DNA of 64,000 nt, from the NCBI RefSeq assembly GCF_021729885.1, contig NZ_CP063401.1, positions 3,402,501 through 3,466,500 of the forward strand, in the 5' to 3' direction. The translations under genes were made by a program, and so were the position numbers. Shown piece by piece: positions 1 to 64,000 of this stretch (within the stretch, counting starts at the first letter, position 1; each line of letters starts with the position of its first letter). The notes under the pieces were generated by a model. The model was not told where the DNA came from. It did no database searches and saw nothing but the letters and a program-made list of their open reading frames with translations. The stretch is from Devosia sp. SL43. Lineage in GTDB: Bacteria; Pseudomonadota; Alphaproteobacteria; Rhizobiales; Devosiaceae.

Positions 1-68
1 CCGATTAACAATCTGAGAAGTGACTCCTAAAGCTGAACACACAGGCCGATCATCGACGGGAGATGGCG

Positions 69-450
69 ATGGAACTCCGTGCTTTGCTGGCCGTCCCTCT
101 TATCTGGGCCGTGCTTTTCGTGGTCCCGATACTGGTCTACGGAGCTCTGTCTGCCGCGACGGGGCTGCAGCCACCGGGTGGCAATCCGGCGCTGTTCCTG
201 GCGGGCACCGCAGTCTCAAAGCTCGGTACCGCCATGGCGTTTGTCGCTCTGTTTTATCTCGGCCGGGACGTAATTCGGGACCCAGTGGCTGCTCTATGTC
301 GGTGTCTGGTGGTTGATGTTTGCGCTTGGAGAGCTCGGCCAGGCCATTGCCCCCGGCTACTCCTGGCCGGAGGCGGCGGCCGGGCTCATCTCGGAGACGA
401 TCTACTTCCCGGTCTCCGGTCTCATTCTCGTGTGGCTGGTGAGAGCCTGA
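69..450 (+). pseudogene. Small membrane protein, frameshifted
   Basis: From the ATG at 69, with GGGAG just upstream, the frame encodes a hydrophobic protein with about two membrane segments and then runs into non-membrane residues near 283. A second frame from about 283 to the stop at 448-450 continues with membrane-like sequence (starting QWLLYVGVWWLMFALGELGQ). The two halves join naturally if one extra base lies between about 271 and 283, giving a protein near 127 residues with about four helices. I do not recognise the family. It is either a recently broken gene or a one-base sequencing error. Confidence 0.5.
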
Positions 451-504
451 GACGGACAGCGTGTGACTTGACCACGCGGCAAATTATGCAGGGTCGACTT
501 GGCG

Positions 505-918
505 ATGCTCGAATATGTGGTTGATGCGCAGCGAATGGATTCGGCGGGCAGCATGGCGCTGGTGAGGCAGGCGCGCCTTCCGCTTGACACGTCGCTGACA
601 GGTCGAGCGGATGCGTTCAACTCGGCTAAAATGCTCCTGGCTTCGCTGGCCGCCTGCATCATCAAGAGCGCGGAGCGGGCCATTCCAATGCTGGGATTCG
701 AGCTTCGCGCAATGAGCGTCAGGTTGCATGCTGTCCGCAGCGACTCTCCACCCCGGATCACCGCTATTGACTACCTAGTGACGGTCGACACCGACGAAAG
801 CGATCGTCGCATCGCGCTCCTGCACACCAACATTCGGAAGTACGGCACGATCTCGAATACGCTGGCGGGAGCCGTTGCGCTGGATGGGAGCATCATGCGG
901 AGCTCGCGGGATGCCTGA
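505..918 (+). CDS. OsmC family protein
   Basis: About 137 residues matching the OsmC/Ohr-like fold, whose members reduce organic hydroperoxides with cysteine thiols in the cytoplasm. The core signature is visible: GRADAFNSAKMLLASLAACI at residues 31-50, then a strand-rich C-terminal half with VDTDESDRRIALLHTNIRKY. Only one cysteine, in AAC, is present, whereas classical OsmC and Ohr use two, so peroxidase activity is uncertain. The start is taken as ATG 505; TTG 499 is in frame two codons earlier. No good ribosome binding site is seen. It faces the CoA-transferase gene tail to tail, 30 bp away. Confidence 0.8.
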   Translation: MLEYVVDAQRMDSAGSMALVRQARLPLDTSLTGRADAFNSAKMLLASLAACIIKSAERAIPMLGFELRAMSVRLHAVRSDSPPRITAIDYLVTVDTDESDRRIALLHTNIRKYGTISNTLAGAVALDGSIMRSSRDA

Positions 919-948
919 TTGCGGACCCACAGAGGCAGCAGGCTGCGA

Positions 949-2484
949 TTACACTGTGCCTGAACCGTCGAGCATGGTGCCCTTGTCTCTTGCTTTGACG
1001 TGCCAGGATAGCGCTTCTTCCAGCGCGTGCGGTGTATGCCCACCCTTGCTGGCGGCCCGCTCGAAATAGACGGTCAACTGCTTTCTGTAATGTGGATGCG
1101 CGCAGTTCTGGATGATCGCAGGTGCTCGCTCGCGTGGCGCCAACCCCCGCAAATCCGCCAATCCATTCTCCGTGACCAGGATATCGACGTCATGCTCGGT
1201 ATGATCGACATGGGAGACCATCGGAACCACCGAAGAGATCGCACCGTCCTTGACCAGAGAACGGGCTACGAAGATGGACAGGTAGGCATTGCGCGCGAAG
1301 TCCCCGGAGCCGCCGATGCCGTTCATCATATGTGTGCCGTTGATGTGGGTCGAATTGACGTTTCCATAGATGTCGAATTCGAGTGCAGTATTGATGGCAA
1401 CGATCCCAAGACGCCGGATGACCTCCGGGTGGTTGCTGATCTCCTGGGGACGCAGCACCAGCCGGTCCTTGTATAGTGCCACATTCTGGAACACCCGCGC
1501 GGCATAGTCCTCGCTCAAGGTGATGGACGAGCCCGAGGCAAACACGAGCCTGCCGGAATCCAGGAGTGCGAATGTGCTGTCCTGCAGCACCTCGCTATAC
1601 ATTTTCAGGTGATCGAACGGCCCGGAGGCCAGGCCTGCCAATACGGCGTTTGCGATGTTGCCTATGCCGGCCTGAAGCGGATTGATGCTCAGATCCAGCC
1701 GACCCTTGGCAACTTCACGGACGAAGAACGCTATGAGGTGCTGAGCGATCGCAGTGGATTCTACACCCTGCGCCTCCAATGCGGCAGCGCTGTCGGACTG
1801 GTCGGTGATCACGATCGCTGCGATTTTGGCGGGGTCGATCCGCATGTCGGGCAACCCGATCCGGCTGTCGCAGGACATGACAGGAATGGCTTCGCGCATC
1901 GGCCGCCTGGTCGGCAGATAGATGTCGTGCAAGCCCTCGAGGGCCAGAGGCTGACTGAGGTTGATCTCGATGATCAGATTGGTGGCCAAGGCGGCAAAGC
2001 TCGCCGAATTGCCCACAGATGTGGTTGGCACGATGCCACCATCCTCGGTAATCGCCGTCGCCTCGATGATCGCGTAGTCCATCTTGCCCATTTCGCCGGA
2101 GCGCAGGTGTTCGACGGTTTCGGAAAGGTGCTGGTCGATGAACATGACTTCGCCGCGGTTGATGGCCGCCCGCAGGGTTGGATCGGACTGGAAGGGCATC
2201 CTTCTCTCCAGGATATGGGCCTCCGTCAGCACACGATCCACGTCCTTCCCGAGCGAAGCACCAGTCACCAGGGTGATCTTGAATGGATCTGTCCTGGCGC
2301 GACGGGCCATGGCCAGCGGCAGTGCCTTGGCATCCCCGGCGCGGGTAAAGCCACTCATGCCGATCGTCATGCCGTCCTTGATAAGACCGGCCGCCTGATC
2401 GGCGGACATGATGCGCTCCATCAGTGGAAACAGGCGAATACGTTGGTCCAGCATGTGGTGCATCCAATCGGTTGATTGGCTCAT
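949..2484 (-). CDS. Acetyl-CoA hydrolase/transferase family protein (succinate-CoA transferase type)
   Basis: About 511 residues of the Cat1/AarC/ScpC class of CoA-transferases, which move CoA between carboxylic acids such as succinate, acetate or propionate through a glutamyl-CoA intermediate. Seen: the N-terminal DGMTIGMSGFTRAGDAKALP segment, the GIGNIANAVLAGL segment, and YSEVLQD, whose Glu aligns with the catalytic Glu of AarC. The C-terminal half has GIGGSGDFARNA and the SHVDHTEHDVDILVTE block. Start choice is open: TTG 2523, ATG 2484 or ATG 2463. An FNR-like box at 2510-2523 overlaps the TTG, which favours a downstream ATG. The acid exchanged cannot be told from sequence. Confidence 0.88.
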   Translation of the reverse strand: MSQSTDWMHHMLDQRIRLFPLMERIMSADQAAGLIKDGMTIGMSGFTRAGDAKALPLAMARRARTDPFKITLVTGASLGKDVDRVLTEAHILERRMPFQSDPTLRAAINRGEVMFIDQHLSETVEHLRSGEMGKMDYAIIEATAITEDGGIVPTTSVGNSASFAALATNLIIEINLSQPLALEGLHDIYLPTRRPMREAIPVMSCDSRIGLPDMRIDPAKIAAIVITDQSDSAAALEAQGVESTAIAQHLIAFFVREVAKGRLDLSINPLQAGIGNIANAVLAGLASGPFDHLKMYSEVLQDSTFALLDSGRLVFASGSSITLSEDYAARVFQNVALYKDRLVLRPQEISNHPEVIRRLGIVAINTALEFDIYGNVNSTHINGTHMMNGIGGSGDFARNAYLSIFVARSLVKDGAISSVVPMVSHVDHTEHDVDILVTENGLADLRGLAPRERAPAIIQNCAHPHYRKQLTVYFERAASKGGHTPHALEEALSWHVKARDKGTMLDGSGTV

Positions 2485-2509
2485 CGTATGCGCGTCATCC
2501 GCCGACGAG

Positions 2510-2523
2510 TTGATCCCGCTCAA
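2510..2523. promoter_or_regulatory. Imperfect FNR/FixK-type box
   Basis: TTGATCCCGCTCAA matches the FNR/FixK consensus TTGAT-N4-ATCAA at nine of ten defined positions. It lies 26 to 47 bp upstream of the two candidate ATG starts of the leftward CoA-transferase gene. A better box precedes the nearby sulfide:quinone oxidoreductase, so shared low-oxygen control is plausible. A chance match cannot be excluded. Confidence 0.35.
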
Positions 2524-2596
2524 AAAGGGGGGCGGTGGGCATGGGTTAGAGTGCTCGTCAAGCCAAGCGAAAGCAGATCATAGGACGGAGACTGCG

Positions 2597-2872
2597 ATGA
2601 CCCACCGGACAGAAAAACTCACCACGCAGAGCGGCTTAACATTTCACGTGCGCCCGGCCCGGCCGGATGAGGAGACGGCCCGCGTTCTTCGAACATGTCA
2701 CGCCTGAGGACCTGAGGTTCCGGTTCCTCACCAGCGTCAAGGAAGTCGGGCATAACCGGCTGGTTGCGATGACCGAAGTCGATCATCGCCGGAATGAGAG
2801 CTTCGTGGCTTTCGAGCGCGAGGGGGGCCCCATCATAGGTGCGGCCATGCTGCGTCACCTTGGTCTCGGTCG
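2597..2872 (+). pseudogene. GNAT family acetyltransferase remnant
   Basis: ATG 2597 has a GGAG at good distance and starts a frame that includes FHVRPARPDEE, the opening of a GNAT domain. That frame stops at 2705-2707. A second frame, beginning about 2668, continues the family sequence: AFFEHVTPEDLRFRFLTSVK, then EVGHNRLVAMTEVDHRRNES and GPIIGAAML. After about 2872 similarity disappears, and the acetyl-CoA binding part is gone. So there is a frameshift near 2668-2690 and a 3' deletion. GNAT proteins of this subtype are often found with microaerobic stress genes, which fits the neighbourhood. Confidence 0.7.
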
Positions 2873-2941
2873 TCAAACGTCGTGCATGCCGCGTGTTCGC
2901 CCTTGTTCCGGCGCGTCGGGCGCGCGTCGGCAGGGCAGTTC

Positions 2942-3163
2942 TCAGTCGGCACAGTATATGCCGTAGAGCGTCGTCAGCACCTGTTTTACGGCATCAGAGG
3001 CCAAGCTGTAGTGAACCTGCTGGCCATCGCACCTGGTCTTGACGAAGTCCCAGGCGCAGAGCTTGGACAGGTGCTGTGACAGGGGAGATAGCCCCAGCCC
3101 GAACTTGTCGCCCAGCTCGGTCACATCCATCAGCGCTTGTGCGATCTCGGGGTTCGTCTGCAC
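2942..3163 (-). CDS. ArsR family HTH regulator, probably N-terminally truncated
   Basis: Seventy-three residues covering the recognition part of an ArsR winged helix: LSPLSQHLSKL, then the wing (VKTRCDGQQVHYSLAS) and the C-terminal helix ending TLYGIYCAD. The usual first 30 residues, including the N-terminal Cys of the ILC type, are absent or scrambled; the segment before ALMDVTEL does not look like the family. The C-terminal Cys matches one of the two thiols that sulfide-sensing members (SqrR, BigR) use. The gene is divergent from sulfide:quinone oxidoreductase, the usual target of such repressors, so it may be a damaged sulfide sensor. It could also be non-functional. Confidence 0.6.
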   Translation of the reverse strand: MQTNPEIAQALMDVTELGDKFGLGLSPLSQHLSKLCAWDFVKTRCDGQQVHYSLASDAVKQVLTTLYGIYCAD

Positions 3164-3327
3164 CTGTCTGAGGTGAAAGACGCCGTCATGGACCGGCTGG
3201 CCGACACACAGCTTTCCTCGCGCATCTCGGTGGTCAGATGCACCTCAGCCACCACCAGGCCATGCTGGCCATCGCCGAGCGCCGCCTGGCAAGGCCCGCG
3301 GGTGGCGGCCGCGAGCATCTCGGCGTG

Positions 3328-3341
3328 CTGATCTAGATCAA
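3328..3341. promoter_or_regulatory. FNR/FixK-type box upstream of sulfide:quinone oxidoreductase
   Basis: CTGATCTAGATCAA fits TTGAT-N4-ATCAA with one mismatch and contains the perfect 12-bp palindrome TGATCTAGATCA (3329-3340). It lies 46 bp before the oxidoreductase ATG at 3387, in the divergent region shared with the ArsR-type gene. FNR, FixK and Dnr proteins of alphaproteobacteria bind such sites under oxygen limitation. Confidence 0.65.
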
Positions 3342-3386
3342 AACGCGCGACACCCGCCCGTGATAAGGTGTGGCATGGAGGAGAAA

Positions 3387-4682
3387 ATGGCTCACGTCGT
3401 CGTTCTGGGTGCCGGTCTTGGCGGCACAATCATGGCCTACGAGCTGCGCGAAGCGCTCGGCGCCAATCACAGGGTTTCGGTGGTCAACAAAGGGACCAAG
3501 TTCAACTTCGTCCCGTCCAATCCATGGGTTGCCGTTGGCTGGCGCGACCGCGATGACATCGAGGTCGATCTGACCGACGTGTTTGAACGGCGGAACATCG
3601 AATTCTTCCCCCAGGGCGCCGAGCGCGTACATCCCGCAGAGAAGCGGGTCAGACTGTCCGACGGTAAGGACCTCGACTACGACTACCTCGTCATCGCCAC
3701 GGGGCCCGAACTCGCCTTCGATGAAATCCCGGGCTTTGGCCCAGACGCGGCGACACAGTCGATCTGCCACGTCGATCACGCACTTGGAGCCAAGGATGAG
3801 TTCAAACGACTGGTCGCAAATCCCGGCCCCGTCATTGTCGGCGCCGTCCAGGGCGCCTCCTGCTACGGCCCGGCCTATGAGTTCGCCTTCATCCTCGACA
3901 AGGCCCTGCGCGACGCAAAGGTACGCGATAGGGTTCCGATGACCTTCGTGACCGCCGAGCCCTATATCGGGCATCTTGGCCTCGATGGCGTGGGTGACAC
4001 CAAGGGCCTGCTTGAGAGCGAAATGCGGCAGCGCCATATCCGCTTTATCACCAATGCCAAGGTGGACAAGTTCGAGGAAAGCAAGGCATTCGTCAGCGAA
4101 ATCGCCGACGATGGGTCGGTGCGGCGGTCCCATGAGATCGCGTTCGTCTACACGATGATGTTGCCGGCCTTTCGCGGCGTGCCCGCAGTGCACGGCATCG
4201 AGGGCCTGACCAATCCACGCGGTTTCATCCTGGCCGATCAGTATCAGCGCAATCCCACCTTCAAGGACGTGTTCTCCATCGGCGTCTGCGTCGCCATCCC
4301 GCCGGTGGGCAAGACACCAGTGCCGGTCGGTGTGCCCAAAACCGGCTTCATGATTGAATCGATGGTCACTGCAACGGCGCAGAACATCGCCAGCCTGATC
4401 GCCGGCAAGGAGCCGAAGGCTATTCCGACCTGGAACGCGGTGTGCCTTGCCGATTTCGGCGACGGAGGCGTGGCCTTCGTGGCACAGCCGCAGATCCCGC
4501 CCCGCAACGTCAACTGGTCGAGTTCAGGCAAGTGGGTCCATGCCGCCAAGGTCGGGTTCGAGAAGTATTTCCTGCACAAGATCCGCTCTGGCACTGCAGA
4601 GCCATTCTATGAAAAACTTGCCCTGCAGGTCCTCGGCATCGACAAGCTCAGGGCTGTCAAGCAGGACAAGACCGGGACATGA
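3387..4682 (+). CDS. sqr: Sulfide:quinone oxidoreductase
   Basis: A 431-residue membrane-associated flavoprotein that oxidises sulfide to sulfane sulfur and passes electrons to the quinone pool. It opens with an FAD-binding Rossmann motif (VVVLGAGLGG). Three cysteines fall at positions 127 (SICHVD), 159 (QGASCYGP) and 353 (NAVCLADFGDGG), the same numbering as the three essential cysteines known in Rhodobacter capsulatus SQR. ATG 3387 is chosen because GGAGGAG at 3377-3383 precedes it; ATG 3375 and GTG 3360 are in frame but lack such a site. The stop overlaps the thioredoxin start by four bases, so the two are translationally coupled. An FNR-type box lies upstream. Confidence 0.92.
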   Translation: MAHVVVLGAGLGGTIMAYELREALGANHRVSVVNKGTKFNFVPSNPWVAVGWRDRDDIEVDLTDVFERRNIEFFPQGAERVHPAEKRVRLSDGKDLDYDYLVIATGPELAFDEIPGFGPDAATQSICHVDHALGAKDEFKRLVANPGPVIVGAVQGASCYGPAYEFAFILDKALRDAKVRDRVPMTFVTAEPYIGHLGLDGVGDTKGLLESEMRQRHIRFITNAKVDKFEESKAFVSEIADDGSVRRSHEIAFVYTMMLPAFRGVPAVHGIEGLTNPRGFILADQYQRNPTFKDVFSIGVCVAIPPVGKTPVPVGVPKTGFMIESMVTATAQNIASLIAGKEPKAIPTWNAVCLADFGDGGVAFVAQPQIPPRNVNWSSSGKWVHAAKVGFEKYFLHKIRSGTAEPFYEKLALQVLGIDKLRAVKQDKTGT

Positions 4683-5098
4683 CATACGTCGTCTGTTCGC
4701 ATTGTGGGGCAACAAACCGGATTGCCGAAGGCCGCGACCTAGCATCCGGCAAATGCGGCAAGTGCGGACGTCCGCTGTTCGACGGGCAGCCCGCCAACGT
4801 TTCGGCGGCGGTCCTCGAAAAGCAGATCGCCAATTCTGACATACCCGTCCTCGTGGACGTCTGGGCGCCGTGGTGCGGACCTTGCAAGGTCATGGGACCG
4901 CAGTTCGAGGCAGCGGCAAAACAGGCTGAACCCAAGCTTCGCATGGTCAAGCTCAACTCCGACGAAAGTCCAGCGCTCTCCGCACGGCTTGGTATTCGGA
5001 GCATCCCCACCATGATCCTGTTCAAGGAAGGCAGGGAGGTCGCACGAACCTCTGGCGCAATGACGAGCAACGACATCCTAGCATGGGCCAGTAAGTAA
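4679..5098 (+). CDS. trxC: Thioredoxin 2
   Basis: A 139-residue thioredoxin with the TrxC layout: an N-terminal zinc-binding segment with two CxxC pairs (C6/C9 and C26/C29), then a thioredoxin fold with the active site WCGPC at residues 65-69 and the cis-proline region SIPT. It reduces protein disulfides and, by family, is linked to oxidative stress. Its ATG overlaps the sulfide:quinone oxidoreductase stop by four bases. In this pair it could accept or clear persulfides formed by sulfide oxidation, which is inference from position. Confidence 0.92.
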   Translation: MTYVVCSHCGATNRIAEGRDLASGKCGKCGRPLFDGQPANVSAAVLEKQIANSDIPVLVDVWAPWCGPCKVMGPQFEAAAKQAEPKLRMVKLNSDESPALSARLGIRSIPTMILFKEGREVARTSGAMTSNDILAWASK

Positions 5099-5122
5099 TA
5101 CGCTGGCCAGCAATTTCATCGG

Positions 5123-5745
5123 CTACGCAGCGGCTTCCTGGATGGCCACTCCCAAGTCTTTGTTTTGCGCGGGAATTTCAAGGTGATCGCCTCCAGTTCC
5201 GTGACGTCTGGGGTAGTCCATGAGCCCTTCACCGACGACCCCGCCTTGGGCTTTCGCTGGAAGCGGTGATCACGTCGCCTCACGCGCCTTTGCCAAAATA
5301 GGCATGGAGTCGAACACGGCGCGGTTGGCGCTACGCCCTCGGTCCCAGGCGATGGCGACGTTGGACATGTCGTGCCTAAGAAGAGCTATCTCGGGGACAA
5401 ACATCACCGGCCGACCGGACCCAAAGATCAGCGCCTCGGTCAGGGCCGCAAGCCTTGACCGTCACATCCTCACGCCCTTTGCCACGCTCCTGCCTCTGGG
5501 ACGAAACTGGATTACTTGCGCAGAGGGTGCCTCGCCCCGCATCAGCGCGGCGATGTGGTCGCCAACGCGGTTCCTGTCCTGGTGCCATCCGACGGAAAGC
5601 TCTCTATGGCGCGTTGGTAAGCCTGGGCATCGGCGGTTTCGTCTCTGGGATTCTCCACGTTGCAACCATAGTGCAACCAAATGGGATCAAGCTCAAAGGC
5701 AAAACCGGATACGATCGGCGGCTCAAGCAGCACTATCATATTGGT
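5123..5745 (-). pseudogene. Universal stress protein (UspA family) remnant
   Basis: On the minus strand, recognisable Usp pieces are spread over three frames. Near 5542-5730 there is VSGFAFELDPIW. At 5462-5600 there is DHIAALMRGEAP. At about 5290-5450 there is ALTEALIFGSGRPVMFVP, followed by NVAIAWDRGRSANRAVFDSM. Near 5123-5200 there is LEIPAQNKDLGVAIQEAAA and a TAG stop at 5123-5125. At least two frameshifts and a premature stop separate them. The first 30 or so residues of a normal Usp are missing, cut off close to the tRNA remnant at 5772. The gene cannot make a full protein. The rest of 5099-5770 shows nothing else I can support. Confidence 0.65.
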
Positions 5746-5771
5746 TTATTAGAGATATCTAGAACATCAGC

Positions 5772-5842
5772 GCACCCTAGCGAAAGCAATATAGCGCCCT
5801 CCGAAGGCAGAGGCCACACGTTCGAATCGTGTCGGGTGCGCC
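5772..5842 (+). pseudogene. tRNA-Arg (CCG) 3' part, degenerate 5' half; possible attachment site
   Basis: From about 5797 the sequence reads as the anticodon-loop-to-acceptor part of an alphaproteobacterial tRNA-Arg(CCG). The loop is CTCCGAA, the T arm is CACAC-GTTCGAATC-GTGT, and the 3' acceptor strand GGGTGC is followed by G and CC. A 5' GCACCC at 5772 could pair with GGGTGC, but the D arm is about six bases short, lacks the GG of the D loop, and leaves the anticodon stem with mismatches. The last CCA base is T. It is therefore probably not functional and resembles an attR-type tRNA fragment left by an integrated element lying to its left. Nothing is recognised in 5843-6062. Confidence 0.55.
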
Positions 5843-6062
5843 TTACACCGGCAGATGTCGCGGACTGGCGGCTGTAGTTCCTCAAGCACATGCTCGCTGA
5901 TGCGCCAAGTGGCAGACGGGGCTGCTGCGCACGACCCGCTTTTGGCTTGATGCGCAGGGCCTCGTTGCCTTGCAACTCGCGGGATCGATATTTGGTGGCG
6001 GTGCGCCTCGGACTGCGCTGCGGGTAGAACCCAATTAACAGTCGCATAATAGCTCTCGTCCT

Positions 6063-7136
6063 ATGTTGGCAGCATTGCCGGGGGCGGACATGCGCGTGCT
6101 TATTGTCGACGACAGCCGATCGAGCCTTGCCATGATCGGCACGATCGTCGGCGCGGCCACCAATGCCCAGATCGACAGCTGCCTGGATCCGCGCGAAGCG
6201 TTGGAGCATAGCGAAAGCACGCAATACGATCTGGTGCTGGTCGATCACATCATGCCCGGTATGGATGGCGTGCAATTCACTGCCGCCCTGCGCGCCCGCG
6301 AAAACTACCGGACCGTGCCCATTATCATGGTCACGTCTGACATCGATCGAAACACGCGTATCGAGGCGATCCGCGCCGGCGCGACCGACTTCGTCAACAA
6401 GCCCTTCGACCCCACCGAGTTGCAGGCCCGCGTGGCCAACCTGCTGACGCTGCGCGCTGCCCAGGTCGAATTGGCAGACCGGGCAAGCTGGTTGGCGCGT
6501 GAGGTCGAGCTGGCAACGGCGCACCTGCTGGCACGCGAAGAAGAGATTATCTGGCGGCTGGCCCGTGCCATCGAATATCGCGACGGTGATACCGGCGAGC
6601 ATGTGTCGCGCGTGGCCCAGATCAGCCAGTTGATCGCCAGCGGCATCGGGCTCAGCCCGGAGCGTTGCCGCATCATCTATCTGGCGGCACCGCTGCACGA
6701 TATCGGCAAGATCGCCATCGCCGATGCCATCCTGGGCAAACCGGGCAAGCTGACGCTGGAAGAAGTCGCCATCATGCGCGAGCATGTCACCATCGGAGCA
6801 CGCATTCTCGAGAGTGGCACGTCCGAGCTGATCAAGACGGCCGAACTGATCGCCCAGAGCCACCACGAACGCTGGGACGGCGCCGGATATCCCGATCGCC
6901 TGTCAGGCACCGATATTCCCGTTGAGGCGCGTGTGGTCGCCATTGCCGACGTTTTCGACGCACTATGTTCCGAGCGGCCCTACAAGAAGGCATGGCCGAT
7001 CGAGAAAGCCTACGCCGAGATACTCGCCTGCAGCGGCACCCATTTCGACCCTGCCTGCGTTTCGGCCTTCTCCACCAAGTGGGCGGAGATCGAAGCCATC
7101 ATGCGGGGCGATGCCACCCTGCGCGTCGCCAGCTAA
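6063..7136 (+). CDS. Response regulator with HD-GYP domain (cyclic-di-GMP phosphodiesterase, RpfG-like)
   Basis: 357 residues in two domains. Residues 10-130 form a receiver: acidic pair in LIVDDS, phosphoacceptor D61 in LVDHIMPGMDG, Lys in NKPFD. Residues 180-345 are an HD-GYP phosphodiesterase with the metal-binding HD at 212-213 (LHDIGKI) and the GYP signature at 275-277 (HERWDGAGYPDRLSG). HD-GYP enzymes hydrolyse cyclic-di-GMP, so this likely lowers the second messenger when phosphorylated. ATG 6063 or ATG 6090 (MRVLIVDDS, preceded by GGGGGCGG) could be the start; the latter fits the receiver family better. It sits 500 bp before the chemotaxis operon, which suggests a link to motility. 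Confidence 0.92.
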   Translation: MLAALPGADMRVLIVDDSRSSLAMIGTIVGAATNAQIDSCLDPREALEHSESTQYDLVLVDHIMPGMDGVQFTAALRARENYRTVPIIMVTSDIDRNTRIEAIRAGATDFVNKPFDPTELQARVANLLTLRAAQVELADRASWLAREVELATAHLLAREEEIIWRLARAIEYRDGDTGEHVSRVAQISQLIASGIGLSPERCRIIYLAAPLHDIGKIAIADAILGKPGKLTLEEVAIMREHVTIGARILESGTSELIKTAELIAQSHHERWDGAGYPDRLSGTDIPVEARVVAIADVFDALCSERPYKKAWPIEKAYAEILACSGTHFDPACVSAFSTKWAEIEAIMRGDATLRVAS

Positions 7137-7291
7137 CCAACCATCCCGCTTCGTCGCGAGACGCTTGGCAAGAGTCAGCTTTGCTGACCTATTGTGCACC
7201 TCTATCCAAAGCAATCCGAGAGCGAATGTGTTTTCGGCGGCGCTGCTCGGCCTCATGGGCCAAAGTATAGAGATCGATTTACTCACGCGAT

Positions 7292-7401
7292 GATTCTCGA
7301 TTTCGAATCGAAGACTCGCATGCCTTGAATCGAGATTCGTCCAGGCACCATATCTGTTCGGTATGACTCCGAAATACATCCAAATATGTCTTGAATGATT
7401 C
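7292..7401. promoter_or_regulatory. Cluster of seven GANTC (CcrM) sites in the 500-bp gap before the chemotaxis operon
   Basis: GANTC occurs at 7292, 7305, 7313, 7327, 7334, 7365 and 7397 (first base of each), all within 110 bp. GANTC is the target of the cell-cycle methyltransferase CcrM in alphaproteobacteria. The intergenic region 7137-7638 is AT-richer than its surroundings and holds no gene I can support; small frames inside it look like noise. It should contain the chemotaxis operon promoter. Several GATTC/GAATC sites form small inverted repeats, for example TCGATT-TCG-AATCGA at 7297-7311. Confidence 0.5.
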
Positions 7402-7638
7402 TGCACAAAGAAAACAGAGCGCAAATAGAACTGAGTAACTGTGGATTAACGCGCCTCGTATAACTTGGATAACGTGCTGGATGGGAATACGGCGCACCAA
7501 GAAGAGTTTCGTCCAAGCGTCCAGAAGGGGCCTTCGGCAGTTCGCCAGTAAAGCAGACATCTATCCGCTTCCCAGCGTATCCGCGGTGGAATTTTAGAAC
7601 ATGTACAGCGTTATTCGTTATGTGGCTCGGTCATCAGC

Positions 7639-7986
7639 ATGACCCGAGACAGCGTCTTCCTGACTAATATTTCCGGCGATGCCGGTCTGCGCAACGCGCA
7701 GGACATTGCCGCTCAGCTCAAGGCTGCTCTGGTCAATCACAACGCGATAGCGGCCGCGACCGATGATATTGCCAGCGCCGATATCACCACCGTGCAACTG
7801 CTGCTGGCGGCGCGTCGGCAGGCGGTGGCCGCTGGCAAGTCCTTTACGCTGGCGGCGCCACCCCACGGCGCGCTGCGCGACCTCCTCATCCAGATCGGTA
7901 TCCTCGACGCAGCGGGCACTGCCGCCACGTCGGATGCCGATTTCTGGCTCCACGAACCTCAGAAGACCAAGGGCAAGGCCGCATGA
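7639..7986 (+). CDS. STAS domain protein of the chemotaxis operon
   Basis: 115 residues with an anti-sigma-antagonist-like STAS fold: N-terminal strand-helix, a central SADITTVQLLLAARRQA helix and PPHGALRDLLIQIGIL near the C-terminus. Small STAS proteins are commonly found as the first gene of alphaproteobacterial che operons; the role there is unclear to me. The usual STAS phosphorylation Ser is not obvious, as the DIASADITTVQ segment has S in a shifted context. It overlaps cheY by four bases (ATGA). No strong ribosome binding site precedes ATG 7639. Confidence 0.7.
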   Translation: MTRDSVFLTNISGDAGLRNAQDIAAQLKAALVNHNAIAAATDDIASADITTVQLLLAARRQAVAAGKSFTLAAPPHGALRDLLIQIGILDAAGTAATSDADFWLHEPQKTKGKAA

Positions 7987-8351
7987 GCAAAACCATCCTG
8001 ACCATTGATGATTCCGCGTCCATCCGGCAGATGGTGGCCATGACGCTGAGCGCTGCTGGCCTCGACGTGATCGAGGCCATCAACGGCGCCGATGGCTATA
8101 CCAAGGCGACCACCAACACGGTCCACGCCGTCATCACCGACCTCAACATGCCGGTGATGAACGGCATCGAGTTCATCAAGAAGTATCGTCAGCACCCCCT
8201 GAGCAAGGGCGTGCCAATCATCCTGCTGACCACCGAGTCCGACGAAGAGCTCAAGCGCCAGGCCAAAGAGGCCGGGGCGACGGGCTGGATCGTCAAACCG
8301 TTCAAGCAGGAGCAGCTGCTGGCCGTGATCAAGAAGGTCACCGGCGCATGA
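7983..8351 (+). CDS. cheY: Chemotaxis response regulator CheY
   Basis: A 122-residue stand-alone receiver. The acidic pair is in TIDDSAS, the phosphoacceptor is D53 in AVITDLNMP, a Thr is in LLTTES, and the Lys is in VKPFK. CheY is phosphorylated by CheA and carries the signal to the flagellar motor or acts as a phosphate sink. It overlaps the STAS gene and cheA by four bases on each side, so all three are coupled. Confidence 0.95.
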   Translation: MSKTILTIDDSASIRQMVAMTLSAAGLDVIEAINGADGYTKATTNTVHAVITDLNMPVMNGIEFIKKYRQHPLSKGVPIILLTTESDEELKRQAKEAGATGWIVKPFKQEQLLAVIKKVTGA

Positions 8352-10438
8352 GCTTTCCCGATCCCACCGAGACCTTCCGGCAGGAAGCAAGGGAGCTGCT
8401 GGAACAACTGGAAGAAGGACTGCTCGATCTCGAGCAGAACCCGGCCAATGGCGACCTGATCAACTCCACCTTCCGCGCGCTCCATACCATCAAGGGTTCG
8501 GGTGCCATGTTCGGCTTCACCGCCGTTGCCGCCTTCGTGCATGAATTCGAGACGGCCTTCGACCAGGTGCGCAAGGGTCAGACTCCAGCAACGCCCGAAC
8601 TAATCGCCGTGGCGCTGGACGCCAAGGACCATATCCACAAGCTGATCGAACAGCCCGACTCCAAGCAGGCCGGCGGCGAAGCGATCCTGGAAGCGCTGCG
8701 CGTGGTCATCGCGGCGGCAAATGGCGCGCAGGCGATCGCCGTCGCGGTGCCCCAACCGGCCCCGGCTGCCCTCGCCAAGCCTCAGCCAGCCGCGGGAACG
8801 GCGCCGCGCTGGCGCATCCGGTTCCGCCTGCCCGGCGATGCGCTGGTTTATGGCACCAATCCGCTGCTATTGCTGGACGAAATCCGCGAAATCGGCCCTT
8901 GCACGATCACCGCGCTGACCGACACCATTCCGCCGCTCGACCTCATCGATCCGGAAGTTCCCTATCTCGGCTGGCAGGTCGATATCGAGGCCGAAGACCC
9001 GCGCGGTGCCATCGACGACGTGTTCATGTTCCTCAAGGACGGCATGGAGCTGTCAGTCGAGCCTCTGAACGACGCGCCAATTGCCACCGGTGGAGCGGGG
9101 CAGGGCGTCGAGATCGATCTGGCTTTGGAACTGGAAGCCGAGCCCGTGGTGGAGGCCGACCCGGAGCCTGTCGCGCCGACACCGACCGTGGCTGCGCCGA
9201 AGCCAGAAAAGGTCATGAAATCTGCAAGCAAAGCAGAAGAAAAGTCTCCACCGCCAGAGCGTGCTGCTTCTTCCTCCATGCGCGTCGATGCCGAGCGGCT
9301 TGATGAGTTGATGGACCGCGTCGGTGAACTGGTGATCGCACAGGCCCGCCTTACCCAGATTGCCGCCATGAGCAGTGACGGCAACCTCAAGACCATTGCC
9401 GAGGAACTGGAGCGCCTGTCTTCCGGGTTGCGCGACACCACGATGGGCATCCGCATGGTGCCGATCGGCACGCTGTTCAGCCGCTTCCGCCGCCTGGTCC
9501 ACGACCTCTCGCGCGATCTGGGCAAGGATATCGAGTTCATCACAACGGGCGAGGATACCGAACTCGACAAGACCATGATCGAGCGTCTCGCCGACCCGCT
9601 GGTTCACCTGATCCGAAATTCGGTCGACCATGGCCTTGAAGACGCGGACCGTCGCCTCAAGGCCGGCAAGGTTGCCAAAGGCACGGTGCGCCTTTCTGCC
9701 GTCTATGCCGGCGCAGAAGTGGCCATCTCCGTGACCGACGACGGAGCCGGGCTCAATGCTGAACGTATCCGCGCCAAGGCGGAGGAGGCGGGCTTGCTCG
9801 CCCCCGATGCCAAGATCGCCGATGCCGACCTGTGGCAGATGATCTTTGCTCCCGGCTTCTCCACCGCCAAGGAGGTTACGTCCCTTTCGGGGCGTGGCGT
9901 CGGCATGGACGTGGTCAAGCGGACAATAGACGGGTTGCGCGGCAGCATTGATGTCGCGACGACGCCCGGCAGCGGTTCGACCATGACCCTGCGGCTGCCG
10001 CTCACCCTGGCCATCATTGATGGCATGCTGGTGCGGGTCGGCAACGGACGTTACACCATCCCGCTGGCTGCCGTGGAGGAATGCGTCGAGCTGCCCAAGG
10101 GCATCGAGGCCAATGCCAAAGGCCGCAACTTCCTCGATATCCGCGGCAGTCTCGTACCCTTCCTGCGTCTGCGCGAGGTCTTTGGTACCAAGGCCCCAAT
10201 CGAGCCGCATCAGAAGGTGGTGATCGTATCGTCGGGCGAGGGCCGCGTCGGGCTCGTGGTCGATCAGATCATCGGCAACAACCAGACGGTCATCAAGCAA
10301 CTGAGCAAGCTGCACTCGGGCATCAAGTCGTTCTCTGGGGCGACTATCCTGGGCGACGGCACAGTAGCCCTCATCCTCGACACCGCCCATCTCGTGGCCT
10401 TCGGCCAGAACTATGTCGATCACGGGAGGGCAGCATGA
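8348..10438 (+). CDS. cheA: Chemotaxis histidine kinase CheA
   Basis: 696 residues. The P1 Hpt domain carries the phosphorylated H46 in RALHTIKGSGAMFGF. A P2-like segment at about 150-240 begins WRIRFRLPGDAL. A linker rich in Ala, Pro and Glu runs from about 245 to 310. The dimerisation domain follows (MRVDAERLDELMDRVGELVI). The ATP-binding domain has the N box (HLIRNSVDHGLE), VTDDGAGL and GRGVGMDVV. The C-terminal P5 CheW-like domain begins near 550. It phosphorylates CheY and CheB in response to receptors. It overlaps cheY and cheW by four and three bases. Confidence 0.96.
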   Translation: MSFPDPTETFRQEARELLEQLEEGLLDLEQNPANGDLINSTFRALHTIKGSGAMFGFTAVAAFVHEFETAFDQVRKGQTPATPELIAVALDAKDHIHKLIEQPDSKQAGGEAILEALRVVIAAANGAQAIAVAVPQPAPAALAKPQPAAGTAPRWRIRFRLPGDALVYGTNPLLLLDEIREIGPCTITALTDTIPPLDLIDPEVPYLGWQVDIEAEDPRGAIDDVFMFLKDGMELSVEPLNDAPIATGGAGQGVEIDLALELEAEPVVEADPEPVAPTPTVAAPKPEKVMKSASKAEEKSPPPERAASSSMRVDAERLDELMDRVGELVIAQARLTQIAAMSSDGNLKTIAEELERLSSGLRDTTMGIRMVPIGTLFSRFRRLVHDLSRDLGKDIEFITTGEDTELDKTMIERLADPLVHLIRNSVDHGLEDADRRLKAGKVAKGTVRLSAVYAGAEVAISVTDDGAGLNAERIRAKAEEAGLLAPDAKIADADLWQMIFAPGFSTAKEVTSLSGRGVGMDVVKRTIDGLRGSIDVATTPGSGSTMTLRLPLTLAIIDGMLVRVGNGRYTIPLAAVEECVELPKGIEANAKGRNFLDIRGSLVPFLRLREVFGTKAPIEPHQKVVIVSSGEGRVGLVVDQIIGNNQTVIKQLSKLHSGIKSFSGATILGDGTVALILDTAHLVAFGQNYVDHGRAA

Positions 10439-10935
10439 CCGCTACTGCACCACAGGCCATGAAGGCGCTGACACTGCGCCTGCAGGATGAACTGTTTGCC
10501 GTCGAGGCGGGCAGTGTCCGCGAAATCCTCGATCTCGTGCCGATCACCGAAGTGCCTAACGCGCCCGAGTTCGTTGGCGGCCTGATCAACGTGCGGGGCC
10601 GTGTCGTGCCCCTGGCTGACTTGCGGGTGATGTTCGGCATGGATCGCCCTGAGCCCGATCAGGACACCCGCATCGTCGTGATGGAAATCGACATCGACGG
10701 CGAGCCCACGGTCGCCGGCATCCTCGCCGACAAGGTCCACGACGTTACCGACATCGAAGCCGCTTCCATCGAGGAAGCACCCAAGGTCGGCATGCGCTGG
10801 CGCCCCGAATTCATCAAGGGCATCGGCAAGCGCAATGGCGGCTTCATCATCATCCCCGATCTGGGGCGAATTTTCGAAACACAGGGCGGCAGAAGCGCGC
10901 CCCAGGCAGCATCAGAAGAAAGGTCTGCATCGTGA
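10435..10935 (+). CDS. cheW: Chemotaxis coupling protein CheW (first copy)
   Basis: 166 residues with one CheW domain: [20 protein letters not shown], then [23 protein letters not shown] and a C-terminal [16 protein letters not shown] strand. It bridges receptors to CheA at the inner membrane. ATG 10435 has GGGAGGG upstream and overlaps the cheA stop. Its own stop overlaps the GTG start of the receptor gene. A second, more divergent cheW lies after the receptor. Confidence 0.94.
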
Positions 10936-13037
10936 GACTAACCATAAAGACCAAGCTGGCGGCGGTGTTCACCGTCGTGGTCGCCCTCTCCGGCGTCAGC
11001 ATGTTCCTGGCCATCCAGAGCCTGGGCAAGCTAAACGAATCGCTCGGTACCATCGTGGATGTCCGCGCGGCCAACACCATCACCATGGGCGAGATCCAGT
11101 CCTCGCTCGAAAGCGTCGGTTCCCGCCTTCGCGCCATGATCATCACCACCGATCCAGAGGTGATGGTGGATTATGTGGGCAAGGTGAATGAGGACCTCGG
11201 CGAGATCGCGACATCCTCCGAGCGCCTCGACGCCAACGTAGCCGATCCGCAGATCCGCGAGCTGTTTGCCCAGTTCCAGGTCGAAATCGGCCAATATAGC
11301 GCCATCATCCCCCAGGTGATGGACCTGACCCAGCAGAACAGCGACGCCACCGCCCTCGCCATCTCTCGGTCCGACGGCAGCGCCGCGCTCGGCGTGGTCG
11401 AAGAGACGATGACCGAACTCAAGACCGCCCTTGCCGCCCGCGCCATAGCCGGCGAACCCGGCGGCTTCATCGCCTACCAGGCCGCCACCGACGCCTTCAT
11501 GACCATGACCGACATTTTCCGGCAGCAGCGCAACATCCTGCTGGCGTCTGGCGATCCGGAGCTGCAGGACAAGTGGTATGCCGACTACGTGTCCGGCATC
11601 GCTGCCATCACCGAGGGCATGCCGGCGCTGCAGCGCGCGGTTCCCGCGGCCGATACCGCCCTCTTTAACGCGGCCAAAGCTGCCTATGAAAACCTTGTCC
11701 TCGCTATGGACAAGGCCGTCAACGTCAGCATCACCAAGTCGGACTACAACGCCACCGTGATGGCGGATGCCGCCGCCGTCGAACGCCGCGAGGCCGAGGG
11801 CTTCCTGTTGCAGATGATCGAGCGCAACAAGGCGCTGCTCGAAGAAGCCGATACCGAAGCCGATACGCTCTACAACTCCTCGATGATGCTGCTGATCGGC
11901 CTGCTGGTGGGTTCCGCCTTGCTCGCTGCCATCGCCGCAACCTGGATCGTGTTGTCGATCTCCCGGGCTCTGTCGAGCGCCGTACGCCTCGCCAACGAAG
12001 TTGCCGATGGCAACCTCAGCGCCACGGCGTCCGTCAAGGGCGACGACGAAGTGGGCGACCTGATCAAGGCTCTCAATGCCATGACGCAGAGGCTGCGCGA
12101 AGTGGTGAGCGAAGTGACCACCGCTACTCGCAACGTCGCCGCCGGCAGCCAGGAAATGTCGGCTACCGCCGAACAGCTGAGCCAGGGCGCGACCGAACAG
12201 GCGTCCTCGACCGAAGAGGCTTCGGCGTCGATGGAGGAAATGGCTGCCACGATCAAGCAGTCTGCCGACAATGCGTCCCAGACCGAGAAGATTGCCCGTC
12301 AGTCGGCGGCGGACGCCATTGCCTCGGGCGAAGCGGTGACCAACGCCGTGACCGCCATGCAGACGATCGCCGAAAAGATCATGGTCGTGCAGGAAATCGC
12401 CCGCCAGACCGACCTGCTCGCCCTCAACGCTGCCGTGGAAGCGGCCCGTGCCGGCGAACATGGCCGTGGTTTCGCGGTCGTGGCTTCCGAAGTGCGCAAG
12501 CTCGCCGAGCGCAGCCAGGCTGCCGCCGCCGAAATCTCGACGCTGTCGGGGACGACGGTCAAGGCGGCCCAGTCGGCCGGAGAGATGCTCTCCAAGCTGG
12601 TGCCCGACATCCAGCGCACGGCTGAACTGGTGGAAGAAATCTCTGCCGGCAGCCGCGAGCAGAATGCCGGTGCGGCGCAGATCAACACTGCTATCCAGCA
12701 GCTTGACAAGGTGACCCAGCAGAACACCTCGGCGGCCGAGGAAATGTCGGCGACATCAGAGGAGCTAGCCAGCCAGGCCGAGCAGTTGCAGGCCGCCATC
12801 AGCTACTTCCGTATCGATGAGCGCGTTGCTGCACGCGACGAGCATGTGGCCGCCCCTGCCAAGTCCCGAACGTCCAACGCAGCAATGCGCGAGGCGATCC
12901 TGGCGCATGCCCCGCATATCGCGGCCAAGAAGTCGGCCGGCAAGCCCAGCAGGCCCAGCTCGGGTGGCTTCGACCTCGACCTTGATGACGGCCACGATGC
13001 GCTCGACGGCGAATTCAGCCGCCGCGGCGCGGCCTGA
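10932..13037 (+). CDS. Methyl-accepting chemotaxis protein
   Basis: 701 residues, GTG start overlapping the cheW stop. A first membrane helix lies at about 9-29. A long helical periplasmic ligand domain of about 280 residues follows, close to the size of helical bimodular sensors. The second helix is at about 315-340, then HAMP, then a cytoplasmic coiled coil whose tip reads [20 protein letters not shown] (about 494-513). Methylation-type Glu/Gln-rich helices flank the tip. The tail beyond about 640 is low in complexity and lacks the classical NWETF pentapeptide. The ligand is unknown. Confidence 0.94.
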
Positions 13038-13048
13038 TCGGAGCAGTC

Positions 13049-13510
13049 ATGGCTGAAAGGGCCCAATACGTCACCCTGGGCGTCGCGGAGGAACTCTTCG
13101 CGGCACCCGTCGAGAAGGTGCAGGAAATCCTGGACATGCGGCCCATCGCGCGGCTGCCCCAGGCTCCGGCCAATCTGCTCGGCATGATCGACGTGCGCGG
13201 CCAGGGCATTCCGGTGGTCGATCTGCGCCTGACGCTCGGTCTGCCGGCGGCGCCAGATAACGAGAACACGCGCATCATCGTTCTGGCTCTCGCGGGCCAG
13301 GACGGCGATCTCCGGCTCGGCCTGCGCGCCGACCGGGTGTTCGAAGTGACCATCCTCGATGAGGCCGATCTCGACCCCCCGCCTGCCGTCAGCGGCAGTT
13401 GGTCGGGGCGTTGCATCGCCGGGATCGGTCGTCGCAACGGCCGCTTCGTCACCGTGCTCGATCTCGAACGCCTGCTCGGCGCGTTTGAAACGGTTACCGA
13501 GGCTGCCTGA
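13049..13510 (+). CDS. cheW: Chemotaxis coupling protein CheW (second copy)
   Basis: 153 residues with a single CheW domain: VAEELFAAPVEKVQEILDMR, NLLGMIDVRGQGIPVVDLRL and a final GIGRRNGRFVTVLDLERLL. It begins 12 bp after the receptor gene. Two cheW genes flanking one receptor suggest separate coupling partners or array positions. It is followed by a strong hairpin before cheR. Confidence 0.93.
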   Translation: MAERAQYVTLGVAEELFAAPVEKVQEILDMRPIARLPQAPANLLGMIDVRGQGIPVVDLRLTLGLPAAPDNENTRIIVLALAGQDGDLRLGLRADRVFEVTILDEADLDPPPAVSGSWSGRCIAGIGRRNGRFVTVLDLERLLGAFETVTEAA

Positions 13511-13515
13511 ACTTT

Positions 13516-13540
13516 CGGTACGCGACGGCGTCGCGTACCG
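13516..13540 (+). other. Perfect intercistronic hairpin between cheW and cheR
   Basis: CGGTACGCGAC and GTCGCGTACCG form an 11-bp perfect stem around a GGC loop. It begins five bases after the cheW stop and ends 23 bases before the cheR TTG. No run of T follows, so it is unlikely to be a simple terminator. It may stabilise or process the mRNA and so set the amount of CheR and CheB relative to the upstream proteins. Confidence 0.75.
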
Positions 13541-13563
13541 CCCCTCTTCGGCGGAGACTTGCC

Positions 13564-14445
13564 TTGCCCTTTTCCAAACAGCTCGCCGCCCGCTACGACA
13601 GCGTCGAAGACGATCACCTGTCGCTGCGCGACTTCAAGCTGATCGCCAACCTGATCGGCGATGAAGTCGGCATCAAGCTGCCGCCCGCCAAGCGTCTGAT
13701 GATCGAGGGTCGCCTGCGCAAGCGCGTCCGCGCGCTCGGCCTGCCGGGCCTGGATGCCTATGCCAGCTATCTCTTCCAGCGCGATGGCCTCGATGCCGAG
13801 CGTCCCCATCTCATCAACGCGGTGACCACCAACAAGACCGATTTCTTCCGTGAGCCCGAGCATTTCGACCTGCTCGAAAGCCGGCTGGTACCGGACCTGC
13901 TCGCCTTGCGCCGCGGCGAACGGCAGCCTTTGCTCAAGGTCTGGAGCGCCGCCAGCTCGACCGGCGCCGAGGCCTATACCTTGGCCATGGTGCTGGCCGA
14001 TCTTGTCGCGCAGCGCCACGATTTCCGCTTCGCTATCCTCGGTACGGACATCTCCACCGCCGTTCTGGAGCAGGGCGTTCGCGGCGTCTATCCGACCGAG
14101 CTGGTGGCCCCGGTCCCTCCCGCCAAGCAGCAGCGCTATCTCATGTATGCCCGCAAGCCCGGCGCCCGGCCGGAAGTGCGCATCGTGCCCGAGCTGCGGC
14201 GCCTGGTGCGGTTCGATCGTCTTAATCTAATGGACCAGACCTATCCGTTCGACCGGGACGTCGACGTGATCTTCCTGCGCAATGTGCTGATCTATTTCGA
14301 CAAGGCCGACCAGGAAAAGGTGATCCTGCGGCTGGTGAGCCATCTCCGCGTCGGCGGTTATCTCATTCTTGGTCATTCCGAATCCATGATCGGCACTGCG
14401 GTGACCATGCGTCAGGTCGCGCCCGCCGTATTCCAGAAGACCTGA
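13564..14445 (+). CDS. cheR: Chemoreceptor glutamate methyltransferase CheR
   Basis: 293 residues. An N-terminal helical domain ([20 protein letters not shown]) is followed by a SAM-dependent methyltransferase fold with [20 protein letters not shown], the SAM-binding [16 protein letters not shown] motif and [10 protein letters not shown]. It adds methyl groups to receptor glutamates during adaptation. The start is TTG 13564, preceded by GGCGGAG; no ATG fits. A hairpin lies upstream and cheB follows after 10 bp. Confidence 0.94.
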
Positions 14446-14455
14446 GGCCGTCGCC

Positions 14456-15580
14456 ATGTCCGAAACCCATCGCAAGATCCGTGTCCTCATCGTCGACGAC
14501 AGCGCATCCGTGCGCATGACGCTGAGTGAGATCATCGGCAGCGATCCTGATCTCGAAGTGATGGCTACCGCGGCAGATCCCTATGTGGCCGTCGAGCGCA
14601 TCCGCCAGGAAGTGCCCGATGTGATGTTCCTCGATATCGAGCTGCCGCGCATGGACGGCATCACTTTCCTGCGCAAGATCATGAGCCAGCGGCCTATCCC
14701 GACCGTCATCTGTTCGAGTGTAGCCGAAGCCGGCTCCGATACACTGATGCAGGCGCTGGAGGCCGGTGCAGTCGACGTGGTCGCCAAACCGCGTGTGGAC
14801 ACCACGCAGTTCCTGCAGGAATCACGCATGCGCATCTGCGACGCCGCCAAGGCGGCTGCCCATGCCAAGCTGCGCGGCGCGCAGAAGGCGCCGCCGCCGC
14901 CGATCAACGTCGAGGCCAAGCTCACCGCCGACGCGATCATTCCCCCGCATTCGGAGGCGCGCGCAGCATCTGTGCGGGCCAAGCAACCCGATACCGATCC
15001 GATCATCTGCATCGGTGCCTCGACGGGCGGTACCGAGGCTTTGCGCGAGGTGCTGGAGAAGCTCCCGGCCGACAGCCCGGCCATCATCATCGTTCAGCAC
15101 ATGCCGGAAAAGTTCACCAACGCCTTTGCCCGCCGCCTCAATGGTTTGTGCGCTATCGAGGTCAAGGAGGCCGAGGATGGCGACGTGGTGCAGGCGGGGC
15201 GGGCTCTGATCGCTCCGGGCAACCAGCATATGCTGCTGCAGCGCGCCGGGACGCGCTACACCGTGCAGATCGTTGACGGCCCGCATGTGTCCCGCCATCG
15301 GCCATCGGTGGATGTGATGTTCCGTTCAGCCTCGCAGGTCGCCGGTCGCAATGCCATGGGGGTGATCCTGACCGGCATGGGCGACGACGGTGCCCGCGGC
15401 CTGCTGGAAATGCGCCAGTCCGGTAGCCACACCGTCGCGCAGGACGAGGAAAGCTGCATCGTCTTCGGAATGCCCAAGGAAGCGATCCAGCGCGGCGCGG
15501 CTGCTAAGGTCATGCCGCTCAATCGGGTCGCGCACGAAATCGGCGTCTATGCGCGCAGCACCTATCGGCCAGGAGCCTGA
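14456..15580 (+). CDS. cheB: Chemotaxis methylesterase/glutaminase CheB
   Basis: 374 residues. The N-terminal receiver has LIVDDSAS and D60 in [12 protein letters not shown] Pro/Ala-rich linker is at about 140-165. The C-terminal esterase has S189 in [11 protein letters not shown]215 in QHMPEKFT and a [12 protein letters not shown] segment carrying the Asp. It removes receptor methyl groups when phosphorylated by CheA, opposing CheR. The next gene starts two bases after its stop. Confidence 0.95.
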
Positions 15581-15582
15581 CA

Positions 15583-17316
15583 ATGACTGCACTGGCCCGG
15601 CAATCCGCCATTTCCGATATCGACACATCGCGGCTCCGCGCCATTGCGCCGGCCTTGGCAGTGCCACGCGAGCAAATTGAATCCACCTTCGTCACCGTCG
15701 GCGCGCGCCTCGCCGAAGGTGCATCGACCCTCAACCGCATCTCCAAGGTGTTCGAGGCGCTCCCCGCTGAACTGCAAAGCCCCGAACTTGAAGAGGCATC
15801 CTCGCGCTTGGCCGAAGTAGGGCGTCGTGCCCAGGCCATTTCCGCCTCGTTCGCCACCGAACAGGCTGATTTGTCCCAATTGGTCGAGGTGGTCGCGGCC
15901 GCCGATCATCCGATTTCCAACCTGCGTCGCACCGTCAAGATGATGGGCATCGTCGCCATCAATGCCCGCGTGGTGGCGGCCAGTATCGTTGGCGACAGCG
16001 ACGATTTCGATGTCTTTACCCACGACATTGCCAAACTCTCGGAAAGCGCCAGCACGACTATCCAGGATTTTACGACCGTCTATCGACAGCTGACGGACGA
16101 AGTCGGTCAGGCAGCTCGCCAGCGCGGCAGCTTTCAGCACGATCATGCCGATACGCTGAGCGATCTGGCGACGAGCATGGAAAACGCATTGTCCGAAGTC
16201 GCGCGGCAGCGTGCCACCTCGGTCCAAAGCAGTGCCGAGACCGGCCGCGTCTCGCGCCAGATCGTCGGCCGTATCGCCAGCGCGGTGATGGCATTGCAGG
16301 TCGGCGACGCGACACGCCAGCGCATCGAGCATGTCGAGGCCGGCATCGAAACGCTGTGTGACCTGCTCGAAGGCGGAACACTGTCCGATGACGATGCGAC
16401 CGCAGCTCAGTCGGCAATCGGGGCCCTGCAGGCAGCGCAGCTGACAGCCGCGACCGATGCCTTCAAGGACGACGTCGCAGAGGCAAGCGCGGCGCTCATT
16501 GATCTTTCAGCCGATGCCAGTGTCATCATGGCGCATAGCCGCTCGATTTCCGGTGATGATGGCGGTTCGCCGCTCGCGGCGCTAAGTGCGGCCGTGCGTG
16601 ATGCGGCGATCGTGCTCAGCGATTGCGAAACCGAGCGCGGCAAGCTCGAACGCGTGGCGACGGCGGTCTTGCGCACGGTCGGCACCCTTCTGACGCATGT
16701 CGAGGCCGTGCAGGAGATCGAGGCCAACATGCGCCTCGTCAGTCTCAACGCCGCAGTCAAATGCGCGCAGCTCGGGCCGCGCGGCGCGGCGCTCAATGTC
16801 ATCGCCCGGCAGTTGCGTGAATTGACTGGGGAGACCGTGGCGGCGGCCGAGGCCGCAATGGCCGGCCTGCACGATGCGGCCCGACTGGCAAAGTCCTTCG
16901 GCGCAGCGGCCAATGGCGATGCCGCCGGCCGTGTGGGGCAGCTCGAACAGGAAGCCACGGTGGCTTTGCTGCTGCTGCAGGGCGTCGATCGTTCGTTGGC
17001 CGAAGCGCTGGGCACGCTCGAGCGCGATGGTCCAAACGTCATCGCGCTACTCGGCCATGCAGCGGAGACCTTCGCCGATCAGGCCGCAATATCGGAGACG
17101 ATGCGCGATCTTGCCCTGCAGATCGTCGCGGAATGTCCGCCTGTTGCGCAGGACCTTCCGGTCGATTTGCACGAGGTGATATCGAGCCTGCGCAAGCGCT
17201 ACACCATGGATGCCGAGCGCAAGATCCACGAGCAGTTGTTCGGCAAGGAGATGTTGGCCGAGCCAGCGCCCAAGGAAGAGGCCGAGGAGGTCGATCTCGA
17301 CGATCTGTTCCTTTAG
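15583..17316 (+). CDS. Large soluble chemotaxis-operon protein with MCP-like tips and a CheZ-like motif
   Basis: 577 residues, almost entirely helical, with no membrane segment. Two segments resemble receptor hairpin tips: MMGIVAINARVVAASI near 120-135 and NMRLVSLNAAVKCAQLGPRG near 382-401. Between them, LQVGDATRQRIEHVE has D242 and Q246 in a D-x-T-x-Q pattern like the DLTGQ phosphatase motif of CheZ. The C-terminus, EEVDLDDLFL, is acidic and hydrophobic like the CheY-binding tail of CheZ. No cheZ, cheX or cheC is seen in this operon. A role as a CheY-phosphate phosphatase or an array component is inference. The gene is two bases from cheB and ends the operon. Confidence 0.65.
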   Translation: MTALARQSAISDIDTSRLRAIAPALAVPREQIESTFVTVGARLAEGASTLNRISKVFEALPAELQSPELEEASSRLAEVGRRAQAISASFATEQADLSQLVEVVAAADHPISNLRRTVKMMGIVAINARVVAASIVGDSDDFDVFTHDIAKLSESASTTIQDFTTVYRQLTDEVGQAARQRGSFQHDHADTLSDLATSMENALSEVARQRATSVQSSAETGRVSRQIVGRIASAVMALQVGDATRQRIEHVEAGIETLCDLLEGGTLSDDDATAAQSAIGALQAAQLTAATDAFKDDVAEASAALIDLSADASVIMAHSRSISGDDGGSPLAALSAAVRDAAIVLSDCETERGKLERVATAVLRTVGTLLTHVEAVQEIEANMRLVSLNAAVKCAQLGPRGAALNVIARQLRELTGETVAAAEAAMAGLHDAARLAKSFGAAANGDAAGRVGQLEQEATVALLLLQGVDRSLAEALGTLERDGPNVIALLGHAAETFADQAAISETMRDLALQIVAECPPVAQDLPVDLHEVISSLRKRYTMDAERKIHEQLFGKEMLAEPAPKEEAEEVDLDDLFL

Positions 17317-17413
17317 CCTCACCCCTGGATAGGGGTTGCTGCGGCCGGGGCGAAGCATATGGTTCAGGGCAGTGCTGCGTGTTGCCCACAACCATTTCGT
17401 CCGGAGTCTGGTC

Positions 17414-17884
17414 ATGCACAATCCCCTGCCCACCGCCCTCGTCACCCTACTGCTGCTTGCCAGCCCCGCACTGGCACAGAACGACGTTTGCCTGGATGCC
17501 AATGGCAATGTGGATCAGGCGGCCACGGTCGGCTGGCAAAATTTCCAGGCCGGTGCCAGCGCAGACGCCATGCAACAGCTCGTCGGCACCTGGTACACCG
17601 AGATCCCGTCGCCGCAGACTGGCCAGATGGCCTATCGCTACCAAACACTCGAGCCGAACGGCCTCTTCACCATGCAGACGCGCGTCTGTGACAGCACGGG
17701 CGCCTGCAGCGACTACCCCGGCCACGGCTTCTGGGCGGCCCAAGGCGGGCAGGGCGGCGCTTTCACGACCATGACCATCACGTCAGAGACTCAGGTCACC
17801 AATTTCTGCGGGATCACGCAAGTCATGCTGCAAGGCAACATGATGCAGAGCGCACAGGGCCAAGTCTGGCAGCGGGTTCAGTAA
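17414..17884 (+). CDS. Secreted protein of unknown function
   Basis: 156 residues starting at ATG 17414, with GGAG about eight bases upstream. The first 22 residues are a signal peptide (PTALVTLLLLASPALA) with cleavage before QNDVC. The mature part has four cysteines, suggesting one or two disulfides, and an LVGTWYTEIPSPQTGQMAYR segment that recalls small lipocalin-like or lipid-binding periplasmic proteins. I do not recognise the family. It ends one base from the convergent dcd gene. The gap 17317-17413 shows no feature I can support. Confidence 0.7.
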   Translation: MHNPLPTALVTLLLLASPALAQNDVCLDANGNVDQAATVGWQNFQAGASADAMQQLVGTWYTEIPSPQTGQMAYRYQTLEPNGLFTMQTRVCDSTGACSDYPGHGFWAAQGGQGGAFTTMTITSETQVTNFCGITQVMLQGNMMQSAQGQVWQRVQ

Positions 17885-18997
17885 TCAGCCGACATAAGGC
17901 TTGAAGTGCTTGGACAGCTTGAGCGTCTGCGCCTGGTAGTTCGAGCCCAGAGCCGAGCCATAGAGCCGGTCGGGTAGCTCGGCCAGGCGCTCGTAGATCA
18001 GCCTTCCGATGGTCTGGCCATGTCCGAGCAGGAACGGCACCTCGCGGCTGCGCACTTCGAGCACCGCGCGGCTGCCGGTGCCGCCCGCCGACGAATGGCC
18101 GAAGCCGGGGTCGAAGAAGCCAGCATAGTGGACGCGGAATTCGCCCACCAGCGGGTCGAACGGCACCATTTCAGCCGCGTGTGTTGGCGGCACATGCACC
18201 GCCTCGTCGCTGACCAGGATGTAGAATTCGTCGGGATCGAGGATCAGCTCCTCGCGACCTCGGTTATGCAACGGCTCCCAGAAATCGAGCACATCGAGCG
18301 CACCCTTCTTGTCGACATCGACCACGGCAGAGTGCCGCTTCGAGCGGAAGCCGACCAGCCCGTTGCGGTCCTTGCCCTTGAGATCGATGGAGAGCGCCAC
18401 GCCCTCGCCGACCGGGACATTGTTGTCGAAGACCAGTGTGTCGCTGGCATGCAGCGCCTGGTGTTCGGCAACGGTCAGGCGATTGTCGCCGCTGCGGAAC
18501 CGCATCTGGCTGAGGCGCGAGCCGGTGCGCACCAGTATCGGGAATGTGCGGGGGCTGACTTCGAGATAGAGCGGGCCCTTGTATCCATTGGGCATCTGGT
18601 CGAAGCCACGCGCCCGGTCGCCGATGACGCGGGTGAACACGTCGAGGCGTCCGGTCGAGCTCTTGGGATTGGCCGAGGCGCTGACCATGTCGGGTAGGTC
18701 GAGGCTTTCCTGCAGCGGCACGAGATAGACGCAGCCGCGCTCCAGTACGGCGCCACGGGTCAGGTCGATCTCATGCAGCTTGAGCGCTTCGATGCGCTCG
18801 GCCACCGAATGGCTAGGGCCGGGCAGGAAACTGGAGCGCACGCGGAAGGCGACGTCGCCGAGCCGCAGGTCGAGACTGGCCGGTTGCACCTGGTCGGTGT
18901 CGAATGGTCGCGTCGCTATGATCGAGCCCTGCTTGTGCAGTGCCTCGATCAGCCGCGCCGTGAACACCCCCTGCGGCCAGGCCTGTTGCTTGTCCAT
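17885..18997 (-). CDS. dcd: dCTP deaminase, double-length alphaproteobacterial type
   Basis: 370 residues, about twice the usual dCTP deaminase, consistent with two copies of the dUTPase-like fold in one chain. It converts dCTP to dUTP for thymidylate synthesis. Seen: PASLDLRLGDVAFRVR near the N-terminus, SASANPKSSTGRLDVFTRVI, then in the second half DRNGLVGFRSKRHSAVVDVD and VHYAGFFDPGFGHSS. ATG 18997 (MDKQQAWP) is chosen because AAGGAA precedes it; an upstream in-frame start at 19051 lacks support. It is divergent from metZ. Confidence 0.88.
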   Translation of the reverse strand: MDKQQAWPQGVFTARLIEALHKQGSIIATRPFDTDQVQPASLDLRLGDVAFRVRSSFLPGPSHSVAERIEALKLHEIDLTRGAVLERGCVYLVPLQESLDLPDMVSASANPKSSTGRLDVFTRVIGDRARGFDQMPNGYKGPLYLEVSPRTFPILVRTGSRLSQMRFRSGDNRLTVAEHQALHASDTLVFDNNVPVGEGVALSIDLKGKDRNGLVGFRSKRHSAVVDVDKKGALDVLDFWEPLHNRGREELILDPDEFYILVSDEAVHVPPTHAAEMVPFDPLVGEFRVHYAGFFDPGFGHSSAGGTGSRAVLEVRSREVPFLLGHGQTIGRLIYERLAELPDRLYGSALGSNYQAQTLKLSKHFKPYVG

Positions 18998-19041
18998 GCT
19001 GTGCGGTTCCTTACCCCGTTGTTCCCTAGCAATCCGTGCAA

Positions 19042-19070
19042 TTGACGCCAACAGGCTTTTGGCCTTAGAT
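19042..19070 (+). promoter_or_regulatory. Candidate sigma-70 promoter for metZ
   Basis: TTGACG at 19042-19047 and TTAGAT at 19065-19070 are separated by 17 bp. A transcript from here would start about 19077, at the beginning of the SAM-II aptamer. The -10 is a weak match, so the assignment rests mainly on the spacing and position. Confidence 0.4.
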
Positions 19071-19074
19071 CACA

Positions 19075-19134
19075 GTCCAGTGGTGATTTGGCCGGTCGCT
19101 TGCAGCCACTTAAAACAAATTGCTAAAGACCGTT
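19075..19134 (+). ncRNA. SAM-II riboswitch
   Basis: The stretch carries the SAM-II (metA motif) signature: GTGGTGATTTG at 19080-19090, then a G/C pairing segment, CTTGCAGCCAC at 19099-19109, TTAAAACAA, and TGCTAAAGACC at 19121-19131. This small pseudoknot binds S-adenosylmethionine and is typical of alphaproteobacterial metA, metZ and metX leaders. It lies directly upstream of metZ. The bases GGCCGGT at 19090-19096 can also pair with ACCGGCC at 19139-19145 in the following terminator. Confidence 0.88.
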
Positions 19135-19137
19135 GGG

Positions 19138-19167
19138 AACCGGCCGCCTATGCGTGCCGGTTTTTTT
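19138..19167 (+). terminator. Intrinsic terminator/attenuator after the SAM-II aptamer
   Basis: AACCGGC (19138-19144) pairs with GCCGGTT (19156-19162), with an inner CGC/GCG, followed by seven T from 19161. This is a good intrinsic terminator sitting 19 bases before the metZ ATG. Its left arm is complementary to 19090-19096 in the aptamer, giving a matching antiterminator. SAM binding would free the arm and end transcription. Confidence 0.75.
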
Positions 19168-19185
19168 GTTTTGAAAGCGTGTCGA

Positions 19186-20394
19186 ATGTCCCGAGATAAG
19201 AACCCCCTCCATGATCCCAGCAAGCGCGGCGCTGCGACCCAGATGGTCCACGGCGGGGGCAAGCGTTCGCCGTTCAACGAGACCAGCGAAGCCATTTTCC
19301 TGAACTCCGGCTATTCCTATCCCAGTTCCGAACATGCCGAGCTGCTGTTTCAGAACAAGATACCGGGCGCGCACAACTATTCGCGCTTCGCCAACCCGAC
19401 CGTCGACATGTTCCAGGAGCGCATGGCGCTGATCGAGGGGGCCGAAGCGGGCCGTGCCTTCGCTTCGGGCATGGCCGCCGTCACCAATGCAGTGATGAGC
19501 CAGGTGCGTGCGGGGGACCATATCGTGGCGGCGCAGGCGCTGTTCGGCGGCTGCCGCTATGTGGTGGAAGACTATGCGCCGCGTTTCGGCGTGGAATCGA
19601 CGCTGGTCGATGGGCGCGACCCCGAGAATTTCGCCCGCGCCATGCGCCCCAATACGAAGGTGGTGTTCATCGAGACGCCAACCAATCCGACGCTGGAGCT
19701 GGTCGACATCAAGGCCGTTGCCGATATCGCTCATGCTCACGGCGCCAAGCTGATCGTCGACAATGTCTTCTCGACAGCGCTGTACCAGAAGCCGCTGCAG
19801 CTGGGCGCCGATCTCGTTACCTACTCGGCCACCAAGCATATCGACGGGCAGGGCAGGGTGCTGGGCGGCATCGTGCTGGGCTCGAAGGCGCTAATCGAAG
19901 GCGACGTACATACGTTCCTGCGCCAGACCGGGGCAACGCTCAGCGCGTTCAACGCCTGGGTGCTGCTCAAGGGCCTTGAGACCTACGAGCTGCGCATCCG
20001 CCAGATGACCGACAGCGCCGAAAAGGTCGCCGAGGCCCTAGCGTCCCACCCCAAGGTGGGGAGGGTGATCTATCCGCACCATCCGAGCCATCCGCAATAC
20101 GAGCTGGCCAAACGGCAGATGCAGCGCGGTTCGACGCTGCTGGCGATCGAGGTCAAGGGCGGGCAGGCGGCGGCATTCACCTTCTGTGATAGCCTGGCTG
20201 TGGTGCTGATCTCCAACAATCTGGGCGACGCCAAGTCGCTGATCACCCATCCCCGCACGACGACGCATGCTCGACTGACCGAGGAGGTGCGGCTGGAAAC
20301 CGGTGTGACGCCGGGTCTGCTGCGGCTATCGGTGGGGTTGGAAAGCCCCGATGATCTGATCGCCGATCTGATGTATGGGTTGGATCAGGTTTAG
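19186..20394 (+). CDS. metZ: O-succinylhomoserine sulfhydrylase
   Basis: 402 residues of the Cys/Met metabolism PLP family. It makes homocysteine from O-succinylhomoserine and sulfide in methionine synthesis. Seen: YSRFANPTVDMFQERMALIE, ASGMAAVTNAVMSQVRAGDH, the PLP lysine K217 in SATKHIDGQGRVLGG, and SLAVVLISNNLGDAKSLITHP near the C-terminus. The ATG at 19186 follows the SAM-II leader and attenuator; the ribosome binding site is weak. Control by SAM fits its place in the pathway. Confidence 0.93.
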   Translation: MSRDKNPLHDPSKRGAATQMVHGGGKRSPFNETSEAIFLNSGYSYPSSEHAELLFQNKIPGAHNYSRFANPTVDMFQERMALIEGAEAGRAFASGMAAVTNAVMSQVRAGDHIVAAQALFGGCRYVVEDYAPRFGVESTLVDGRDPENFARAMRPNTKVVFIETPTNPTLELVDIKAVADIAHAHGAKLIVDNVFSTALYQKPLQLGADLVTYSATKHIDGQGRVLGGIVLGSKALIEGDVHTFLRQTGATLSAFNAWVLLKGLETYELRIRQMTDSAEKVAEALASHPKVGRVIYPHHPSHPQYELAKRQMQRGSTLLAIEVKGGQAAAFTFCDSLAVVLISNNLGDAKSLITHPRTTTHARLTEEVRLETGVTPGLLRLSVGLESPDDLIADLMYGLDQV

Positions 20395-20427
20395 GTCTGC
20401 ATTTTGGTTCGGCCCGTGGCATCGCAT

Positions 20428-20545
20428 CACCCCCTCCCAGCCTCCCCCTTGAAGGGGGAGGTGCCGTTCAGCATTGGTGGCACGATCCGGTCAGACCCAC
20501 AGGGCCGCACCTCCCCCTTGATGGGGGAGGTTGGGAGGGGGTGGG
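20428..20545. repeat. Inverted pair of CTCCCCCTTGA palindromic repeats
   Basis: Two units, 20428-20463 and 20508-20545, face each other. Each contains the palindrome CTCCCCCTTGA(A/T)GGGGGAG, and the outer parts CACCCCCTCCCA and TGGGAGGGGGTG are complementary. About 44 bp separate them. Similar intergenic palindromes are widespread in Hyphomicrobiales genomes. The right unit runs into the leader of the next gene and supplies its GGAGG. Confidence 0.85.
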
Positions 20546-20550
20546 GCCGC

Positions 20551-21357
20551 TTGCGCCTAGCCCTCAGCCTCACGCTCACCCTCCTCGCCACCCCCGCTTT
20601 CGCCCAATCACTGCCCTATCACGCCGATCCCTCCGCCCGCGAAATCCTCCCCAGCGCGACGCCGATTCCGGCCATTCGCTTCCTCACCACCGCCGATTTT
20701 CCGCCCTTTAACTTCCGCGATGCGGGCGGCGAACTCATCGGCTTCAATATCGATCTCGCCAAGCGCATCTGCGCGGAGGTCAATGTCGCCTGCACCATCC
20801 AGGCCTGGCCTTGGGAACAGGCCGCCAATGCCCTGACCGACAATCAGGGCGACGCGCTGATCGCCGGTGTCGATCTCTCCGAGGAAAACGGCGTGCTGTT
20901 CGATTTTTCCTCGATCTACCTGGCGCTGCCAGGGCGCTTTGTCACCCGTGCCGGAGACGTTGCCGGATTCGATCCGGCCGCACTGGACAGCAAGACCGTC
21001 GCCGTACGGCGCGGCAGCACGCATGAAGCGTTCATGCAGCGCTATCTACCCGATGTGACGCTGTCGGAATTCGACAGCGAGATCGAGGCGCTGTCGGCCG
21101 TTGAGGACAGCAAGGCCGACGCGTTTTTCGGCGATGCCATGCGCGCCTCGTTCTGGCTCAACGAACACCTCAATTGCTGCGGCTTTGCCGGCGACGCCTA
21201 TTTTCGCCCGAACATGTTCGGCGAGGGCCTAGCTATTGCGGTGCCTGCAGGCCATGACGCCGTGCGTCACGCCATCGACTGGGCTCTCGTCCGGCTCAAG
21301 GACAATGGTGCGCTGGACGAACTCTACCTGCGCTGGTTCCCGGTGGGCTTCTATTGA
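20551..21357 (+). CDS. Periplasmic solute-binding protein, family 3
   Basis: 268 residues starting at TTG 20551, which opens a clean signal peptide (RLALSLTLTLLATPAFA) cleaved before QSLPY. The mature part is an amino-acid-type family 3 binding protein: IRFLTTADFPPFNFRDAGGE, IGFNIDLAKRICAEVNVACT and AVRRGSTHEAFMQRYLPDV. ATG 20521 is in frame and would add ten residues encoded by the repeat, spoiling the signal peptide. No ABC permease is adjacent, so it may serve a transporter elsewhere. It overlaps the next gene by one base. Confidence 0.85.
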   Translation: MRLALSLTLTLLATPAFAQSLPYHADPSAREILPSATPIPAIRFLTTADFPPFNFRDAGGELIGFNIDLAKRICAEVNVACTIQAWPWEQAANALTDNQGDALIAGVDLSEENGVLFDFSSIYLALPGRFVTRAGDVAGFDPAALDSKTVAVRRGSTHEAFMQRYLPDVTLSEFDSEIEALSAVEDSKADAFFGDAMRASFWLNEHLNCCGFAGDAYFRPNMFGEGLAIAVPAGHDAVRHAIDWALVRLKDNGALDELYLRWFPVGFY

Positions 21358-21764
21358 TGACAGCGTTGCGGCAGGCCCTGATCGTGGTGCTCTGCTACGG
21401 CGTCGCCGTGCTCGCCACGCCATTCCTTTTGCTGCTGAGCCAGAACGCCATATCCCTGCTGCCCGGCGGACCATCATCCTCCAACCCGGATGGCCTGCTG
21501 AACTATGTCGTGATGGGCGCCATGATCACAGGCATCTATGCCGGTGCGCCGTTTCTGGGCGCCATCGCCTTGATGCGCTGGTGGCGCCGCCGCGATTGGC
21601 TGACGCATGCCGCCTTTGGTGTGCTCGTGGCCTATGTGGCGATGGTCCTGTTTGACAAGCCATTCTGGCCGAGCACCCAGCATGCTGCATTGCTGCTGGC
21701 CGGATTTGGGGCAGGACTGGTCTATTGGTTCTGCCGCCGTCCGTTCGGCTGGGTGTGGGCCTAG
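21357..21764 (+). CDS. Small integral membrane protein
   Basis: 135 residues with about four membrane helices: ALIVVLCYGVAVLATPFLLL, a second at about 50-75, AAFGVLVAYVAMVLF, and AALLLAGFGAGLVYWF. The ATG overlaps the stop of the solute-binding protein (TGATG), so the two are probably translated together and may be functional partners. I do not recognise the family. Confidence 0.75.
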   Translation: MTALRQALIVVLCYGVAVLATPFLLLLSQNAISLLPGGPSSSNPDGLLNYVVMGAMITGIYAGAPFLGAIALMRWWRRRDWLTHAAFGVLVAYVAMVLFDKPFWPSTQHAALLLAGFGAGLVYWFCRRPFGWVWA

Positions 21765-21765
21765 C

Positions 21766-22425
21766 TCATTCCGCCGGGTGAAGTTTCCGGTGCCGCGCCA
21801 CCGTCTGCCGACCAACCTCGGTCAATTGATAGACGCCGGTGCTGACACGTTCGAACCAGCCATAGACATTGCCAAGCAGGATCTTGCCCGCATCCGGCGC
21901 CACCGGCTTGATGTCTCGCGGCCTGAGCGGGCCATCGAGCAGCGCCTCGGCGCAGACCAGCGCCTGCTGGCGATACGCCGTCATGATGGGCTGTCTTGTG
22001 CTGCCGCCCGATGTCGGGTCCCCACGCCGCCGCTGATGCTCGCGCACCAGCCGCGAGCGGCGCTTGGGATTGGTGCGCGGCATTGGCGCAATCGAGCTGA
22101 CGATGACGCTGACATCGCCCAGCTCGGACACACCAAGCATGCCGATGCCGAGGCGACGGCAAAGATCGCGGTAGCGCTTGTCAGCCTCGCGGCCCTTGCC
22201 CTTGGAGATTCTGGCGGCGATCCAGACTTCATCGGCCATGTTGGCACGGTCAACCGCCTGCAGGATCAGTTCGAGGTTGAAGCTGACCTTGAGTTCGCAG
22301 ACCACGACAACGGGCGGATCGGACGGGCTAAGTCCGACCAGATCGCAACTGCCGATCTCGCCCTTGACCTCATAGCCGGCCGTTTCGAGGAAGGCTTTGA
22401 CCGGCGGATAGAGTGAGGTTTCCAT
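21766..22425 (-). CDS. DUF2161 family protein, PD-(D/E)XK nuclease-like
   Basis: 219 residues. The N-terminal half shows a nuclease-like pattern: VKAFLETAGYEVKGEIGSCD, with E23 and D28, then VVVVCELKVS with E44 and K46, matching the D...ExK arrangement of the PD-(D/E)XK fold. The C-terminal part is basic and ends in a winged-helix-like LTEVGRQTVARHRKLHPAE. The family is conserved in alphaproteobacteria and its substrate is unknown to me. It is convergent with the preceding membrane protein gene, one base apart. Confidence 0.75.
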   Translation of the reverse strand: METSLYPPVKAFLETAGYEVKGEIGSCDLVGLSPSDPPVVVVCELKVSFNLELILQAVDRANMADEVWIAARISKGKGREADKRYRDLCRRLGIGMLGVSELGDVSVIVSSIAPMPRTNPKRRSRLVREHQRRRGDPTSGGSTRQPIMTAYRQQALVCAEALLDGPLRPRDIKPVAPDAGKILLGNVYGWFERVSTGVYQLTEVGRQTVARHRKLHPAE

Positions 22426-22493
22426 GGTTGCGCCGCTGCTTTGGGATCATGCCCAAGCTATCGGCGATTCCATTCGAAAATCGTTACGGTCGA

Positions 22494-22907
22494 TCAGGCT
22501 GGCATGCGGCGATGCCGCGCCCGTGCTGCCGTCTCGATGGCGGCAGTGACCAACCGGTCCAGGTCGAGCTTGTCGCGCAGCATTTCGAGAAAGCGCAGCT
22601 CTTCCTGCTCGAGATAGAGATCGACCGAGGTGATCTCGACGGCCACGGCATAGGCCGTATCCTGCAGCTTCGTGGGCAGGGCCGCAATGGCATCATCCAT
22701 CACGAGATCAAGACCGCCTTCGCTGTTGAGTTTGTCGGCGCAGGCATTGGCCACGGCGGTCAACCGGTTCTTGTCGAAGCTCTCGAATACCGGCAACCGC
22801 CCGATCAGGGCCTGGATGCGGACCAGTTCCTTCTCGGTCATGGCGCTGTCGGACGAGGCGGCGACGATCATCAGGTGGATGAGGGCGTCATGGGCGGCGT
22901 TGGACAT
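22494..22907 (-). CDS. TerB-like (tellurite resistance) family protein
   Basis: 137 residues, all helical, with the acidic-residue pattern of the TerB fold: IHLMIVAASSDSAMTEKELV near the N-terminus and VDLYLEQEELRFLEMLRDKL near the C-terminus, which form the usual metal-binding acidic clusters. TerB-like domains occur in many stress and membrane contexts, so tellurite resistance itself should not be assumed. It lies 68 bp from the DUF2161 gene and is divergent from lysS. Confidence 0.82.
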   Translation of the reverse strand: MSNAAHDALIHLMIVAASSDSAMTEKELVRIQALIGRLPVFESFDKNRLTAVANACADKLNSEGGLDLVMDDAIAALPTKLQDTAYAVAVEITSVDLYLEQEELRFLEMLRDKLDLDRLVTAAIETAARARHRRMPA

Positions 22908-23067
22908 GGGTCATTCCCGGAACTGGCTTGGCAGCCGATAGCTAGGCGCGTCGCCTCCCCTTGGCAAGCGCCTGCGACATTGCGTGCCGCGCAGACGGGC
23001 GAAAACGTTGACGCGAGGGCACCAGAATGCAACACACCCGGACTTCCCTTCTGAAAGGCCCAGCCCC

Positions 23068-24705
23068 GTGTCTTCGTTGCCCGTACTCGACCCTGCGTTC
23101 TTCGACGCTGCCCAGACTGCCCGCGCCTGGCCGTTTGAGGAAGCCCGGAAACTGGTGGCGCGTATCGAGAAGTCGGGCAAGGGCGAAGCCGTGTTTGAAA
23201 CCGGCTATGGCCCGTCCGGCCTGCCCCATATCGGCACCTTCGGCGAAGTGGCCCGCACCACCATGGTGCGCACGGCCTTTCGCCTGCTGACCCGCGACCA
23301 GATACCGACCCGGCTCATCTGCTTTTCCGATGATCTCGACGGCATGCGCAAGATTCCGGATAACGTACCCTCCAAGGAGGCGATGGAACCGCATCTGCAA
23401 AAGCCGCTGACCTCGGTGCCCGATCCCTGGACCAACGAGTTCGACAGCTTTGGCCACCACAACAACGCCATGCTGCGCCGTTTCCTCGACACTTTCGGCT
23501 TCGACTACGAATTTGCCAGCGCCACGGACTACTATCGTTCCGGCAAGTTCGACACCGTGCTGCGCCTCGCCGCCGAACGTTACGACGACATCATGAAGGT
23601 GATGCTGCCCACGCTGGGCGCCGAACGTCAGGCCACCTATTCGCCTTTCCTGCCGATCTCGCCGATATCAGGACGCGTGCTCTATGTGCCGATGAAGGAA
23701 GTCAACGCCAAGGACGGCACGGTGACCTTCACCGACGAGGACGGCCGCGACACCACGGTGCCGGTCACCGGCGGCCACGTGAAGATGCAGTGGAAGCCCG
23801 ATTTCGGCATGCGCTGGGCGGCGCTTGGCGTCGATTTCGAGATGTTCGGCAAGGACCATCAGACCAACGCCCCGATCTACGACAAGATCTGCGAAATCCT
23901 CGGCGGCAAGGCGCCCGAGCATTATGTCTACGAGCTGTTCCTCGACGACCAGGGCCAGAAGATTTCCAAGTCCAAGGGCAATGGCCTGACCATTGACGAG
24001 TGGCTGACCTATGCTGGCAACGAGAGCCTGGGGCTCTATATGTTCCAGAAGCCGCGCACGGCCAAGCGCCTGCATTTCGACGTCATCCCGCGGGCTGTGG
24101 ACGAATATTACAGCTTCATATCAGGCTATCAGCAGCAGGAAGTCGCCGCGCGCTTGGAGAACCCGGCGTTCCATGTCCACTTCGGCAATGTGCCCAAGAT
24201 CGACATGCCGGTCACCTTCGGTCTCTTGCTGAACCTGGCGACTGCCTCGAACCCGGAAACCTCAGACGTCATGTGGGGTTACATCTCGGCCTACGCGCCA
24301 GGCGTGTCGGCAAAGACGCATCCGCATCTCGATGCGATGGTCGGCTATGCCATGCGCTACTTCCGTGACTTCGTGCAGAAGAGCTATCGTGCCCCCGACG
24401 ATGTCGAACGCGCCGCACTCGAGGCCCTTTCTGCCGCCTTTGCCGAACTTCCGGCCGATGCCAGCAACGAAACCATCCAGAACGCAGCACTCGACGTTGC
24501 ACGCACGATCGAGCGCTATCAGGATTTCACCAAGAAGAGCCCAACTGGCGGTCCAGGCGTCTCTGGCGAGTTCTTCCAGATGCTCTACCAGGTGCTGATC
24601 GGGCAGGAGCGCGGTCCCCGCTTTGGCTCGTTTGTAGCGCTCTACGGTATCGACAATACCCGCAAGCTGATTGCTGATGCTTTGGCGGGGAAGCTGCTGG
24701 CCTGA
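23068..24705 (+). CDS. lysS: Lysyl-tRNA synthetase, class I
   Basis: 545 residues of the class I type found in alphaproteobacteria and archaea, unrelated to the class II enzyme of most bacteria. It charges tRNA-Lys. The HIGH-type motif is HIGT at 54-57 in [10 protein letters not shown], and the KMSKS-type motif is KISKSKG at about 298-304. The start is GTG 23068 with AAAGG upstream; the frame is open further upstream to 22984 but that part does not resemble the family. The C-terminal anticodon-binding half is complete. Confidence 0.93.
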
Positions 24706-24712
24706 GGACACG

Positions 24713-25168
24713 CTAGCCCAGCAGCTTGCGGAAGTAGACGACGCGCTGGGTTTCGGTGAAGCCGAGCGCGCCATGCATCTGGTGGCTGGTCACGTTGGCG
24801 ATGTCAGCGTCGGACGCAAATTCGCTGCAACCCCGCTGCCGGCCCCAGCGCTCGACGGCCTCAACCAGTTGCCGGGCGACGCCTGATCGGCGCGCCGCCG
24901 GATCGACATAAATGCCTTCGAGGAACGCTACCGGTGTGCTCTTCGTGCCGTTGACGTAGTCATGCCGCAGGCTTGCTTCGGCAAAGCCCAGCGCCTGTCC
25001 GGTGTCGCTACGCGCTATCAGGTTAGTGAGGTCGCGCGGATTGGCCAGCCACGCTTCAATATCAGCACGATGCGCGTCCAAGCCGCCGTTTGGCCACAGC
25101 GCCTGCCGCATCGCCGCCCAATCGTCGGCGTCCTCCGTCGTAGCGACGGTGACGGTGACGGTGATCAT
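24713..25168 (-). CDS. GNAT acetyltransferase resembling aminoglycoside 6'-N-acetyltransferase
   Basis: 151 residues, a full GNAT domain close in pattern to AAC(6')-I enzymes: DWAAMRQALWPNGGLDAHRA, FAEASLRHDYVNGT, VAFLEGIYVDPAARRSGVAR (the acetyl-CoA loop) and the closing ALGFTETQRVVYFRKLL. AAC(6') enzymes acetylate the 6'-amino group of aminoglycosides. Whether this one does is untested. The ATG at 25168 overlaps the stop of the S24 repressor gene, so both come from one transcript. Confidence 0.82.
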   Translation of the reverse strand: MITVTVTVATTEDADDWAAMRQALWPNGGLDAHRADIEAWLANPRDLTNLIARSDTGQALGFAEASLRHDYVNGTKSTPVAFLEGIYVDPAARRSGVARQLVEAVERWGRQRGCSEFASDADIANVTSHQMHGALGFTETQRVVYFRKLLG

Positions 25169-25803
25169 TGGCTCGCCCAGATGATCCGTGCGATCCACTC
25201 CACATCGGCAAGGTCGAAGACGCGCGGCTCATAGGCCGGGTTGAGCGAATGAAGCTCGATCTGCCGTCCGGTCTGGCGGGCCAGGATCTTCGCCATAACC
25301 TCGCCCTCGCGCGTCTTGACGACGACGCGATCACCGCGCCGCACCTGCTCGGTGGGCGAGACCACGATGCGGTCGCCCTCGCGATAGAGCGGCTCCATCG
25401 AGTCGCCCTGCACCTCGAGCGCGTAGATCCCCGCTTCGCCCGGGGAAGGCAGGGAGATTTCGTCCCAACCCTGACCAGCGGGAAATCCCGCACTGTCAAA
25501 GAAACCGCCCGAACCTGCCTGAGCCAACCCAAGCAGCGGTACGGTCGGGTTTGGCGCGGAATCGCCCATTTGCAGGAACGTGCTGCTCGACCAGAACGAG
25601 CCGAAGCTTTCCCCCGTGGCGTCGAGAATTTTCGACAGACTTTCTGTCGATGGCCAGCGTTCGCGGCCATCCTTGCTGATGCGCTTGGAGACATTGAACG
25701 CGGTGGCATCAAGCCCGGCAAGCTTGGCCAACGCCGAAACCGAATGGCCGTGGCGGCGCGCGAGCGCGTCAATACCGTCCCATATGGCCCTGTGAGTGAG
25801 CAT
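25165..25803 (-). CDS. S24 family (LexA/CI-like) transcriptional regulator
   Basis: 212 residues. Residues 1-70 form an HTH (SVSALAKLAGLDATAFNVSK). Residues 115-205 are a self-cleaving S24 protease-like domain with Ser at 135 in VQGDSMEPLY and Lys at 172 in EVMAKIL, spaced 37 residues apart as in LexA. The Ala-Gly cleavage pair may be LAQAGSGGFF at about 94-103. Such regulators respond to DNA damage or act as phage-type repressors. An inverted repeat just upstream of the start may be its own operator. Confidence 0.85.
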   Translation of the reverse strand: MLTHRAIWDGIDALARRHGHSVSALAKLAGLDATAFNVSKRISKDGRERWPSTESLSKILDATGESFGSFWSSSTFLQMGDSAPNPTVPLLGLAQAGSGGFFDSAGFPAGQGWDEISLPSPGEAGIYALEVQGDSMEPLYREGDRIVVSPTEQVRRGDRVVVKTREGEVMAKILARQTGRQIELHSLNPAYEPRVFDLADVEWIARIIWASQ

Positions 25804-25808
25804 GCCGG

Positions 25809-25828
25809 ATTTCCCTGAGGCAGGAAAT
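25809..25828. promoter_or_regulatory. Operator-like dyad in the leader of the S24 regulator
   Basis: ATTTCC and GGAAAT form inverted arms separated by eight bases, starting six bases upstream of the regulator ATG at 25803. The dyad overlaps the probable ribosome binding region (AGGGA on the minus strand). Autoregulation is inferred. A second dyad, GGAATTAAGTCC, lies further upstream near 25842. Confidence 0.45.
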
Positions 25829-25932
25829 ATATCTTATTTGGTGGAATTAAGTCCTATATATATCGCCCCGCGTTGGCGGTGTAAAGTGCTGGGTTGCGGC
25901 CATTTCCGCCAAACCTCACGGACGAGCGTATT

Positions 25933-25973
25933 GGGAATAATCCCCATGACAATTACGTGGGAAAATTCCCATG
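25933..25973. promoter_or_regulatory. Two near-identical GGGAA-TTCCC-like sites upstream of the SARP-like regulator
   Basis: GGGAATAATCCCCATG (25933-25948) and GGGAAAATTCCCATG (25959-25973) are direct repeats 26 bp apart, each with internal dyad symmetry. They lie 50-90 bp before the regulator GTG at 26023. Repeated sites of this form usually bind a dimeric regulator twice. The binder is unknown; the SARP-like protein itself or the S24 repressor are candidates. Confidence 0.5.
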
Positions 25974-26022
25974 CACCGGTTAAGCTCATGACGAAGTTGA
26001 TGCTCCAGAAGGAAGGTAACCG

Positions 26023-27966
26023 GTGCGCGGAAAGGCAGCCCCTTTGCTGAGGCTTCTGGGACTTCCGGGCATCGAGCCGGCTTCCGATGCGACACGCCTA
26101 CCAGCCAAGGCCTTCGTCCTTTTCGCCGCCCTCGTCTTGGACTATCGACACGGCGTTTCGCGCGTCGATGCGGCCGCCCTGCTTTGGGGTGACGCAAGCC
26201 AGCCCAAGGCCTTCGCCAATCTGCGCCAGTTGCTCGCGGCCGTCGCCAAATGGGAGAGAGCCACCAGCACGCCGCTGCTCGTCCTCGATGGACGGATCAT
26301 CCACCCCACGAGCGCCGTGCTCGCGTCCGATCTTGGGACTATCCTCAACGCCAATGTCCCCGCAACGGAAGCCGACATCATCCGGCTATCGGGCCTTGGC
26401 CTGTCGAACCTCCTGAGCGGCGTCGAGATTTCCGAATCTGAACTAGCGCGCTGGGTCCAGGCCAGGCGGGAACTGGTCCGCGGCCGCGTCGCCGATCTGC
26501 TGATTGCTGCGGGCGAACGGCAGTGCTCGATCGAGCTGGAATATGCCTTCGACAAGCTCAGCGAACTTTCACCCCTCGACGAGCGCATCCTGCGGGCCCG
26601 CATGACCAATCTGGTCGGGTTGGGCAATGATGCTGCGGCCTTGCGGATCTGCGGCGACTTTTCCATACGGCTGGAACAGGATCTGGGCGCCAAGCCCGAA
26701 CTGGAGACACGCTCGCTGGCCGCCCGGATATCGGCGCGGGCGACGCCGCATGTCTCGGTTCCCGCGACCTATGCCGAGGCGCCAACGCAGCCCGGCCCCA
26801 TATCGCGCTCGCTGCCCAAGATCATCCTGATTCCACCCGAGCACAGCGCCCTCGTTGCCCGCAGCGATCTCGCCCTGGCACAGTCGCTGATCACCGACAT
26901 CACGCTTCAGCTCTGCCGCACCCGACAGTTTGCAATGTTCGCGCCCCATACCGCCCGCCAGCTGACGCAGTCCGATCCGCTGGCCGCGGCGGCGCCCTAT
27001 GGCCTCGACTACCTGGTCAGCACCTCGATATTTCCCGGTCCCTCGGCGCCGCGGCTTGCCTTCAGCCTTGTCGCGACCGATACGCAGCAGATTCTGGTGG
27101 CCGACGAGATCACGCTACAGCAGGATCGGTTGCTGACCGCACAAGCGACCCTCTCCGGCATCATCTCCTCCGCCATCTCGGATGGCGTGGCATCCGCCGA
27201 GCTACATCGCTACCGCACAACAGGCGCCGCTTCGGCCTATGTGCGGTTTCTGCTGGGCACCAGCATGACACACAATTTCGATCTGAAAATCCTGCGCCGG
27301 TGCCGCAGCCACCTGGCACAAGCCTTGCGATTGACGCCCGACTATGTCCCAGCCCTGAGCGGGATGGCGCGTACCCTTTCGCTGGAATGGCTGCTGCTCG
27401 GACGGTCCGATCGTGATTTGCTGCACGAGGCCAAGCGTCTCGCCGGCCGCGCGGTCGAGCTCGATCCGCTCAATGCCGTCGGCCATCGCGAGTTGGGACA
27501 TGCCAGCATGTATCTGGGCGATCTGGATGCGAGCGAAGAGCATTTCGAGGTGGCGCTGGATCGTGCGCCGCACCATGCCGACATCATGGCCGATCGCGCC
27601 GATATTCTGGTCCATGCCTCAAAGATGAGTGAGGCCAAGGCCCGGATCGACCACGCCATCGCGCTCAACCCACTTGCGCCCGACGACTATCTCGGCATCA
27701 GCGGTTCGGTGGAGTTCTTTCTCGAGAACTATTCCGTCGCGCTGGCGCAGTTGCGCGGCATGCAGGATCAATCAATCGTCGACCGGCTGATGGCCGCTGC
27801 GGCCGCCATGGCCGGCGACCTCGACACGGCGAAAATACACCGCGACCGATGGATGGCACGCTATCCCGATTTCAGGCTGAAGGACTTCGCCTCCGTCATG
27901 CCGCACCGCTCCAAAGCCAATGTCGATCACTTCGTGATGGCCCTGTCCAAGGCAGGCTTCTCCTGA
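26023..27966 (+). CDS. SARP-like regulator with BTAD and TPR domains
   Basis: 647 residues. The N-terminus (about 1-90) is a winged-helix region with FANLRQLLAAVAKWERAT, typical of SARP/AfsR-type activators. Residues 110-235 fit the bacterial transcriptional activation domain (RWVQARRELVRGRVADLLIA, then RLEQDLGAKPE). A middle part of about 180 residues resembles the regulatory half of adenylate-cyclase-associated TPR regulators. Residues 420-600 contain TPR-like helices (LDPLNAVGHRELGHASMYLG). GTG 26023 is preceded by GAAGGAAGG. It probably activates the YcaO-TfuA genes that follow 100 bp downstream in the same direction. Confidence 0.85.
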   Translation: MRGKAAPLLRLLGLPGIEPASDATRLPAKAFVLFAALVLDYRHGVSRVDAAALLWGDASQPKAFANLRQLLAAVAKWERATSTPLLVLDGRIIHPTSAVLASDLGTILNANVPATEADIIRLSGLGLSNLLSGVEISESELARWVQARRELVRGRVADLLIAAGERQCSIELEYAFDKLSELSPLDERILRARMTNLVGLGNDAAALRICGDFSIRLEQDLGAKPELETRSLAARISARATPHVSVPATYAEAPTQPGPISRSLPKIILIPPEHSALVARSDLALAQSLITDITLQLCRTRQFAMFAPHTARQLTQSDPLAAAAPYGLDYLVSTSIFPGPSAPRLAFSLVATDTQQILVADEITLQQDRLLTAQATLSGIISSAISDGVASAELHRYRTTGAASAYVRFLLGTSMTHNFDLKILRRCRSHLAQALRLTPDYVPALSGMARTLSLEWLLLGRSDRDLLHEAKRLAGRAVELDPLNAVGHRELGHASMYLGDLDASEEHFEVALDRAPHHADIMADRADILVHASKMSEAKARIDHAIALNPLAPDDYLGISGSVEFFLENYSVALAQLRGMQDQSIVDRLMAAAAAMAGDLDTAKIHRDRWMARYPDFRLKDFASVMPHRSKANVDHFVMALSKAGFS

Positions 27967-28057
27967 GATTTACGGGGCGGTTGCGACTAGCAGGTCTACC
28001 AAGCCGAGTCCGCCGAGATTATTTCCCAAAAAGACGAAGAGAAAACAAAGCCTTAGA

Positions 28058-28085
28058 TTGACCCTTGCTCACAAGGGAGGGTCAA
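28058..28085 (+). promoter_or_regulatory. Dyad/hairpin TTGACCC-N14-GGGTCAA over the start of a small ORF
   Basis: Outer arms TTGACCC (28058-28064) and GGGTCAA (28079-28085) are perfect inverted repeats. Inside, CCCTTG (28062-28067) and CAAGGG (28072-28077) form an alternative 6-bp stem with a CTCA loop. The AGGGAGG ribosome binding site of the small ORF lies in the right arms. This may be a regulator operator, an RNA switch that hides the ribosome site, or both. Confidence 0.5.
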
Positions 28086-28271
28086 TTGCTGACACATTAC
28101 ATACAGGCTGCGGCTAAGTCGGGCTTCATGCAGGTGACTGACGCGCGGACCGGCGGCGTGCAACTCGTATTCGTTGGTGAAGCAGCCGCAGCCCAGCTGC
28201 AAGACGTCGGCGCCATCAGACCCCAGGCCGACGCGCCTTCGCAAAGGTGGATCAACGTTATCGCTGCTTGA
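28086..28271 (+). CDS. Small ORF upstream of ycaO; candidate peptide substrate
   Basis: 61 residues from TTG 28086, with AGGGAGG six bases upstream. The product starts LLTHYIQAAAKSGFMQVTDA, contains RTGGVQLVFVGEAAAAQLQD and ends SQRWINVIAA. It has no Cys and no signal peptide. Its last 25 bases overlap the ycaO start in another frame. Position and coupling make it a candidate precursor for the YcaO-TfuA pair, but no known leader motif is seen. It may instead be a short regulatory or non-coding stretch. Confidence 0.4.
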   Translation: MLTHYIQAAAKSGFMQVTDARTGGVQLVFVGEAAAAQLQDVGAIRPQADAPSQRWINVIAA

Positions 28272-29449
28272 CCGTGTCGAGCGGCGACTACAGCGATCGC
28301 ATTTGCCCGCCGGAACAGACCCTGTCCCGGCTTGCGCCGCACCTGGCGGCGTATGGCATCACGCGCATCGCCCGGCAGACCTCGCTCGATACGATCGGTA
28401 TTCCGGTCTTTGCCAGCTTCCGCCCCAATGCGCTGACGCTTGCCACCAACCAAGGCAAGGGGCTGACCGACGAGGCGGCCAAGGCATCGGCTGCCATGGA
28501 GGCGATGGAATGCGCCATCGCCGAACAGCCGGAATGCGACATCGTGATTGCGACCGCCGCCGACCTGGTGGCGCAGGGAAGATCTGTCTACCGCTCCACC
28601 GGCACGCTGCCAGCGGGCGAGACTTTCCCGCGAGATCGGCCGATCAGCTGGGTGCAGGGCACCAACCTTTCCAATGGCGACGCATGCTTCATTCCGCTTG
28701 ATGTCGTGCGGTTCTCGGGCCGCGCTGCCGACCTGCCCGGCATCTGCCAGCACACCAACGGGCTGGCATCAGGCAATTGCATCGAGGAAGCGTTTTTCCA
28801 CGGTCTCTGCGAGCTGATCGAGCGCGATGCCGGCACGCTATGGGCGATCACGCCACCCGATCACCGGGCCGCACGCCAGATCGATCCTGCCACCCTTGAC
28901 GATCCGCAGGTCGATCGCCTCGTCGACATGATCGCAATGGCCGGCTTTTCGCTGATGCTGTTCGACCAGACGACCGATCTTGGTATTCCCACGGTCATGG
29001 CCGAAATCTGGCCGGTGGGGCGGGCAAGGCCGGGCCTTTTTGAGGTCTCATCTGGGTCTGGCACGCATCCCGTTTCCGTCCGCGCCGCCCTGCGCGCGAT
29101 CACCGAGGCCGCCCAGTCGCGCGTGACCACAATCGCGGGCGCCAGGGATGATATCGAGCCATCAGGCTATGGCAGCGACGCACCGCCCACGCGGATCAAT
29201 CCAGCTCCTGTCGGCCGCCTGACAAGCGGACTTGCGCTGGGAACGCCACTTGAGCGGATGACCGAGCACATGCTGACCCAACTGGCGCGCCACGGCATTC
29301 ATGACGTGCTGTGCGTTCCCCTGGGCGGCGACCGGGTTGGGATTTCGGTGGTCAAGGTTCTGGCTGAAGGTCTTGAGGATTGGGGCGTCAATCTCAACTG
29401 GACACCGGGCACGCGGGCTTTGGCATGTCTGGCAGCGCTACGATCGTGA
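28247..29449 (+). CDS. YcaO family ATP-dependent cyclodehydratase/thioamidase-like protein
   Basis: 400 residues. YcaO enzymes activate backbone amides with ATP; those paired with TfuA insert sulfur to form thioamides. Seen: an N-terminal RYRCLT segment followed by PEQTLSRLAPHLAAYGITRI, TLATNQGKGLTDEAAKASAA, then AMEAMECAIAE and the later NGLASGNCIEEAFFHGLCEL-IERDA stretch with acidic residues expected to bind Mg-ATP. GTG 28247 keeps the conserved N-terminal RYR; GTG 28274 is an alternative. It lacks an E1-like or Ocin-ThiF partner, which fits the TfuA-dependent subclass. The stop overlaps the tfuA GTG. Confidence 0.88.
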   Translation: MDQRYRCLTVSSGDYSDRICPPEQTLSRLAPHLAAYGITRIARQTSLDTIGIPVFASFRPNALTLATNQGKGLTDEAAKASAAMEAMECAIAEQPECDIVIATAADLVAQGRSVYRSTGTLPAGETFPRDRPISWVQGTNLSNGDACFIPLDVVRFSGRAADLPGICQHTNGLASGNCIEEAFFHGLCELIERDAGTLWAITPPDHRAARQIDPATLDDPQVDRLVDMIAMAGFSLMLFDQTTDLGIPTVMAEIWPVGRARPGLFEVSSGSGTHPVSVRAALRAITEAAQSRVTTIAGARDDIEPSGYGSDAPPTRINPAPVGRLTSGLALGTPLERMTEHMLTQLARHGIHDVLCVPLGGDRVGISVVKVLAEGLEDWGVNLNWTPGTRALACLAALRS

Positions 29450-30138
29450 GGGTCGTGTTCGCCGGACCGAGCATTTACGGCCTGGATCTCGACTTTACCG
29501 GCCTGCACCTGCTTCCGCCGGCATCGCGCGGTGACATCGCCAGCGTCGTCAGGCAGGGTGCTACTCATATTGGGCTGATCGACGGTTACTTTGGCTGGGT
29601 CGCATCGGTTTGGCACAAGGAAATCCTGTTCGCGCTCGAAAGCGGCGTCACAGTCATGGGTGCCGCATCGATGGGCGCCCTGCGCGCCGCCGACTGCGCC
29701 GGCTTCGGCATGGTGCCGGTCGGGCGCATCGCCAACTGGTATCTGGACGGAACCCTGGACGACGACGGCGACGTGGCCATCATCCACGCCCCACCCGAAC
29801 TTGGATATGCACCGCTGACCGAGGCCCTCGTCGACGCGCGCGCGACCTTGGAACAACTGATGCAACTCGGGCTTCTTGGCGATGGGGAATACCATGCCCT
29901 GAGCAGGCGGGCCGAGGCGCTGAACTTTCGCGAGCGCACTCGCGAAGCCCTTGCAGCTGCGCTGCCCGAGGCGCGTCGGGTGGCGGTGCTGCAGGCCTAC
30001 ACGGCCCACCATAGGTCGCTCAAGCAGGAAGACGCCCGTTTGTTGGTCGATCGCCTGCGCTCTTCTGAAAATGCTCAAGCCACTGTGCCGCATTGGAAAA
30101 TGGCTGAGTCCTTCACCTGGAAATCCTCAGGTTTGTAA
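29446..30138 (+). CDS. TfuA-like protein
   Basis: 230 residues. The TfuA core is clear: VVFAGPSIYGLDLDFTGLHL, THIGLIDGYFGWVASVWHKE, then ILFALESGVTVMGAASMGAL-RAAD. TfuA partners of YcaO are known from trifolitoxin and thioviridamide clusters and from thioglycine formation in archaeal methyl-coenzyme M reductase, where they are thought to help deliver sulfur. GTG 29446 is chosen because it overlaps the ycaO stop (GTGA); ATG 29425 is also in frame. The pair is therefore translated together. Confidence 0.9.
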   Translation: MRVVFAGPSIYGLDLDFTGLHLLPPASRGDIASVVRQGATHIGLIDGYFGWVASVWHKEILFALESGVTVMGAASMGALRAADCAGFGMVPVGRIANWYLDGTLDDDGDVAIIHAPPELGYAPLTEALVDARATLEQLMQLGLLGDGEYHALSRRAEALNFRERTREALAAALPEARRVAVLQAYTAHHRSLKQEDARLLVDRLRSSENAQATVPHWKMAESFTWKSSGL

Positions 30139-30149
30139 ATCCGGCGACC

Positions 30150-30171
30150 GATTCACGCTGGAATCACGCTG
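30150..30171. repeat. Two tandem 11-bp repeats upstream of the LuxR-type gene
   Basis: GATTCACGCTG (30150-30160) is followed at once by GAATCACGCTG (30161-30171), differing at one base. The period is one helical turn, and each copy starts with a GANTC methylation site. They lie 46-67 bp upstream of ATG 30217, a fitting place for an activator or repressor. Confidence 0.45.
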
Positions 30172-30216
30172 GTGCAGCTTCACTCCCTCGAGGTCTTTCG
30201 TTCGAAGGGGTCAAGC

Positions 30217-30495
30217 ATGCCTGCCAAGTCATCCACCACGCGACCAGAACAGTTGCTGCCGATGCTGCTTGAGAGACTGACGCCGCGCGAGTGGGAAGTG
30301 CTGCGGCTCATTCTGGAGGCGCACACGTCCAAGGAAATTGCGCACATTCTCGATATTTCCCAGCGGACTGCCGAGCAGCATTGCGAAAACCTCAAGGCTA
30401 AGCTCCTGGCGCGCAGTACCATGGACGTGCTTCGTATCGTCGCTGCCGCCGAACGAATGGGGCTGGTGCAGCATCGGCAATTCGAGGTGGCGTAG
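30217..30495 (+). CDS. LuxR-type HTH protein without sensor domain
   Basis: 92 residues consisting almost only of a LuxR/GerE DNA-binding domain: LTPREWEVLRLILEAHTSKE, then IAHILDISQRTAEQHCENLK and a final helix. ATG 30217 has GAAGGGG at good spacing. There is no receiver or autoinducer domain. It lies 79 bp after tfuA and is followed by an orphan receiver gene on the same strand, so the two could form a split response regulator. Confidence 0.85.
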   Translation: MPAKSSTTRPEQLLPMLLERLTPREWEVLRLILEAHTSKEIAHILDISQRTAEQHCENLKAKLLARSTMDVLRIVAAAERMGLVQHRQFEVA

Positions 30496-30616
30496 GCTCT
30501 CGCTGGGGAGTTTCTGAACAGCTGTCGTAATTTGCGCTGATCACAAGCCGATTTGAAGGATCGTTAGTCCTGCATCCGCGTTGCGTCTGTCTGGTATCAA
30601 CAATGGACAGTGCGGC

Positions 30617-30982
30617 ATGTCGGACAAGATCGCCGTTTTAGTTGTCGAAGACGAGTTCCTCGTAAGATTGGACATTGTCGATCGCCTGACAGACGCGGGT
30701 TATCAGGTCTTCGAAGCATCCAACGCGGACGATGCCGTGGCCCTGCTTGAGGGCAATGCCGAGATACGGATACTCTTCACCGATATCGACATGCCTGGCA
30801 GCATGGACGGCCTGAAACTGGCGGCGGCCGTGCACGATCGATGGCCGCCCATCAAAATCGTGGTCACGTCAGGGCACCGTACCGTGGAGATCACCGACCT
30901 GCCTGACGGCAGCGTCTTCTTCAGCAAGCCCTATCACCACGCCGGCGTCACGCGCTCGTTCCGGGAACTCTTGGCTCTCTAG
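30617..30982 (+). CDS. Orphan receiver domain response regulator
   Basis: 121 residues of a single receiver: acidic pair in VVEDEFL, phosphoacceptor D56 in LFTDIDMPG, Ser in VVTSGH and Lys104 in FFSKPY. The DIDMPGSMDGL stretch with PGSMDG is typical of the alphaproteobacterial FAT-GUY or Sma0114-like receiver group, partners of HWE/HisKA2 kinases. No output domain follows. It may act with the 92-residue LuxR-type protein upstream. ATG 30617 has no strong ribosome binding site. Confidence 0.87.
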   Translation: MSDKIAVLVVEDEFLVRLDIVDRLTDAGYQVFEASNADDAVALLEGNAEIRILFTDIDMPGSMDGLKLAAAVHDRWPPIKIVVTSGHRTVEITDLPDGSVFFSKPYHHAGVTRSFRELLAL

Positions 30983-31016
30983 TGGCGGGGACGGCCTGAG
31001 CATCAATTCTAGAAGA

Positions 31017-31943
31017 TTAAAAGTCTAGAAAGTCTAGGCCCCGGTCCCAGTAGGGCACGTTGCCTACTGCCCTCACCAGATGGTCGACAAACGCCCGAAC
31101 CTTGCCAACGTCGATCCGGCCCGGAGGCATGACGGCATAGAAGGACGGCTCCAGCACTTTCCAATCGCATAGCAGCGGGATGAGTGCTCCCGATTTCAGA
31201 TGGTCCGAGGCTATGAATGTCGGAGCAAGAGCCACGCCGACGCCGGCGACCGCCGCCTTGACCAGCGTCTCGCCATTGTTGCTACGAAGTCTGCCAGCCA
31301 CTCGGACATTCTCGGTTTCACCGTTCCGGTCAAAACTCCAAGTGCCCCTTCGCGCCAAATAGTCGTACACGAGACACTGGTGCTGCTCGAGATCGGTTGG
31401 ACTCTGGGGAGCACCGTTTGCATCGAGGTAAGCAGGAGACGCGCAGACGATCATGCGCGCCGGCCCCAGATGGCGCGCCAACAAGGTGGAATCTTCAAGG
31501 CGTCGGATCCGGATGGCGATGTCGTAGCCTTCCTCCACGACGTTGACCGTTCTGTCGTCCAGCGTGAGTTCAACGTCCACATCGGGATAGATGCAAAGAA
31601 ACTCGCTCACAATATCGCTGAGATGAAGCACCCCGAACGACATTGGTGCGTTTATGCGCAACGTCCCTTTCGGCGACGCGGTCGCGCCCCTGATGTCCTG
31701 CTCGGCACCTTCAAGAAGACCGAACAGGGTCGATGCCGTCGAGGAGAGAGTACGGCCGGCCTCGGTGAGGCTGAGCCGCCGCGTCGTGCGGTTGAACAGT
31801 TTCGCGCCAAGCTCTTTTTCGAGATCAGCCACATGCTTGGTGGCGAGTGGTCTCGAAATCCCGAGCTTGTCCGCTGCCTTGGCGAAACTGCCCTGGGACG
31901 CGATGGTGACGAAGGTCCTCAGCGAGACAAGGTCGCGGATCAT
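31017..31943 (-). CDS. LysR family transcriptional regulator
   Basis: 308 residues: N-terminal winged HTH (LVSLRTFVTIASQGSFAKAA, then DKLGISRPLATKHVADLEKE) and a C-terminal substrate-binding effector domain of about 210 residues. It is divergent from the exported YcaC-like hydrolase, with 133 bp between the starts, so the hydrolase and perhaps the cytochrome behind it are the likely targets. The inducer is unknown. Confidence 0.92.
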   Translation of the reverse strand: MIRDLVSLRTFVTIASQGSFAKAADKLGISRPLATKHVADLEKELGAKLFNRTTRRLSLTEAGRTLSSTASTLFGLLEGAEQDIRGATASPKGTLRINAPMSFGVLHLSDIVSEFLCIYPDVDVELTLDDRTVNVVEEGYDIAIRIRRLEDSTLLARHLGPARMIVCASPAYLDANGAPQSPTDLEQHQCLVYDYLARRGTWSFDRNGETENVRVAGRLRSNNGETLVKAAVAGVGVALAPTFIASDHLKSGALIPLLCDWKVLEPSFYAVMPPGRIDVGKVRAFVDHLVRAVGNVPYWDRGLDFLDF

Positions 31944-32076
31944 GGGTTGCTCTCGAGCTCATTACTATTCAGCCATATGAAATAGTATATTAGATTTCCT
32001 CTGAATTGTTATCAAACAGAAAGTGGCGGAATGTTGTCTCCTGCGATTTGAACATCGCTTTGCAAGGAGACCTAAA

Positions 32077-32790
32077 ATGAATATATCTAATATCTTCAAA
32101 GCCCTAACACTGGTCCTTCCTCTGGGTCTGGTTGGTGCGAACGCCGAGGCCGCTCCAGCGGCCAGTAGCTTGCTGACGCCCGACAACCACGTCCTGCTGC
32201 TCATTGACCATCAGCCGCAAATGGCATTTGCCACCCGCTCGATCGACATCGCGGAACTGCGCAACAACGTCACCGGCCTGGCAAAGTCCGCCCAGGTCTT
32301 CGACGTTCCCACGATTCTGACGACCGTCGCTGCGGATTCGTTCAGCGGCAAGATCTTCCCCGAAATCCAGGCTGTCTTCCCTGACCAGGTGCCGATTGAC
32401 CGTTCGACCATGAACACCTGGGAAGACCAGCGCGTCTCGGACGCCGTTGCCGAGACCGGTCGCAAGAAGATCGTTGTCTCCGCCCTCTGGACGGAAGTGT
32501 GCGGCGTGATGCCGGTGCTCTCCGCCCTCGAACAGGGCTACGAGGTCTACTTCGTGACTGATGCGTCCGGCGGTATCAGTGACGAGGCCAACGACAGGGC
32601 GATCGAGCGGATGGTTCAGGCTGGTGCCCGTCCGATCACTTGGGTTCAGTACCTTCTCGAACTTCAGCGTGACTGGGCGCGCGGTGAAACCTATGCCGCT
32701 GTCATGGACATCGCGAAGGAGCACGCAGGCGGCTACGGGCTGGGCATCTTCTACGCAGAGACGATGTTCCACGCCCAGGAAGGCCAGTAG
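32077..32790 (+). CDS. YcaC-like isochorismatase family hydrolase, exported
   Basis: 237 residues. Residues 1-26 form a signal peptide (ALTLVLPLGLVGANAEAA). The rest is a cysteine hydrolase of the isochorismatase superfamily close to YcaC: D44 in LLLIDHQPQ, and the nucleophile C142 in ALWTEVCGVMP. A DASGGISDEANDRAIERMVQ helix follows. Most relatives are cytoplasmic, so export is unusual. ATG 32077 has AAGGAGA upstream. The substrate is unknown. A strong terminator follows. Confidence 0.87.
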   Translation: MNISNIFKALTLVLPLGLVGANAEAAPAASSLLTPDNHVLLLIDHQPQMAFATRSIDIAELRNNVTGLAKSAQVFDVPTILTTVAADSFSGKIFPEIQAVFPDQVPIDRSTMNTWEDQRVSDAVAETGRKKIVVSALWTEVCGVMPVLSALEQGYEVYFVTDASGGISDEANDRAIERMVQAGARPITWVQYLLELQRDWARGETYAAVMDIAKEHAGGYGLGIFYAETMFHAQEGQ

Positions 32791-32797
32791 TCCCAGC

Positions 32798-32823
32798 GGG
32801 CGGCCGGTTCCAACCGGCCGCCC
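32798..32823 (+). terminator. Hairpin terminator after the YcaC-like gene
   Basis: GGGCGGCCGGTT and AACCGGCCGCCC form a perfect 12-bp stem around CC, followed by TTACTCTT. It starts seven bases after the hydrolase stop. The T run is imperfect, but stem strength is high. The cytochrome gene 38 bp downstream may be partly shielded from read-through. Confidence 0.75.
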
Positions 32824-32861
32824 TTACTCTTGGTAATCACTACATCGAAGGTCCGCTCATT

Positions 32862-33173
32862 ATGAAGGCTTGGATACTCGCCATCGCCCTGCTCGCTGCC
32901 ATCACTGGACCGGCGGCTTCCCAGGATCGCGCCGGTGACGAAATCTATCGCGACTACTGTTCTGCCTGCCACGCGCCTGCAAATGTGATGGTGAATTCTC
33001 CGAAGGCCGGCGTTGCGAGGGACTGGAACACCCGGCTAGCAAGAGGTCTGCCCGCCTTGCTGAAGTCGGCCATCGAAGGATTCGAAGCGATGCCGCCGAA
33101 GGGTTTGTGCGAAGACTGTTCGCCCGAGGAGCTGGAGGCGGCAATCCGGTTCATGACGGGTTTGAGCAACTGA
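32862..33173 (+). CDS. Small periplasmic c-type cytochrome
   Basis: 103 residues: signal peptide 1-20 (ILAIALLAAITGPAAS), one heme site CSACH at 33-37, and a probable axial Met77 in EAMPPKG. A second Cys pair (LCEDCS) near 83-86 is of the kind seen in the cytochrome c5 family. It would carry electrons in the periplasm. A role with the adjacent exported hydrolase is only suggested by position. Confidence 0.87.
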   Translation: MKAWILAIALLAAITGPAASQDRAGDEIYRDYCSACHAPANVMVNSPKAGVARDWNTRLARGLPALLKSAIEGFEAMPPKGLCEDCSPEELEAAIRFMTGLSN

Positions 33174-33181
33174 GGTCTAGA

Positions 33182-33209
33182 GGCCGCCGCGGACGTTGTC
33201 TGCGCGGCC
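33182..33209. terminator. Hairpin between convergent cytochrome and creatininase genes
   Basis: GGCCGC-C-GCGGAC pairs with GTCTGC-GCGGCC around a GTT loop, with one bulged base and one wobble. It lies in the 111-bp gap between two convergent genes and could terminate from either side. There is no T run. Confidence 0.45.
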
Positions 33210-33284
33210 AACGGACCTGGCGTCGATTTCGGCTCCAACTTGGAGTCTGGCAGCTCAGGCCAGCGCATCGCAGGCCAATGTCCG

Positions 33285-34076
33285 CTAGCTGTGGCTCGGT
33301 AGAGGTGCGTCCTTTACCTCCGCCAAGACCTCCAGCATGCCTGCAACATTGGCCTCAGCGATGGTACGGCCCTTGTCGGCCGTGGCTTGGGTCGCGTCAC
33401 CCACCGCGCCCGCTGGATTGATGTCCGAGGCGATCCAGGCATAGACGTGACCGAAGGCGCCGGTGGGGCGCAAATACTTGAACTGCTGTTCGTCACGCGC
33501 AGCGATCGAGACGAAATTCTGCGCCTTGGCCATGTCGACCAGATGTGGCTTGAAATGCAGGATCAGCGACGTCTCTGCATCCCCGCCATGAATGCCATGG
33601 CGACGCTCGAGATCGCTCAGCACATCGGGCGGCGTGAAGCGCCAGCCGCTCTTGACCGCCAACATGCCGGCCCGCACGCGCAGCTCGCGGGCCACGATGC
33701 CCATGACTTCCTCGTTGCCGCCATGCGAGTTGACGAAGACGATCTTCCTGATGCCTGCCCGCGCCACTTCGAGCCCAATCTGGGTCCATGCATCGATGAG
33801 ATTGGTCGCTGTATGCGTGATCGTGCCCTTGGCCCAGATATGCTCGTTGGACTTGCCGATGGCCTGCACCGGCAGGATGCGGATGTCGAGATCGGCAGGG
33901 GCCCGCTCGGCCAGCAGCTCCATCATCGACTGGTTGATGATCGTATCCGTGCCGACCGGCAGGTGCGGACCGTGCTGCTCGACGGCAGCGATCGGCATGA
34001 TCGCGATGGTCTTGTTGGGGTCGATGGCATCGAAGTCGGCGGCGGTGAAATCGGTCCACCAAATCTTGCGTGTCAT
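33285..34076 (-). CDS. Creatininase family amidohydrolase
   Basis: 263 residues of the creatininase/formamide-hydrolase fold, which uses a two-metal site to open cyclic or formamide amide bonds. Metal ligands are visible: E33, H35 and D44 in VEQHGPHLPVGTDTI, His in FVNSHGGNEEV and Glu in GIHGGDAETSL. Relatives include creatinine amidohydrolase and the FAPy-type formamide hydrolases of flavin and deazaflavin synthesis. In this locus it may hydrolyse a ring amide or formamide of the imported compound. It lies nine bases after the RidA gene on the same strand. Confidence 0.88.
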   Translation of the reverse strand: MTRKIWWTDFTAADFDAIDPNKTIAIMPIAAVEQHGPHLPVGTDTIINQSMMELLAERAPADLDIRILPVQAIGKSNEHIWAKGTITHTATNLIDAWTQIGLEVARAGIRKIVFVNSHGGNEEVMGIVARELRVRAGMLAVKSGWRFTPPDVLSDLERRHGIHGGDAETSLILHFKPHLVDMAKAQNFVSIAARDEQQFKYLRPTGAFGHVYAWIASDINPAGAVGDATQATADKGRTIAEANVAGMLEVLAEVKDAPLPSHS

Positions 34077-34085
34077 GGAATGTCC

Positions 34086-34475
34086 TCAGGCGGGGCCGGC
34101 GGCGATCGCTTCGATCTCGACGACGAATTCGGGCCGGGCGAAGCCGGTCACCAGCATCAGCGTCGAGGCGGGGTAGGGCTCGGCGAACAGCGCGTTGCGC
34201 ACCGCCATATAGGGCGCCAGATGCTCGCGGCCGGTCACGTAGGCATTGATGCGGACGACATTGGCGAGGCTCATGCCGGCTTCGCCCAGGATTGCCGCGA
34301 TATTGTCGAAACAGATGCGCGCCTGCCCCTCGCAATCGGCGGGCACCGTCTTGTCGGCCGCAATACCCAGTTGTCCCGAGCAAAACACCAGCCGCTGCCC
34401 CGCCGGCACGACAATGCCGTGGCTATAGGGCGCAAAGGGCGGGTGAATTTGGGGGGGGTCGAGGGGGATGGTCAT
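34086..34475 (-). CDS. RidA/YjgF/Rut-like family protein
   Basis: 129 residues of the RidA fold: PPFAPYSHGIVVPAGQRLVF, FDNIAAILGEAGMSLANVVR and INAYVTGREHLAPYMAVRNA with the conserved Arg. RidA members hydrolyse reactive imines or enamines; RutC in pyrimidine breakdown is a relative. It is first in a two-gene leftward operon with the creatininase-like gene and diverges from the ABC transporter. The 211 bp between the divergent starts must hold both promoters; TATAAT at 34578-34583 could be a -10 for the rightward one. Confidence 0.88.
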   Translation of the reverse strand: MTIPLDPPQIHPPFAPYSHGIVVPAGQRLVFCSGQLGIAADKTVPADCEGQARICFDNIAAILGEAGMSLANVVRINAYVTGREHLAPYMAVRNALFAEPYPASTLMLVTGFARPEFVVEIEAIAAGPA

Positions 34476-34686
34476 GGGCAGAGGTGTCCTAGAATTGCGA
34501 ATGCTATCGGGGGGTAGGGCGCTTGCCTAGTCCCAACCTGCCCAATTTGCATGCATGGCAGGCATTATTCGATGTTGCCTATAATTTGACTTCACAAAGG
34601 CGCCTTGCGGGGGGAAGTATTGAGCAAGCGAGACAATCGCACAAAAATTGGCCTTGGCTGCTCCCAGCCCGGCCAGGGAGCGCGAA

Positions 34687-35685
34687 ATGAACACCATCAT
34701 CAAACTTGCAACATCTACCCTCGTCCTGGCCGCCTTCAGCGGTGTCGCCGTGGCCCAGGACAAGGTTACCTTTGCCACCAACTGGCTGGCCCAGGCGGAG
34801 CACGGCGGCTATTACCAGGCCGTCGCCGACGGTACCTATGCCGAGTACGGCCTTGACGTCACCATCATGCAGGGCGGGCCGCAGTCACCTGGCCGCCCGA
34901 TGCTCGTTTCGGGTCAGGTCCAGTTCTACATGGGCGGCGCAACCGGCGCGATCAACGCCGTCAAGGAAGCCATTCCGACCATCACTCTGGCCGCGATCTT
35001 CCAGAAGGATCCGCAGATCCTGATGTCGCATCCTGGCAAGTTCGCCACCTTTCCCGAACTGGCCGGTGCCTCCAAGTACATTCTCAGCGCCGATGGCTTT
35101 TCCGGCTACTTCACCTGGATGAAGACCGAATGGCCCGAATTTGTCGAAGAGAAGTACGAGCCATACCAGTTCAATCCGGCTTCGTTCCTGGCCGATGATA
35201 TGGCCATCCAACAGGGCTATCTGACCTCCGAGCCGCTCGCCATCGAGCGCGAGGCCGGATTTGCTCCCGACGTCTGGCTGCTGGCCGACCAGGGCTACCA
35301 CCCCTATTCAACCACGATCGAAGCCATGAAGCCGTGGGTCGACGAGAACCCTGACATTGCCAAGCGTTTCGTCGAAGCGACCATCATCGGCTGGACCAAC
35401 TATCTCTATGGCGACAACGCCGCCGCCAACGAGCTGATCAAGACCGACAATCCTGAAATGACCGATGACCAGATCGCCTATGGCATCGCGAAGATGAAGG
35501 AATATGGCATCGTCGTCTCCGGCGATGCCGAAACCAAGGGCATCGGCTGCATGACCGAAGCTGGCTGGACCAGCTTCTATGACAGCATGGTCGAAGTCGG
35601 CGTGTTCGAAGCCGGTATCGACGTCAGCCAGGCCTACACGACCAAGTATGTGTGCCAGGGCCTTGGCGTTGACCTGATGAAGTAG
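34687..35685 (+). CDS. ABC transporter solute-binding protein, NMT1/THI5-like
   Basis: 332 residues with a signal peptide cleaved near residue 23 (STLVLAAFSGVAVAQ). The mature part is the NMT1/THI5-like fold used for pyrimidine, nitrate, sulfonate and riboflavin-like ligands: VTFATNWLAQAEHGGYYQAV, DGTYAEYGLDVTIMQGGPQS and QFYMGGATGAINAVKEAIPT. ATG 34687 follows AGGGAG. It is the first gene of a transport and catabolic operon running to 40759. The ligand is probably a nitrogen heterocycle, judged from the neighbours. Confidence 0.9.
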   Translation: MNTIIKLATSTLVLAAFSGVAVAQDKVTFATNWLAQAEHGGYYQAVADGTYAEYGLDVTIMQGGPQSPGRPMLVSGQVQFYMGGATGAINAVKEAIPTITLAAIFQKDPQILMSHPGKFATFPELAGASKYILSADGFSGYFTWMKTEWPEFVEEKYEPYQFNPASFLADDMAIQQGYLTSEPLAIEREAGFAPDVWLLADQGYHPYSTTIEAMKPWVDENPDIAKRFVEATIIGWTNYLYGDNAAANELIKTDNPEMTDDQIAYGIAKMKEYGIVVSGDAETKGIGCMTEAGWTSFYDSMVEVGVFEAGIDVSQAYTTKYVCQGLGVDLMK

Positions 35686-35700
35686 TCTGCTGCAGACCAT

Positions 35701-35726
35701 CGGCGCGGGCCTTCCTGCCCGCGTCG
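35701..35726 (+). other. Intercistronic hairpin after the binding-protein gene
   Basis: CGGCGCGGGC and GCCCGCGTCG form a 10-bp stem (one wobble) around CTTCCT, in the 69-bp gap before the ATPase gene. Such hairpins after a binding-protein gene usually protect its mRNA or thin out transcription, giving more binding protein than membrane components. Confidence 0.65.
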
Positions 35727-35754
35727 TTCCGACCCTAAACTGGGCGAAATCATT

Positions 35755-36588
35755 TTGACTGACCTGACCCTTTCCGAACCGGCCCTGGCCGGCGATGCCT
35801 CGACTGCTCGCCTGGTCGTTTCCATGCGCCATGTGAGCAAGCTGTTTTCCAACGGCACGCTGGCCCTCAAGGACATGTCGCTCGACGTCCGGCGCGGCGA
35901 GTTCCTGAGCCTTTTGGGCCCATCAGGCTGCGGCAAGTCTACGGCCCTGCGTATTATCGCCGGCCTCGGCGCCGCCAGCTCGGGCCAGATCGATTGGCCC
36001 TCGTCCAAGATCAGCTCCAAGGGACTGCCCGAAGGCGATATTGGCTTCGTCTTCCAGGAGCCAACCCTCATGCCTTGGCAGACGGTGTGGGGCAATGTCT
36101 ACCTGCCGCTGCGGCTGCAAGGGGTTTCCAAATCCGCCGCGAATGACCGCATCATGGAAACGCTGGCTTCGGTCGGGCTGGCCGATTTCACCAAGTCCTA
36201 TCCGCGCGAACTGTCCGGCGGCATGAAGATGCGCGTGTCGATCGCTCGCGCGCTGGTGACCAAGCCCAAGCTGCTGTTGATGGATGAGCCCTTCGCCGCG
36301 CTCGACGAAATCACCCGGCAGAAACTCAATGACGACGTGCTGCGCCTGTGGCGCGAGACCGGCATCACCGTCATCTTCGTCACCCATTCGGTGTTCGAGA
36401 GCGCTTTCCTCAGCAATCGCATCGTGGTCATGCGTGCGCGTCCCGGACAGGTCTATGCCGACCTGCCGCTGGTAACCTCGGCTTTGCGCGACGAACACTA
36501 CCGCACCTCGGAAGAATATCGTGCCACCACCGACATGGTGTCGCGCGCCTTGCAGGAAGCCATCATGCGCGGAGCCCAGGCGAAATGA
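35755..36588 (+). CDS. ABC transporter ATP-binding protein, nitrate/sulfonate/pyrimidine type
   Basis: 277 residues. Walker A is GPSGCGKST at about 60-68, the signature is ELSGGMKMR and Walker B is LLLMDEPFAALDE, followed by a switch His in FVTHSVFE. It belongs to the SsuB/TauB/ThiZ group of importers. The start is probably TTG 35755; MRHVSKLF downstream is an alternative. It overlaps the permease gene by four bases. Confidence 0.92.
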   Translation: MTDLTLSEPALAGDASTARLVVSMRHVSKLFSNGTLALKDMSLDVRRGEFLSLLGPSGCGKSTALRIIAGLGAASSGQIDWPSSKISSKGLPEGDIGFVFQEPTLMPWQTVWGNVYLPLRLQGVSKSAANDRIMETLASVGLADFTKSYPRELSGGMKMRVSIARALVTKPKLLLMDEPFAALDEITRQKLNDDVLRLWRETGITVIFVTHSVFESAFLSNRIVVMRARPGQVYADLPLVTSALRDEHYRTSEEYRATTDMVSRALQEAIMRGAQAK

Positions 36589-37448
36589 CCGAAGCCGCAT
36601 CACTCCATTCCTCCGAGGCCGGTACCGACAGCGCCGTCGCCATCGTGATCCGCCGCACCAGCGCCACCGAGCGCATACTGTCCGTCGCCATCCCCGTTTT
36701 CATGGTGATCCTCGCGGTCGCCGCCTGGCAGGCGCACATCGTCATCAATCAGGTGCCGCGCTACATCATGCCGGCGCCGCTCGACGTGGTGACGGCCTTG
36801 TTCACCGACTGGGACACCCTGTCGCCCTCGCTGCTGGTGACGCTTCGCATCACCATACTGGCGCTGATCATCGCCCTGATCGGCGGCGTCGGGCTGGCGA
36901 TCATCCTGATCCAGTCCAAATGGATCGAACTGGCGATCTTCCCCTTCGCAGTCATCCTGCAGGTGACGCCGATGATCGCCATCGCGCCGCTGCTGATCAT
37001 CTATATTCGCGACACACCGACGGTGCTGCTGACCTGCGCCTTCATTGTCGCCTTCTTCCCGATCCTGTCCAACATGGTCTCGGGCCTCAAGAGCGTCGAC
37101 CACAACCTGCTCAACCTGTTCGAACTTTACGGCGCCAGTCGCTGGCAGACGCTCATCCATCTCAAGCTGCCCAGCTCGCTGCCCTATTTCGCCGCCGGCC
37201 TGCGCATCGGTGGCGGCTTGTCGTTGATTGCCGCCGTGGTAGCCGAATTTGCCGCGGGGTCGGCCGGCAAAGGCTCCGGCCTTGCCTTCCGCCTACTCGA
37301 ATCTGGTTACCGGCTCAATTATCCGCGCCTCTATGCGGCCCTGTTGCTCCTGATGGCGACTGGCGTAGCGATTTTCGCGCTGACCTCGCTGATCTCCTGG
37401 CTGCTGCTGCATCGCTGGCACGAGAGTGCCATCAAGCGGGAGAACTGA
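36585..37448 (+). CDS. ABC transporter permease
   Basis: 287 residues with about six membrane helices. The BPD-type EAA loop reads LFELYGASRWQTLIHLKLPS before SLPYFAAGLRIGGGLSLIAA. It forms the inner-membrane channel with the ATPase upstream, as in SsuC/TauC/ThiX systems. ATG 36585 overlaps the ATPase stop. The amidohydrolase begins one base after its stop. Confidence 0.92.
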   Translation: MTEAASLHSSEAGTDSAVAIVIRRTSATERILSVAIPVFMVILAVAAWQAHIVINQVPRYIMPAPLDVVTALFTDWDTLSPSLLVTLRITILALIIALIGGVGLAIILIQSKWIELAIFPFAVILQVTPMIAIAPLLIIYIRDTPTVLLTCAFIVAFFPILSNMVSGLKSVDHNLLNLFELYGASRWQTLIHLKLPSSLPYFAAGLRIGGGLSLIAAVVAEFAAGSAGKGSGLAFRLLESGYRLNYPRLYAALLLLMATGVAIFALTSLISWLLLHRWHESAIKREN

Positions 37449-37449
37449 G

Positions 37450-38766
37450 ATGGCGATCACAATTCCTGCCGACGGACACTATGTGCTGGCCAATGCCAGC
37501 GTGCCGGAATCGGTCATGGACAATGCCGCATCGGGTGCGCTGGCTCGGGTGGACATTACCGTCGCCGACGGCATCGTCACCGCGATATCGCCAGCCGGCA
37601 CGGCACCGGCGTCCACCGCCATCGACCTCGATGGCGGCATCGTGCTTCCAGCATTCGTCGACCTCCATACCCATCTCGACAAGGGCCATATCTGGCCGCG
37701 CAAGCAGAACCCCGATGGCACCTGGCTGGGCGCCCTGATGGCTGTGCTCGACGATCGCAGTGCCAACTGGGCCGCCGCCGATGTCGAGCGGCGCATGGAT
37801 TTCTCGCTCCGCTGTGCCTATGCCCATGGTACAGCCGCCATCCGCACCCACCTCGACATGGCGCCGCCGCAGCACGAGATCACCTGGGACGTGTTCGAGG
37901 CCATGCGCGAGCGCTGGGCCGGGCGTGTGGAACTGCAGGCCGCGGGGCTGATGGGGCCGGACACGATCCTCGATCCGGCGGCGCTGCGCGCTATCGCGAC
38001 GCGCGCCAAGCCGGCCGGGGGCATCCTCGGCGGCTCGACCGCTGTGCATCCGGAAAACCGCACCATCATGCGCCGCTTGGTCGAAATGGCCGGCGAGCTC
38101 GGCCTCGATATCGACCTGCACACCGATGAATCGCCCGATCCGGCCGCCAATGCGCTCGAAAGCCTGGCCGAGGCGGTGATCGAGACCGGCTTCACTGGCA
38201 AGGTCACTGCGGGCCATTGCTGCTCGCTGGCAGTGCAGTCTGACGGTGTCGCCAAACGCGTGATCGACAAGGTGGCGCGGGCTGGCGTAGCCGTCGTCTC
38301 GCTGCCGATGTGCAACATGTACTTGCAGGACCGGGACAACACATCCGGTATCCGCACGCCGCGCTGGCGTGGAGTGACCCTGCTCAATGAACTTAAGGCC
38401 GCCGGCGTCCCCGTGGCGATCGCCTCCGACAATACGCGAGACCCCTTCTACGCCTATGGCGATCTCGACGGCTTCGAGGTTTTGCGCGAGGGTGCCCGCA
38501 TCCTCCACTTCGATCACCCGCAGGCCGACGCTTTTGCCTGGGCCCGTGCGGTCGGCGCCGATCCCGCCGCGATTGCCGGCTTTGGCTACACCGCCACCAT
38601 CACCGCTGGCGCACCCGCCGACCTGGTGCTGTTCGGTGCCCGCACTTGGACCGAACTCATGTCGCGCCCGCAATCCGACCGCATCGTGCTGCGCAGCGGC
38701 ATGGCTATCGATACTACCTTGCCTGACTATCGCGAACTCGACGACTTGATGGGACAACGTCTATGA
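37450..38766 (+). CDS. Cytosine deaminase-like amidohydrolase
   Basis: 438 residues of the amidohydrolase superfamily, nearest in pattern to CodA-type deaminases. Metal ligands: H73 and H75 in DLHTHLDKGH, His in DIDLHTDESPD and TAGHCCSL, and Asp in IASDNTRDPFYAYGD. CodA enzymes deaminate cytosine and similar amino-heterocycles. Its place between a transporter and redox enzymes suggests that it opens or deaminates the imported ring. It overlaps the next gene by four bases. Confidence 0.88.
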   Translation: MAITIPADGHYVLANASVPESVMDNAASGALARVDITVADGIVTAISPAGTAPASTAIDLDGGIVLPAFVDLHTHLDKGHIWPRKQNPDGTWLGALMAVLDDRSANWAAADVERRMDFSLRCAYAHGTAAIRTHLDMAPPQHEITWDVFEAMRERWAGRVELQAAGLMGPDTILDPAALRAIATRAKPAGGILGGSTAVHPENRTIMRRLVEMAGELGLDIDLHTDESPDPAANALESLAEAVIETGFTGKVTAGHCCSLAVQSDGVAKRVIDKVARAGVAVVSLPMCNMYLQDRDNTSGIRTPRWRGVTLLNELKAAGVPVAIASDNTRDPFYAYGDLDGFEVLREGARILHFDHPQADAFAWARAVGADPAAIAGFGYTATITAGAPADLVLFGARTWTELMSRPQSDRIVLRSGMAIDTTLPDYRELDDLMGQRL

Positions 38767-40163
38767 GCATTGCAGCTTTCCGCGCCGATCTCGGCGATAT
38801 CCCGGTCGAAGACCATCCCCGCATTGTCCAGCAGCGCAGCCGCGATCACTATTGGTACTCGCCGGTTCTCAAAGCCAAGCTCGATCATGTCACCGCCGAG
38901 ATCGTGGTCTCGCCGCGCAGCAATGACGAGGTCAAGACCACGCTGGCTGCCGCCTACAAGCACGGCGTCGCCATCACGCCGCGTGGGGCCGGCACCGGCA
39001 ATTACGGCCAGGCCATGCCGCTGTCGGGCGGTGCCATGCTCAACCTGATGAGTATGGACAAGGTGCTCGACATCAAGAAGGACCGGGTGCGCGCCCAGGC
39101 CGGCGCCGTGCTCGAACAGATGGACCATCAGACCAAAGCCGCCGTCGGCGGCGAACTTCGCTTTCACCCATCGACCTACCGCATGGCGTCGATCGGCGGC
39201 TTTATCGCCGGTGGGTCCGGCGGCGTCGGTTCGGTGCGTTGGGGCGGGCTGCGCAATCTGGGCAGCATCCTGGGGATGAAGGTCATCACCTGCGAGGCCG
39301 AGCCGCGCGAACTCGATCTCGAGGGCGAAGACATCCTCAAGGTGGCCCATGCCTATGGCACCAATGGCATCATCGTCGAAGCGGAAATGCCGCTGGCGCC
39401 GGCGCATGACTGGGTCGACATGATCGTCGGCTTCGACAGCTTCATAGCCGCCGCCCGTTTTGCCGAGGCGGTGGCGCTCCAGGATGGGCTGCTGGTCAAG
39501 GAAGTCTCGTCCTATGCCGCACCGATCCCCGAGGCATATTTCAACCGCCACAAGCCCTACATCAAGGCCGGGCAATCGGTCGTGCTAATCATGGTGGCGC
39601 CGGTTTCGGCCGCGGCGATGACGCTGTTCACCAGCCACCACAAGGGCGAGATGCTGTATCGGTCCGACCGGGCCAGCGAGGAAGAACTCAAGCGCTTGCC
39701 GCCGGTCTATGAGCTCGCCTGGAACCACACGACGCTCCGTGCCCTCAAGGTCGATCCCACGATCACCTATCTCCAGACCCGCTACCCCACCATCGATCAC
39801 GTGCAGAAGATCGTCGACCTGCTCGGCGACGAACTGCCCATGCATATCGAGATGACGCGGCAGGACGGCATCGTCACCTTCGCCGGCCTGCCTTTGGTGC
39901 GGTACACCACGGAAGAGCGGCTCGAAGAGATCATCCGCATCCACGAGGACAATGACTGCAACGTTTTCAATCCGCATCGCTATACGCTCGAAGAGGGCGG
40001 CATGAAGCGGACCGACCAGAAACAGCTCGATTTCAAGCGCGAGGCCGACCCCAGGGGCATCCTCAACCCCGGCAAGATGGTGGCCTGGGAGAATCCCGAC
40101 TTCGACTTTGGGGCGGGCAAGGCCTGGCTGTTTGATGGTCTAAATCCAGTGCATGCAGCCTGA
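38763..40163 (+). CDS. FAD-linked oxidase (GlcD-like)
   Basis: 466 residues. The PCMH-type FAD-binding domain is clear: AEIVVSPRSNDEVKTTLAAA, ITPRGAGTGNYGQAMPLSGG, and IGGFIAGGSGGVGSVRWGGL. The C-terminal FAD-oxidase C domain ends with NPHRYTLEEGG and RGILNPGKMV. Such flavoproteins oxidise 2-hydroxy acids and related alcohols or amines. In this operon it would oxidise a product of the deaminase. It overlaps both neighbours, by four bases and one base. Confidence 0.9.
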   Translation: MSIAAFRADLGDIPVEDHPRIVQQRSRDHYWYSPVLKAKLDHVTAEIVVSPRSNDEVKTTLAAAYKHGVAITPRGAGTGNYGQAMPLSGGAMLNLMSMDKVLDIKKDRVRAQAGAVLEQMDHQTKAAVGGELRFHPSTYRMASIGGFIAGGSGGVGSVRWGGLRNLGSILGMKVITCEAEPRELDLEGEDILKVAHAYGTNGIIVEAEMPLAPAHDWVDMIVGFDSFIAAARFAEAVALQDGLLVKEVSSYAAPIPEAYFNRHKPYIKAGQSVVLIMVAPVSAAAMTLFTSHHKGEMLYRSDRASEEELKRLPPVYELAWNHTTLRALKVDPTITYLQTRYPTIDHVQKIVDLLGDELPMHIEMTRQDGIVTFAGLPLVRYTTEERLEEIIRIHEDNDCNVFNPHRYTLEEGGMKRTDQKQLDFKREADPRGILNPGKMVAWENPDFDFGAGKAWLFDGLNPVHAA

Positions 40164-40759
40164 TGCGCGTCCACGTCATCCACGCCCATCCGGTCGAAAG
40201 CAGCTACAACCGCGCGCTGTTCAATGCCGTCGTCGATGAGCTCACGGCCAAGGGCCACGAAGTCGATGCGCTCAACCTCTACGAGGCCGAGTTTGATGCC
40301 GTGCTTAGCCGCGAGGAGCGCCTCAACTATCACGACGTGCCCGGCAACCTGACGCCGGCGGTCAAACCCTTTGTCGATCGGCTGATGGCGGCCGAAGCCC
40401 TGGTCTTTGTGCATCCGGTCTGGAACTACGGTTACCCCGCCATCCTCAAAGGCTATTTCGATCGTACCTTTCTGCCTGGCGTCTCCTTCATCCTCGAAGG
40501 CGGCGGTGATCGCGGCCGGCTTATCCCCAATCTCAAGAACATCAAGAAGGTCGCCTTTGTTACCACCTATGGTGGCAATCGCTGGCGGACCATGGTCATG
40601 GGCGATCCGCCGCGGCGCCTCGCCCGTCGTTGGGCCTGGGTCACCTTCCGCACCCGCACGCCACCCAAATACCTGGCGCTCTACGACATGAACAATTGCA
40701 CGCCGGACCAGCTGGCGGGGTTCATTGCAAAGGTGCGGCAGGCCATGTCGGCATTCTGA
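40163..40759 (+). CDS. Flavodoxin-fold NAD(P)H-dependent oxidoreductase
   Basis: 198 residues of the NQO1/MdaB/KefF-like family: VHVIHAHPVESSYNRALFNA, ALVFVHPVWNYGYPAILKGY, then FDRTFLPGVSF and VAFVTTYGGNRWR. It binds FMN or FAD and reduces quinones or other acceptors with NAD(P)H. ATG 40163 overlaps the FAD oxidase stop (TGATG). As the last gene of the catabolic operon, it may supply or accept electrons for a pathway step. Confidence 0.9.
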   Translation: MRVHVIHAHPVESSYNRALFNAVVDELTAKGHEVDALNLYEAEFDAVLSREERLNYHDVPGNLTPAVKPFVDRLMAAEALVFVHPVWNYGYPAILKGYFDRTFLPGVSFILEGGGDRGRLIPNLKNIKKVAFVTTYGGNRWRTMVMGDPPRRLARRWAWVTFRTRTPPKYLALYDMNNCTPDQLAGFIAKVRQAMSAF

Positions 40760-40925
40760 TAATACAGCTGGGCTCTCAGCGGCGTGCATGCCTGGGTCAG
40801 CCTCGGTAGGGTCAGCGGGGTGACAGTTCGCTACGGTTGACGAATGAGACAAGCCCGCCGCCACTGTTTCGTATCCGCGTTCAGCACGCTTGCGGCTCCG
40901 AATGGACGCCATTAGGTTCGCGCGC

Positions 40926-41282
40926 ATGAGCGCCCCCCAATTTGTCTACAAGATCGCTACAGAATTCGTGTTCGGCCCAGCCCGTGGCCAGCCGGCTTTT
41001 GCCGGCATGCCTATCGATGCCAAGGATGGCTACATCCATTTCTCCTCGGCCGAGCAACTGGGTGAAACCCTACGACTCCATTTCGCCGGGCAAAGCGGAC
41101 TGGTCTTGCTGGCGGTACAAAGTGCAGAGCTTGGAGACAGCCTGGTTTGGGAGGCCTCGCGTGGCGGGGCGCTGTTCCCCCATCTCTATGGTGGGCCTCT
41201 GCCGACATCTGCCATCGCCTGGGAGGCGCCCATCAGCGTCGCCGCCGATGGCTCCTGCGATCTGCCGGAGGCAGTGCGATGA
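40926..41282 (+). CDS. DUF952 family protein
   Basis: 118 residues of DUF952: FVYKIATEFVFGPARGQPAF, DGYIHFSSAEQLGETLRLHF and EASRGGALFPHLYGGPLPTS. The function is unknown; the fold is thought to relate to ADP-ribosyl transfer-like proteins, which I hold loosely. It commonly sits directly before pyrD in alphaproteobacteria, as here, with a four-base overlap. Confidence 0.9.
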   Translation: MSAPQFVYKIATEFVFGPARGQPAFAGMPIDAKDGYIHFSSAEQLGETLRLHFAGQSGLVLLAVQSAELGDSLVWEASRGGALFPHLYGGPLPTSAIAWEAPISVAADGSCDLPEAVR

Positions 41283-42388
41283 TCCTGTCTGCGCTCTCGC
41301 CATTGCTGCGGATCCCGGCTTTGTCCGACATTACCCAGCAGACTCTGCTCAAGATGGATGCCGAAACGGCGCATGGCGCCACCATCACCGCATTACGCCT
41401 GGGGCTGGCACCGGAGCAGAGCCATCCTGACGGGGCAGAACTCCACACCACGCTGTGCGGGCTCGATCTCAAGAACCCGGTCGGCATGGCGGCCGGCTTC
41501 GACAAGAATGCCGAAGTGGCGCGGCCACTGGCGCTGATGGGCTTCGGCATGGTCGAAATCGGCACGGTGACCCCGCGGCCGCAGGTCGGCAATCCCAAGC
41601 CACGGCTGTTCCGTGTCCCCGCCGCCGATGGCGTCATCAATCGCATGGGTTTCAACAACGAGGGCCACGAGGCGGCCTTTGCGCGGCTCAAGGGCCAGCG
41701 CGTGCCGGCAGCGCTCGGGGTCAATATCGGCGCCAACAAGGACAGCGATGATTTCGTCGCCGACTATGTGCTGGGGGTGAAACGCTTCGCCGACCTGGCC
41801 GATTATCTCACCGCCAATATTTCCTCACCCAACACGCCCGGCCTGCGAAACCTGCAGGCCGACGAGGCCCTGCGCCGTCTTCTCGGCGAGATTCTCGCTG
41901 CGCGCGCCAAGGCAAAAACTCGTGTGCCGGTCTTCCTCAAGATCGCGCCCGATCTCGACGAGAAGGCGCTCGACGGCATCGCCAAAGTGGTGCTCGCCAC
42001 CGACCTGGATGGACTGATCGTCTCCAACACGACGATTACCCGCGATGCTGTTGCGGGCATGGAAAACGCCACTGAAACTGGCGGCCTCTCCGGCAAGCCG
42101 CTGTTCGATCTTTCGACGCAAAAGCTGGCGCAGGTCCGTCAGCGAGTCGGCCATCTACCGATCATCGGTGTGGGCGGCATCCACTCGCCGCAATCGGCCG
42201 TAGCCAAGATCGAGGCCGGCGCCAATGCCATCCAGCTCTATTCGGCCATGGTGTTCGGGGGGCTTGACATGCTCGACCGCCTCAAGCGCGGACTCGCGGC
42301 AGCGGTACGGGCCGAGGGAAAAACCAACATTGCGCAATTGGTGGGGACGAAGACGGACGATTGGGCAAAGGGCAGGGCGACGGTCTAG
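41279..42388 (+). CDS. pyrD: Dihydroorotate dehydrogenase (quinone)
   Basis: 369 residues of class 2 PyrD, the membrane-associated form that passes electrons to quinone in pyrimidine synthesis. Seen: an N-terminal helical extension, LKNPVGMAAGFDKNAEVARP, GVINRMGFNNEGHEA, NISSPNTPGLRNLQ, FLKIAPDLDEKALDGIAKVV, SNTTITRD and the FMN-phosphate region VGVGGIHSPQSAVAKIEAGA with NAIQLYSAMV. It is followed by a large inverted repeat and is convergent with the NarL regulator. Confidence 0.95.
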   Translation: MILSALSPLLRIPALSDITQQTLLKMDAETAHGATITALRLGLAPEQSHPDGAELHTTLCGLDLKNPVGMAAGFDKNAEVARPLALMGFGMVEIGTVTPRPQVGNPKPRLFRVPAADGVINRMGFNNEGHEAAFARLKGQRVPAALGVNIGANKDSDDFVADYVLGVKRFADLADYLTANISSPNTPGLRNLQADEALRRLLGEILAARAKAKTRVPVFLKIAPDLDEKALDGIAKVVLATDLDGLIVSNTTITRDAVAGMENATETGGLSGKPLFDLSTQKLAQVRQRVGHLPIIGVGGIHSPQSAVAKIEAGANAIQLYSAMVFGGLDMLDRLKRGLAAAVRAEGKTNIAQLVGTKTDDWAKGRATV

Positions 42389-42403
42389 TTAGGTCTTTGC
42401 CAC

Positions 42404-42522
42404 GCCCTCGTGGTTCGAGGCGCTGAAGAAGCGCACCTCACCATGAGGGCTGTTCTTAACTCGGTAAATTAGTAGTCCTCATGGTGAGGTGCGAGCTCTT
42501 GCGAGCCTCGAACCACGAGGGC
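42404..42522. repeat. Large inverted repeat (CCTCGTGGTTCGAGG / CCTCACCATGAGG type)
   Basis: Left arm 42404-42448 and right arm 42477-42522 are inverted copies of one 45-base unit. Outer parts: CCCTCGTGGTTCGAGGC and GCCTCGAACCACGAGGG. Inner parts: GCACCTCACCATGAGG and CCTCATGGTGAGGTGC. About 28 AT-rich bases lie in the loop. It fills the gap between convergent genes and could act as a two-way terminator. Confidence 0.88.
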
Positions 42523-42532
42523 TTGGCACGGA

Positions 42533-43204
42533 TCAAGCCTTCTCCGACCCAATCGAAAACAGTGCTTCGAACTGGCCATCCTCGATCCGAGCCGCAGCAA
42601 TCACCGCCTGCGTTCGGCTGTCGACATCGAGTTTCTGCAGGATCGCCGAGACGTGCGCCTTCACGGTCGCTTCCGAGATGGTCAGCTCATAGGCGATCTG
42701 CTTGTTCATCAACCCATCGCTGAGCATCATCAGCACGCGCACCTGTTGCGGCGTCAGCGTCGACAGCCGGCGCATCAGCGCCGTATGCGCATCATCGCCG
42801 CCCAGCGTCGTCCCCTCAGGCACGAAGACTTCGCCTGACAAAACCGTCTCGATGGCACGGCGGATCTCGGTCGGCCCCACCGATTTGTGAAGATAGCCAG
42901 CGGCCCCCAGCTCGAAGGCGCGCCGCACCACTGTGCTATCCTCCACTGCCGAGATGATCATCACTGGAATATCAGGATACTGCGCGCGCAGCAGCAGCAG
43001 CCCGGAGAAGCCGCGCACGCCGGGCATGTTGAGGTCGAGCAGGACGAGATCGCAATCACGGTCGGCGTCGAGCGCTGCGCTCAGTCCCGCCAGGTCGCCG
43101 GCTTCTTCGACGGACACCGTGGCATCGCCGCCAGCCAGCGTCTGCCGCAGGGCCGCCCGGAACAGGGGATGGTCATCGACGATGATAATGCGGCGGCGGG
43201 TCAT
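42533..43204 (-). CDS. NarL/LuxR family response regulator
   Basis: 223 residues from ATG 43204. The receiver has IIVDDHPL, phosphoacceptor D57 in LVLLDLNMPGV and Lys in GYLHKSVG. The C-terminal LuxR HTH starts LTPQQVRVLMMLSDGLMNKQ and includes IAYELTISEATVKAHVSAIL. A GTG at 43258 would add 18 residues. No kinase is adjacent, though an orphan hybrid kinase lies at 55074-56693. It is divergent from the PodJ-like gene. Confidence 0.92.
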   Translation of the reverse strand: MTRRRIIIVDDHPLFRAALRQTLAGGDATVSVEEAGDLAGLSAALDADRDCDLVLLDLNMPGVRGFSGLLLLRAQYPDIPVMIISAVEDSTVVRRAFELGAAGYLHKSVGPTEIRRAIETVLSGEVFVPEGTTLGGDDAHTALMRRLSTLTPQQVRVLMMLSDGLMNKQIAYELTISEATVKAHVSAILQKLDVDSRTQAVIAAARIEDGQFEALFSIGSEKA

Positions 43205-43410
43205 CGTTTGCAGTGGCTCCCCGTTACGTGCCCGTCGGTCAAGTCCCGACTCGGACACGCTAAAACCCCAGAAAATCAGCTCTCAGAGGCATTTGCTCTT
43301 GCATAATGCGGCAATGCTTAACGGGTTCTTTACCATGTTTTCCCAAGAGTAACCGTCATACCTTCGTGTTGAATCGCGAGGGGACCGTCTTTTGATGACA
43401 GGTACCGCTC

Positions 43411-46400
43411 ATGGCCCGCGCCTACTCAATCCAGGATATGTCCGACCCGGCTAGCGAACCGCAGCCAGGCGAGTGGCAGGCCCTGCGTGGCGAACTCGTC
43501 GCCCTGCTCGACCAGGTCGAAGGGCGCTACGCCCGCGTCGAACAACCCGAGCCAGCTCTGTCCGGTCTCGCCCAGCGTGTCCGCAATCTGCGCGACCAGG
43601 TCGTCGGTCCGGAGCCGTCCGTCCGTCGCCGCGAGGCTTTGCGCACCGTCAAGCGTGCCGTCGATCGCTTCAGCGAGCGCGACGAGCTGGGCCATGCCGA
43701 AGAGCCCGATGCCCTGACCAGCGCCATCGCCGAAATCCGCGGCCGGCAGATGTCGGGCACATCAGCCGCAGCGCTTGGCCGTCGCGTCGGCGACATCCCC
43801 GAATTCCGCGAGCTCAATTCGCTGGTCGGCGGCCTGTCCGGTCGTCTCGAACGCCTCGAAGGCGAGCTCAAGGCGCAGCGCAACAACAATGGCAGCGTGC
43901 GCGAAGTCGCCAGCCAGGTCGAACAGTTGACCCACGTGGTCGAGCTTCTGGCCGGCGCAGTCGGCGAGACGGGCCAGGTCAAGCGCCTCGAATCCCAGAT
44001 CGCCGCGCTTGGCGCGCTGATCGAGGAGGGCCCCAAGGTCGACCTCTCCGCAATCAATAAGCGCCTTGATGATGTCTCGGGCACAGTCGGCAAGCTTGCC
44101 GAACTTCAGGCCCAGCAGATGGAACGCGAGATCGCGCGCGAAGACCGCAAGGCGGCCGAGCCGAAGGTCGAGGGCGCCGGCACCCTGATGCCGGCCATGC
44201 ATGCCATCGAAAAGAGCGTGCGCAACGTCTATGACCGCATCGACTCCATCGAAAAGAACGTTGCGCTCTCCTCTGGCGATTTCGAACGCCTGACCTCCGA
44301 AATGGCCTCTTTCACGCAGGCCATGAAAGACCGCGAGGCTGCCCCGAGCAAGCTGGTCGCCAAGGTCGACGCTTTGGCCGCCCGCATCGGCGATTTCGAG
44401 ACATCCAATGGCGATGTCGTTGGCCTCAAGCAGGATATCTCCGGCTTGCGCGATGCCGTGCTGGCCGGCATGGAGCCCCGCTTCACCCGCATGGAAAGCC
44501 AGATCGAGGCCCTGTCCGAGCGCATGTCGGCCCCTGTGGCCGCCGCCGATACATCCGAAGTCGAAAATCAGCTCAAGCTGCTGATGCAGCGCATGGACGA
44601 GACCGGCGCCCAGCTCAATGGCCTGGCCAAGCTCTATTCTACTCCGAGCGACACCACCGACATGGAAGCCATGGCGACCCTGGTCGCTGAGCGCACCAGC
44701 GATGCCGTGACCCGCAAGGCACCGGCTCCAGTTGCCATGTTTGGCCCAGATAGCCTCAAGAGCATTGAGGACCGTCTCACCGGCCTGATCAAGACCGCCG
44801 GCAAGACGCCTGACTATGAGGCGCTTGCCGCCATGGTCGCCGAAAAGACCTCCGAGGCCGTCGCCAGGTCGACGCCATCAGTTGCCTCCAGCGGCATCAG
44901 CGAAGAAAGCCTCACTGCGCTCGAAGAGCGCATGAGTGCACTGCTCAATGTTTCGGGTAAGGACACGGCGGAACGCCTGGCCAGGCTCGAAGCGGCGCTG
45001 AGCGCCCGGTCCGAGCGTCCAGCTCAGGTCAGTGCGCCAATCAGTGCGCCCATGCAGCCAGCGCGCCAGGCGCCTCCGGCCGCTGCGCCCGAAGAAGCGC
45101 CTGTCGAAAGCCGCGGCGAGCGCCTCGAAGCCATGTTGGCCGCCCTCGGCAGCGGCCCGTCGCGCGAGGACGCCATGCCGGCCAATCCGGCCGATGACGC
45201 GCCGCTGCTCGATCCAGGCTTCAAGGATGCAGGTCCCGTGCGGACCGCCCTCGATGCCAAGGCCGCCTTGCGTCCGCCTGTCGCAGCCGAACCGGTCGTG
45301 GCTGCGCGGCCGCACTTCGATCCGGCCAGCGTCGAACGTCCGCCGCAGCCGCAATCGAGCTTTGCCAGGACCGATCTCGATCCCTTCGCGCCCGTGGTTC
45401 CTACTGCGGCGCCATCGGTCGACGCGCCCGTCGCCACCAACAGCACCAGCACCTTTGTGGCGGCTGCCCGCCGGGCCCAGCGCGCCCGCAGCGAAGCGCC
45501 CGCGCCGGCTGCGTCGAGCAACTCGGCGATCGGCCGCGCGCTATCGCGGTTTATGCCCGACAAGTCGGCCAAGCCAGCCGAAGCGGCTGCGGTCGAGCCC
45601 GTCGTCGCCCCGCCCAAGGCTGAAAAGCCGGCCAAGCCGGTCAAAGAGAAGAAGGTCAAGGCTGCTGCCGCCGAAGCACCGTCCATGGCAACCTCCGCGG
45701 CTGCCATCGACGCAGCCGCCGACAAGCCAAGCTTCCTGACACGCTATCGCCGCCCGTTGCTGCTGGCCGCGACGCTGGTCGCCGTTTCCATGCTGGCGCT
45801 CAACCTAGTGATGCAGCGCATGGCCCCGGCTCGTGCCCCGCAACCCGCTCCTGCCGTCGAAGCTCCGGCAGAGACACCATCTGCCGAGCCCACCGCATCG
45901 CAGGACGTCTCACTGGTCAAGCCGGAGCCGCGCATCATCGACATGGTCGACAATATTGCGACCGCCTCCATCCCGGCCACCGGCTTTGCGCGCAACGCAG
46001 TCGCCACGACGGCGATGCCGCCGTCGATCATGGCCAATTCGGGCAACGGTCCGCAGATCACGCCAGCCGATGTCGCCGACGATGCGCCGTTGGAGACAGC
46101 GAGCATTGCTTCCGCAGACGGGGCACAGCCGCAGACTTTCGAGCTGCCGGTTGAAGGCGTTGGCCCGATCGAGCTGCGCCAGGCGGCCGCCGATGGCGAT
46201 GCCAGGGCCCAGTTCGAAATCGCTGCCATCTTCACCGAAGGCCGTGCCGTCGAGCAGAATTATCCGGAAGCCGCCATCTGGTACGAGCGTTCTGCCGCAC
46301 AGGGCTTCGTGCCGGCGCAATACCGCCTTGGCAATCTCTACGAGACCGGCACCGGTGTCGAAAAGGACCTCGAGGTCGCCAAGCTCTGGTACCAGCGCGG

Positions 46401-46992
46401 TGCCGAAGCCGGCAACCGCATGGCCATGCACAACCTGGCTGCCCTCTATGCCGGTGGCCAGCTGGGCGAACAGCAGTTCGAGACGGCTGCCGAGTGGTTC
46501 ACCAAGGCCGCCAATCTTGGCATGACCGACAGTCAGTTCAACCTCGGTATGCTCTATGCTCGCGGCCTCGGCGTCAGCCAGGATTTCGAGCAGTCCTACA
46601 AGTGGTTCTCGCTGGCTGCCCAGCGCGGCGATGCCGATGCCGGCAAGGCTCGCGACGATATCGCCAAGTCGCTCACTGCCGATGCGGTCAGCCGCGTCAA
46701 CGAAGAGGTGACGACGTGGGTGGCACAGCCGATCGATCTGGCCTCCAACTTCGCGCCAATCGGCACCTGGTCGGCCAGTTTCCAACCAGGCGAGGCTATC
46801 ACCACGTCTGACGTCGTCACCAAGGTGCAGCAGGCTCTGGCGCGACTGGGCTTCGATGTCGGCACGCCTGATGGCGTGGCGGGTCCCAAGACGGCCGAGG
46901 CCGTCAAGGCCTTCGAGCGCGGCACCGGCATGAACGAAATCGGTACAATCAACCCGCGGCTGCTTGCGGTATTGGGCAGCCAGCCCGTCTGA
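43411..46992 (+). CDS. PodJ-like polar organiser: coiled coil, membrane helix, Sel1 repeats, peptidoglycan-binding domain
   Basis: 1193 residues. About 1-560 is long coiled coil. About 560-780 is Ala/Pro/Glu-rich and disordered, ending with a basic stretch. One membrane helix lies at about 780-800 (LLLAATLVAVSMLALNLVMQ). The periplasmic side has a linker, then Sel1-like repeats at about 920-1090 (ARAQFEIAAIFTEGRAVEQN, VPAQYRLGNLYETGTGVEKD, DSQFNLGMLYARGLGVSQDF). A C-terminal peptidoglycan-binding domain lies at about 1130-1190. This is the PodJL layout that marks a cell pole in Caulobacter and Agrobacterium and recruits pilus, chemotaxis or growth factors. The exact role here is not shown. 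Confidence 0.85.
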   Translation: MARAYSIQDMSDPASEPQPGEWQALRGELVALLDQVEGRYARVEQPEPALSGLAQRVRNLRDQVVGPEPSVRRREALRTVKRAVDRFSERDELGHAEEPDALTSAIAEIRGRQMSGTSAAALGRRVGDIPEFRELNSLVGGLSGRLERLEGELKAQRNNNGSVREVASQVEQLTHVVELLAGAVGETGQVKRLESQIAALGALIEEGPKVDLSAINKRLDDVSGTVGKLAELQAQQMEREIAREDRKAAEPKVEGAGTLMPAMHAIEKSVRNVYDRIDSIEKNVALSSGDFERLTSEMASFTQAMKDREAAPSKLVAKVDALAARIGDFETSNGDVVGLKQDISGLRDAVLAGMEPRFTRMESQIEALSERMSAPVAAADTSEVENQLKLLMQRMDETGAQLNGLAKLYSTPSDTTDMEAMATLVAERTSDAVTRKAPAPVAMFGPDSLKSIEDRLTGLIKTAGKTPDYEALAAMVAEKTSEAVARSTPSVASSGISEESLTALEERMSALLNVSGKDTAERLARLEAALSARSERPAQVSAPISAPMQPARQAPPAAAPEEAPVESRGERLEAMLAALGSGPSREDAMPANPADDAPLLDPGFKDAGPVRTALDAKAALRPPVAAEPVVAARPHFDPASVERPPQPQSSFARTDLDPFAPVVPTAAPSVDAPVATNSTSTFVAAARRAQRARSEAPAPAASSNSAIGRALSRFMPDKSAKPAEAAAVEPVVAPPKAEKPAKPVKEKKVKAAAAEAPSMATSAAAIDAAADKPSFLTRYRRPLLLAATLVAVSMLALNLVMQRMAPARAPQPAPAVEAPAETPSAEPTASQDVSLVKPEPRIIDMVDNIATASIPATGFARNAVATTAMPPSIMANSGNGPQITPADVADDAPLETASIASADGAQPQTFELPVEGVGPIELRQAAADGDARAQFEIAAIFTEGRAVEQNYPEAAIWYERSAAQGFVPAQYRLGNLYETGTGVEKDLEVAKLWYQRGAEAGNRMAMHNLAALYAGGQLGEQQFETAAEWFTKAANLGMTDSQFNLGMLYARGLGVSQDFEQSYKWFSLAAQRGDADAGKARDDIAKSLTADAVSRVNEEVTTWVAQPIDLASNFAPIGTWSASFQPGEAITTSDVVTKVQQALARLGFDVGTPDGVAGPKTAEAVKAFERGTGMNEIGTINPRLLAVLGSQPV

Positions 46993-47047
46993 CATCAAAG
47001 CTTGGTTTGACACCGGCGCGCGTCCGACCTAAAGCCCCATGAGTATT

Positions 47048-47076
47048 AAGGTTCCCACCTGAAAAGGTGGGACCTT
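47048..47076 (+). terminator. GNRA-loop hairpin after the PodJ-like gene
   Basis: AAGGTTCCCACCT and AGGTGGGACCTT pair (one bulged T) around a GAAA tetraloop, 55 bases after the stop. The following TTTGACCTATTATT is T-rich but not a clean T run. It probably ends the PodJ-like transcript and lies before the TSUP gene promoter region. Confidence 0.6.
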
Positions 47077-47142
47077 TGACCTATTATTGACGCAAGATGC
47101 TGTAGGGTCTTCGCGTCGCTGCTTTTCAGACGGAACAGGGTC

Positions 47143-48072
47143 TTGCAGATCTATCTGCCGATCGCCGAGCTTTCCGTGAACCTCTTCTTTCTCGTGGGGA
47201 TCGGAGGGGCGGTCGGCTTTCTGTCGGGCCTGTTCGGCGTCGGCGGCGGATTCCTGCTGACACCCCTGCTGATTTTCTCCGGCGTGCCTGCCCCGGTCGC
47301 CGTTGCCTCGGTCACCGGCCAGGTCGTCGCGGCCTCAACATCCGGCGCCCTGGCGCATTATCGACGCGGCGCGATTGACCTGCATCTGGCGCTCTATCTG
47401 GTGCTGTCAGGCGTATTAGGCGCTTTCGGCGGTGTGGCGACCTTCGCCCTGCTGCGCGATGCCGGTCAGCTCGACCTGGTGATTTCGCTCGGCTTCCTGG
47501 TGTTGCTCGGGTCGGTAGGCACACTGATGCTGGTCGAATCCACCCGCGCCATTCTCAAGTCGCGCAGAGGCATCGTCGTGCGCGAGCGCCTGCCCAACCA
47601 GCATAGCTGGATCCATGGCCTGCCCTGGCGGGTGCGTTTCAAGAAATCGCGCCTCTATATCAGCGTGCTCCCCGTGCTGATCATTGGCCTCTTCATCGGT
47701 TTCGTTGGCTCGCTGCTCGGCATCGGCGGCGGCTTCATCATGGTGCCGGCTTTGGTTTATCTGCTGCGCGTACCAGGCAGCGTCGTCATCGGCACCTCGC
47801 TGGCCCAGGTTGTAGCGATGATGGCAGCGACCACGATCCTGCATGCCGTACAAAGCCAGAGTGTCGATATCCTCCTCGCCTTCTGCCTGATGGTCGGCGG
47901 CACGGCCGGCGCCCAGTTCGGCGCTTCAGCCGGCAAATACCTGCGCGGCGAACAGCTGCGCGGATTGCTCGCGCTACTGGTGCTCGCCGTTGCCATCCGC
48001 TTTGGCCTGTCTTTAATCATCACGCCATCCGATGTCTTCAGCATGGCCGTTGTCGGGACAACCACGCAATGA
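47143..48072 (+). CDS. TSUP family (TauE/SafE-like) transporter
   Basis: 309 residues with about eight membrane helices and the two inverted glycine motifs of the family: GLFGVGGGFLLTPLLIF near the N-terminus and LLGIGGGFIMVPALVYLL in the second half. TSUP proteins export or import sulfite, sulfoacetate and other organosulfur anions. The start is TTG 47143. It overlaps the TIGR02186 gene by four bases, a pairing common in alphaproteobacteria. Confidence 0.9.
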   Translation: MQIYLPIAELSVNLFFLVGIGGAVGFLSGLFGVGGGFLLTPLLIFSGVPAPVAVASVTGQVVAASTSGALAHYRRGAIDLHLALYLVLSGVLGAFGGVATFALLRDAGQLDLVISLGFLVLLGSVGTLMLVESTRAILKSRRGIVVRERLPNQHSWIHGLPWRVRFKKSRLYISVLPVLIIGLFIGFVGSLLGIGGGFIMVPALVYLLRVPGSVVIGTSLAQVVAMMAATTILHAVQSQSVDILLAFCLMVGGTAGAQFGASAGKYLRGEQLRGLLALLVLAVAIRFGLSLIITPSDVFSMAVVGTTTQ

Positions 48073-48830
48073 CCCGCCTCATCGCAGCATTGCTGATCGT
48101 CCTGTCGCTGGTGGCGCCGGCCGGGGCCGAACGTCTGGTCTCGCAGCTGTCAAATGACACGGTGGAGATTACCTCCAGCTTCGATGGCGAGCGCATGACC
48201 TTTTTCGGCACGATCGCCCCCGATGCCGGCTCCGATGAGAAGTTTGTCGAAGGCCCGTTCCACGTCGTCGTGGTGGTGCTGGGGCCGACGCAGGATCGCG
48301 TCGCGCGCCAGATGACCCACAATTTCGGCATCTGGCTCAATACCGACCAGGTCAAGTTCGACAACTTCCCGAGCTATTTCCACGTGTTGTCGAGCGGCCG
48401 GCTGACCGATATCACCGACGTCACCACGCTGACCACCAACTACATCCTGCCCGAGGCTCATACGCTGGTCGGCAATGGCGACGACTGGTGGAAAGCCGCT
48501 GTCTTCGGCCGCCAACTGGTGCGCCTGATGAGCGAGCAGGGGCTCTTCGGCATACAGGAAAACGGGGTCAATTTCCTGTCCGACAATTTCTACTCGGCCC
48601 GCCTGACCCTGCCGAGCAATGCGCCGCCGGGCCCATATCTTGCCCTGACCTACGTGTTCAAGGACGGCGCCATCATCGCGCGCAAATCCGAGGGCTTTGC
48701 CGTCCGCAAGATCGGCTTCGAGCGTTTCATTGCGCTTTCCGCCGTGCAGACGCCGCTGGCTTACGGCATCATCTGCGTGATCCTGGCGCTGTTCACCGGC
48801 TGGCTGGGCGGCGTGATCTTCAAGCGCTAA
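48069..48830 (+). CDS. TIGR02186 family membrane-anchored protein
   Basis: 253 residues: signal peptide at 1-20 (ALLIVLSLVAPAGAE), a periplasmic part beginning VSQLSNDTVEITSSFDGERM, and a C-terminal membrane helix at about 226-248 (PLAYGIICVILALFTGWLGG). It belongs to the family that regularly accompanies TSUP transporters. It probably assists the transporter on the periplasmic face, though the mechanism is unknown. Confidence 0.85.
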   Translation: MTRLIAALLIVLSLVAPAGAERLVSQLSNDTVEITSSFDGERMTFFGTIAPDAGSDEKFVEGPFHVVVVVLGPTQDRVARQMTHNFGIWLNTDQVKFDNFPSYFHVLSSGRLTDITDVTTLTTNYILPEAHTLVGNGDDWWKAAVFGRQLVRLMSEQGLFGIQENGVNFLSDNFYSARLTLPSNAPPGPYLALTYVFKDGAIIARKSEGFAVRKIGFERFIALSAVQTPLAYGIICVILALFTGWLGGVIFKR

Positions 48831-49534
48831 CCCCGCACCAGTCGCTTCGGGCTCACAGGATAGGTCCTGTCGCGCCCCAGCATGGTCACCTCCAGCGCCT
48901 CCAGGTGGAACAGCCCGAAAAACGGGGTCGACAGGATGTTGATCGACCCCGTCGACGACCCGTAGGCCGGCAGGATCATCAGCCGGTTGTCGTGTACGAA
49001 ACAGGGCCGGCGTGTCGACCGGCCTTCCATGTAGATATGCGCGGCCGGATGCAGATGCCCCGCCACCAGCCCGACCGTGCCCCGCCGCGGCTCATGCGTC
49101 AGCAGCAGTCCGTCCAGCTCCAGTTCCGGCAGGCATTGCCCGCCCAGCGCATGGGGCCGCGGATCGTGATTGCCAGACAGCCAAAGCCACTCGGCCATGT
49201 CGGTCATCGTATCCAGGCGGGCGCGGTCGACGTCGCTCAACGTCGTCGTGCCCTCGTCGCGGTGGAAGCTGTCGCCCAGCGCCACCAGCCTTTGCGCACC
49301 TGTCCGCCGCATGTCGGCCTCCAGCCGCGCCAGCGTCATGCCAGTGTCGTAAGGCGGCAGCATCTGTCCGCGCCTGGCGAAGCTGCTCATCTTTTCCAGA
49401 TGCAGATCAGCCACCAGCAGCGTCCGCTGCGCGTGCCAGAACAGGGCACCCGAGGGCAGGGGTTCGAAATTATGGCCGGCAAAGCGCAAGATCGGCGTCT
49501 CCGTGATCTCGGCTCGAGATAGAGGCTGGTTCAA
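48827..49534 (-). CDS. pdeM: Ligase-associated DNA damage response endonuclease PdeM
   Basis: 235 residues of the calcineurin-like metallophosphoesterase fold: VADLHLEKMSSFARRGQMLP, GDSFHRDEG, LSGNHDPRPH and GHLHPAAH supply the two-metal site. In many bacteria this gene is linked to an Lhr-like helicase, an ATP-dependent DNA ligase and an exonuclease as a repair module. Here only the helicase is present, overlapping by four bases. It is convergent with the TIGR02186 gene. Confidence 0.88.
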   Translation of the reverse strand: MNQPLSRAEITETPILRFAGHNFEPLPSGALFWHAQRTLLVADLHLEKMSSFARRGQMLPPYDTGMTLARLEADMRRTGAQRLVALGDSFHRDEGTTTLSDVDRARLDTMTDMAEWLWLSGNHDPRPHALGGQCLPELELDGLLLTHEPRRGTVGLVAGHLHPAAHIYMEGRSTRRPCFVHDNRLMILPAYGSSTGSINILSTPFFGLFHLEALEVTMLGRDRTYPVSPKRLVRG

Positions 49535-52035
49535 CTTTGCCCAAGGGCCTCGCGCATCAATTCATCGGCTGCATCAGCCATAGCCGATTCGCGGCCTTCC
49601 CCGAAAATCGGCTCCTTGCCGATATCGAGCATAACAGGCACGGCGAGCGGAGAAATCTGCAGCAGCGGCTTGTGGACGATATGGCCTTTGATGCGCCGCA
49701 GCATGTCGCCCAGCCGCTCGATATCGAGCAGCCCGCGCGCCGCATCGCGCCGCGTCGCCTGGATGAGGATGTGATCGGGCTCGTGCTGGTAGAGCACGTC
49801 ATAGATCAGGTCCGAGCTCATGGTGATCTGCCGGCCAGATTTTTCCTTGCCCGGATGCCGCCGCTCGATCAGCCCGGAGATGATCGCGCAATTGCGGAAG
49901 GTCCGCTTCATCAAGGCGGACTCGTCGAGCCAGGCCTCGAGGTCGTCGCCCAGCATGTCCTCGGAGAACAGATCATCGAGCGACAGCCTATCGGTGCGGA
50001 TCAGCGCTGACAGATCGCCCAGCCCCCAGATGGCCAGGGCATATTCGGAGGCCACAAATCCCAGCGGTCTTGCCCGCGCCCGTTCCAGCCGCCGCGTCAG
50101 CAGCATGCCCAGCGTCTGATGCGCCAGTCGCCCTTCGAACGGGTAGCAGACCAGATAATTCTGCGTGCCGCGCGGGAAAGTCTCGACCAGCAGGTCCGTG
50201 CGCTTGGGCATGACTGAGAGATCGCGTTGTAGCCGCAGCCAGTCGCTGACCTGATCGGGCAGCACGCCCCAGCTTTCCGGCGTATCGAGCATCTTGCGCA
50301 CCCGCTCGGCCAGATAGGTCGACAGCGGAAACTTGCCGCCCATATAGCTGGGTATCTTGGGATTGGCCGATTGCGCCCGGCTCACATAGGCCTCGTTGTC
50401 CTTCATCCCCTCGAAGGCCACGATCTCGCCCCCGAACATGAAGGTATCGCCCGGCAGCAGCGTGCCGAAGAAATACTCCTCCATGTCCCCGAGCACGCGT
50501 CCGCCAGCCCCGATAGGACTGTTGCTCTGGCCCTTCTTGAGCCCGCGCGGCCGCACCAGGCGCACCTTGACCATCGGCTCTTCGATGATAGTGCCGATAT
50601 TGAGCCGGTATTGCTGCGCCACCTGCGGATTGGCCACCCGCCATTTGCCATCCTCGGTCGGCTTCAGCCGGGCATAGCGCTCATAGGCCTTGAGCGCATA
50701 GCCGCCGGTGGCGACGAATTCCAGCACCCGGTCAAACTGCCCGCGCTCGATATCGCGATAGGGCCAGGCGCGGCGGATTTCGTCGAACAGATCATTGGCT
50801 GCGAACGGCTCGGCGCAGGCCATGCCCAGGATATGCTGCGCCAGCACGTCATAGCCGCCCGAGACGGGATCCTCACTATCCTGGTGGTTCTCCGCCACCG
50901 CCTCTAGCGCCGCTTCGCATTCGAGCACTTCGAAGCGATTGGACGGCACCAGCATGGCCTTGGACGGTTCATCCAGCCGGTGATTGGCGCGGCCGATGCG
51001 CTGCAGCATACGCGACGACCCCTTGGGCGCGCCCACCTGTACCACGAGATCGACATCGCCCCAGTCGATGCCCAGGTCCAATGTCGACGTGCAAACGACG
51101 GCCTTCAGCGCGCCCGATACCATCGCGCTCTCGACCTTGCGCCGCTGCTCCACCGACAGCGAGCCGTGATGTAGCGCAATCGGCAGCAGGTCGTCATTGA
51201 CCGCCCACAGACCCTGGAACAGCATTTCGGCCTGTGATCGCGTATTGACGAACAGCAGCGTCGTCTTGTGCAGCTTGATCACCTCGTAGAGGTCGCGATG
51301 GGCATAGTTGGCCGAATGCCCGGCCCAGGGCAGCCGCTGCTCGGTCTCGAGAATTTCGAGCACCGGCGGCGCTCCACCCGATGCTATCAGCAGATGCGTT
51401 TCCCGTCCCGGCGCCGGCTGGGCGATCCAGTCGCGCAGCAGATCCGGCCGTGCCACCGTGGCGCTGAGCGCGGTGATCTGCAGCTGCGGCGCCAATCTGG
51501 CGATCCGCGCCAGGGCCAGCGACAGCAATTCCCCGCGCTTGGACGTCACCAGCGCATGCAGCTCGTCCAGCACGATGCGCTTGACTGAGCCAAAGAACAG
51601 CTCGGCATGCGGATGGGCAATCAGCAGGCAGAGTTGTTCCGGCGTCGTCAGCAATATCTGCGGCGGGTTGCTGCGCTGCCGCGCCCGCTTGTGCCCCGGC
51701 GTATCGCCGGTCCGCGTTTCGGCCTTGATCTTGAGGCCCATCTCGAAAATGGGGGCGTTGAGATTGCGCTGCACGTCCACCGCCAGTGCCTTGAGCGGCG
51801 AGATGTAGAGCGTGTGCAGCCCCTCATGCTTGCCGTCGACAAGGTCGATCAGCGTCGGTAGGAACCCCGCCAGCGTCTTGCCAGCCCCGGTCGGCGCGAT
51901 CAGCAGCGCCGAGGCGCCGGCGTTCCAGCTTGCCAGCACATCAAGTTGATGCTGCCGCGGCGCCCATCCCTTTTGCGCGAACCACTCGGTAATGACGGGA
52001 GGAAGGACTGTCGGCACCGTGCCCCTACCCCTCAT
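49531..52035 (-). CDS. Ligase-associated DNA damage response DEXH-box helicase (Lhr-type)
   Basis: About 834 residues of an Lhr-like superfamily 2 helicase: Walker A APTGAGKT, DELH in IVLDELHALV, TALSATVARPD, QRIGRANHR as motif VI, then the long winged-helix and Lhr C-terminal region. It would unwind or remodel damaged DNA or RNA-DNA hybrids with PdeM. The first conserved residues are LPPVITEWFAQKGW. The nearest ATG at 52035 lies inside the palindromic repeat, and a GTG a few codons downstream is an alternative. Confidence 0.9.
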   Translation of the reverse strand: MRGRGTVPTVLPPVITEWFAQKGWAPRQHQLDVLASWNAGASALLIAPTGAGKTLAGFLPTLIDLVDGKHEGLHTLYISPLKALAVDVQRNLNAPIFEMGLKIKAETRTGDTPGHKRARQRSNPPQILLTTPEQLCLLIAHPHAELFFGSVKRIVLDELHALVTSKRGELLSLALARIARLAPQLQITALSATVARPDLLRDWIAQPAPGRETHLLIASGGAPPVLEILETEQRLPWAGHSANYAHRDLYEVIKLHKTTLLFVNTRSQAEMLFQGLWAVNDDLLPIALHHGSLSVEQRRKVESAMVSGALKAVVCTSTLDLGIDWGDVDLVVQVGAPKGSSRMLQRIGRANHRLDEPSKAMLVPSNRFEVLECEAALEAVAENHQDSEDPVSGGYDVLAQHILGMACAEPFAANDLFDEIRRAWPYRDIERGQFDRVLEFVATGGYALKAYERYARLKPTEDGKWRVANPQVAQQYRLNIGTIIEEPMVKVRLVRPRGLKKGQSNSPIGAGGRVLGDMEEYFFGTLLPGDTFMFGGEIVAFEGMKDNEAYVSRAQSANPKIPSYMGGKFPLSTYLAERVRKMLDTPESWGVLPDQVSDWLRLQRDLSVMPKRTDLLVETFPRGTQNYLVCYPFEGRLAHQTLGMLLTRRLERARARPLGFVASEYALAIWGLGDLSALIRTDRLSLDDLFSEDMLGDDLEAWLDESALMKRTFRNCAIISGLIERRHPGKEKSGRQITMSSDLIYDVLYQHEPDHILIQATRRDAARGLLDIERLGDMLRRIKGHIVHKPLLQISPLAVPVMLDIGKEPIFGEGRESAMADAADELMREALGQS

Positions 52036-52149
52036 CCGCCCTTCGGGCACCTTCTCCCGCAAGGGGAGAAGGTGACGGAGCCGCGACGTCTCAGTCGGGA
52101 ACCCTTCTCCCCTTGCGGGAGAAGGTGGCGCGAAGCGCCGGATGAGGGG
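52028..52149. repeat. Inverted repeat (CCTCATCCG / CCTTCTCCCGCAAGGGGAGAAGG type)
   Basis: Left arm 52028-52072 and right arm 52103-52149 are inverted. Each has a small palindrome of the CTTCTCCC-GCAAGG-GGAGAAG type, and the outer ends are CCCCTCATCCG and CGGATGAGGGG. The right arm also holds GGCGC-GAA-GCGCC. About 30 bases separate the arms. It lies between divergent genes and covers the start of the helicase gene. Confidence 0.88.
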
Positions 52150-52241
52150 GTAGACACCGAACTTGGCAAGTCACACCTACTGCAAATCACAAAAGAGCCT
52201 ATATGATCGTCCAGCACCACAACAGGGCAGCGGAGGAAGCC

Positions 52242-52529
52242 ATGACCGATCAACGCACCGAACCGCGGCCCAGTGCCATCGAGCGCTTCTTCGGCGGCAG
52301 CCCGGGCGGCGTCATCGTCCGCCTCCTGCTGATCTCGCTGGTCGTCGGCTTCATGATGAGCGTCTTCGGCGTCGACGTGCAGTCTGTCGTTCGCGACGCG
52401 GTCACCCTCTTCCGCGAAACGCTGCGCGACGGCTTCGGCATCTTCCGCAATCTGGGCGGCTACATCCTCACCGGTGCGGCTCTTGTCGTGCCGATCTGGC
52501 TGCTCATCCGTCTGAGCAAGGGGCGCTAA
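52242..52529 (+). CDS. Small membrane protein, DUF6460-like
   Basis: 95 residues from ATG 52242, with GGAGGAA upstream. It starts with a charged stretch (TDQRTEPRPSAIERFFGGSP), has a membrane helix at about 24-42 (VIVRLLLISLVVGFMMSVFG), an amphipathic helix, and a second helix at 70-88 (GGYILTGAALVVPIWLLIRL). The family is conserved in Hyphomicrobiales with unknown function. The stop overlaps the kinase ATG by one base. Confidence 0.8.
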   Translation: MTDQRTEPRPSAIERFFGGSPGGVIVRLLLISLVVGFMMSVFGVDVQSVVRDAVTLFRETLRDGFGIFRNLGGYILTGAALVVPIWLLIRLSKGR

Positions 52530-53200
52530 TGGCGCCCGAACGCTTGAAGCTGACGCCGCAGCAAGCCCTGTCGCGGCTGGTGCCGCATATTCTCGAGCTC
52601 GAAAGCCAGGCGCATCGCCGTATCGCCATCGGCTTTGCCGGTGGCCCTGGCACCGGCAAATCGACGCTGGCCGCCGAGCTGGTCACCATGCTCAACGCCG
52701 TGCACCCCGGCAGCGCCCAGCTTGTACCCATGGACGGCTTCCACATGAAGCATGCCAAGCTCGAAGCCATGGGGCAGGTCGACTACAAGGGCGCCCCGCA
52801 CACCTTCGAAGGCGCGGACTTCGTCAATTTCCTGCACCACCTCAAGACCGCGACGTCAGAGGTCAGCGGCCCGGGTTATTCGCGAAAGATCGAGGATGTG
52901 GTCGAGAACGCCTTCACCGTCGGCGCCGATGTGCGCGTGCTGGTCGTCGAGGGCAACTACCTGCTGCTGACCGAAGGCCCCTGGGCCGGCGTCAAGCCGC
53001 TGCTCGACTACTCGATTTTCATCGACGTACCCCGCGACATCGTCAAAGCCAGGCTGCTCAAGCGCCATGGCGAGGAGGGGCTGTTCTCCGAGGAGCGTAA
53101 CCGCGCCCATATCGAGCGCAACGACCTCCCGAATTACGACCTTGTATGCCTATCGCAGGATCGGGCCGACGTGATCATTTCGATGGATGTGGAGCGATAG
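52529..53200 (+). CDS. P-loop nucleoside/sugar kinase-like protein
   Basis: 223 residues of the uridine/pantothenate kinase-like P-loop group: Walker A in IGFAGGPGTGKSTLAAEL (about 34-51), VPMDGFHMKHAKLEAMGQVD, and VLVVEGNYLLLTEGPWAGVK, then the LID region VKARLLKRHGEEGLFSEE. Relatives phosphorylate nucleosides, pantothenate or fructose. The substrate here is not predictable. The ATG overlaps the stop of the DUF6460-like gene (TAATG). Confidence 0.88.
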   Translation: MAPERLKLTPQQALSRLVPHILELESQAHRRIAIGFAGGPGTGKSTLAAELVTMLNAVHPGSAQLVPMDGFHMKHAKLEAMGQVDYKGAPHTFEGADFVNFLHHLKTATSEVSGPGYSRKIEDVVENAFTVGADVRVLVVEGNYLLLTEGPWAGVKPLLDYSIFIDVPRDIVKARLLKRHGEEGLFSEERNRAHIERNDLPNYDLVCLSQDRADVIISMDVER

Positions 53201-53203
53201 CGC

Positions 53204-53407
53204 ATGAAGACCGCATCCATTGTTCTGGCCATTCTTGTCGGTGCGGTCGGTGTCATGATCGCCGTGACGAACAAGCCGACAGGCTTTGATCGTTGTGTTT
53301 CGATCATTAGCGGCGAGATCGAGGACCGGGCTCTGGCGACTGCGGCTACGGTCGATCCGCGCGACGTGGAAATCGAGGCGGCAAGAATTTGCGCCGGCGC
53401 TGCCTAA
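53204..53407 (+). CDS. Small protein with N-terminal signal or membrane anchor
   Basis: 67 residues starting three bases after the kinase stop. The first 23 residues form a hydrophobic helix (IVLAILVGAVGVMIAVT). The rest is acidic and has two cysteines (DRCVSI and RICAGAA) that could form a disulfide if exported. I do not recognise it. It overlaps the end of the convergent sigma factor gene by four bases. Confidence 0.6.
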   Translation: MKTASIVLAILVGAVGVMIAVTNKPTGFDRCVSIISGEIEDRALATAATVDPRDVEIEAARICAGAA

Positions 53408-54627
53408 GACGGCAGACCATTCAACCGTCGCTGCAGAAACCGCCGTTCGGCCTCCTGCTGGCTGAGTGCGATGGCTTCGGCATAGGCGGTGCGCGCCTCA
53501 TGCGTTCGCCCCGCGCGCCGTAACAGGTCGGCGCGCGTGGCGTGTAGCAGGTGGAACTGCGACAGGCTGCCGTCCGCATCAATCCTGTCAACGATAGCCA
53601 ATCCCACCTCCGGACCATGCGCCATCGCCACCGCGACAGCCCGATTGAGGTCGACGATGGGCGAGGGCTCAAGTCGCAGCAGCAAGTCATAGAGCGAAAC
53701 GATCCGTTGCCAGTCAGTCGCTTCAGCCGTGGCACTCTGCCCGTGCTCGGCTGCAATCGCGGCTTGGATGGAATAGGCGCCCAGCCGCCGCTCTGCGAAA
53801 ATCTGCGCAACCAGCGCCGCCCCTTCGTCGATTTGAGGCCGGTTCCAGCGGGCCCTGTCCTGCTCATCCAGCGGCACCAGCTCGCCCGCCACATCCAGCC
53901 GCGCGTCGCGTCGGGCATCGTTGAGCAGCATCAGCGCCAGCAGACCCTTGGCATCCGGTTCATCGATGAGATCGTTGACCAGCCGCATCAACCTGATCGC
54001 CTCGGACGACAGGTCGGTGCGCAAAGGCACCAACCCTGATGGAGCCGAATAGCCGGCGTTGAAGATCAGGTAGAGCACATGCAGCACGGTCTCCAGCCGG
54101 TCCGCTAGCTCCGCCGGCTCGGGCACCTCATAGGGTATCCGCGCATCCCGGATCTTCGCCTTGGCCCGCACGATACGCTGGGCGATCGTCGTGGGCTTGG
54201 TGAGGTACGCCGCCGCGATGTCCTCGGTCGTCAGCCCGGCTATCTCCCGCAGCGTCAACGCCACCTGCGCATCCGGCGCCAGGGCCGGATGGCAGCAGGT
54301 GAAGATCAGCCGCAACTGGTCGTCGACGATGGTCTGAGGCTCCACCTCGAATGGTTCGTCCGGCACGTCCATGCGCAGGATCAACTCGTCCTGCGATCGA
54401 TCGAACCGCGCCTTGCGCCGCAGCTTGTCGATCGCCTTGAACCGCCCGGTCGATACCAGCCACGATCTCGGATTGCGCGGCACGCCCTCGCGCGGCCACT
54501 GATCGAGCGCGGCGAGCCAGGCATCGTGCAATGCCTCCTCGGCCAGATCAAACCCGCCGAGCAGCCGGATCAGCGTCGCCAGCACCGGCCGCGCTTCGGC
54601 CCGATAGATCGCTGCAAAATCGGCCAC
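53404..54627 (-). CDS. ECF sigma factor with C-terminal TPR extension (ECF42-like)
   Basis: 407 residues. Sigma region 2 is at about 10-75 (LIRLLGGFDLAEEALHDAWL, then STGRFKAIDKLRRKARFD), region 4 at about 115-170 (ALTLREIAGLTTEDIAAAYL, then TKPTTIAQRIVRAKAKIRDA). A long C-terminal domain with TPR-like helices follows, as in the ECF42 group. These sigma factors lack an anti-sigma factor and are linked to YciI/DGPF proteins, exactly as here. The start is GTG 54627, overlapping the YciI stop by one base. Confidence 0.9.
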   Translation of the reverse strand: MADFAAIYRAEARPVLATLIRLLGGFDLAEEALHDAWLAALDQWPREGVPRNPRSWLVSTGRFKAIDKLRRKARFDRSQDELILRMDVPDEPFEVEPQTIVDDQLRLIFTCCHPALAPDAQVALTLREIAGLTTEDIAAAYLTKPTTIAQRIVRAKAKIRDARIPYEVPEPAELADRLETVLHVLYLIFNAGYSAPSGLVPLRTDLSSEAIRLMRLVNDLIDEPDAKGLLALMLLNDARRDARLDVAGELVPLDEQDRARWNRPQIDEGAALVAQIFAERRLGAYSIQAAIAAEHGQSATAEATDWQRIVSLYDLLLRLEPSPIVDLNRAVAVAMAHGPEVGLAIVDRIDADGSLSQFHLLHATRADLLRRAGRTHEARTAYAEAIALSQQEAERRFLQRRLNGLPS

Positions 54628-54989
54628 TAGCCCAGGCCCGACTTGAAGTCCATCACCGGGCGCACCTCGACGCTGCCGATCCGTGCCAGCGGAATACCAC
54701 CAGCAATGCGGATGGCCTCGTTGAGGTCTGCCGCCTCGATCAAGATGAAGCCGGCCACCTGTTCCTTGGTTTCGGCGAATGGCCCGTCCGTGGCCGATAG
54801 CTTGCCATTGCGGACGCGGACCGTGGTCGCGGTCTCAATCGATTGCAGCGCCTCTGCATGCACCATGTGACCGCTGCGCAGCAGTTTCTCGTCATAGGCC
54901 GCAGAGTCCACCTGGCACTGCTTCCAGGTTTCGGCGTCGATGGTGTTGAGTTCATTGCCGTCAAAGCAGACGAGGCACAGATAGCGCAT
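54627..54989 (-). CDS. YciI family (DGPF domain) protein
   Basis: 120 residues of the YCII-related/DGPF family: MRYLCLVCFDGNELNTIDAE, then LSATDGPFAETKEQVAGFIL, the TDGPFAETKE motif that names the family. The small ferredoxin-like fold has a conserved His/Asp pair elsewhere; its role is unknown. It is first in a two-gene operon with the ECF42-type sigma factor. A promoter should lie in 54990-55073. Confidence 0.92.
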   Translation of the reverse strand: MRYLCLVCFDGNELNTIDAETWKQCQVDSAAYDEKLLRSGHMVHAEALQSIETATTVRVRNGKLSATDGPFAETKEQVAGFILIEAADLNEAIRIAGGIPLARIGSVEVRPVMDFKSGLG

Positions 54990-55073
54990 TTGAAGGTCCT
55001 TTCTCCGATCCGTTCGCCATTGGTCGAACGGCAGATAGGGGATTCGACACTCGGAAGAGCGACAAATCGGAGA

Positions 55074-56693
55074 CTAGCTCGCGCGCTTGGCAGGGCTGCG
55101 GCTTTGATTGGCCAGCCCGCTGATAGCGGCGCGCAGGGCGGCCGGCTTGACTGGCTTGGTGACAACCGCGATGCCACGTTCCTCAGCCAAGGTCCGCACG
55201 GCCGGGCTGCGATCGGCAGTCACCAGGGCGGCAGGGAGGTGCCCACCCAGGTTGTGCCGCAGCCATTCGATCGCATCGAGGCCTGACGTCTGGTCGAGGT
55301 GATAATCCATCAAGACGAGATCGGGATACCATCCCTCCAGCAGTCGCTCGCGGTCGATCTGCTTGAGTGACAGGGCCGTCCGCACATCGCAGCCCCAATG
55401 GCTCAGCAGGCCCTCCATGGCCTCCAGGATCGCCCGCTCATTGTCGACGCAAAGCACCTTGAGCCCTAGCGTGCCAAAGCTGGTTTCGGTCGGCTGCGGC
55501 GCCTCGGGCGCGGCCTTGATGCTGCGCGTTGCCGGAAGGAACAGCGAAAAGCGCGATCCGCGACCTTCCTTGCTATCGAGTTCCAGCGTCAGCCCCAGGG
55601 CAGCCACCAGGCGCTGCACAATGGATAGCCCCAGGCCCAGCCCCTGCGCCATGCGGGCGCCGCGCTCCAGCCGCGAGAATTCGGCGAACAGCAGCCGGTG
55701 CTGATCCTTGTTGAAGCCGATGCCGGTATCGATGACGTCAAGCCGCATGCGGCTGCCGCGCCGCCGCAGCCCGACCAGCACCTTGCCGCCCGGATTGGTG
55801 TATTTGATCGCGTTGCTGACCAGGTTCTGCACGATGCGACCCACCAGCGTCCGGTCTACCAGCACACTGGCCCCGGTGGCGACGATGCGCAGCGAGATAT
55901 TACGCTCGCGCGCCATGGGTCCAAACTCCACTTCGATCTTCTTCAGCAGGTCGCGCGCTGCCACTGGAGCCGGCGCCGGTTTGAGCGCGCCGCTATCAAT
56001 CCGGGATATGTCGAGCAGTGCCCCCATGATCTCTTCCACCGCCGTCAGCGACGCTTCGATGGAATTGGCGAGATCGGCCAGGCCCGTGGATTTGGCCCGC
56101 TCGATCAGCGTCGAGGTATAGAGTCGCGCCGCATTGAGTGGCTGCAACAGGTCGTGGCTGGCCGCTGCGAGAAAACGTGTCTTGTCGTGGTTGGCCGCAT
56201 CGGCCTTGGCGCGGGCACTCTCGAGCTCGGCATTGACCCGCGTCAGCGCTGCGGTGCGCTCCTCAACGCGCGCTTCGAGCGACTGGTTGACCCGTTCCAG
56301 CTCCCGCTCGGCGCGAACCCGCGCTGTCACGTCGGCGAAGCTGATGACCAGGCCACCATCGGGCAGTCGGCTCGAATGAAATTCCAGCGTTTGCCCGGCA
56401 TTACCGAGGCGCTGTGTGACCGTCACCGGCGAGGCCGTCAGCAGGTTGATCCGCTCGATGGCTAGCCTCGCCGCATCGCCCACGCCGAAATCGCCGCGAT
56501 CGCCCAGGAACAGCGCAATATCGAAAAGTGGCGTGCCGGTCCGCACCAGTTCTTCGGGCAGCGCCAGCAGCGAATTGTAGCGCGCATTCGACATGCTCAG
56601 CCGCAAGGCGGCATCGAACACGGCAATACCCTGCGGGATGTGGTCGATCGCCTGCCTGAGGCTGGTTGCCGTGTCGCCGGCGCGGGGCATCAT
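55074..56693 (-). CDS. Orphan hybrid histidine kinase: PAS, HisKA, HATPase, receiver
   Basis: 539 residues with no membrane helix. A PAS domain is at 10-125 ([20 protein letters not shown]), a coiled coil at 127-165, HisKA with H180 in [19 protein letters not shown], then an ATPase ([28 protein letters not shown]). The C-terminal receiver at about 415-530 has Asp near 463 in [13 protein letters not shown]. The layout resembles the NahK/FcfB group. It senses a cytoplasmic cue through PAS. No response regulator is next to it; the NarL protein at 42533 or the receiver at 30617 are possible partners. Confidence 0.92.
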
Positions 56694-56865
56694 GGGGCTT
56701 TTCTGCCTTCCTGGGAGTGTGCCGAACTATCTGCCCACGATCAAACCTGCGCAAGACCAACTCTCGACCCATTGCAATTGCGGCACAGCTAATCAATTGT
56801 TAATGCCCGCAGCGTCGCGCGGGACCGCCTGGGGAAGCGCGGTATTCAGTACAAGAGGGCCTGTA

Positions 56866-57249
56866 ATGTTCAAGGAATTCAGAGATTTTGCCATCAAGGG
56901 CAATATGGTCGATCTGGCGATCGGCGTGATCATCGGCGCTGCCTTCGGCGGCATCGTTTCGTCTCTTGTCGATGACGTCTTCATGCCCATTATCGGCATT
57001 CTCATCGGCGGCATCGACTTTTCCGGCATCGCGCTGACCGTTGGCAGTGCTTCGATCAATGTGGGCCTTTTCATCAACGCCGTGGTCAAGTTTCTGATCA
57101 TTGCCTTTGTGCTGTTCATGGTGGTCAAGGGCATCAATTCGCTGAAGCGCGAAGCGGCCAAGGAGCCCGTCGAAACGACGCCGGCCCCAAGCAAGGAAGA
57201 AGTCCTGCTCACCGAAATTCGCGATCTGCTGCGCGCCAACCCGCGCTGA
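56866..57249 (+). CDS. mscL: Large-conductance mechanosensitive channel MscL
   Basis: 127 residues. N-terminal amphipathic helix [20 protein letters not shown], first membrane helix [20 protein letters not shown], periplasmic loop, second helix [20 protein letters not shown], and a charged C-terminal bundle ([12 protein letters not shown]). It forms a homopentamer that opens on severe hypo-osmotic shock. ATG 56866 has GAGGG upstream. A clear terminator follows. Confidence 0.96.
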
Positions 57250-57256
57250 ACGAGGC

Positions 57257-57288
57257 GGGCCGACCTGTCAGGGTTGGCCCCTTTCTGC
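57257..57288 (+). terminator. Terminator of mscL
   Basis: GGGCCGACC pairs with GGTTGGCCC (nine pairs, one G-T wobble) around a six-base loop, followed by CTTTCTGCTT. It starts seven bases after the mscL stop. Confidence 0.75.
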
Positions 57289-57312
57289 TTCTTGGCGATA
57301 GGATCAAAGTCA

Positions 57313-57355
57313 TTGACAGCTGTATTGTAGGTATATATACCCAATATTGTAGGTA
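57313..57355 (+). promoter_or_regulatory. Promoter with two TATTGTAGGTA repeats
   Basis: TTGACA (57313-57318), 17 bp, then TATACC (57336-57341) is a good sigma-70-type promoter. The 11-bp sequence TATTGTAGGTA occurs at 57323-57333 and again at 57345-57355, exactly 22 bp (two helical turns) apart, flanking the -10. The region is AT-rich. The next gene is a FixJ-like regulator at 57525, so the repeats may be its operators. Confidence 0.6.
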
Positions 57356-57524
57356 GTTGGTCATACGAAGATTTCACGTCGGACGGCATGAACCCTTAGT
57401 GCAAACTACCTCTGCGATTCTCCGGAGGTCAGGCCCGACGTCGGCGCTGCCATAGGCAGTGCCATGAATGGCGGAGCTTTGCCGGGATTTTGCGATTGCG
57501 AACCTTGCCAAGGGCAGAGGCAAC

Positions 57525-58160
57525 ATGAGCGAAGAAATCTACTATCATTCATTTTTGAACCGCGACCGCTTGATCCATATCGTGGATCCCGACTTGGCGA
57601 CCTGCGAGGCGCTGAGCGTGCTCTTCCGCCTGGAGGGCTTCCAGACCACGTTTTCACTCGACGCCAATCAGTTCGTCATGACCTTGGATCGGCGAAGGCC
57701 CGATATCGTCGTACTCAATCTCCGCGTGGGCGAGGAAAGCGGACTGAACCTGCTGCGGCGGGTCAAAGCCATGCGGACCGGTACGCCCGTCTTCATGCTG
57801 GCCGACCACCCACAGGTCGAGGCGGCGGTGACGGCGATGAAGCTGGGCGCCTCCGACGTCATCAGCAAGCCGATCGACACCGAGCATTTCCTCACTGTCA
57901 TCCGCGATGCGCTGCGCCGCGACGTCCATCTGGGCGCCATGCAGGGCGGACGCCGGCCGGTCGAGGTGCGCGGCTTCTCCCAGCTCACACCACGCGAACG
58001 CGAAGTGCTCCAGCTGATCACCAACGGTCAATCCAACAAGGAAGCCGGCCGTGAACTGGGCATTTCCCCACGCACCATCGAGGTCCACCGGGCCCGCGTC
58101 ATGGAAAAGCTGGGCGCTCGCAACACGGCCGATCTGATGAGAATCGTGCTGACGAGCTGA
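57525..58160 (+). CDS. FixJ-like LuxR regulator with degenerate receiver (Asp to Asn)
   Basis: 211 residues from ATG 57525 (GAGGCAAC before it). The receiver-like part at 14-130 keeps an acidic start (HIVDPD) and Lys115 in ISKPID. The phosphoacceptor position is N65 in IVVLNLRVGEE, and the Thr/Ser position is A93 in MLADHP. It should not be phosphorylated in the usual way. The C-terminal LuxR HTH is intact: LTPREREVLQLITNGQSNKE, then AGRELGISPRTIEVHRARVM. No FixL-like kinase is adjacent. It may respond to a small molecule or to its own concentration. Confidence 0.87.
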   Translation: MSEEIYYHSFLNRDRLIHIVDPDLATCEALSVLFRLEGFQTTFSLDANQFVMTLDRRRPDIVVLNLRVGEESGLNLLRRVKAMRTGTPVFMLADHPQVEAAVTAMKLGASDVISKPIDTEHFLTVIRDALRRDVHLGAMQGGRRPVEVRGFSQLTPREREVLQLITNGQSNKEAGRELGISPRTIEVHRARVMEKLGARNTADLMRIVLTS

Positions 58161-58221
58161 CGAGTTGACGCCACGCAAACTTCCCAATTGCCTGCTTCCC
58201 TCCCGGGCCGAGGAGAGAGCA

Positions 58222-58992
58222 ATGGTGGATATTCCAACGGATGTGCGACAGGTGACGTCCGCCTTGATCGCACTGTTCGATACGCATCTGCCCGGGCAGC
58301 TTGAAGCGTTCTATCTGACGGGCTCGGTCGCCCAGGGCGACTATCGACACGGGCTGAGCGATATCGATTTTGTCGCCGTGCTCGGCGCCCCGGCCGAAGT
58401 CACGACACTTTCCGCCATCCACGCCCAGCTGGCGCAGCCTTATCGCCGTCCTGACTGTGACGGCATTTACCTCCTGCCCGGCGAGCTGTCCGCGCCGCCT
58501 GCAGGCGAGGGCATCAGCGTGCGCGGTGGTCTCGTGCGAGCCGCATCAGGTGACGAACGTCATCCGGTTGCCTGGCTCATGCTGACCGATCATGGCATCG
58601 CGCTACGCGGTCGGCAGCCCGATAGCCGGTGGCTCGCGGCTGATCGCGCTGCGGCCATCGCACATAGCCGGCAGCAGTCATATTGGCGCAACTGGCTCAA
58701 GACGCGGCGGCGGCTGGCCTCGGTGGCCGGTATGGCGTTGCTCTCCGATGATGCTGTGACCTGGGGCGCCCTGGGCGTCGCCCGCCTTCATGCGACAGTC
58801 CAGACCGGCCATGTGCCTTCAAAGAGCGGCGCCGCCGAGCATGCCCTATTGGCATTCCCGGCCCATGGCCGCATCATTACTGAAGCGCTGCGCCTGCGCA
58901 TCGAACCCGGTGGCCGTTCCGGCTACAGGACACCGCTGGCGCGTCGCCGCGACCTCATCCTCTATATGGACACGGTGATCGGCTCGGTCTAG
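58222..58992 (+). CDS. Nucleotidyltransferase, aminoglycoside adenylyltransferase (AadA)-like
   Basis: 256 residues. The polymerase-beta-type core is GSVAQGDYRHGLSDIDFVAV at 34-53 with metal-binding D47 and D49. The C-terminal half is helical, with an RQQSYWRNWLKTRRRL stretch as in AadA/ANT(3'')-type proteins (DUF4111). Such enzymes adenylylate streptomycin or spectinomycin, but many chromosomal relatives have unknown roles. ATG 58222 has GGAGAGAG. A phosphotransferase-like gene lies 44 bp downstream. Confidence 0.82.
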   Translation: MVDIPTDVRQVTSALIALFDTHLPGQLEAFYLTGSVAQGDYRHGLSDIDFVAVLGAPAEVTTLSAIHAQLAQPYRRPDCDGIYLLPGELSAPPAGEGISVRGGLVRAASGDERHPVAWLMLTDHGIALRGRQPDSRWLAADRAAAIAHSRQQSYWRNWLKTRRRLASVAGMALLSDDAVTWGALGVARLHATVQTGHVPSKSGAAEHALLAFPAHGRIITEALRLRIEPGGRSGYRTPLARRRDLILYMDTVIGSV

Positions 58993-59036
58993 GCCGTGCC
59001 GGTCGCGAATTACTTTGTCGATTGGGATTGTCGCCG

Positions 59037-59768
59037 ATGGGATGGGAAGCGCTCGGGCAGTGGGGCGGCGACGTCGTTCGCATCGAACGTCTGGCTGGCG
59101 GGGTTGCCAACGATGTCTGGAGCCTGCGCATCAATGGGCGCCTGGCGGTCGGTCGTCTCGGCACCCGGAGCGATGCCGATCTCGCCTGGGAAACCAATCT
59201 GCTGCAGTACCTCGACAGCCACGGCCTGACCGTGCCGGCGCCGATCCCGACAACCGACGGTCGGCTGTTCGTCGATGGCCTGGTGGTGATGAAGTACCTG
59301 GAGGGTGGTCCACCTGAGACCGAGGCTGACTGGCATCGCGTCGCCGATACGCTCCGTCGGCTGCATCAATTGACCCAGGGCTGGCCGCAGCGTCCGGGCT
59401 GGCGCTCGTCGACGGACCTTTTGCAGTGCGACACCGGCACGCGCATCAATCTCGCCGCCATGCCACCCGAAGCGGTAGTTCGGTGCCGGGCCGCGTGGGC
59501 CAGGCTCACTGGACGAGCGACATGCGCGGTTCATGGCGACCCCAATCCGGGCAACGTACTCATGTCGGCAAGTCAGGTCGCGCTGATCGACTGGGACGAG
59601 GCTCATGTCGATGTCCCCGATCTCGACCTTGTGCTGCCTCATAACGCAGGCGACCTCGAAGGCATCGCGCGTGACACCGCCGAACAGGCTTCAGCCGCCT
59701 GGGAAGCTGCCGTCTGCTGGGATGACGATCATTCCAAAAGGCAACTCGCTCTGGTTCGCGCGGTTTAG
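59037..59768 (+). CDS. Aminoglycoside/choline phosphotransferase (APH) family protein
   Basis: 243 residues of the APH fold: N-terminal ERLAGGVANDVWSLRINGRL, hinge VVMKYLEGG, catalytic HGD at 166-168 in AVHGDPNPGNVL and the metal-binding D185 in LIDWDEA. The usual ATP-binding Lys in the third strand appears to be Arg40 (AVGRLG), which is unusual. The substrate may be an antibiotic, choline or another small alcohol. ATG 59037 has only a weak GGGA upstream. It follows the ANT-like gene on the same strand. Confidence 0.82.
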   Translation: MGWEALGQWGGDVVRIERLAGGVANDVWSLRINGRLAVGRLGTRSDADLAWETNLLQYLDSHGLTVPAPIPTTDGRLFVDGLVVMKYLEGGPPETEADWHRVADTLRRLHQLTQGWPQRPGWRSSTDLLQCDTGTRINLAAMPPEAVVRCRAAWARLTGRATCAVHGDPNPGNVLMSASQVALIDWDEAHVDVPDLDLVLPHNAGDLEGIARDTAEQASAAWEAAVCWDDDHSKRQLALVRAV

Positions 59769-59771
59769 CCG

Positions 59772-60227
59772 CTACAGCATCTTGCACATGTAGAGTGTGT
59801 TGCCGCCCATGAACGGCTCGCTGCGCTCGACCACATAGCCCAGACCCTGGTAGAGCCGCACGTTGGACGCGAAGGCCTCGTTGGTCAGCAGGCGTACCGC
59901 CGAACGACTGGCCTCCGCCGCGACTTGCTCGGCATGTTCAAGCAATCGACGCCCATAACCGCGGCCCTGCGCGTCGGGCGAGACAGCTACGTTCTCGATC
60001 CAGAGTTGGTCGTCATGCAGGACGGTCTCGATTAGGCCGACGAGCCTGTGATCCGCGCGCAGCAGGTCGATCCGGTGTTCGCGGACGGCTTTGTCATAGT
60101 CCGCCAGCATCGGGCGCGGCTCTCGCCCGATCACGGGCACCCAGCGGGCATAGGCCGCGCGAACGAGATCGCGGATTGCGTTGGCATCAATAGTTGTTGC
60201 GGTTCTGAAGGACAGGTCGAAAGTCAT
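59772..60227 (-). CDS. GNAT family N-acetyltransferase
   Basis: 151 residues with the GNAT core: LWIENVAVSPDAQGRGYGRR (acetyl-CoA loop QGRGYG), LLEHAEQVAAEASRSAVRLL, and VRLYQGLGYVVERSEPFMGG. The substrate is not predictable. It is convergent with the APH-like gene, three bases apart, and lies upstream of hemA on the other side with a 40-bp gap. Confidence 0.88.
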   Translation of the reverse strand: MTFDLSFRTATTIDANAIRDLVRAAYARWVPVIGREPRPMLADYDKAVREHRIDLLRADHRLVGLIETVLHDDQLWIENVAVSPDAQGRGYGRRLLEHAEQVAAEASRSAVRLLTNEAFASNVRLYQGLGYVVERSEPFMGGNTLYMCKML

Positions 60228-60267
60228 GAATCGACCATGCGAGACCGACCGGGGCCGGTCAAGCCGC

Positions 60268-61548
60268 TCAGCCGCCGATCGTCGGCAGTGTCAAGTCGCC
60301 ACTCGTCAGCTTGCTCGCCGTGATCTTCGCGTCCGCCGGCTCGCGCGGCAGTTCCAGGCTGGTCCAGACGCTGACCAGCGCATGGCGCAGGGCGAAGATC
60401 ATCTCGTCAGTATGCAGCGGCGTCGGCGTGATGCGCAGCCGCTCGGTACCCTTGGGCACCGTCGGATAGTTGATGGGCTGGATATAGATATTGTGCTTGT
60501 CGAGCAGCATGTCGCTCGCGGCCTTGACAGCCCGCGCATCGCCCACGATCAGCGGCACGATATGTGTCGCCGTTTCCATCACCGGCAGGCCAGCATCAGC
60601 CAGGATTGCCTTGGTCAGCCGCGCCTGGCGCTGATGCAACATGCGCTCGTGACCGTTTCCCTTGAGGTGCTCGATCGACGCCCGCGCCGCCGCACAGAGT
60701 GCCGGGGGCAGGGCGGTGGTGAAGATGAATTCGGGCGCATAGGAGCGCACCGCGTCGACAATCGCCTTGTTGGCGGCGATATAGCCACCCATCGCGCCAA
60801 AGCCCTTGGCCAGCGTGCCCTCGACAATATCGATGCGGTCCATCACGCCGTCGCGTTCGGCAATGCCGCCACCGCGCGGGCCATACATGCCCACCGCATG
60901 GACTTCGTCGATATAGGTCAGCGCGCCGAACTCTTCGGCCAGGGCGCAGATTTCGGCGATGGGGGCGACATCGCCATCCATCGAATAGACCGACTCAAAG
61001 CAGATCAGCTTGGGCCGCTTGCGATCGGCCTGCGACAGCAACTCGCGCAGATGCGCCACATCGTTATGCCGGAAGATTTGCCGCTGCATTCCCGATTGGC
61101 GCACGCCCTGGATCATCGAGGCGTGGTTGAGCTGGTCCGAATAGATGATGCAGTCGGGCAGCAGCCGGGCGATCGTGGAGATCGAGGCCTCGTTGGAGAC
61201 GAAGCCAGAGGTGAAAACCAGCGCCGCTTCTTTGCGATGCAGGTCGGCGAGCGATCGCTCCAGCTCAACCAGCGGACGGTTGGTGCCCGAGATATTGCGT
61301 GTGCCACCAGCGCCGACGCCGAGCCGGCCCGCAGTTTCCTGCATGGCCGCGATCACCTTGGGGTGCTGGCCCATGCCCAGATAGTCGTTGGAGCACCAGA
61401 TGGTTATTTCACGCTGGTTGTCGGCGTCGTCGCGATAGATGGCCTTGGGAAACTGGCCAGCAATGCGCTCAAGGTCGGCGAACACGCGATAGCGCTTCTC
61501 GGCACGAAGCGTGTCGACCGCATCTTCGAATATGCTGCGGTAATCCAT
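60268..61548 (-). CDS. hemA: 5-aminolevulinate synthase
   Basis: 426 residues of the PLP-dependent alpha-oxoamine synthase family. It condenses glycine and succinyl-CoA to 5-aminolevulinate, the first step of the C4 heme pathway used by alphaproteobacteria. Seen: [63 protein letters not shown] and the PLP lysine K248 in EGTLAKGFG. An FNR/FixK-type palindrome lies 72-85 bp upstream of the start. Confidence 0.96.
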
Positions 61549-61619
61549 TCACATGCCCTTCGCCCGGAACCGGCTTCACCGCCGATATCACCAGTCTACC
61601 GAGTGCTCACCCCGGCGCC

Positions 61620-61633
61620 TTGACATAGGTCAA
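61620..61633. promoter_or_regulatory. FNR/FixK-type box upstream of hemA
   Basis: TTGACATAGGTCAA is a perfect TTGAC-N4-GTCAA palindrome. It lies 72 bp upstream of the hemA ATG on the minus strand. FNR/FixK-type control of hemA is known in other alphaproteobacteria, where it raises heme synthesis under low oxygen. The rest of the 331-bp gap to the next gene shows no other clear feature. Confidence 0.75.
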
Positions 61634-61879
61634 ATCGCCACGCGTCGACCCGTTCTATTGCTGCCTAAGCGCCGCAACATCAGAGCCGTTCTAAACTGCA
61701 AAATGCTGGCTGCCAATGCGCCAGAAGTTCGCAGTTGCATGAACGGCCCGTTCATCTCCCATTCGTGATCGGCTCAGTATTCACGAATTAACTGAGGGTG
61801 CGCCAACAGGTTGCCGTACGGCCCCTCTGGTACTACCATCACAAAAAAGCCCGAATTGGGTTTGTCGAGGGGTGAGTAA

Positions 61880-63202
61880 GTGAAGAGCTTTTCGTCTTCT
61901 AGTTTCGCCGGTGAGAATAGCAATGCTCTAGAACTGGCGCGTGCTGCCGTCAGCCGCGATCCGCAGGCGCTGTTCACCGATTTTCAGTGGTTCTTGTACG
62001 AAGGGCGGGACACTGTCTTCTTCACAGCCTTCTCCAAGACCACCTATGACAAGGATGGCCTGGGCAATCTCGTCGCCGAAATGGTCACTCTAGCGCCGCA
62101 ACTGACGCACGGCTTTGTCGGCGCCCGTCCGGGCGAACCCTTTCCCAAGCAGATGCTGGACGCCATCACGTCGGTCGAGGTGGTCGACGAGTTAGATGGC
62201 TATCCTGACAAGTGGCTGAGCAAGTCCAGCGACATCTTTGCCCATGATGACCTGCCGCTGTTCCGCGTCATGGCGGCGGTACGCCGTGGTGGTCCCGATG
62301 CCCAGGGGCGGGCATCCGTCATTCAGGTGCGCTCCAGCCATGCCCTGATGGAAGGCTCGGATTCTGCCCTGCTGACCCGCTCGGCTTCGGCCGGTCACGG
62401 CACCATGTCCGACAAGCAGAACAAGCTGCCATTGGGCACGCGCCTCAAGAGCGCCTTCCGCGGCGGCATGATGGCCTTCATCTACATCGTGCTCGCCAAC
62501 ATCCTGGCTCCGGCGGACAAGCCATGGGGCTTCAAGACGCTCGCTATCAAGCGGCACCGGCTTCGCCTGCTCGCCAATAAGCTCGGCGTGCGCCAGCGCT
62601 CGCTGATGTTTGCCCTCGTCACCCATGCTCTCAATGGCGAGGGCGAGGAAAAGCTGCTGAGCAAAAAGGTGATCGGCGCGGCTTACACTATGCTCGATAC
62701 CACGCGGAACAGCACCGACGACGACTTCTTCCGCGTACGGGCACTGGAAGCCAAGTTCACCGTCAATGAAGACTTCGTCGAATATGTCCGCGCTGTCGAC
62801 GACACCGTTGCCCAAATCGAGCAGAAGGACATCACCAAGTTCCAGGTGATGATCAATTCGATGTTCAGGGCGGTCCGTCGGGTCAATCGCCTCGCCAAAT
62901 TCCTGCCGGGCACCCGCTTCTGGCGCTTCAATGGTGGCCTGCATATTGTGCTGACCCTGGTGCCGCCGCACCGCACCTATGGGCCAATGACCAATGGCAT
63001 GGTCGAGCCGATCTACTGTGGCGCCTGGCATTCGGCCGCCAATATCTGCACCTTCTGCCCCGGCCGCGAATATGTGACGCTCAGTTTCTCGATGGAAACC
63101 CGTCACATCGCCAACGTCGAAAAGATCGAGCGATTGCTCGAAGAGGTCGAAGCCCGCGACGTTGCCCCGCACAAGATGATGCCGTCGGTCGAGGGCATGT
63201 AG
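61880..63202 (+). CDS. WS/DGAT-like acyltransferase (condensation-domain superfamily)
   Basis: 440 residues resembling the wax ester synthase/diacylglycerol acyltransferase and condensation-domain fold. Expected acyl-CoA chemistry would use HHxxxDG; here the motif reads S-H154-A-L-M-E158-G159 in VRSSHALMEGSDSALLTRSA, so the first His is Ser and Asp is Glu. A helical stretch MMAFIYIVLANILAPADKPW is near 200. The C-terminal half has GGLHIVLTLVPPHRTYGPMT and NGMVEPIYCGAWHSAANICT. The start is GTG 61880 with GAGGGG upstream. It probably acts on an acyl acceptor at the membrane, but the substrate is unknown. Confidence 0.7.
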   Translation: MKSFSSSSFAGENSNALELARAAVSRDPQALFTDFQWFLYEGRDTVFFTAFSKTTYDKDGLGNLVAEMVTLAPQLTHGFVGARPGEPFPKQMLDAITSVEVVDELDGYPDKWLSKSSDIFAHDDLPLFRVMAAVRRGGPDAQGRASVIQVRSSHALMEGSDSALLTRSASAGHGTMSDKQNKLPLGTRLKSAFRGGMMAFIYIVLANILAPADKPWGFKTLAIKRHRLRLLANKLGVRQRSLMFALVTHALNGEGEEKLLSKKVIGAAYTMLDTTRNSTDDDFFRVRALEAKFTVNEDFVEYVRAVDDTVAQIEQKDITKFQVMINSMFRAVRRVNRLAKFLPGTRFWRFNGGLHIVLTLVPPHRTYGPMTNGMVEPIYCGAWHSAANICTFCPGREYVTLSFSMETRHIANVEKIERLLEEVEARDVAPHKMMPSVEGM

Positions 63203-63221
63203 GACGAGACGTCAGACTCGA

Positions 63222-63244
63222 GGACCACGACAACGTCGTGGTCC
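63222..63244 (+). terminator. Perfect hairpin after the acyltransferase gene
   Basis: GGACCACGAC and GTCGTGGTCC form a 10-bp perfect stem around AAC, 20 bases after the stop. The following GTTGACGTTC is not a T run, so termination efficiency is uncertain. Confidence 0.6.
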
Positions 63245-63364
63245 GTTGACGTTCGCCAGCGAGCCTTCAAGCCCAAATGAGGTACGTACATCAAAGTGCA
63301 CTTGCGGGGACGGTGCCGGCACGGTATCTGAGTGGGACTGCCTGTATTCTCGGGATATCCCTCA

Positions 63365-64000
63365 ATGACCAGCTTTGCCCAATATCCCAGCCTAAACGAT
63401 TGCCCCGTCATCATATCCGGCGGCGCTTCGGGCATTGGAGCCTCGCTGGTGCGGAATTTCGCAGCGCAGGGCGCCAAGGTCGGGTTCGTCGACATCGCCG
63501 AAGAGCAGGGCAATGCGCTGGCCGCCGACCTGGTCGCCGCAGGACAACAGGCGAAATTCCAACGCTGCGACGTCACAGACACCGCGGCCTATCAGGCGGC
63601 CATCGGCCATTTCGCCCAGGCCCATGGCGATGCGCTGGTACTCGTCAACAATGCCGCGCATGACCAGCGCCACGATTGGGCCGATGTCACCCCCGCCTAT
63701 TGGGACGATCGCATGGCGGTCAATCTCAAGCACGCCTTCTTTGCCATCCAGGCCGTCGCACCTGGGATGATCAAGGCCGGACGCGGCTCGATCATCAATA
63801 CCGGTTCGATCAGTTGGATGATCATGTCGCCGCGCATTCCTGTCTACGAGACCGCCAAGGCCGCCACCCATGGGCTGACCCGCGCCATGGCCCGCGAACT
63901 GGGCAAGTCCGGCATCCGTGTCAATTCCCTGGTGCCCGGCTGGATCATGACCGAGCGACAGCTGACGCACTGGCTCGATGCGACCGGCGAAAGGCTGATC
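63365..64000 (+). CDS. SDR family oxidoreductase, truncated by the window end
   Basis: At least 212 residues are visible, open to the right edge. It is a classical short-chain dehydrogenase: NAD(P)-binding SGGASGIGAS near 19-28, D in the FVDIAEE segment favouring NAD(H), NNAAHD, Ser in NTGSISWMIM, and catalytic Y161 and K165 in VYETAKAATHG, then GIRVNSLVPGWIMTE. ATG 63365 has GGGA upstream. The substrate is probably a sugar or polyol, based only on family habit. Confidence 0.9.
   Translation, partial: MTSFAQYPSLNDCPVIISGGASGIGASLVRNFAAQGAKVGFVDIAEEQGNALAADLVAAGQQAKFQRCDVTDTAAYQAAIGHFAQAHGDALVLVNNAAHDQRHDWADVTPAYWDDRMAVNLKHAFFAIQAVAPGMIKAGRGSIINTGSISWMIMSPRIPVYETAKAATHGLTRAMARELGKSGIRVNSLVPGWIMTERQLTHWLDATGERLI

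Follow-up and report, generated by a model that had tools for sequence, protein, structure and literature searches.

A BTAD regulator-linked YcaO–TfuA locus in Devosia sp. SL43 is probably a minimal cassette for a thioamidated RiPP

The DNA analysed here, referred to as the window, is a 64-kb stretch of Devosia sp. SL43 (contig NZ_CP063401.1, positions 3,402,501 to 3,466,500). Four genes lie within window positions 26023-30138, all on the + strand, and code in order for a BTAD/TPR regulator, a 61-aa ORF, a YcaO protein and a TfuA protein. This is the gene set (SARP-like regulator, small ORF, YcaO, TfuA) given in a preliminary description of the locus, and Pfam supports the regulator, YcaO and TfuA assignments. 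The features are as follows.

25932-25946 and 25958-25971, no strand: two inverted repeats, TGGGAATAATCCCCA and TGGGAAAATTCCCA, ahead of the regulator gene.
26023..27966, + strand: BTAD/TPR (SARP-like) regulator of 647 aa with a GTG start (PF03704, E 8.8e-8, and TPR models).
28086..28271, + strand: 61-aa ORF with a TTG start, the proposed RiPP precursor (a leader, then a core around ADAPSQRWINVIAA), similar to an ORF at the related locus L035.
28274..29449, + strand: YcaO, with a likely GTG start (PF02624, E 5.1e-64; solved relatives 6pe3 and 6ci7).
29446..30138, + strand: TfuA of 230 aa with a GTG start (PF07812, E 2.5e-37; 6xp8, E 8.7e-28).
30172..30495, + strand: small LuxR-type HTH protein, a possible optional member (GerE, E 8.5e-15).

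Relatives of the LuxR-type HTH protein are encoded shortly 3' of TfuA at L035, L036, L037, L038 and L046, and about 2 kb 3' of TfuA at L039. Nine proteins spread over 24713-31943 were scanned with Pfam and no E1-like, transporter or tailoring family was found among them, so within this set the absence of an E1-like partner, a transporter and a second tailoring gene noted previously holds. No constant position is taken by an exporter, protease or second tailoring gene across the related loci.

The longest YcaO reading frame begins at 28247, and the GTG at 28274, two bases past the stop of the 61-aa ORF, is favoured as the start. The YcaO and TfuA genes had been described as fused; they do overlap (GTGA at 29446-29449), as two separate genes. 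Each enzyme appears to be alone of its kind in the genome, with one YcaO and one convincing TfuA. The YcaO residues E85, E88, E189, E192, E287 and Q290 (400-aa numbering), which we take to be ATP/Mg-binding, are present in the window protein when it is aligned with 6pe3 and are conserved in 98% or more of the 56 rows of the clade; a clade inactive at its ATP-binding residues had been named as an argument against the system, and these residues are intact in both the window and the clade. The best solved match is MJ1094, presumably an MCR-type YcaO, and among NCBIfam models the top matches are to the McrA-glycine models TIGR03266 (202.1 bits against a cut-off of 365) and NF033432 (144.6 against 235.2), both below cut-off; the E. 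coli-type model NF040716 scores 20.7 bits against a cut-off of 700. In TfuA, Ser75 is found in 74 of 75 aligned rows and Lys193 in all 60 aligned rows, and these are candidate residues only for the TfuA Ser-Lys pair described as acting on ThiS-COSH (PMC13185837). A search of the genome for ThiS (TIGR01683) found none, and only one ThiS-fold protein exceeds the cut-off, a MoaD-like one.

Adjacent YcaO and TfuA genes, both over their Pfam cut-offs, are consistent with the earlier prediction that the pair installs backbone thioamides. YcaO enzymes also make azolines and amidines (PMC13063428), the window YcaO matches TOMM_cyclo_SagD at 1.6e-29, though below cut-off, and some cores of the precursor family described below contain Ser or Cys (for example at L039). 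We nonetheless regard azolines or another backbone change, in place of thioamides, as a quite improbable product, given that the TfuA gene overlaps the YcaO gene, that no E1-like or dehydrogenase gene is present among the nine proteins scanned, that ADAPSQRWINVIAA, the C-terminal 14 residues of the window ORF, has one Ser and neither Cys nor Thr, and that MJ1094 is the best solved match.

The order BTAD regulator, gap, YcaO, TfuA is found at 51 loci in 20 genera of one order, probably Hyphomicrobiales, with the window included; 50 were collected by rule, and L117, where the BTAD match overlaps the YcaO start, was added by hand. The neighbourhood survey of this YcaO clade that had been suggested places a BTAD gene upstream in 51 loci and a precursor-like ORF in the gap of 40. 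In a quick tree the BTAD-linked YcaOs fall in one group of 56 rows, 51 of them linked, and the other 18 rows have no BTAD gene just upstream; at L190, L192 and L204 the second half of the BTAD protein is matched somewhere in the stretch other than the upstream slot. Outside the order, 18 of 23 match places were examined; the stretch of L201 ends about 750 bases upstream of YcaO. A search of genome contigs for the YcaO gave a single locus, L034, where a Bacillota MAG has a short match (45%), and a search of viral contigs gave no match.

The 61-aa ORF runs from TTG at 28086 to TGA at 28269-28271, with AAGGGAGGG preceding the start and a strong ribosome-binding site, and has no Pfam match. It is 43.5% identical to the ORF in the same slot at L035 (E 4.7e-11), and the global score of this pair is 110, compared to a mean of -18 (sd 9.5, maximum 29) for shuffled sequences. 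Over 59 codons the differences from L035 number 25, 19 and 32 at positions 1, 2 and 3, and so are commonest at the third, and the core sequence DAPSQ is common to the window, L035 and L121.

At 39 of the 50 other loci, a small ORF belonging to a single leader-peptide family lies between the regulator gene and YcaO. A leader profile made from 29 seeds picked by eye, with the window ORF excluded, finds, among 15,393 ORFs, 39 with an E value no higher than 2.9e-7, including 10 non-seeds; these matches are not independent, nine being close kin within one genus. All 39 end no more than 176 bases upstream of the YcaO match. The window ORF matches this general profile weakly (E 0.38) and ranks next after the 39, and it is mainly through its nearest relative, L035, that it would belong to the family; 11 of the 51 BTAD loci are without an ORF of this type. 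Tandem repeated cores are a mark of RiPP precursors, and an exact repeated unit of at least 5 aa is present in 10 of 40 precursors (the 39 and that of the window), from 6 genera. The motif [DE][AP][AP][SA][HQ], which was defined post hoc, occurs in 7 of the 40, including the window, and in 11 of 4,484 other ORFs of 55-110 aa; DAPSQ in the window core resembles a motif found in tandem-core members. NCBIfam searches with seven precursors gave only chance matches for one repeat protein and one weak repeat model. The leader family and the tandem cores in the relatives' slot suggest that the cluster includes a precursor gene, the window ORF being linked to them mainly through L035.

The weak profile match, the TTG and GTG starts and the lack of a known product could also be accounted for if the locus were a decayed or silent remnant from which no product is made. 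We consider this very improbable: every frame is open, neither the ribosome-binding site nor the couplings are disrupted, the conserved residues are retained, and the bias of codon differences from L035 toward the third position also argues against decay.

SARP regulators have a BTAD domain and an N-terminal winged-helix DNA-binding domain. In the window regulator the BTAD domain spans residues 135-236, the Pfam scan lists no HTH model, and the solved-structure matches listed cover only the TPR part, residues 452-560. The two inverted repeats ahead of the gene share the arm TGGGAA, and are the sole pair with a shared arm in the 64-kb window, with none in 500 Markov samples of the intergenic stretch, by a criterion set post hoc once the sites had been seen; a looser palindrome pattern is at chance level (8 matches against 4.45 expected, with 8 of 100 shuffles reaching as many). 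No TGGGAA-type repeats were found upstream of the BTAD gene at L035. The locus had been described as controlled by a dedicated BTAD/TPR activator with paired operators; a linked regulator and paired palindromes are present, and since the palindromes were not found in relatives, BTAD control of the region remains putative.

Two other interpretations of the palindromes were considered and rejected. The first takes them as operators of the divergent S24 repressor gene. This gene is near-universal in the genus (74 of 75 genomes), and a TGGGAA-type site was found within 350 bases upstream of it in 0 of the 29 other genomes with a locus available (L163 among these being unanchored); in 22 of the 29 a different double site, AGGA..TTCC..A(A/G)GA..TTCCT, lies close to the S24 start. 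Nor are palindromes a general feature ahead of BTAD genes, as only 5 of 43 upstream regions stand out (no more than 1 of 40 Markov samples matching their best palindrome). The window region is not one of the five, its best palindrome being equalled in 10 of 40.

The preliminary description left the target as either the 61-residue ORF or a cellular protein, and took the missing partner genes to set the locus apart from RiPP pathways. The latter is not supported: relatives carry a precursor-like, often tandem-core ORF in the slot, and for thiovarsolin B a precursor, YcaO and TfuA are enough (PMC6511847). It follows that the likeliest reading of the locus is a minimal cassette for the biosynthesis of a thioamidated RiPP, to which we give a probability of about 80%, with the 61-aa ORF the likeliest substrate of the YcaO/TfuA pair. 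A competing proposal is a protein-modification system, where the pair would act on a cellular protein to thioamidate it, with the ORF as a helper or a spurious call; McrA (PMC5589413) and uL16 (PMC13063428) are known protein targets, and the NCBIfam models that match best are of the McrA-glycine type. This is improbable, since those models and NF040716 all fall below their cut-offs, among 75 genomes of the genus a YcaO of the window type occurs in only 6, and the YcaO diverges fast, with 60% identity to its counterpart in the L035 host against 83% for the S24 protein encoded nearby. The tandem-core precursors in the relatives' slot also argue against it, as does the account in PMC13063428 of suspected uL16-type YcaOs with no TfuA encoded nearby.

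In the proposed RiPP cassette, the N-terminal leader of the 61-aa ORF would be recognised by YcaO/TfuA without an E1-like partner, YcaO would use ATP to activate a backbone amide in the C-terminal core around ADAPSQRWINVIAA, and TfuA would provide a sulfide equivalent to give the thioamide. Release of a short peptide bearing the thioamide may then fall to host proteases, a route proposed for thiovarsolin, with the BTAD/TPR protein as the putative linked regulator of the cassette.

The closest comparison is the thiovarsolin cluster (varA, varY, varT) of Streptomyces varsoviensis, which has a precursor family ranging from non-repeating to five repeats and, as described, likewise no specific protease (PMC6511847). 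The window differs in having a linked BTAD/TPR regulator, a different leader and a core of DAPSQ/DAASH type, not APR (neither APR nor GPR occurs in the window ORF), and heme-oxygenase-like, ATP-grasp, amidinotransferase and MFS genes are absent among the nine proteins scanned; thus neither the APR/GPR core nor the accessory var genes of the thiovarsolin family were found. The methanogen MCR-thioamidating system gives the best NCBIfam matches for both enzymes and the best PDB match for YcaO, but scores are under the curated cut-offs and the substrate here is probably a small precursor ORF. The E. coli-type uL16-modifying YcaO shares the YcaO family and the backbone thioamide, but works without TfuA on a folded protein and has an extra 150-residue TPR domain (PMC13063428), whereas in the window TfuA is present and the NF040716 cut-off is not reached.

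YcaO-TfuA clusters in rhizobia are already catalogued: Malit et al. 2021 list proteobacterial TfuA-related clusters, over 500 in Rhizobium, with adjacent YcaO and TfuA genes and predicted precursors in related bacteria (PMC8120280). That paper mentions transcriptional regulators without names, and 'SARP', 'repeat' and 'BTAD' each occur 0 times in its main text, although the family may stand in its supplementary tables. In the open-licence literature searched, we found neither the BTAD-linked clade nor its precursor family described.

As the genes are kept together in 20 genera and no exporter or immunity gene has a fixed place, the thioamidated peptide might be a protease-resistant signal that targets the linked TPR regulator, either within the producing cell or once taken up, making this a thioamide-based peptide signalling circuit and not an antibiotic pathway; we regard this as an unlikely but possible role. 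Genome surveys hold hundreds of rhizobial TfuA-YcaO loci, and proven substrates are few. With four genes and a recognisable precursor family with single or tandem cores, the BTAD-linked clade offers a small, testable set for discovering new thioamidated peptides in soil bacteria and those associated with plants, as well as a simple model for E1-free substrate choice by a YcaO/TfuA pair.

The preliminary description placed four genes at 26023–30138, and all are present on the plus strand, with Pfam confirming the BTAD, YcaO and TfuA members. These genes and the divergent neighbour of the regulator gene are:

25165–25803, minus strand: gene for an S24/LexA-like repressor, present in 74 of the 75 genomes from this genus
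26023–27966, plus strand: BTAD/TPR (SARP-like) protein, Pfam BTAD 8.8e-8
28086–28271, plus strand: small ORF of 61 residues, TTG start, matching no Pfam family
28274 (likely GTG start)–29449, plus strand: YcaO, Pfam 5.1e-64
29446–30138, plus strand: TfuA, Pfam 2.5e-37

A strong ribosome-binding site, AAGGGAGGG, lies ahead of the small-ORF TTG, and the GC content at its codon positions (0.69, 0.48 and 0.67) is similar to that of neighbouring genes. Two bases separate its TGA from GTG 28274, where YcaO more likely begins; our YcaO queries started from 28247 or from 28277, one codon inside this GTG. The YcaO stop and the TfuA start share the bases GTGA, and because of this overlap and the 2-base gap before GTG 28274, the small ORF, YcaO and TfuA look translationally coupled.

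YcaO was matched in 37 of 201 genomes (E 0.001 or better) and in 53 of 397 genomes of the order, most likely Hyphomicrobiales (E 1e-40). The neighbourhood survey that had been proposed for this YcaO clade was run on 74 loci, 73 fetched and oriented neighbourhoods plus the window. A TfuA match is present in all 74, and a BTAD gene lies directly upstream of YcaO in 51 from 20 genera (window counted; 50 by rule and L117 by hand). In a quick tree of the 74 YcaOs, the 51 BTAD-linked rows and five others form one group of 56; two of those five (L056 and L108) begin at a contig end. In the other 18 rows the 1.6 kb upstream contains no same-strand BTAD, and for nine of them the BTAD protein is matched at some other place in the stretch. 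Hits outside the order fell at 23 places; the 18 loci examined there lack both a leader-type ORF and BTAD in the upstream slot.

YcaO matches were also found in 248 plasmid records, five of which were fetched. All four with gene tables (Rhizobium sp. TH2, R. leguminosarum BIHB 1148, Rhizobium sp. NXC14 and S. meliloti Ak57) list a regulator-sized gene, a small 'hypothetical protein' and then YcaO. The regulator is annotated as BTAD in two and in the others as 'peptide antibiotic resistance protein' (the BTAD-position gene of BIHB 1148, L181:1893-3740) or 'adenylate cyclase'. By eye, the small proteins in three of the records resemble the leader family described below. The S. meliloti Ak57 pSymB locus (L183) has the regulator-sized gene, a leader-type ORF and YcaO (3959-5173), and its gene table lists no TfuA, either because YcaO stands alone there or because TfuA went unannotated.

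We examined recurrence in stretches of about 8 kb on either side, reading the top 25 ORF groups by eye. Those recurring in most genera are BTAD (18), YcaO (17) and TfuA (13); counts below 20 reflect ORF picking, since direct searches show YcaO and TfuA in all loci. Another group, in seven genera, has a longest member overlapping the TfuA region on the opposite strand and is read as antisense. ABC-transporter-like ORFs occur in 3–4 genera at scattered positions; thus these groups include no exporter, protease or tailoring gene with a constant position across loci. Downstream of TfuA, a few of the window's relatives encode a small LuxR-type protein. An Xre-like HTH gene, possibly a further cassette regulator, is present in 13 BTAD loci of five genera, mostly just ahead of BTAD and about 2.5 kb upstream of YcaO (e.g. 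L115:5859-6347).

The BTAD–YcaO gaps of relatives also hold small ORFs. A leader profile built from 29 seed ORFs picked by eye, with the window excluded, was searched against 15,393 ORFs and matched 39 at E 2.9e-7 or better, ten of them non-seeds; some of the 39 are close kin and not independent. For all 39, the YcaO match begins no more than 176 bases beyond the end of the ORF. The window ORF ranks next below them (E 0.38), and its family link is firmer via its nearest relative, in L035: the two are 43.5% identical (E 4.7e-11), with a global score of 110 versus -18 ± 9.5 (maximum 29) for 2,000 shuffles, and with 25, 19 and 32 differences at codon positions 1, 2 and 3 (59 codons). The leader family is absent from 11 of the 51 BTAD loci, three of which (L055, L112 and L135) share another ORF of 47–52 aa in the precursor slot, e.g. 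RFSAAAKAAMKQDELNVTANALENLTHALKFR; the NXC14 small protein (L182:3776-3919) is identical to that of L135, which makes Hyphomicrobiales the most likely identity of the order. The gaps of L131 and L133 contain 138-aa ORFs that resemble each other and are unlike the short leaders elsewhere. A C-terminal Ala-Ala, possibly a recognition or release signal, ends the precursor ORFs of the window, L035, L039, L040 and L124, and also the small ORF of L046.

Exact repeats of a unit of at least five residues occur in 10 of 40 precursors, from six genera, including:

L053: RSDAASHHYFPNRG
L054: SESLSAASSHNWGEPVRGGD
L099: RS(D/E)(A/P)AAHILYGADT
L114: GGLFERSE

This layout, with repeated units behind a leader, is typical of multi-core RiPP precursors. 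The motif [DE][AP][AP][SA][HQ], defined post hoc from sequences already seen, is found in seven of the 40 (window, L035, L121, L053, L099, L102 and L116), whereas 300 shuffles gave 0.19 on average and at most 2, and only 11 of 4,484 other ORFs of 55–110 aa contain it; the window form is DAPSQ, within RPQADAPSQRWINVIAA. An ORF carrying four PTQVCGK(I/V)S units, perhaps another multi-core precursor, lies in L062 (7265-7600 as oriented), roughly 400 bases ahead of a YcaO that falls outside the BTAD group.

The genome has one YcaO, whose best solved matches are 6pe3 (MJ1094) and 6ci7, and one convincing TfuA (best solved match 6xp8), a second match being weak (E 0.008). YcaO residues E85, E88, E189, E192, E287 and Q290 (400-aa numbering), which we take to be ATP- and Mg-binding, are all present in the window and conserved in at least 98% of the 56 related YcaOs; the inactive ATP site that the preliminary description named as a refutation is therefore not borne out. 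In aligned rows TfuA Ser75 is kept in 74 of 75 and Lys193 in 60 of 60; the two are candidates for the Ser-Lys pair with which TfuA is reported to act on ThiS-COSH (PMC13185837). No ThiS (TIGR01683) was found in the genome at E 0.01 or better, with the control search positive in 8 of 14 genomes. The sole PF02597 protein over cut-off is MoaD-like (own genome, G000:C1:1273609-1273851, L184), scoring 65.1 bits, slightly short of the 66.15 that TIGR01682 requires.

Within the genus, YcaO of the window type is present in 6 of 75 genomes (the window's own, G014, G039, G051, G070 and G071), and G062 has a weaker, different YcaO. The S24 gene adjoins the cassette in the window. Of the five other carriers, four have it on a different contig from the cassette, and in G039 the two are some 2.5 Mb apart; in 29 non-carrier genomes, the 1.5-kb stretches flanking S24 lack all of the window's right-hand genes. 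Between the L035 host and the window, YcaO is 60% identical and the S24 protein 83%. The cassette thus looks accessory and fast-diverging, which fits a gene set for a natural product better than a housekeeping modification, and it is unlikely that YcaO/TfuA acts on a cellular protein. Of the two targets first put forward, the 61-residue ORF gains from the leader family and the tandem cores in its slot, and the cellular protein loses ground.

A TGGGAA pair at 25932-25971 is plausibly a regulatory site. It is the sole such pair in the window and arose in none of 500 Markov samples, by a criterion set after seeing the pair; a looser pattern count is not above chance, and the pair is absent in L035. 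Single palindromes ahead of BTAD are above chance in only 5 of 43 loci, the window not among them. The S24 gene has its own double site near its start in 22 of 29 examined relatives.

In the parts of the literature consulted, thiovarsolin precursors have zero to five repeats, thiovarsolin B needs no more than the precursor, YcaO and TfuA, and peptide release is thought to be due to endogenous peptidases (PMC6511847). In Cox et al. (2015), TfuA-associated YcaOs are still without a known substrate (PMC4603692). Malit et al. catalogued more than 500 TfuA-related clusters in Rhizobium, in a main text that contains no 'SARP', 'repeat' or 'BTAD' (PMC8120280); the precursor-slot ORFs may already be in its supplementary lists. 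No description of the BTAD-linked YcaO/TfuA group was found in the literature searched. A bolder reading, that a thioamide peptide signals to the linked TPR regulator, has a low probability. With a probability of roughly 0.8, these genes constitute a minimal thioamidated-RiPP cassette, of which the 61-residue ORF would be the precursor.
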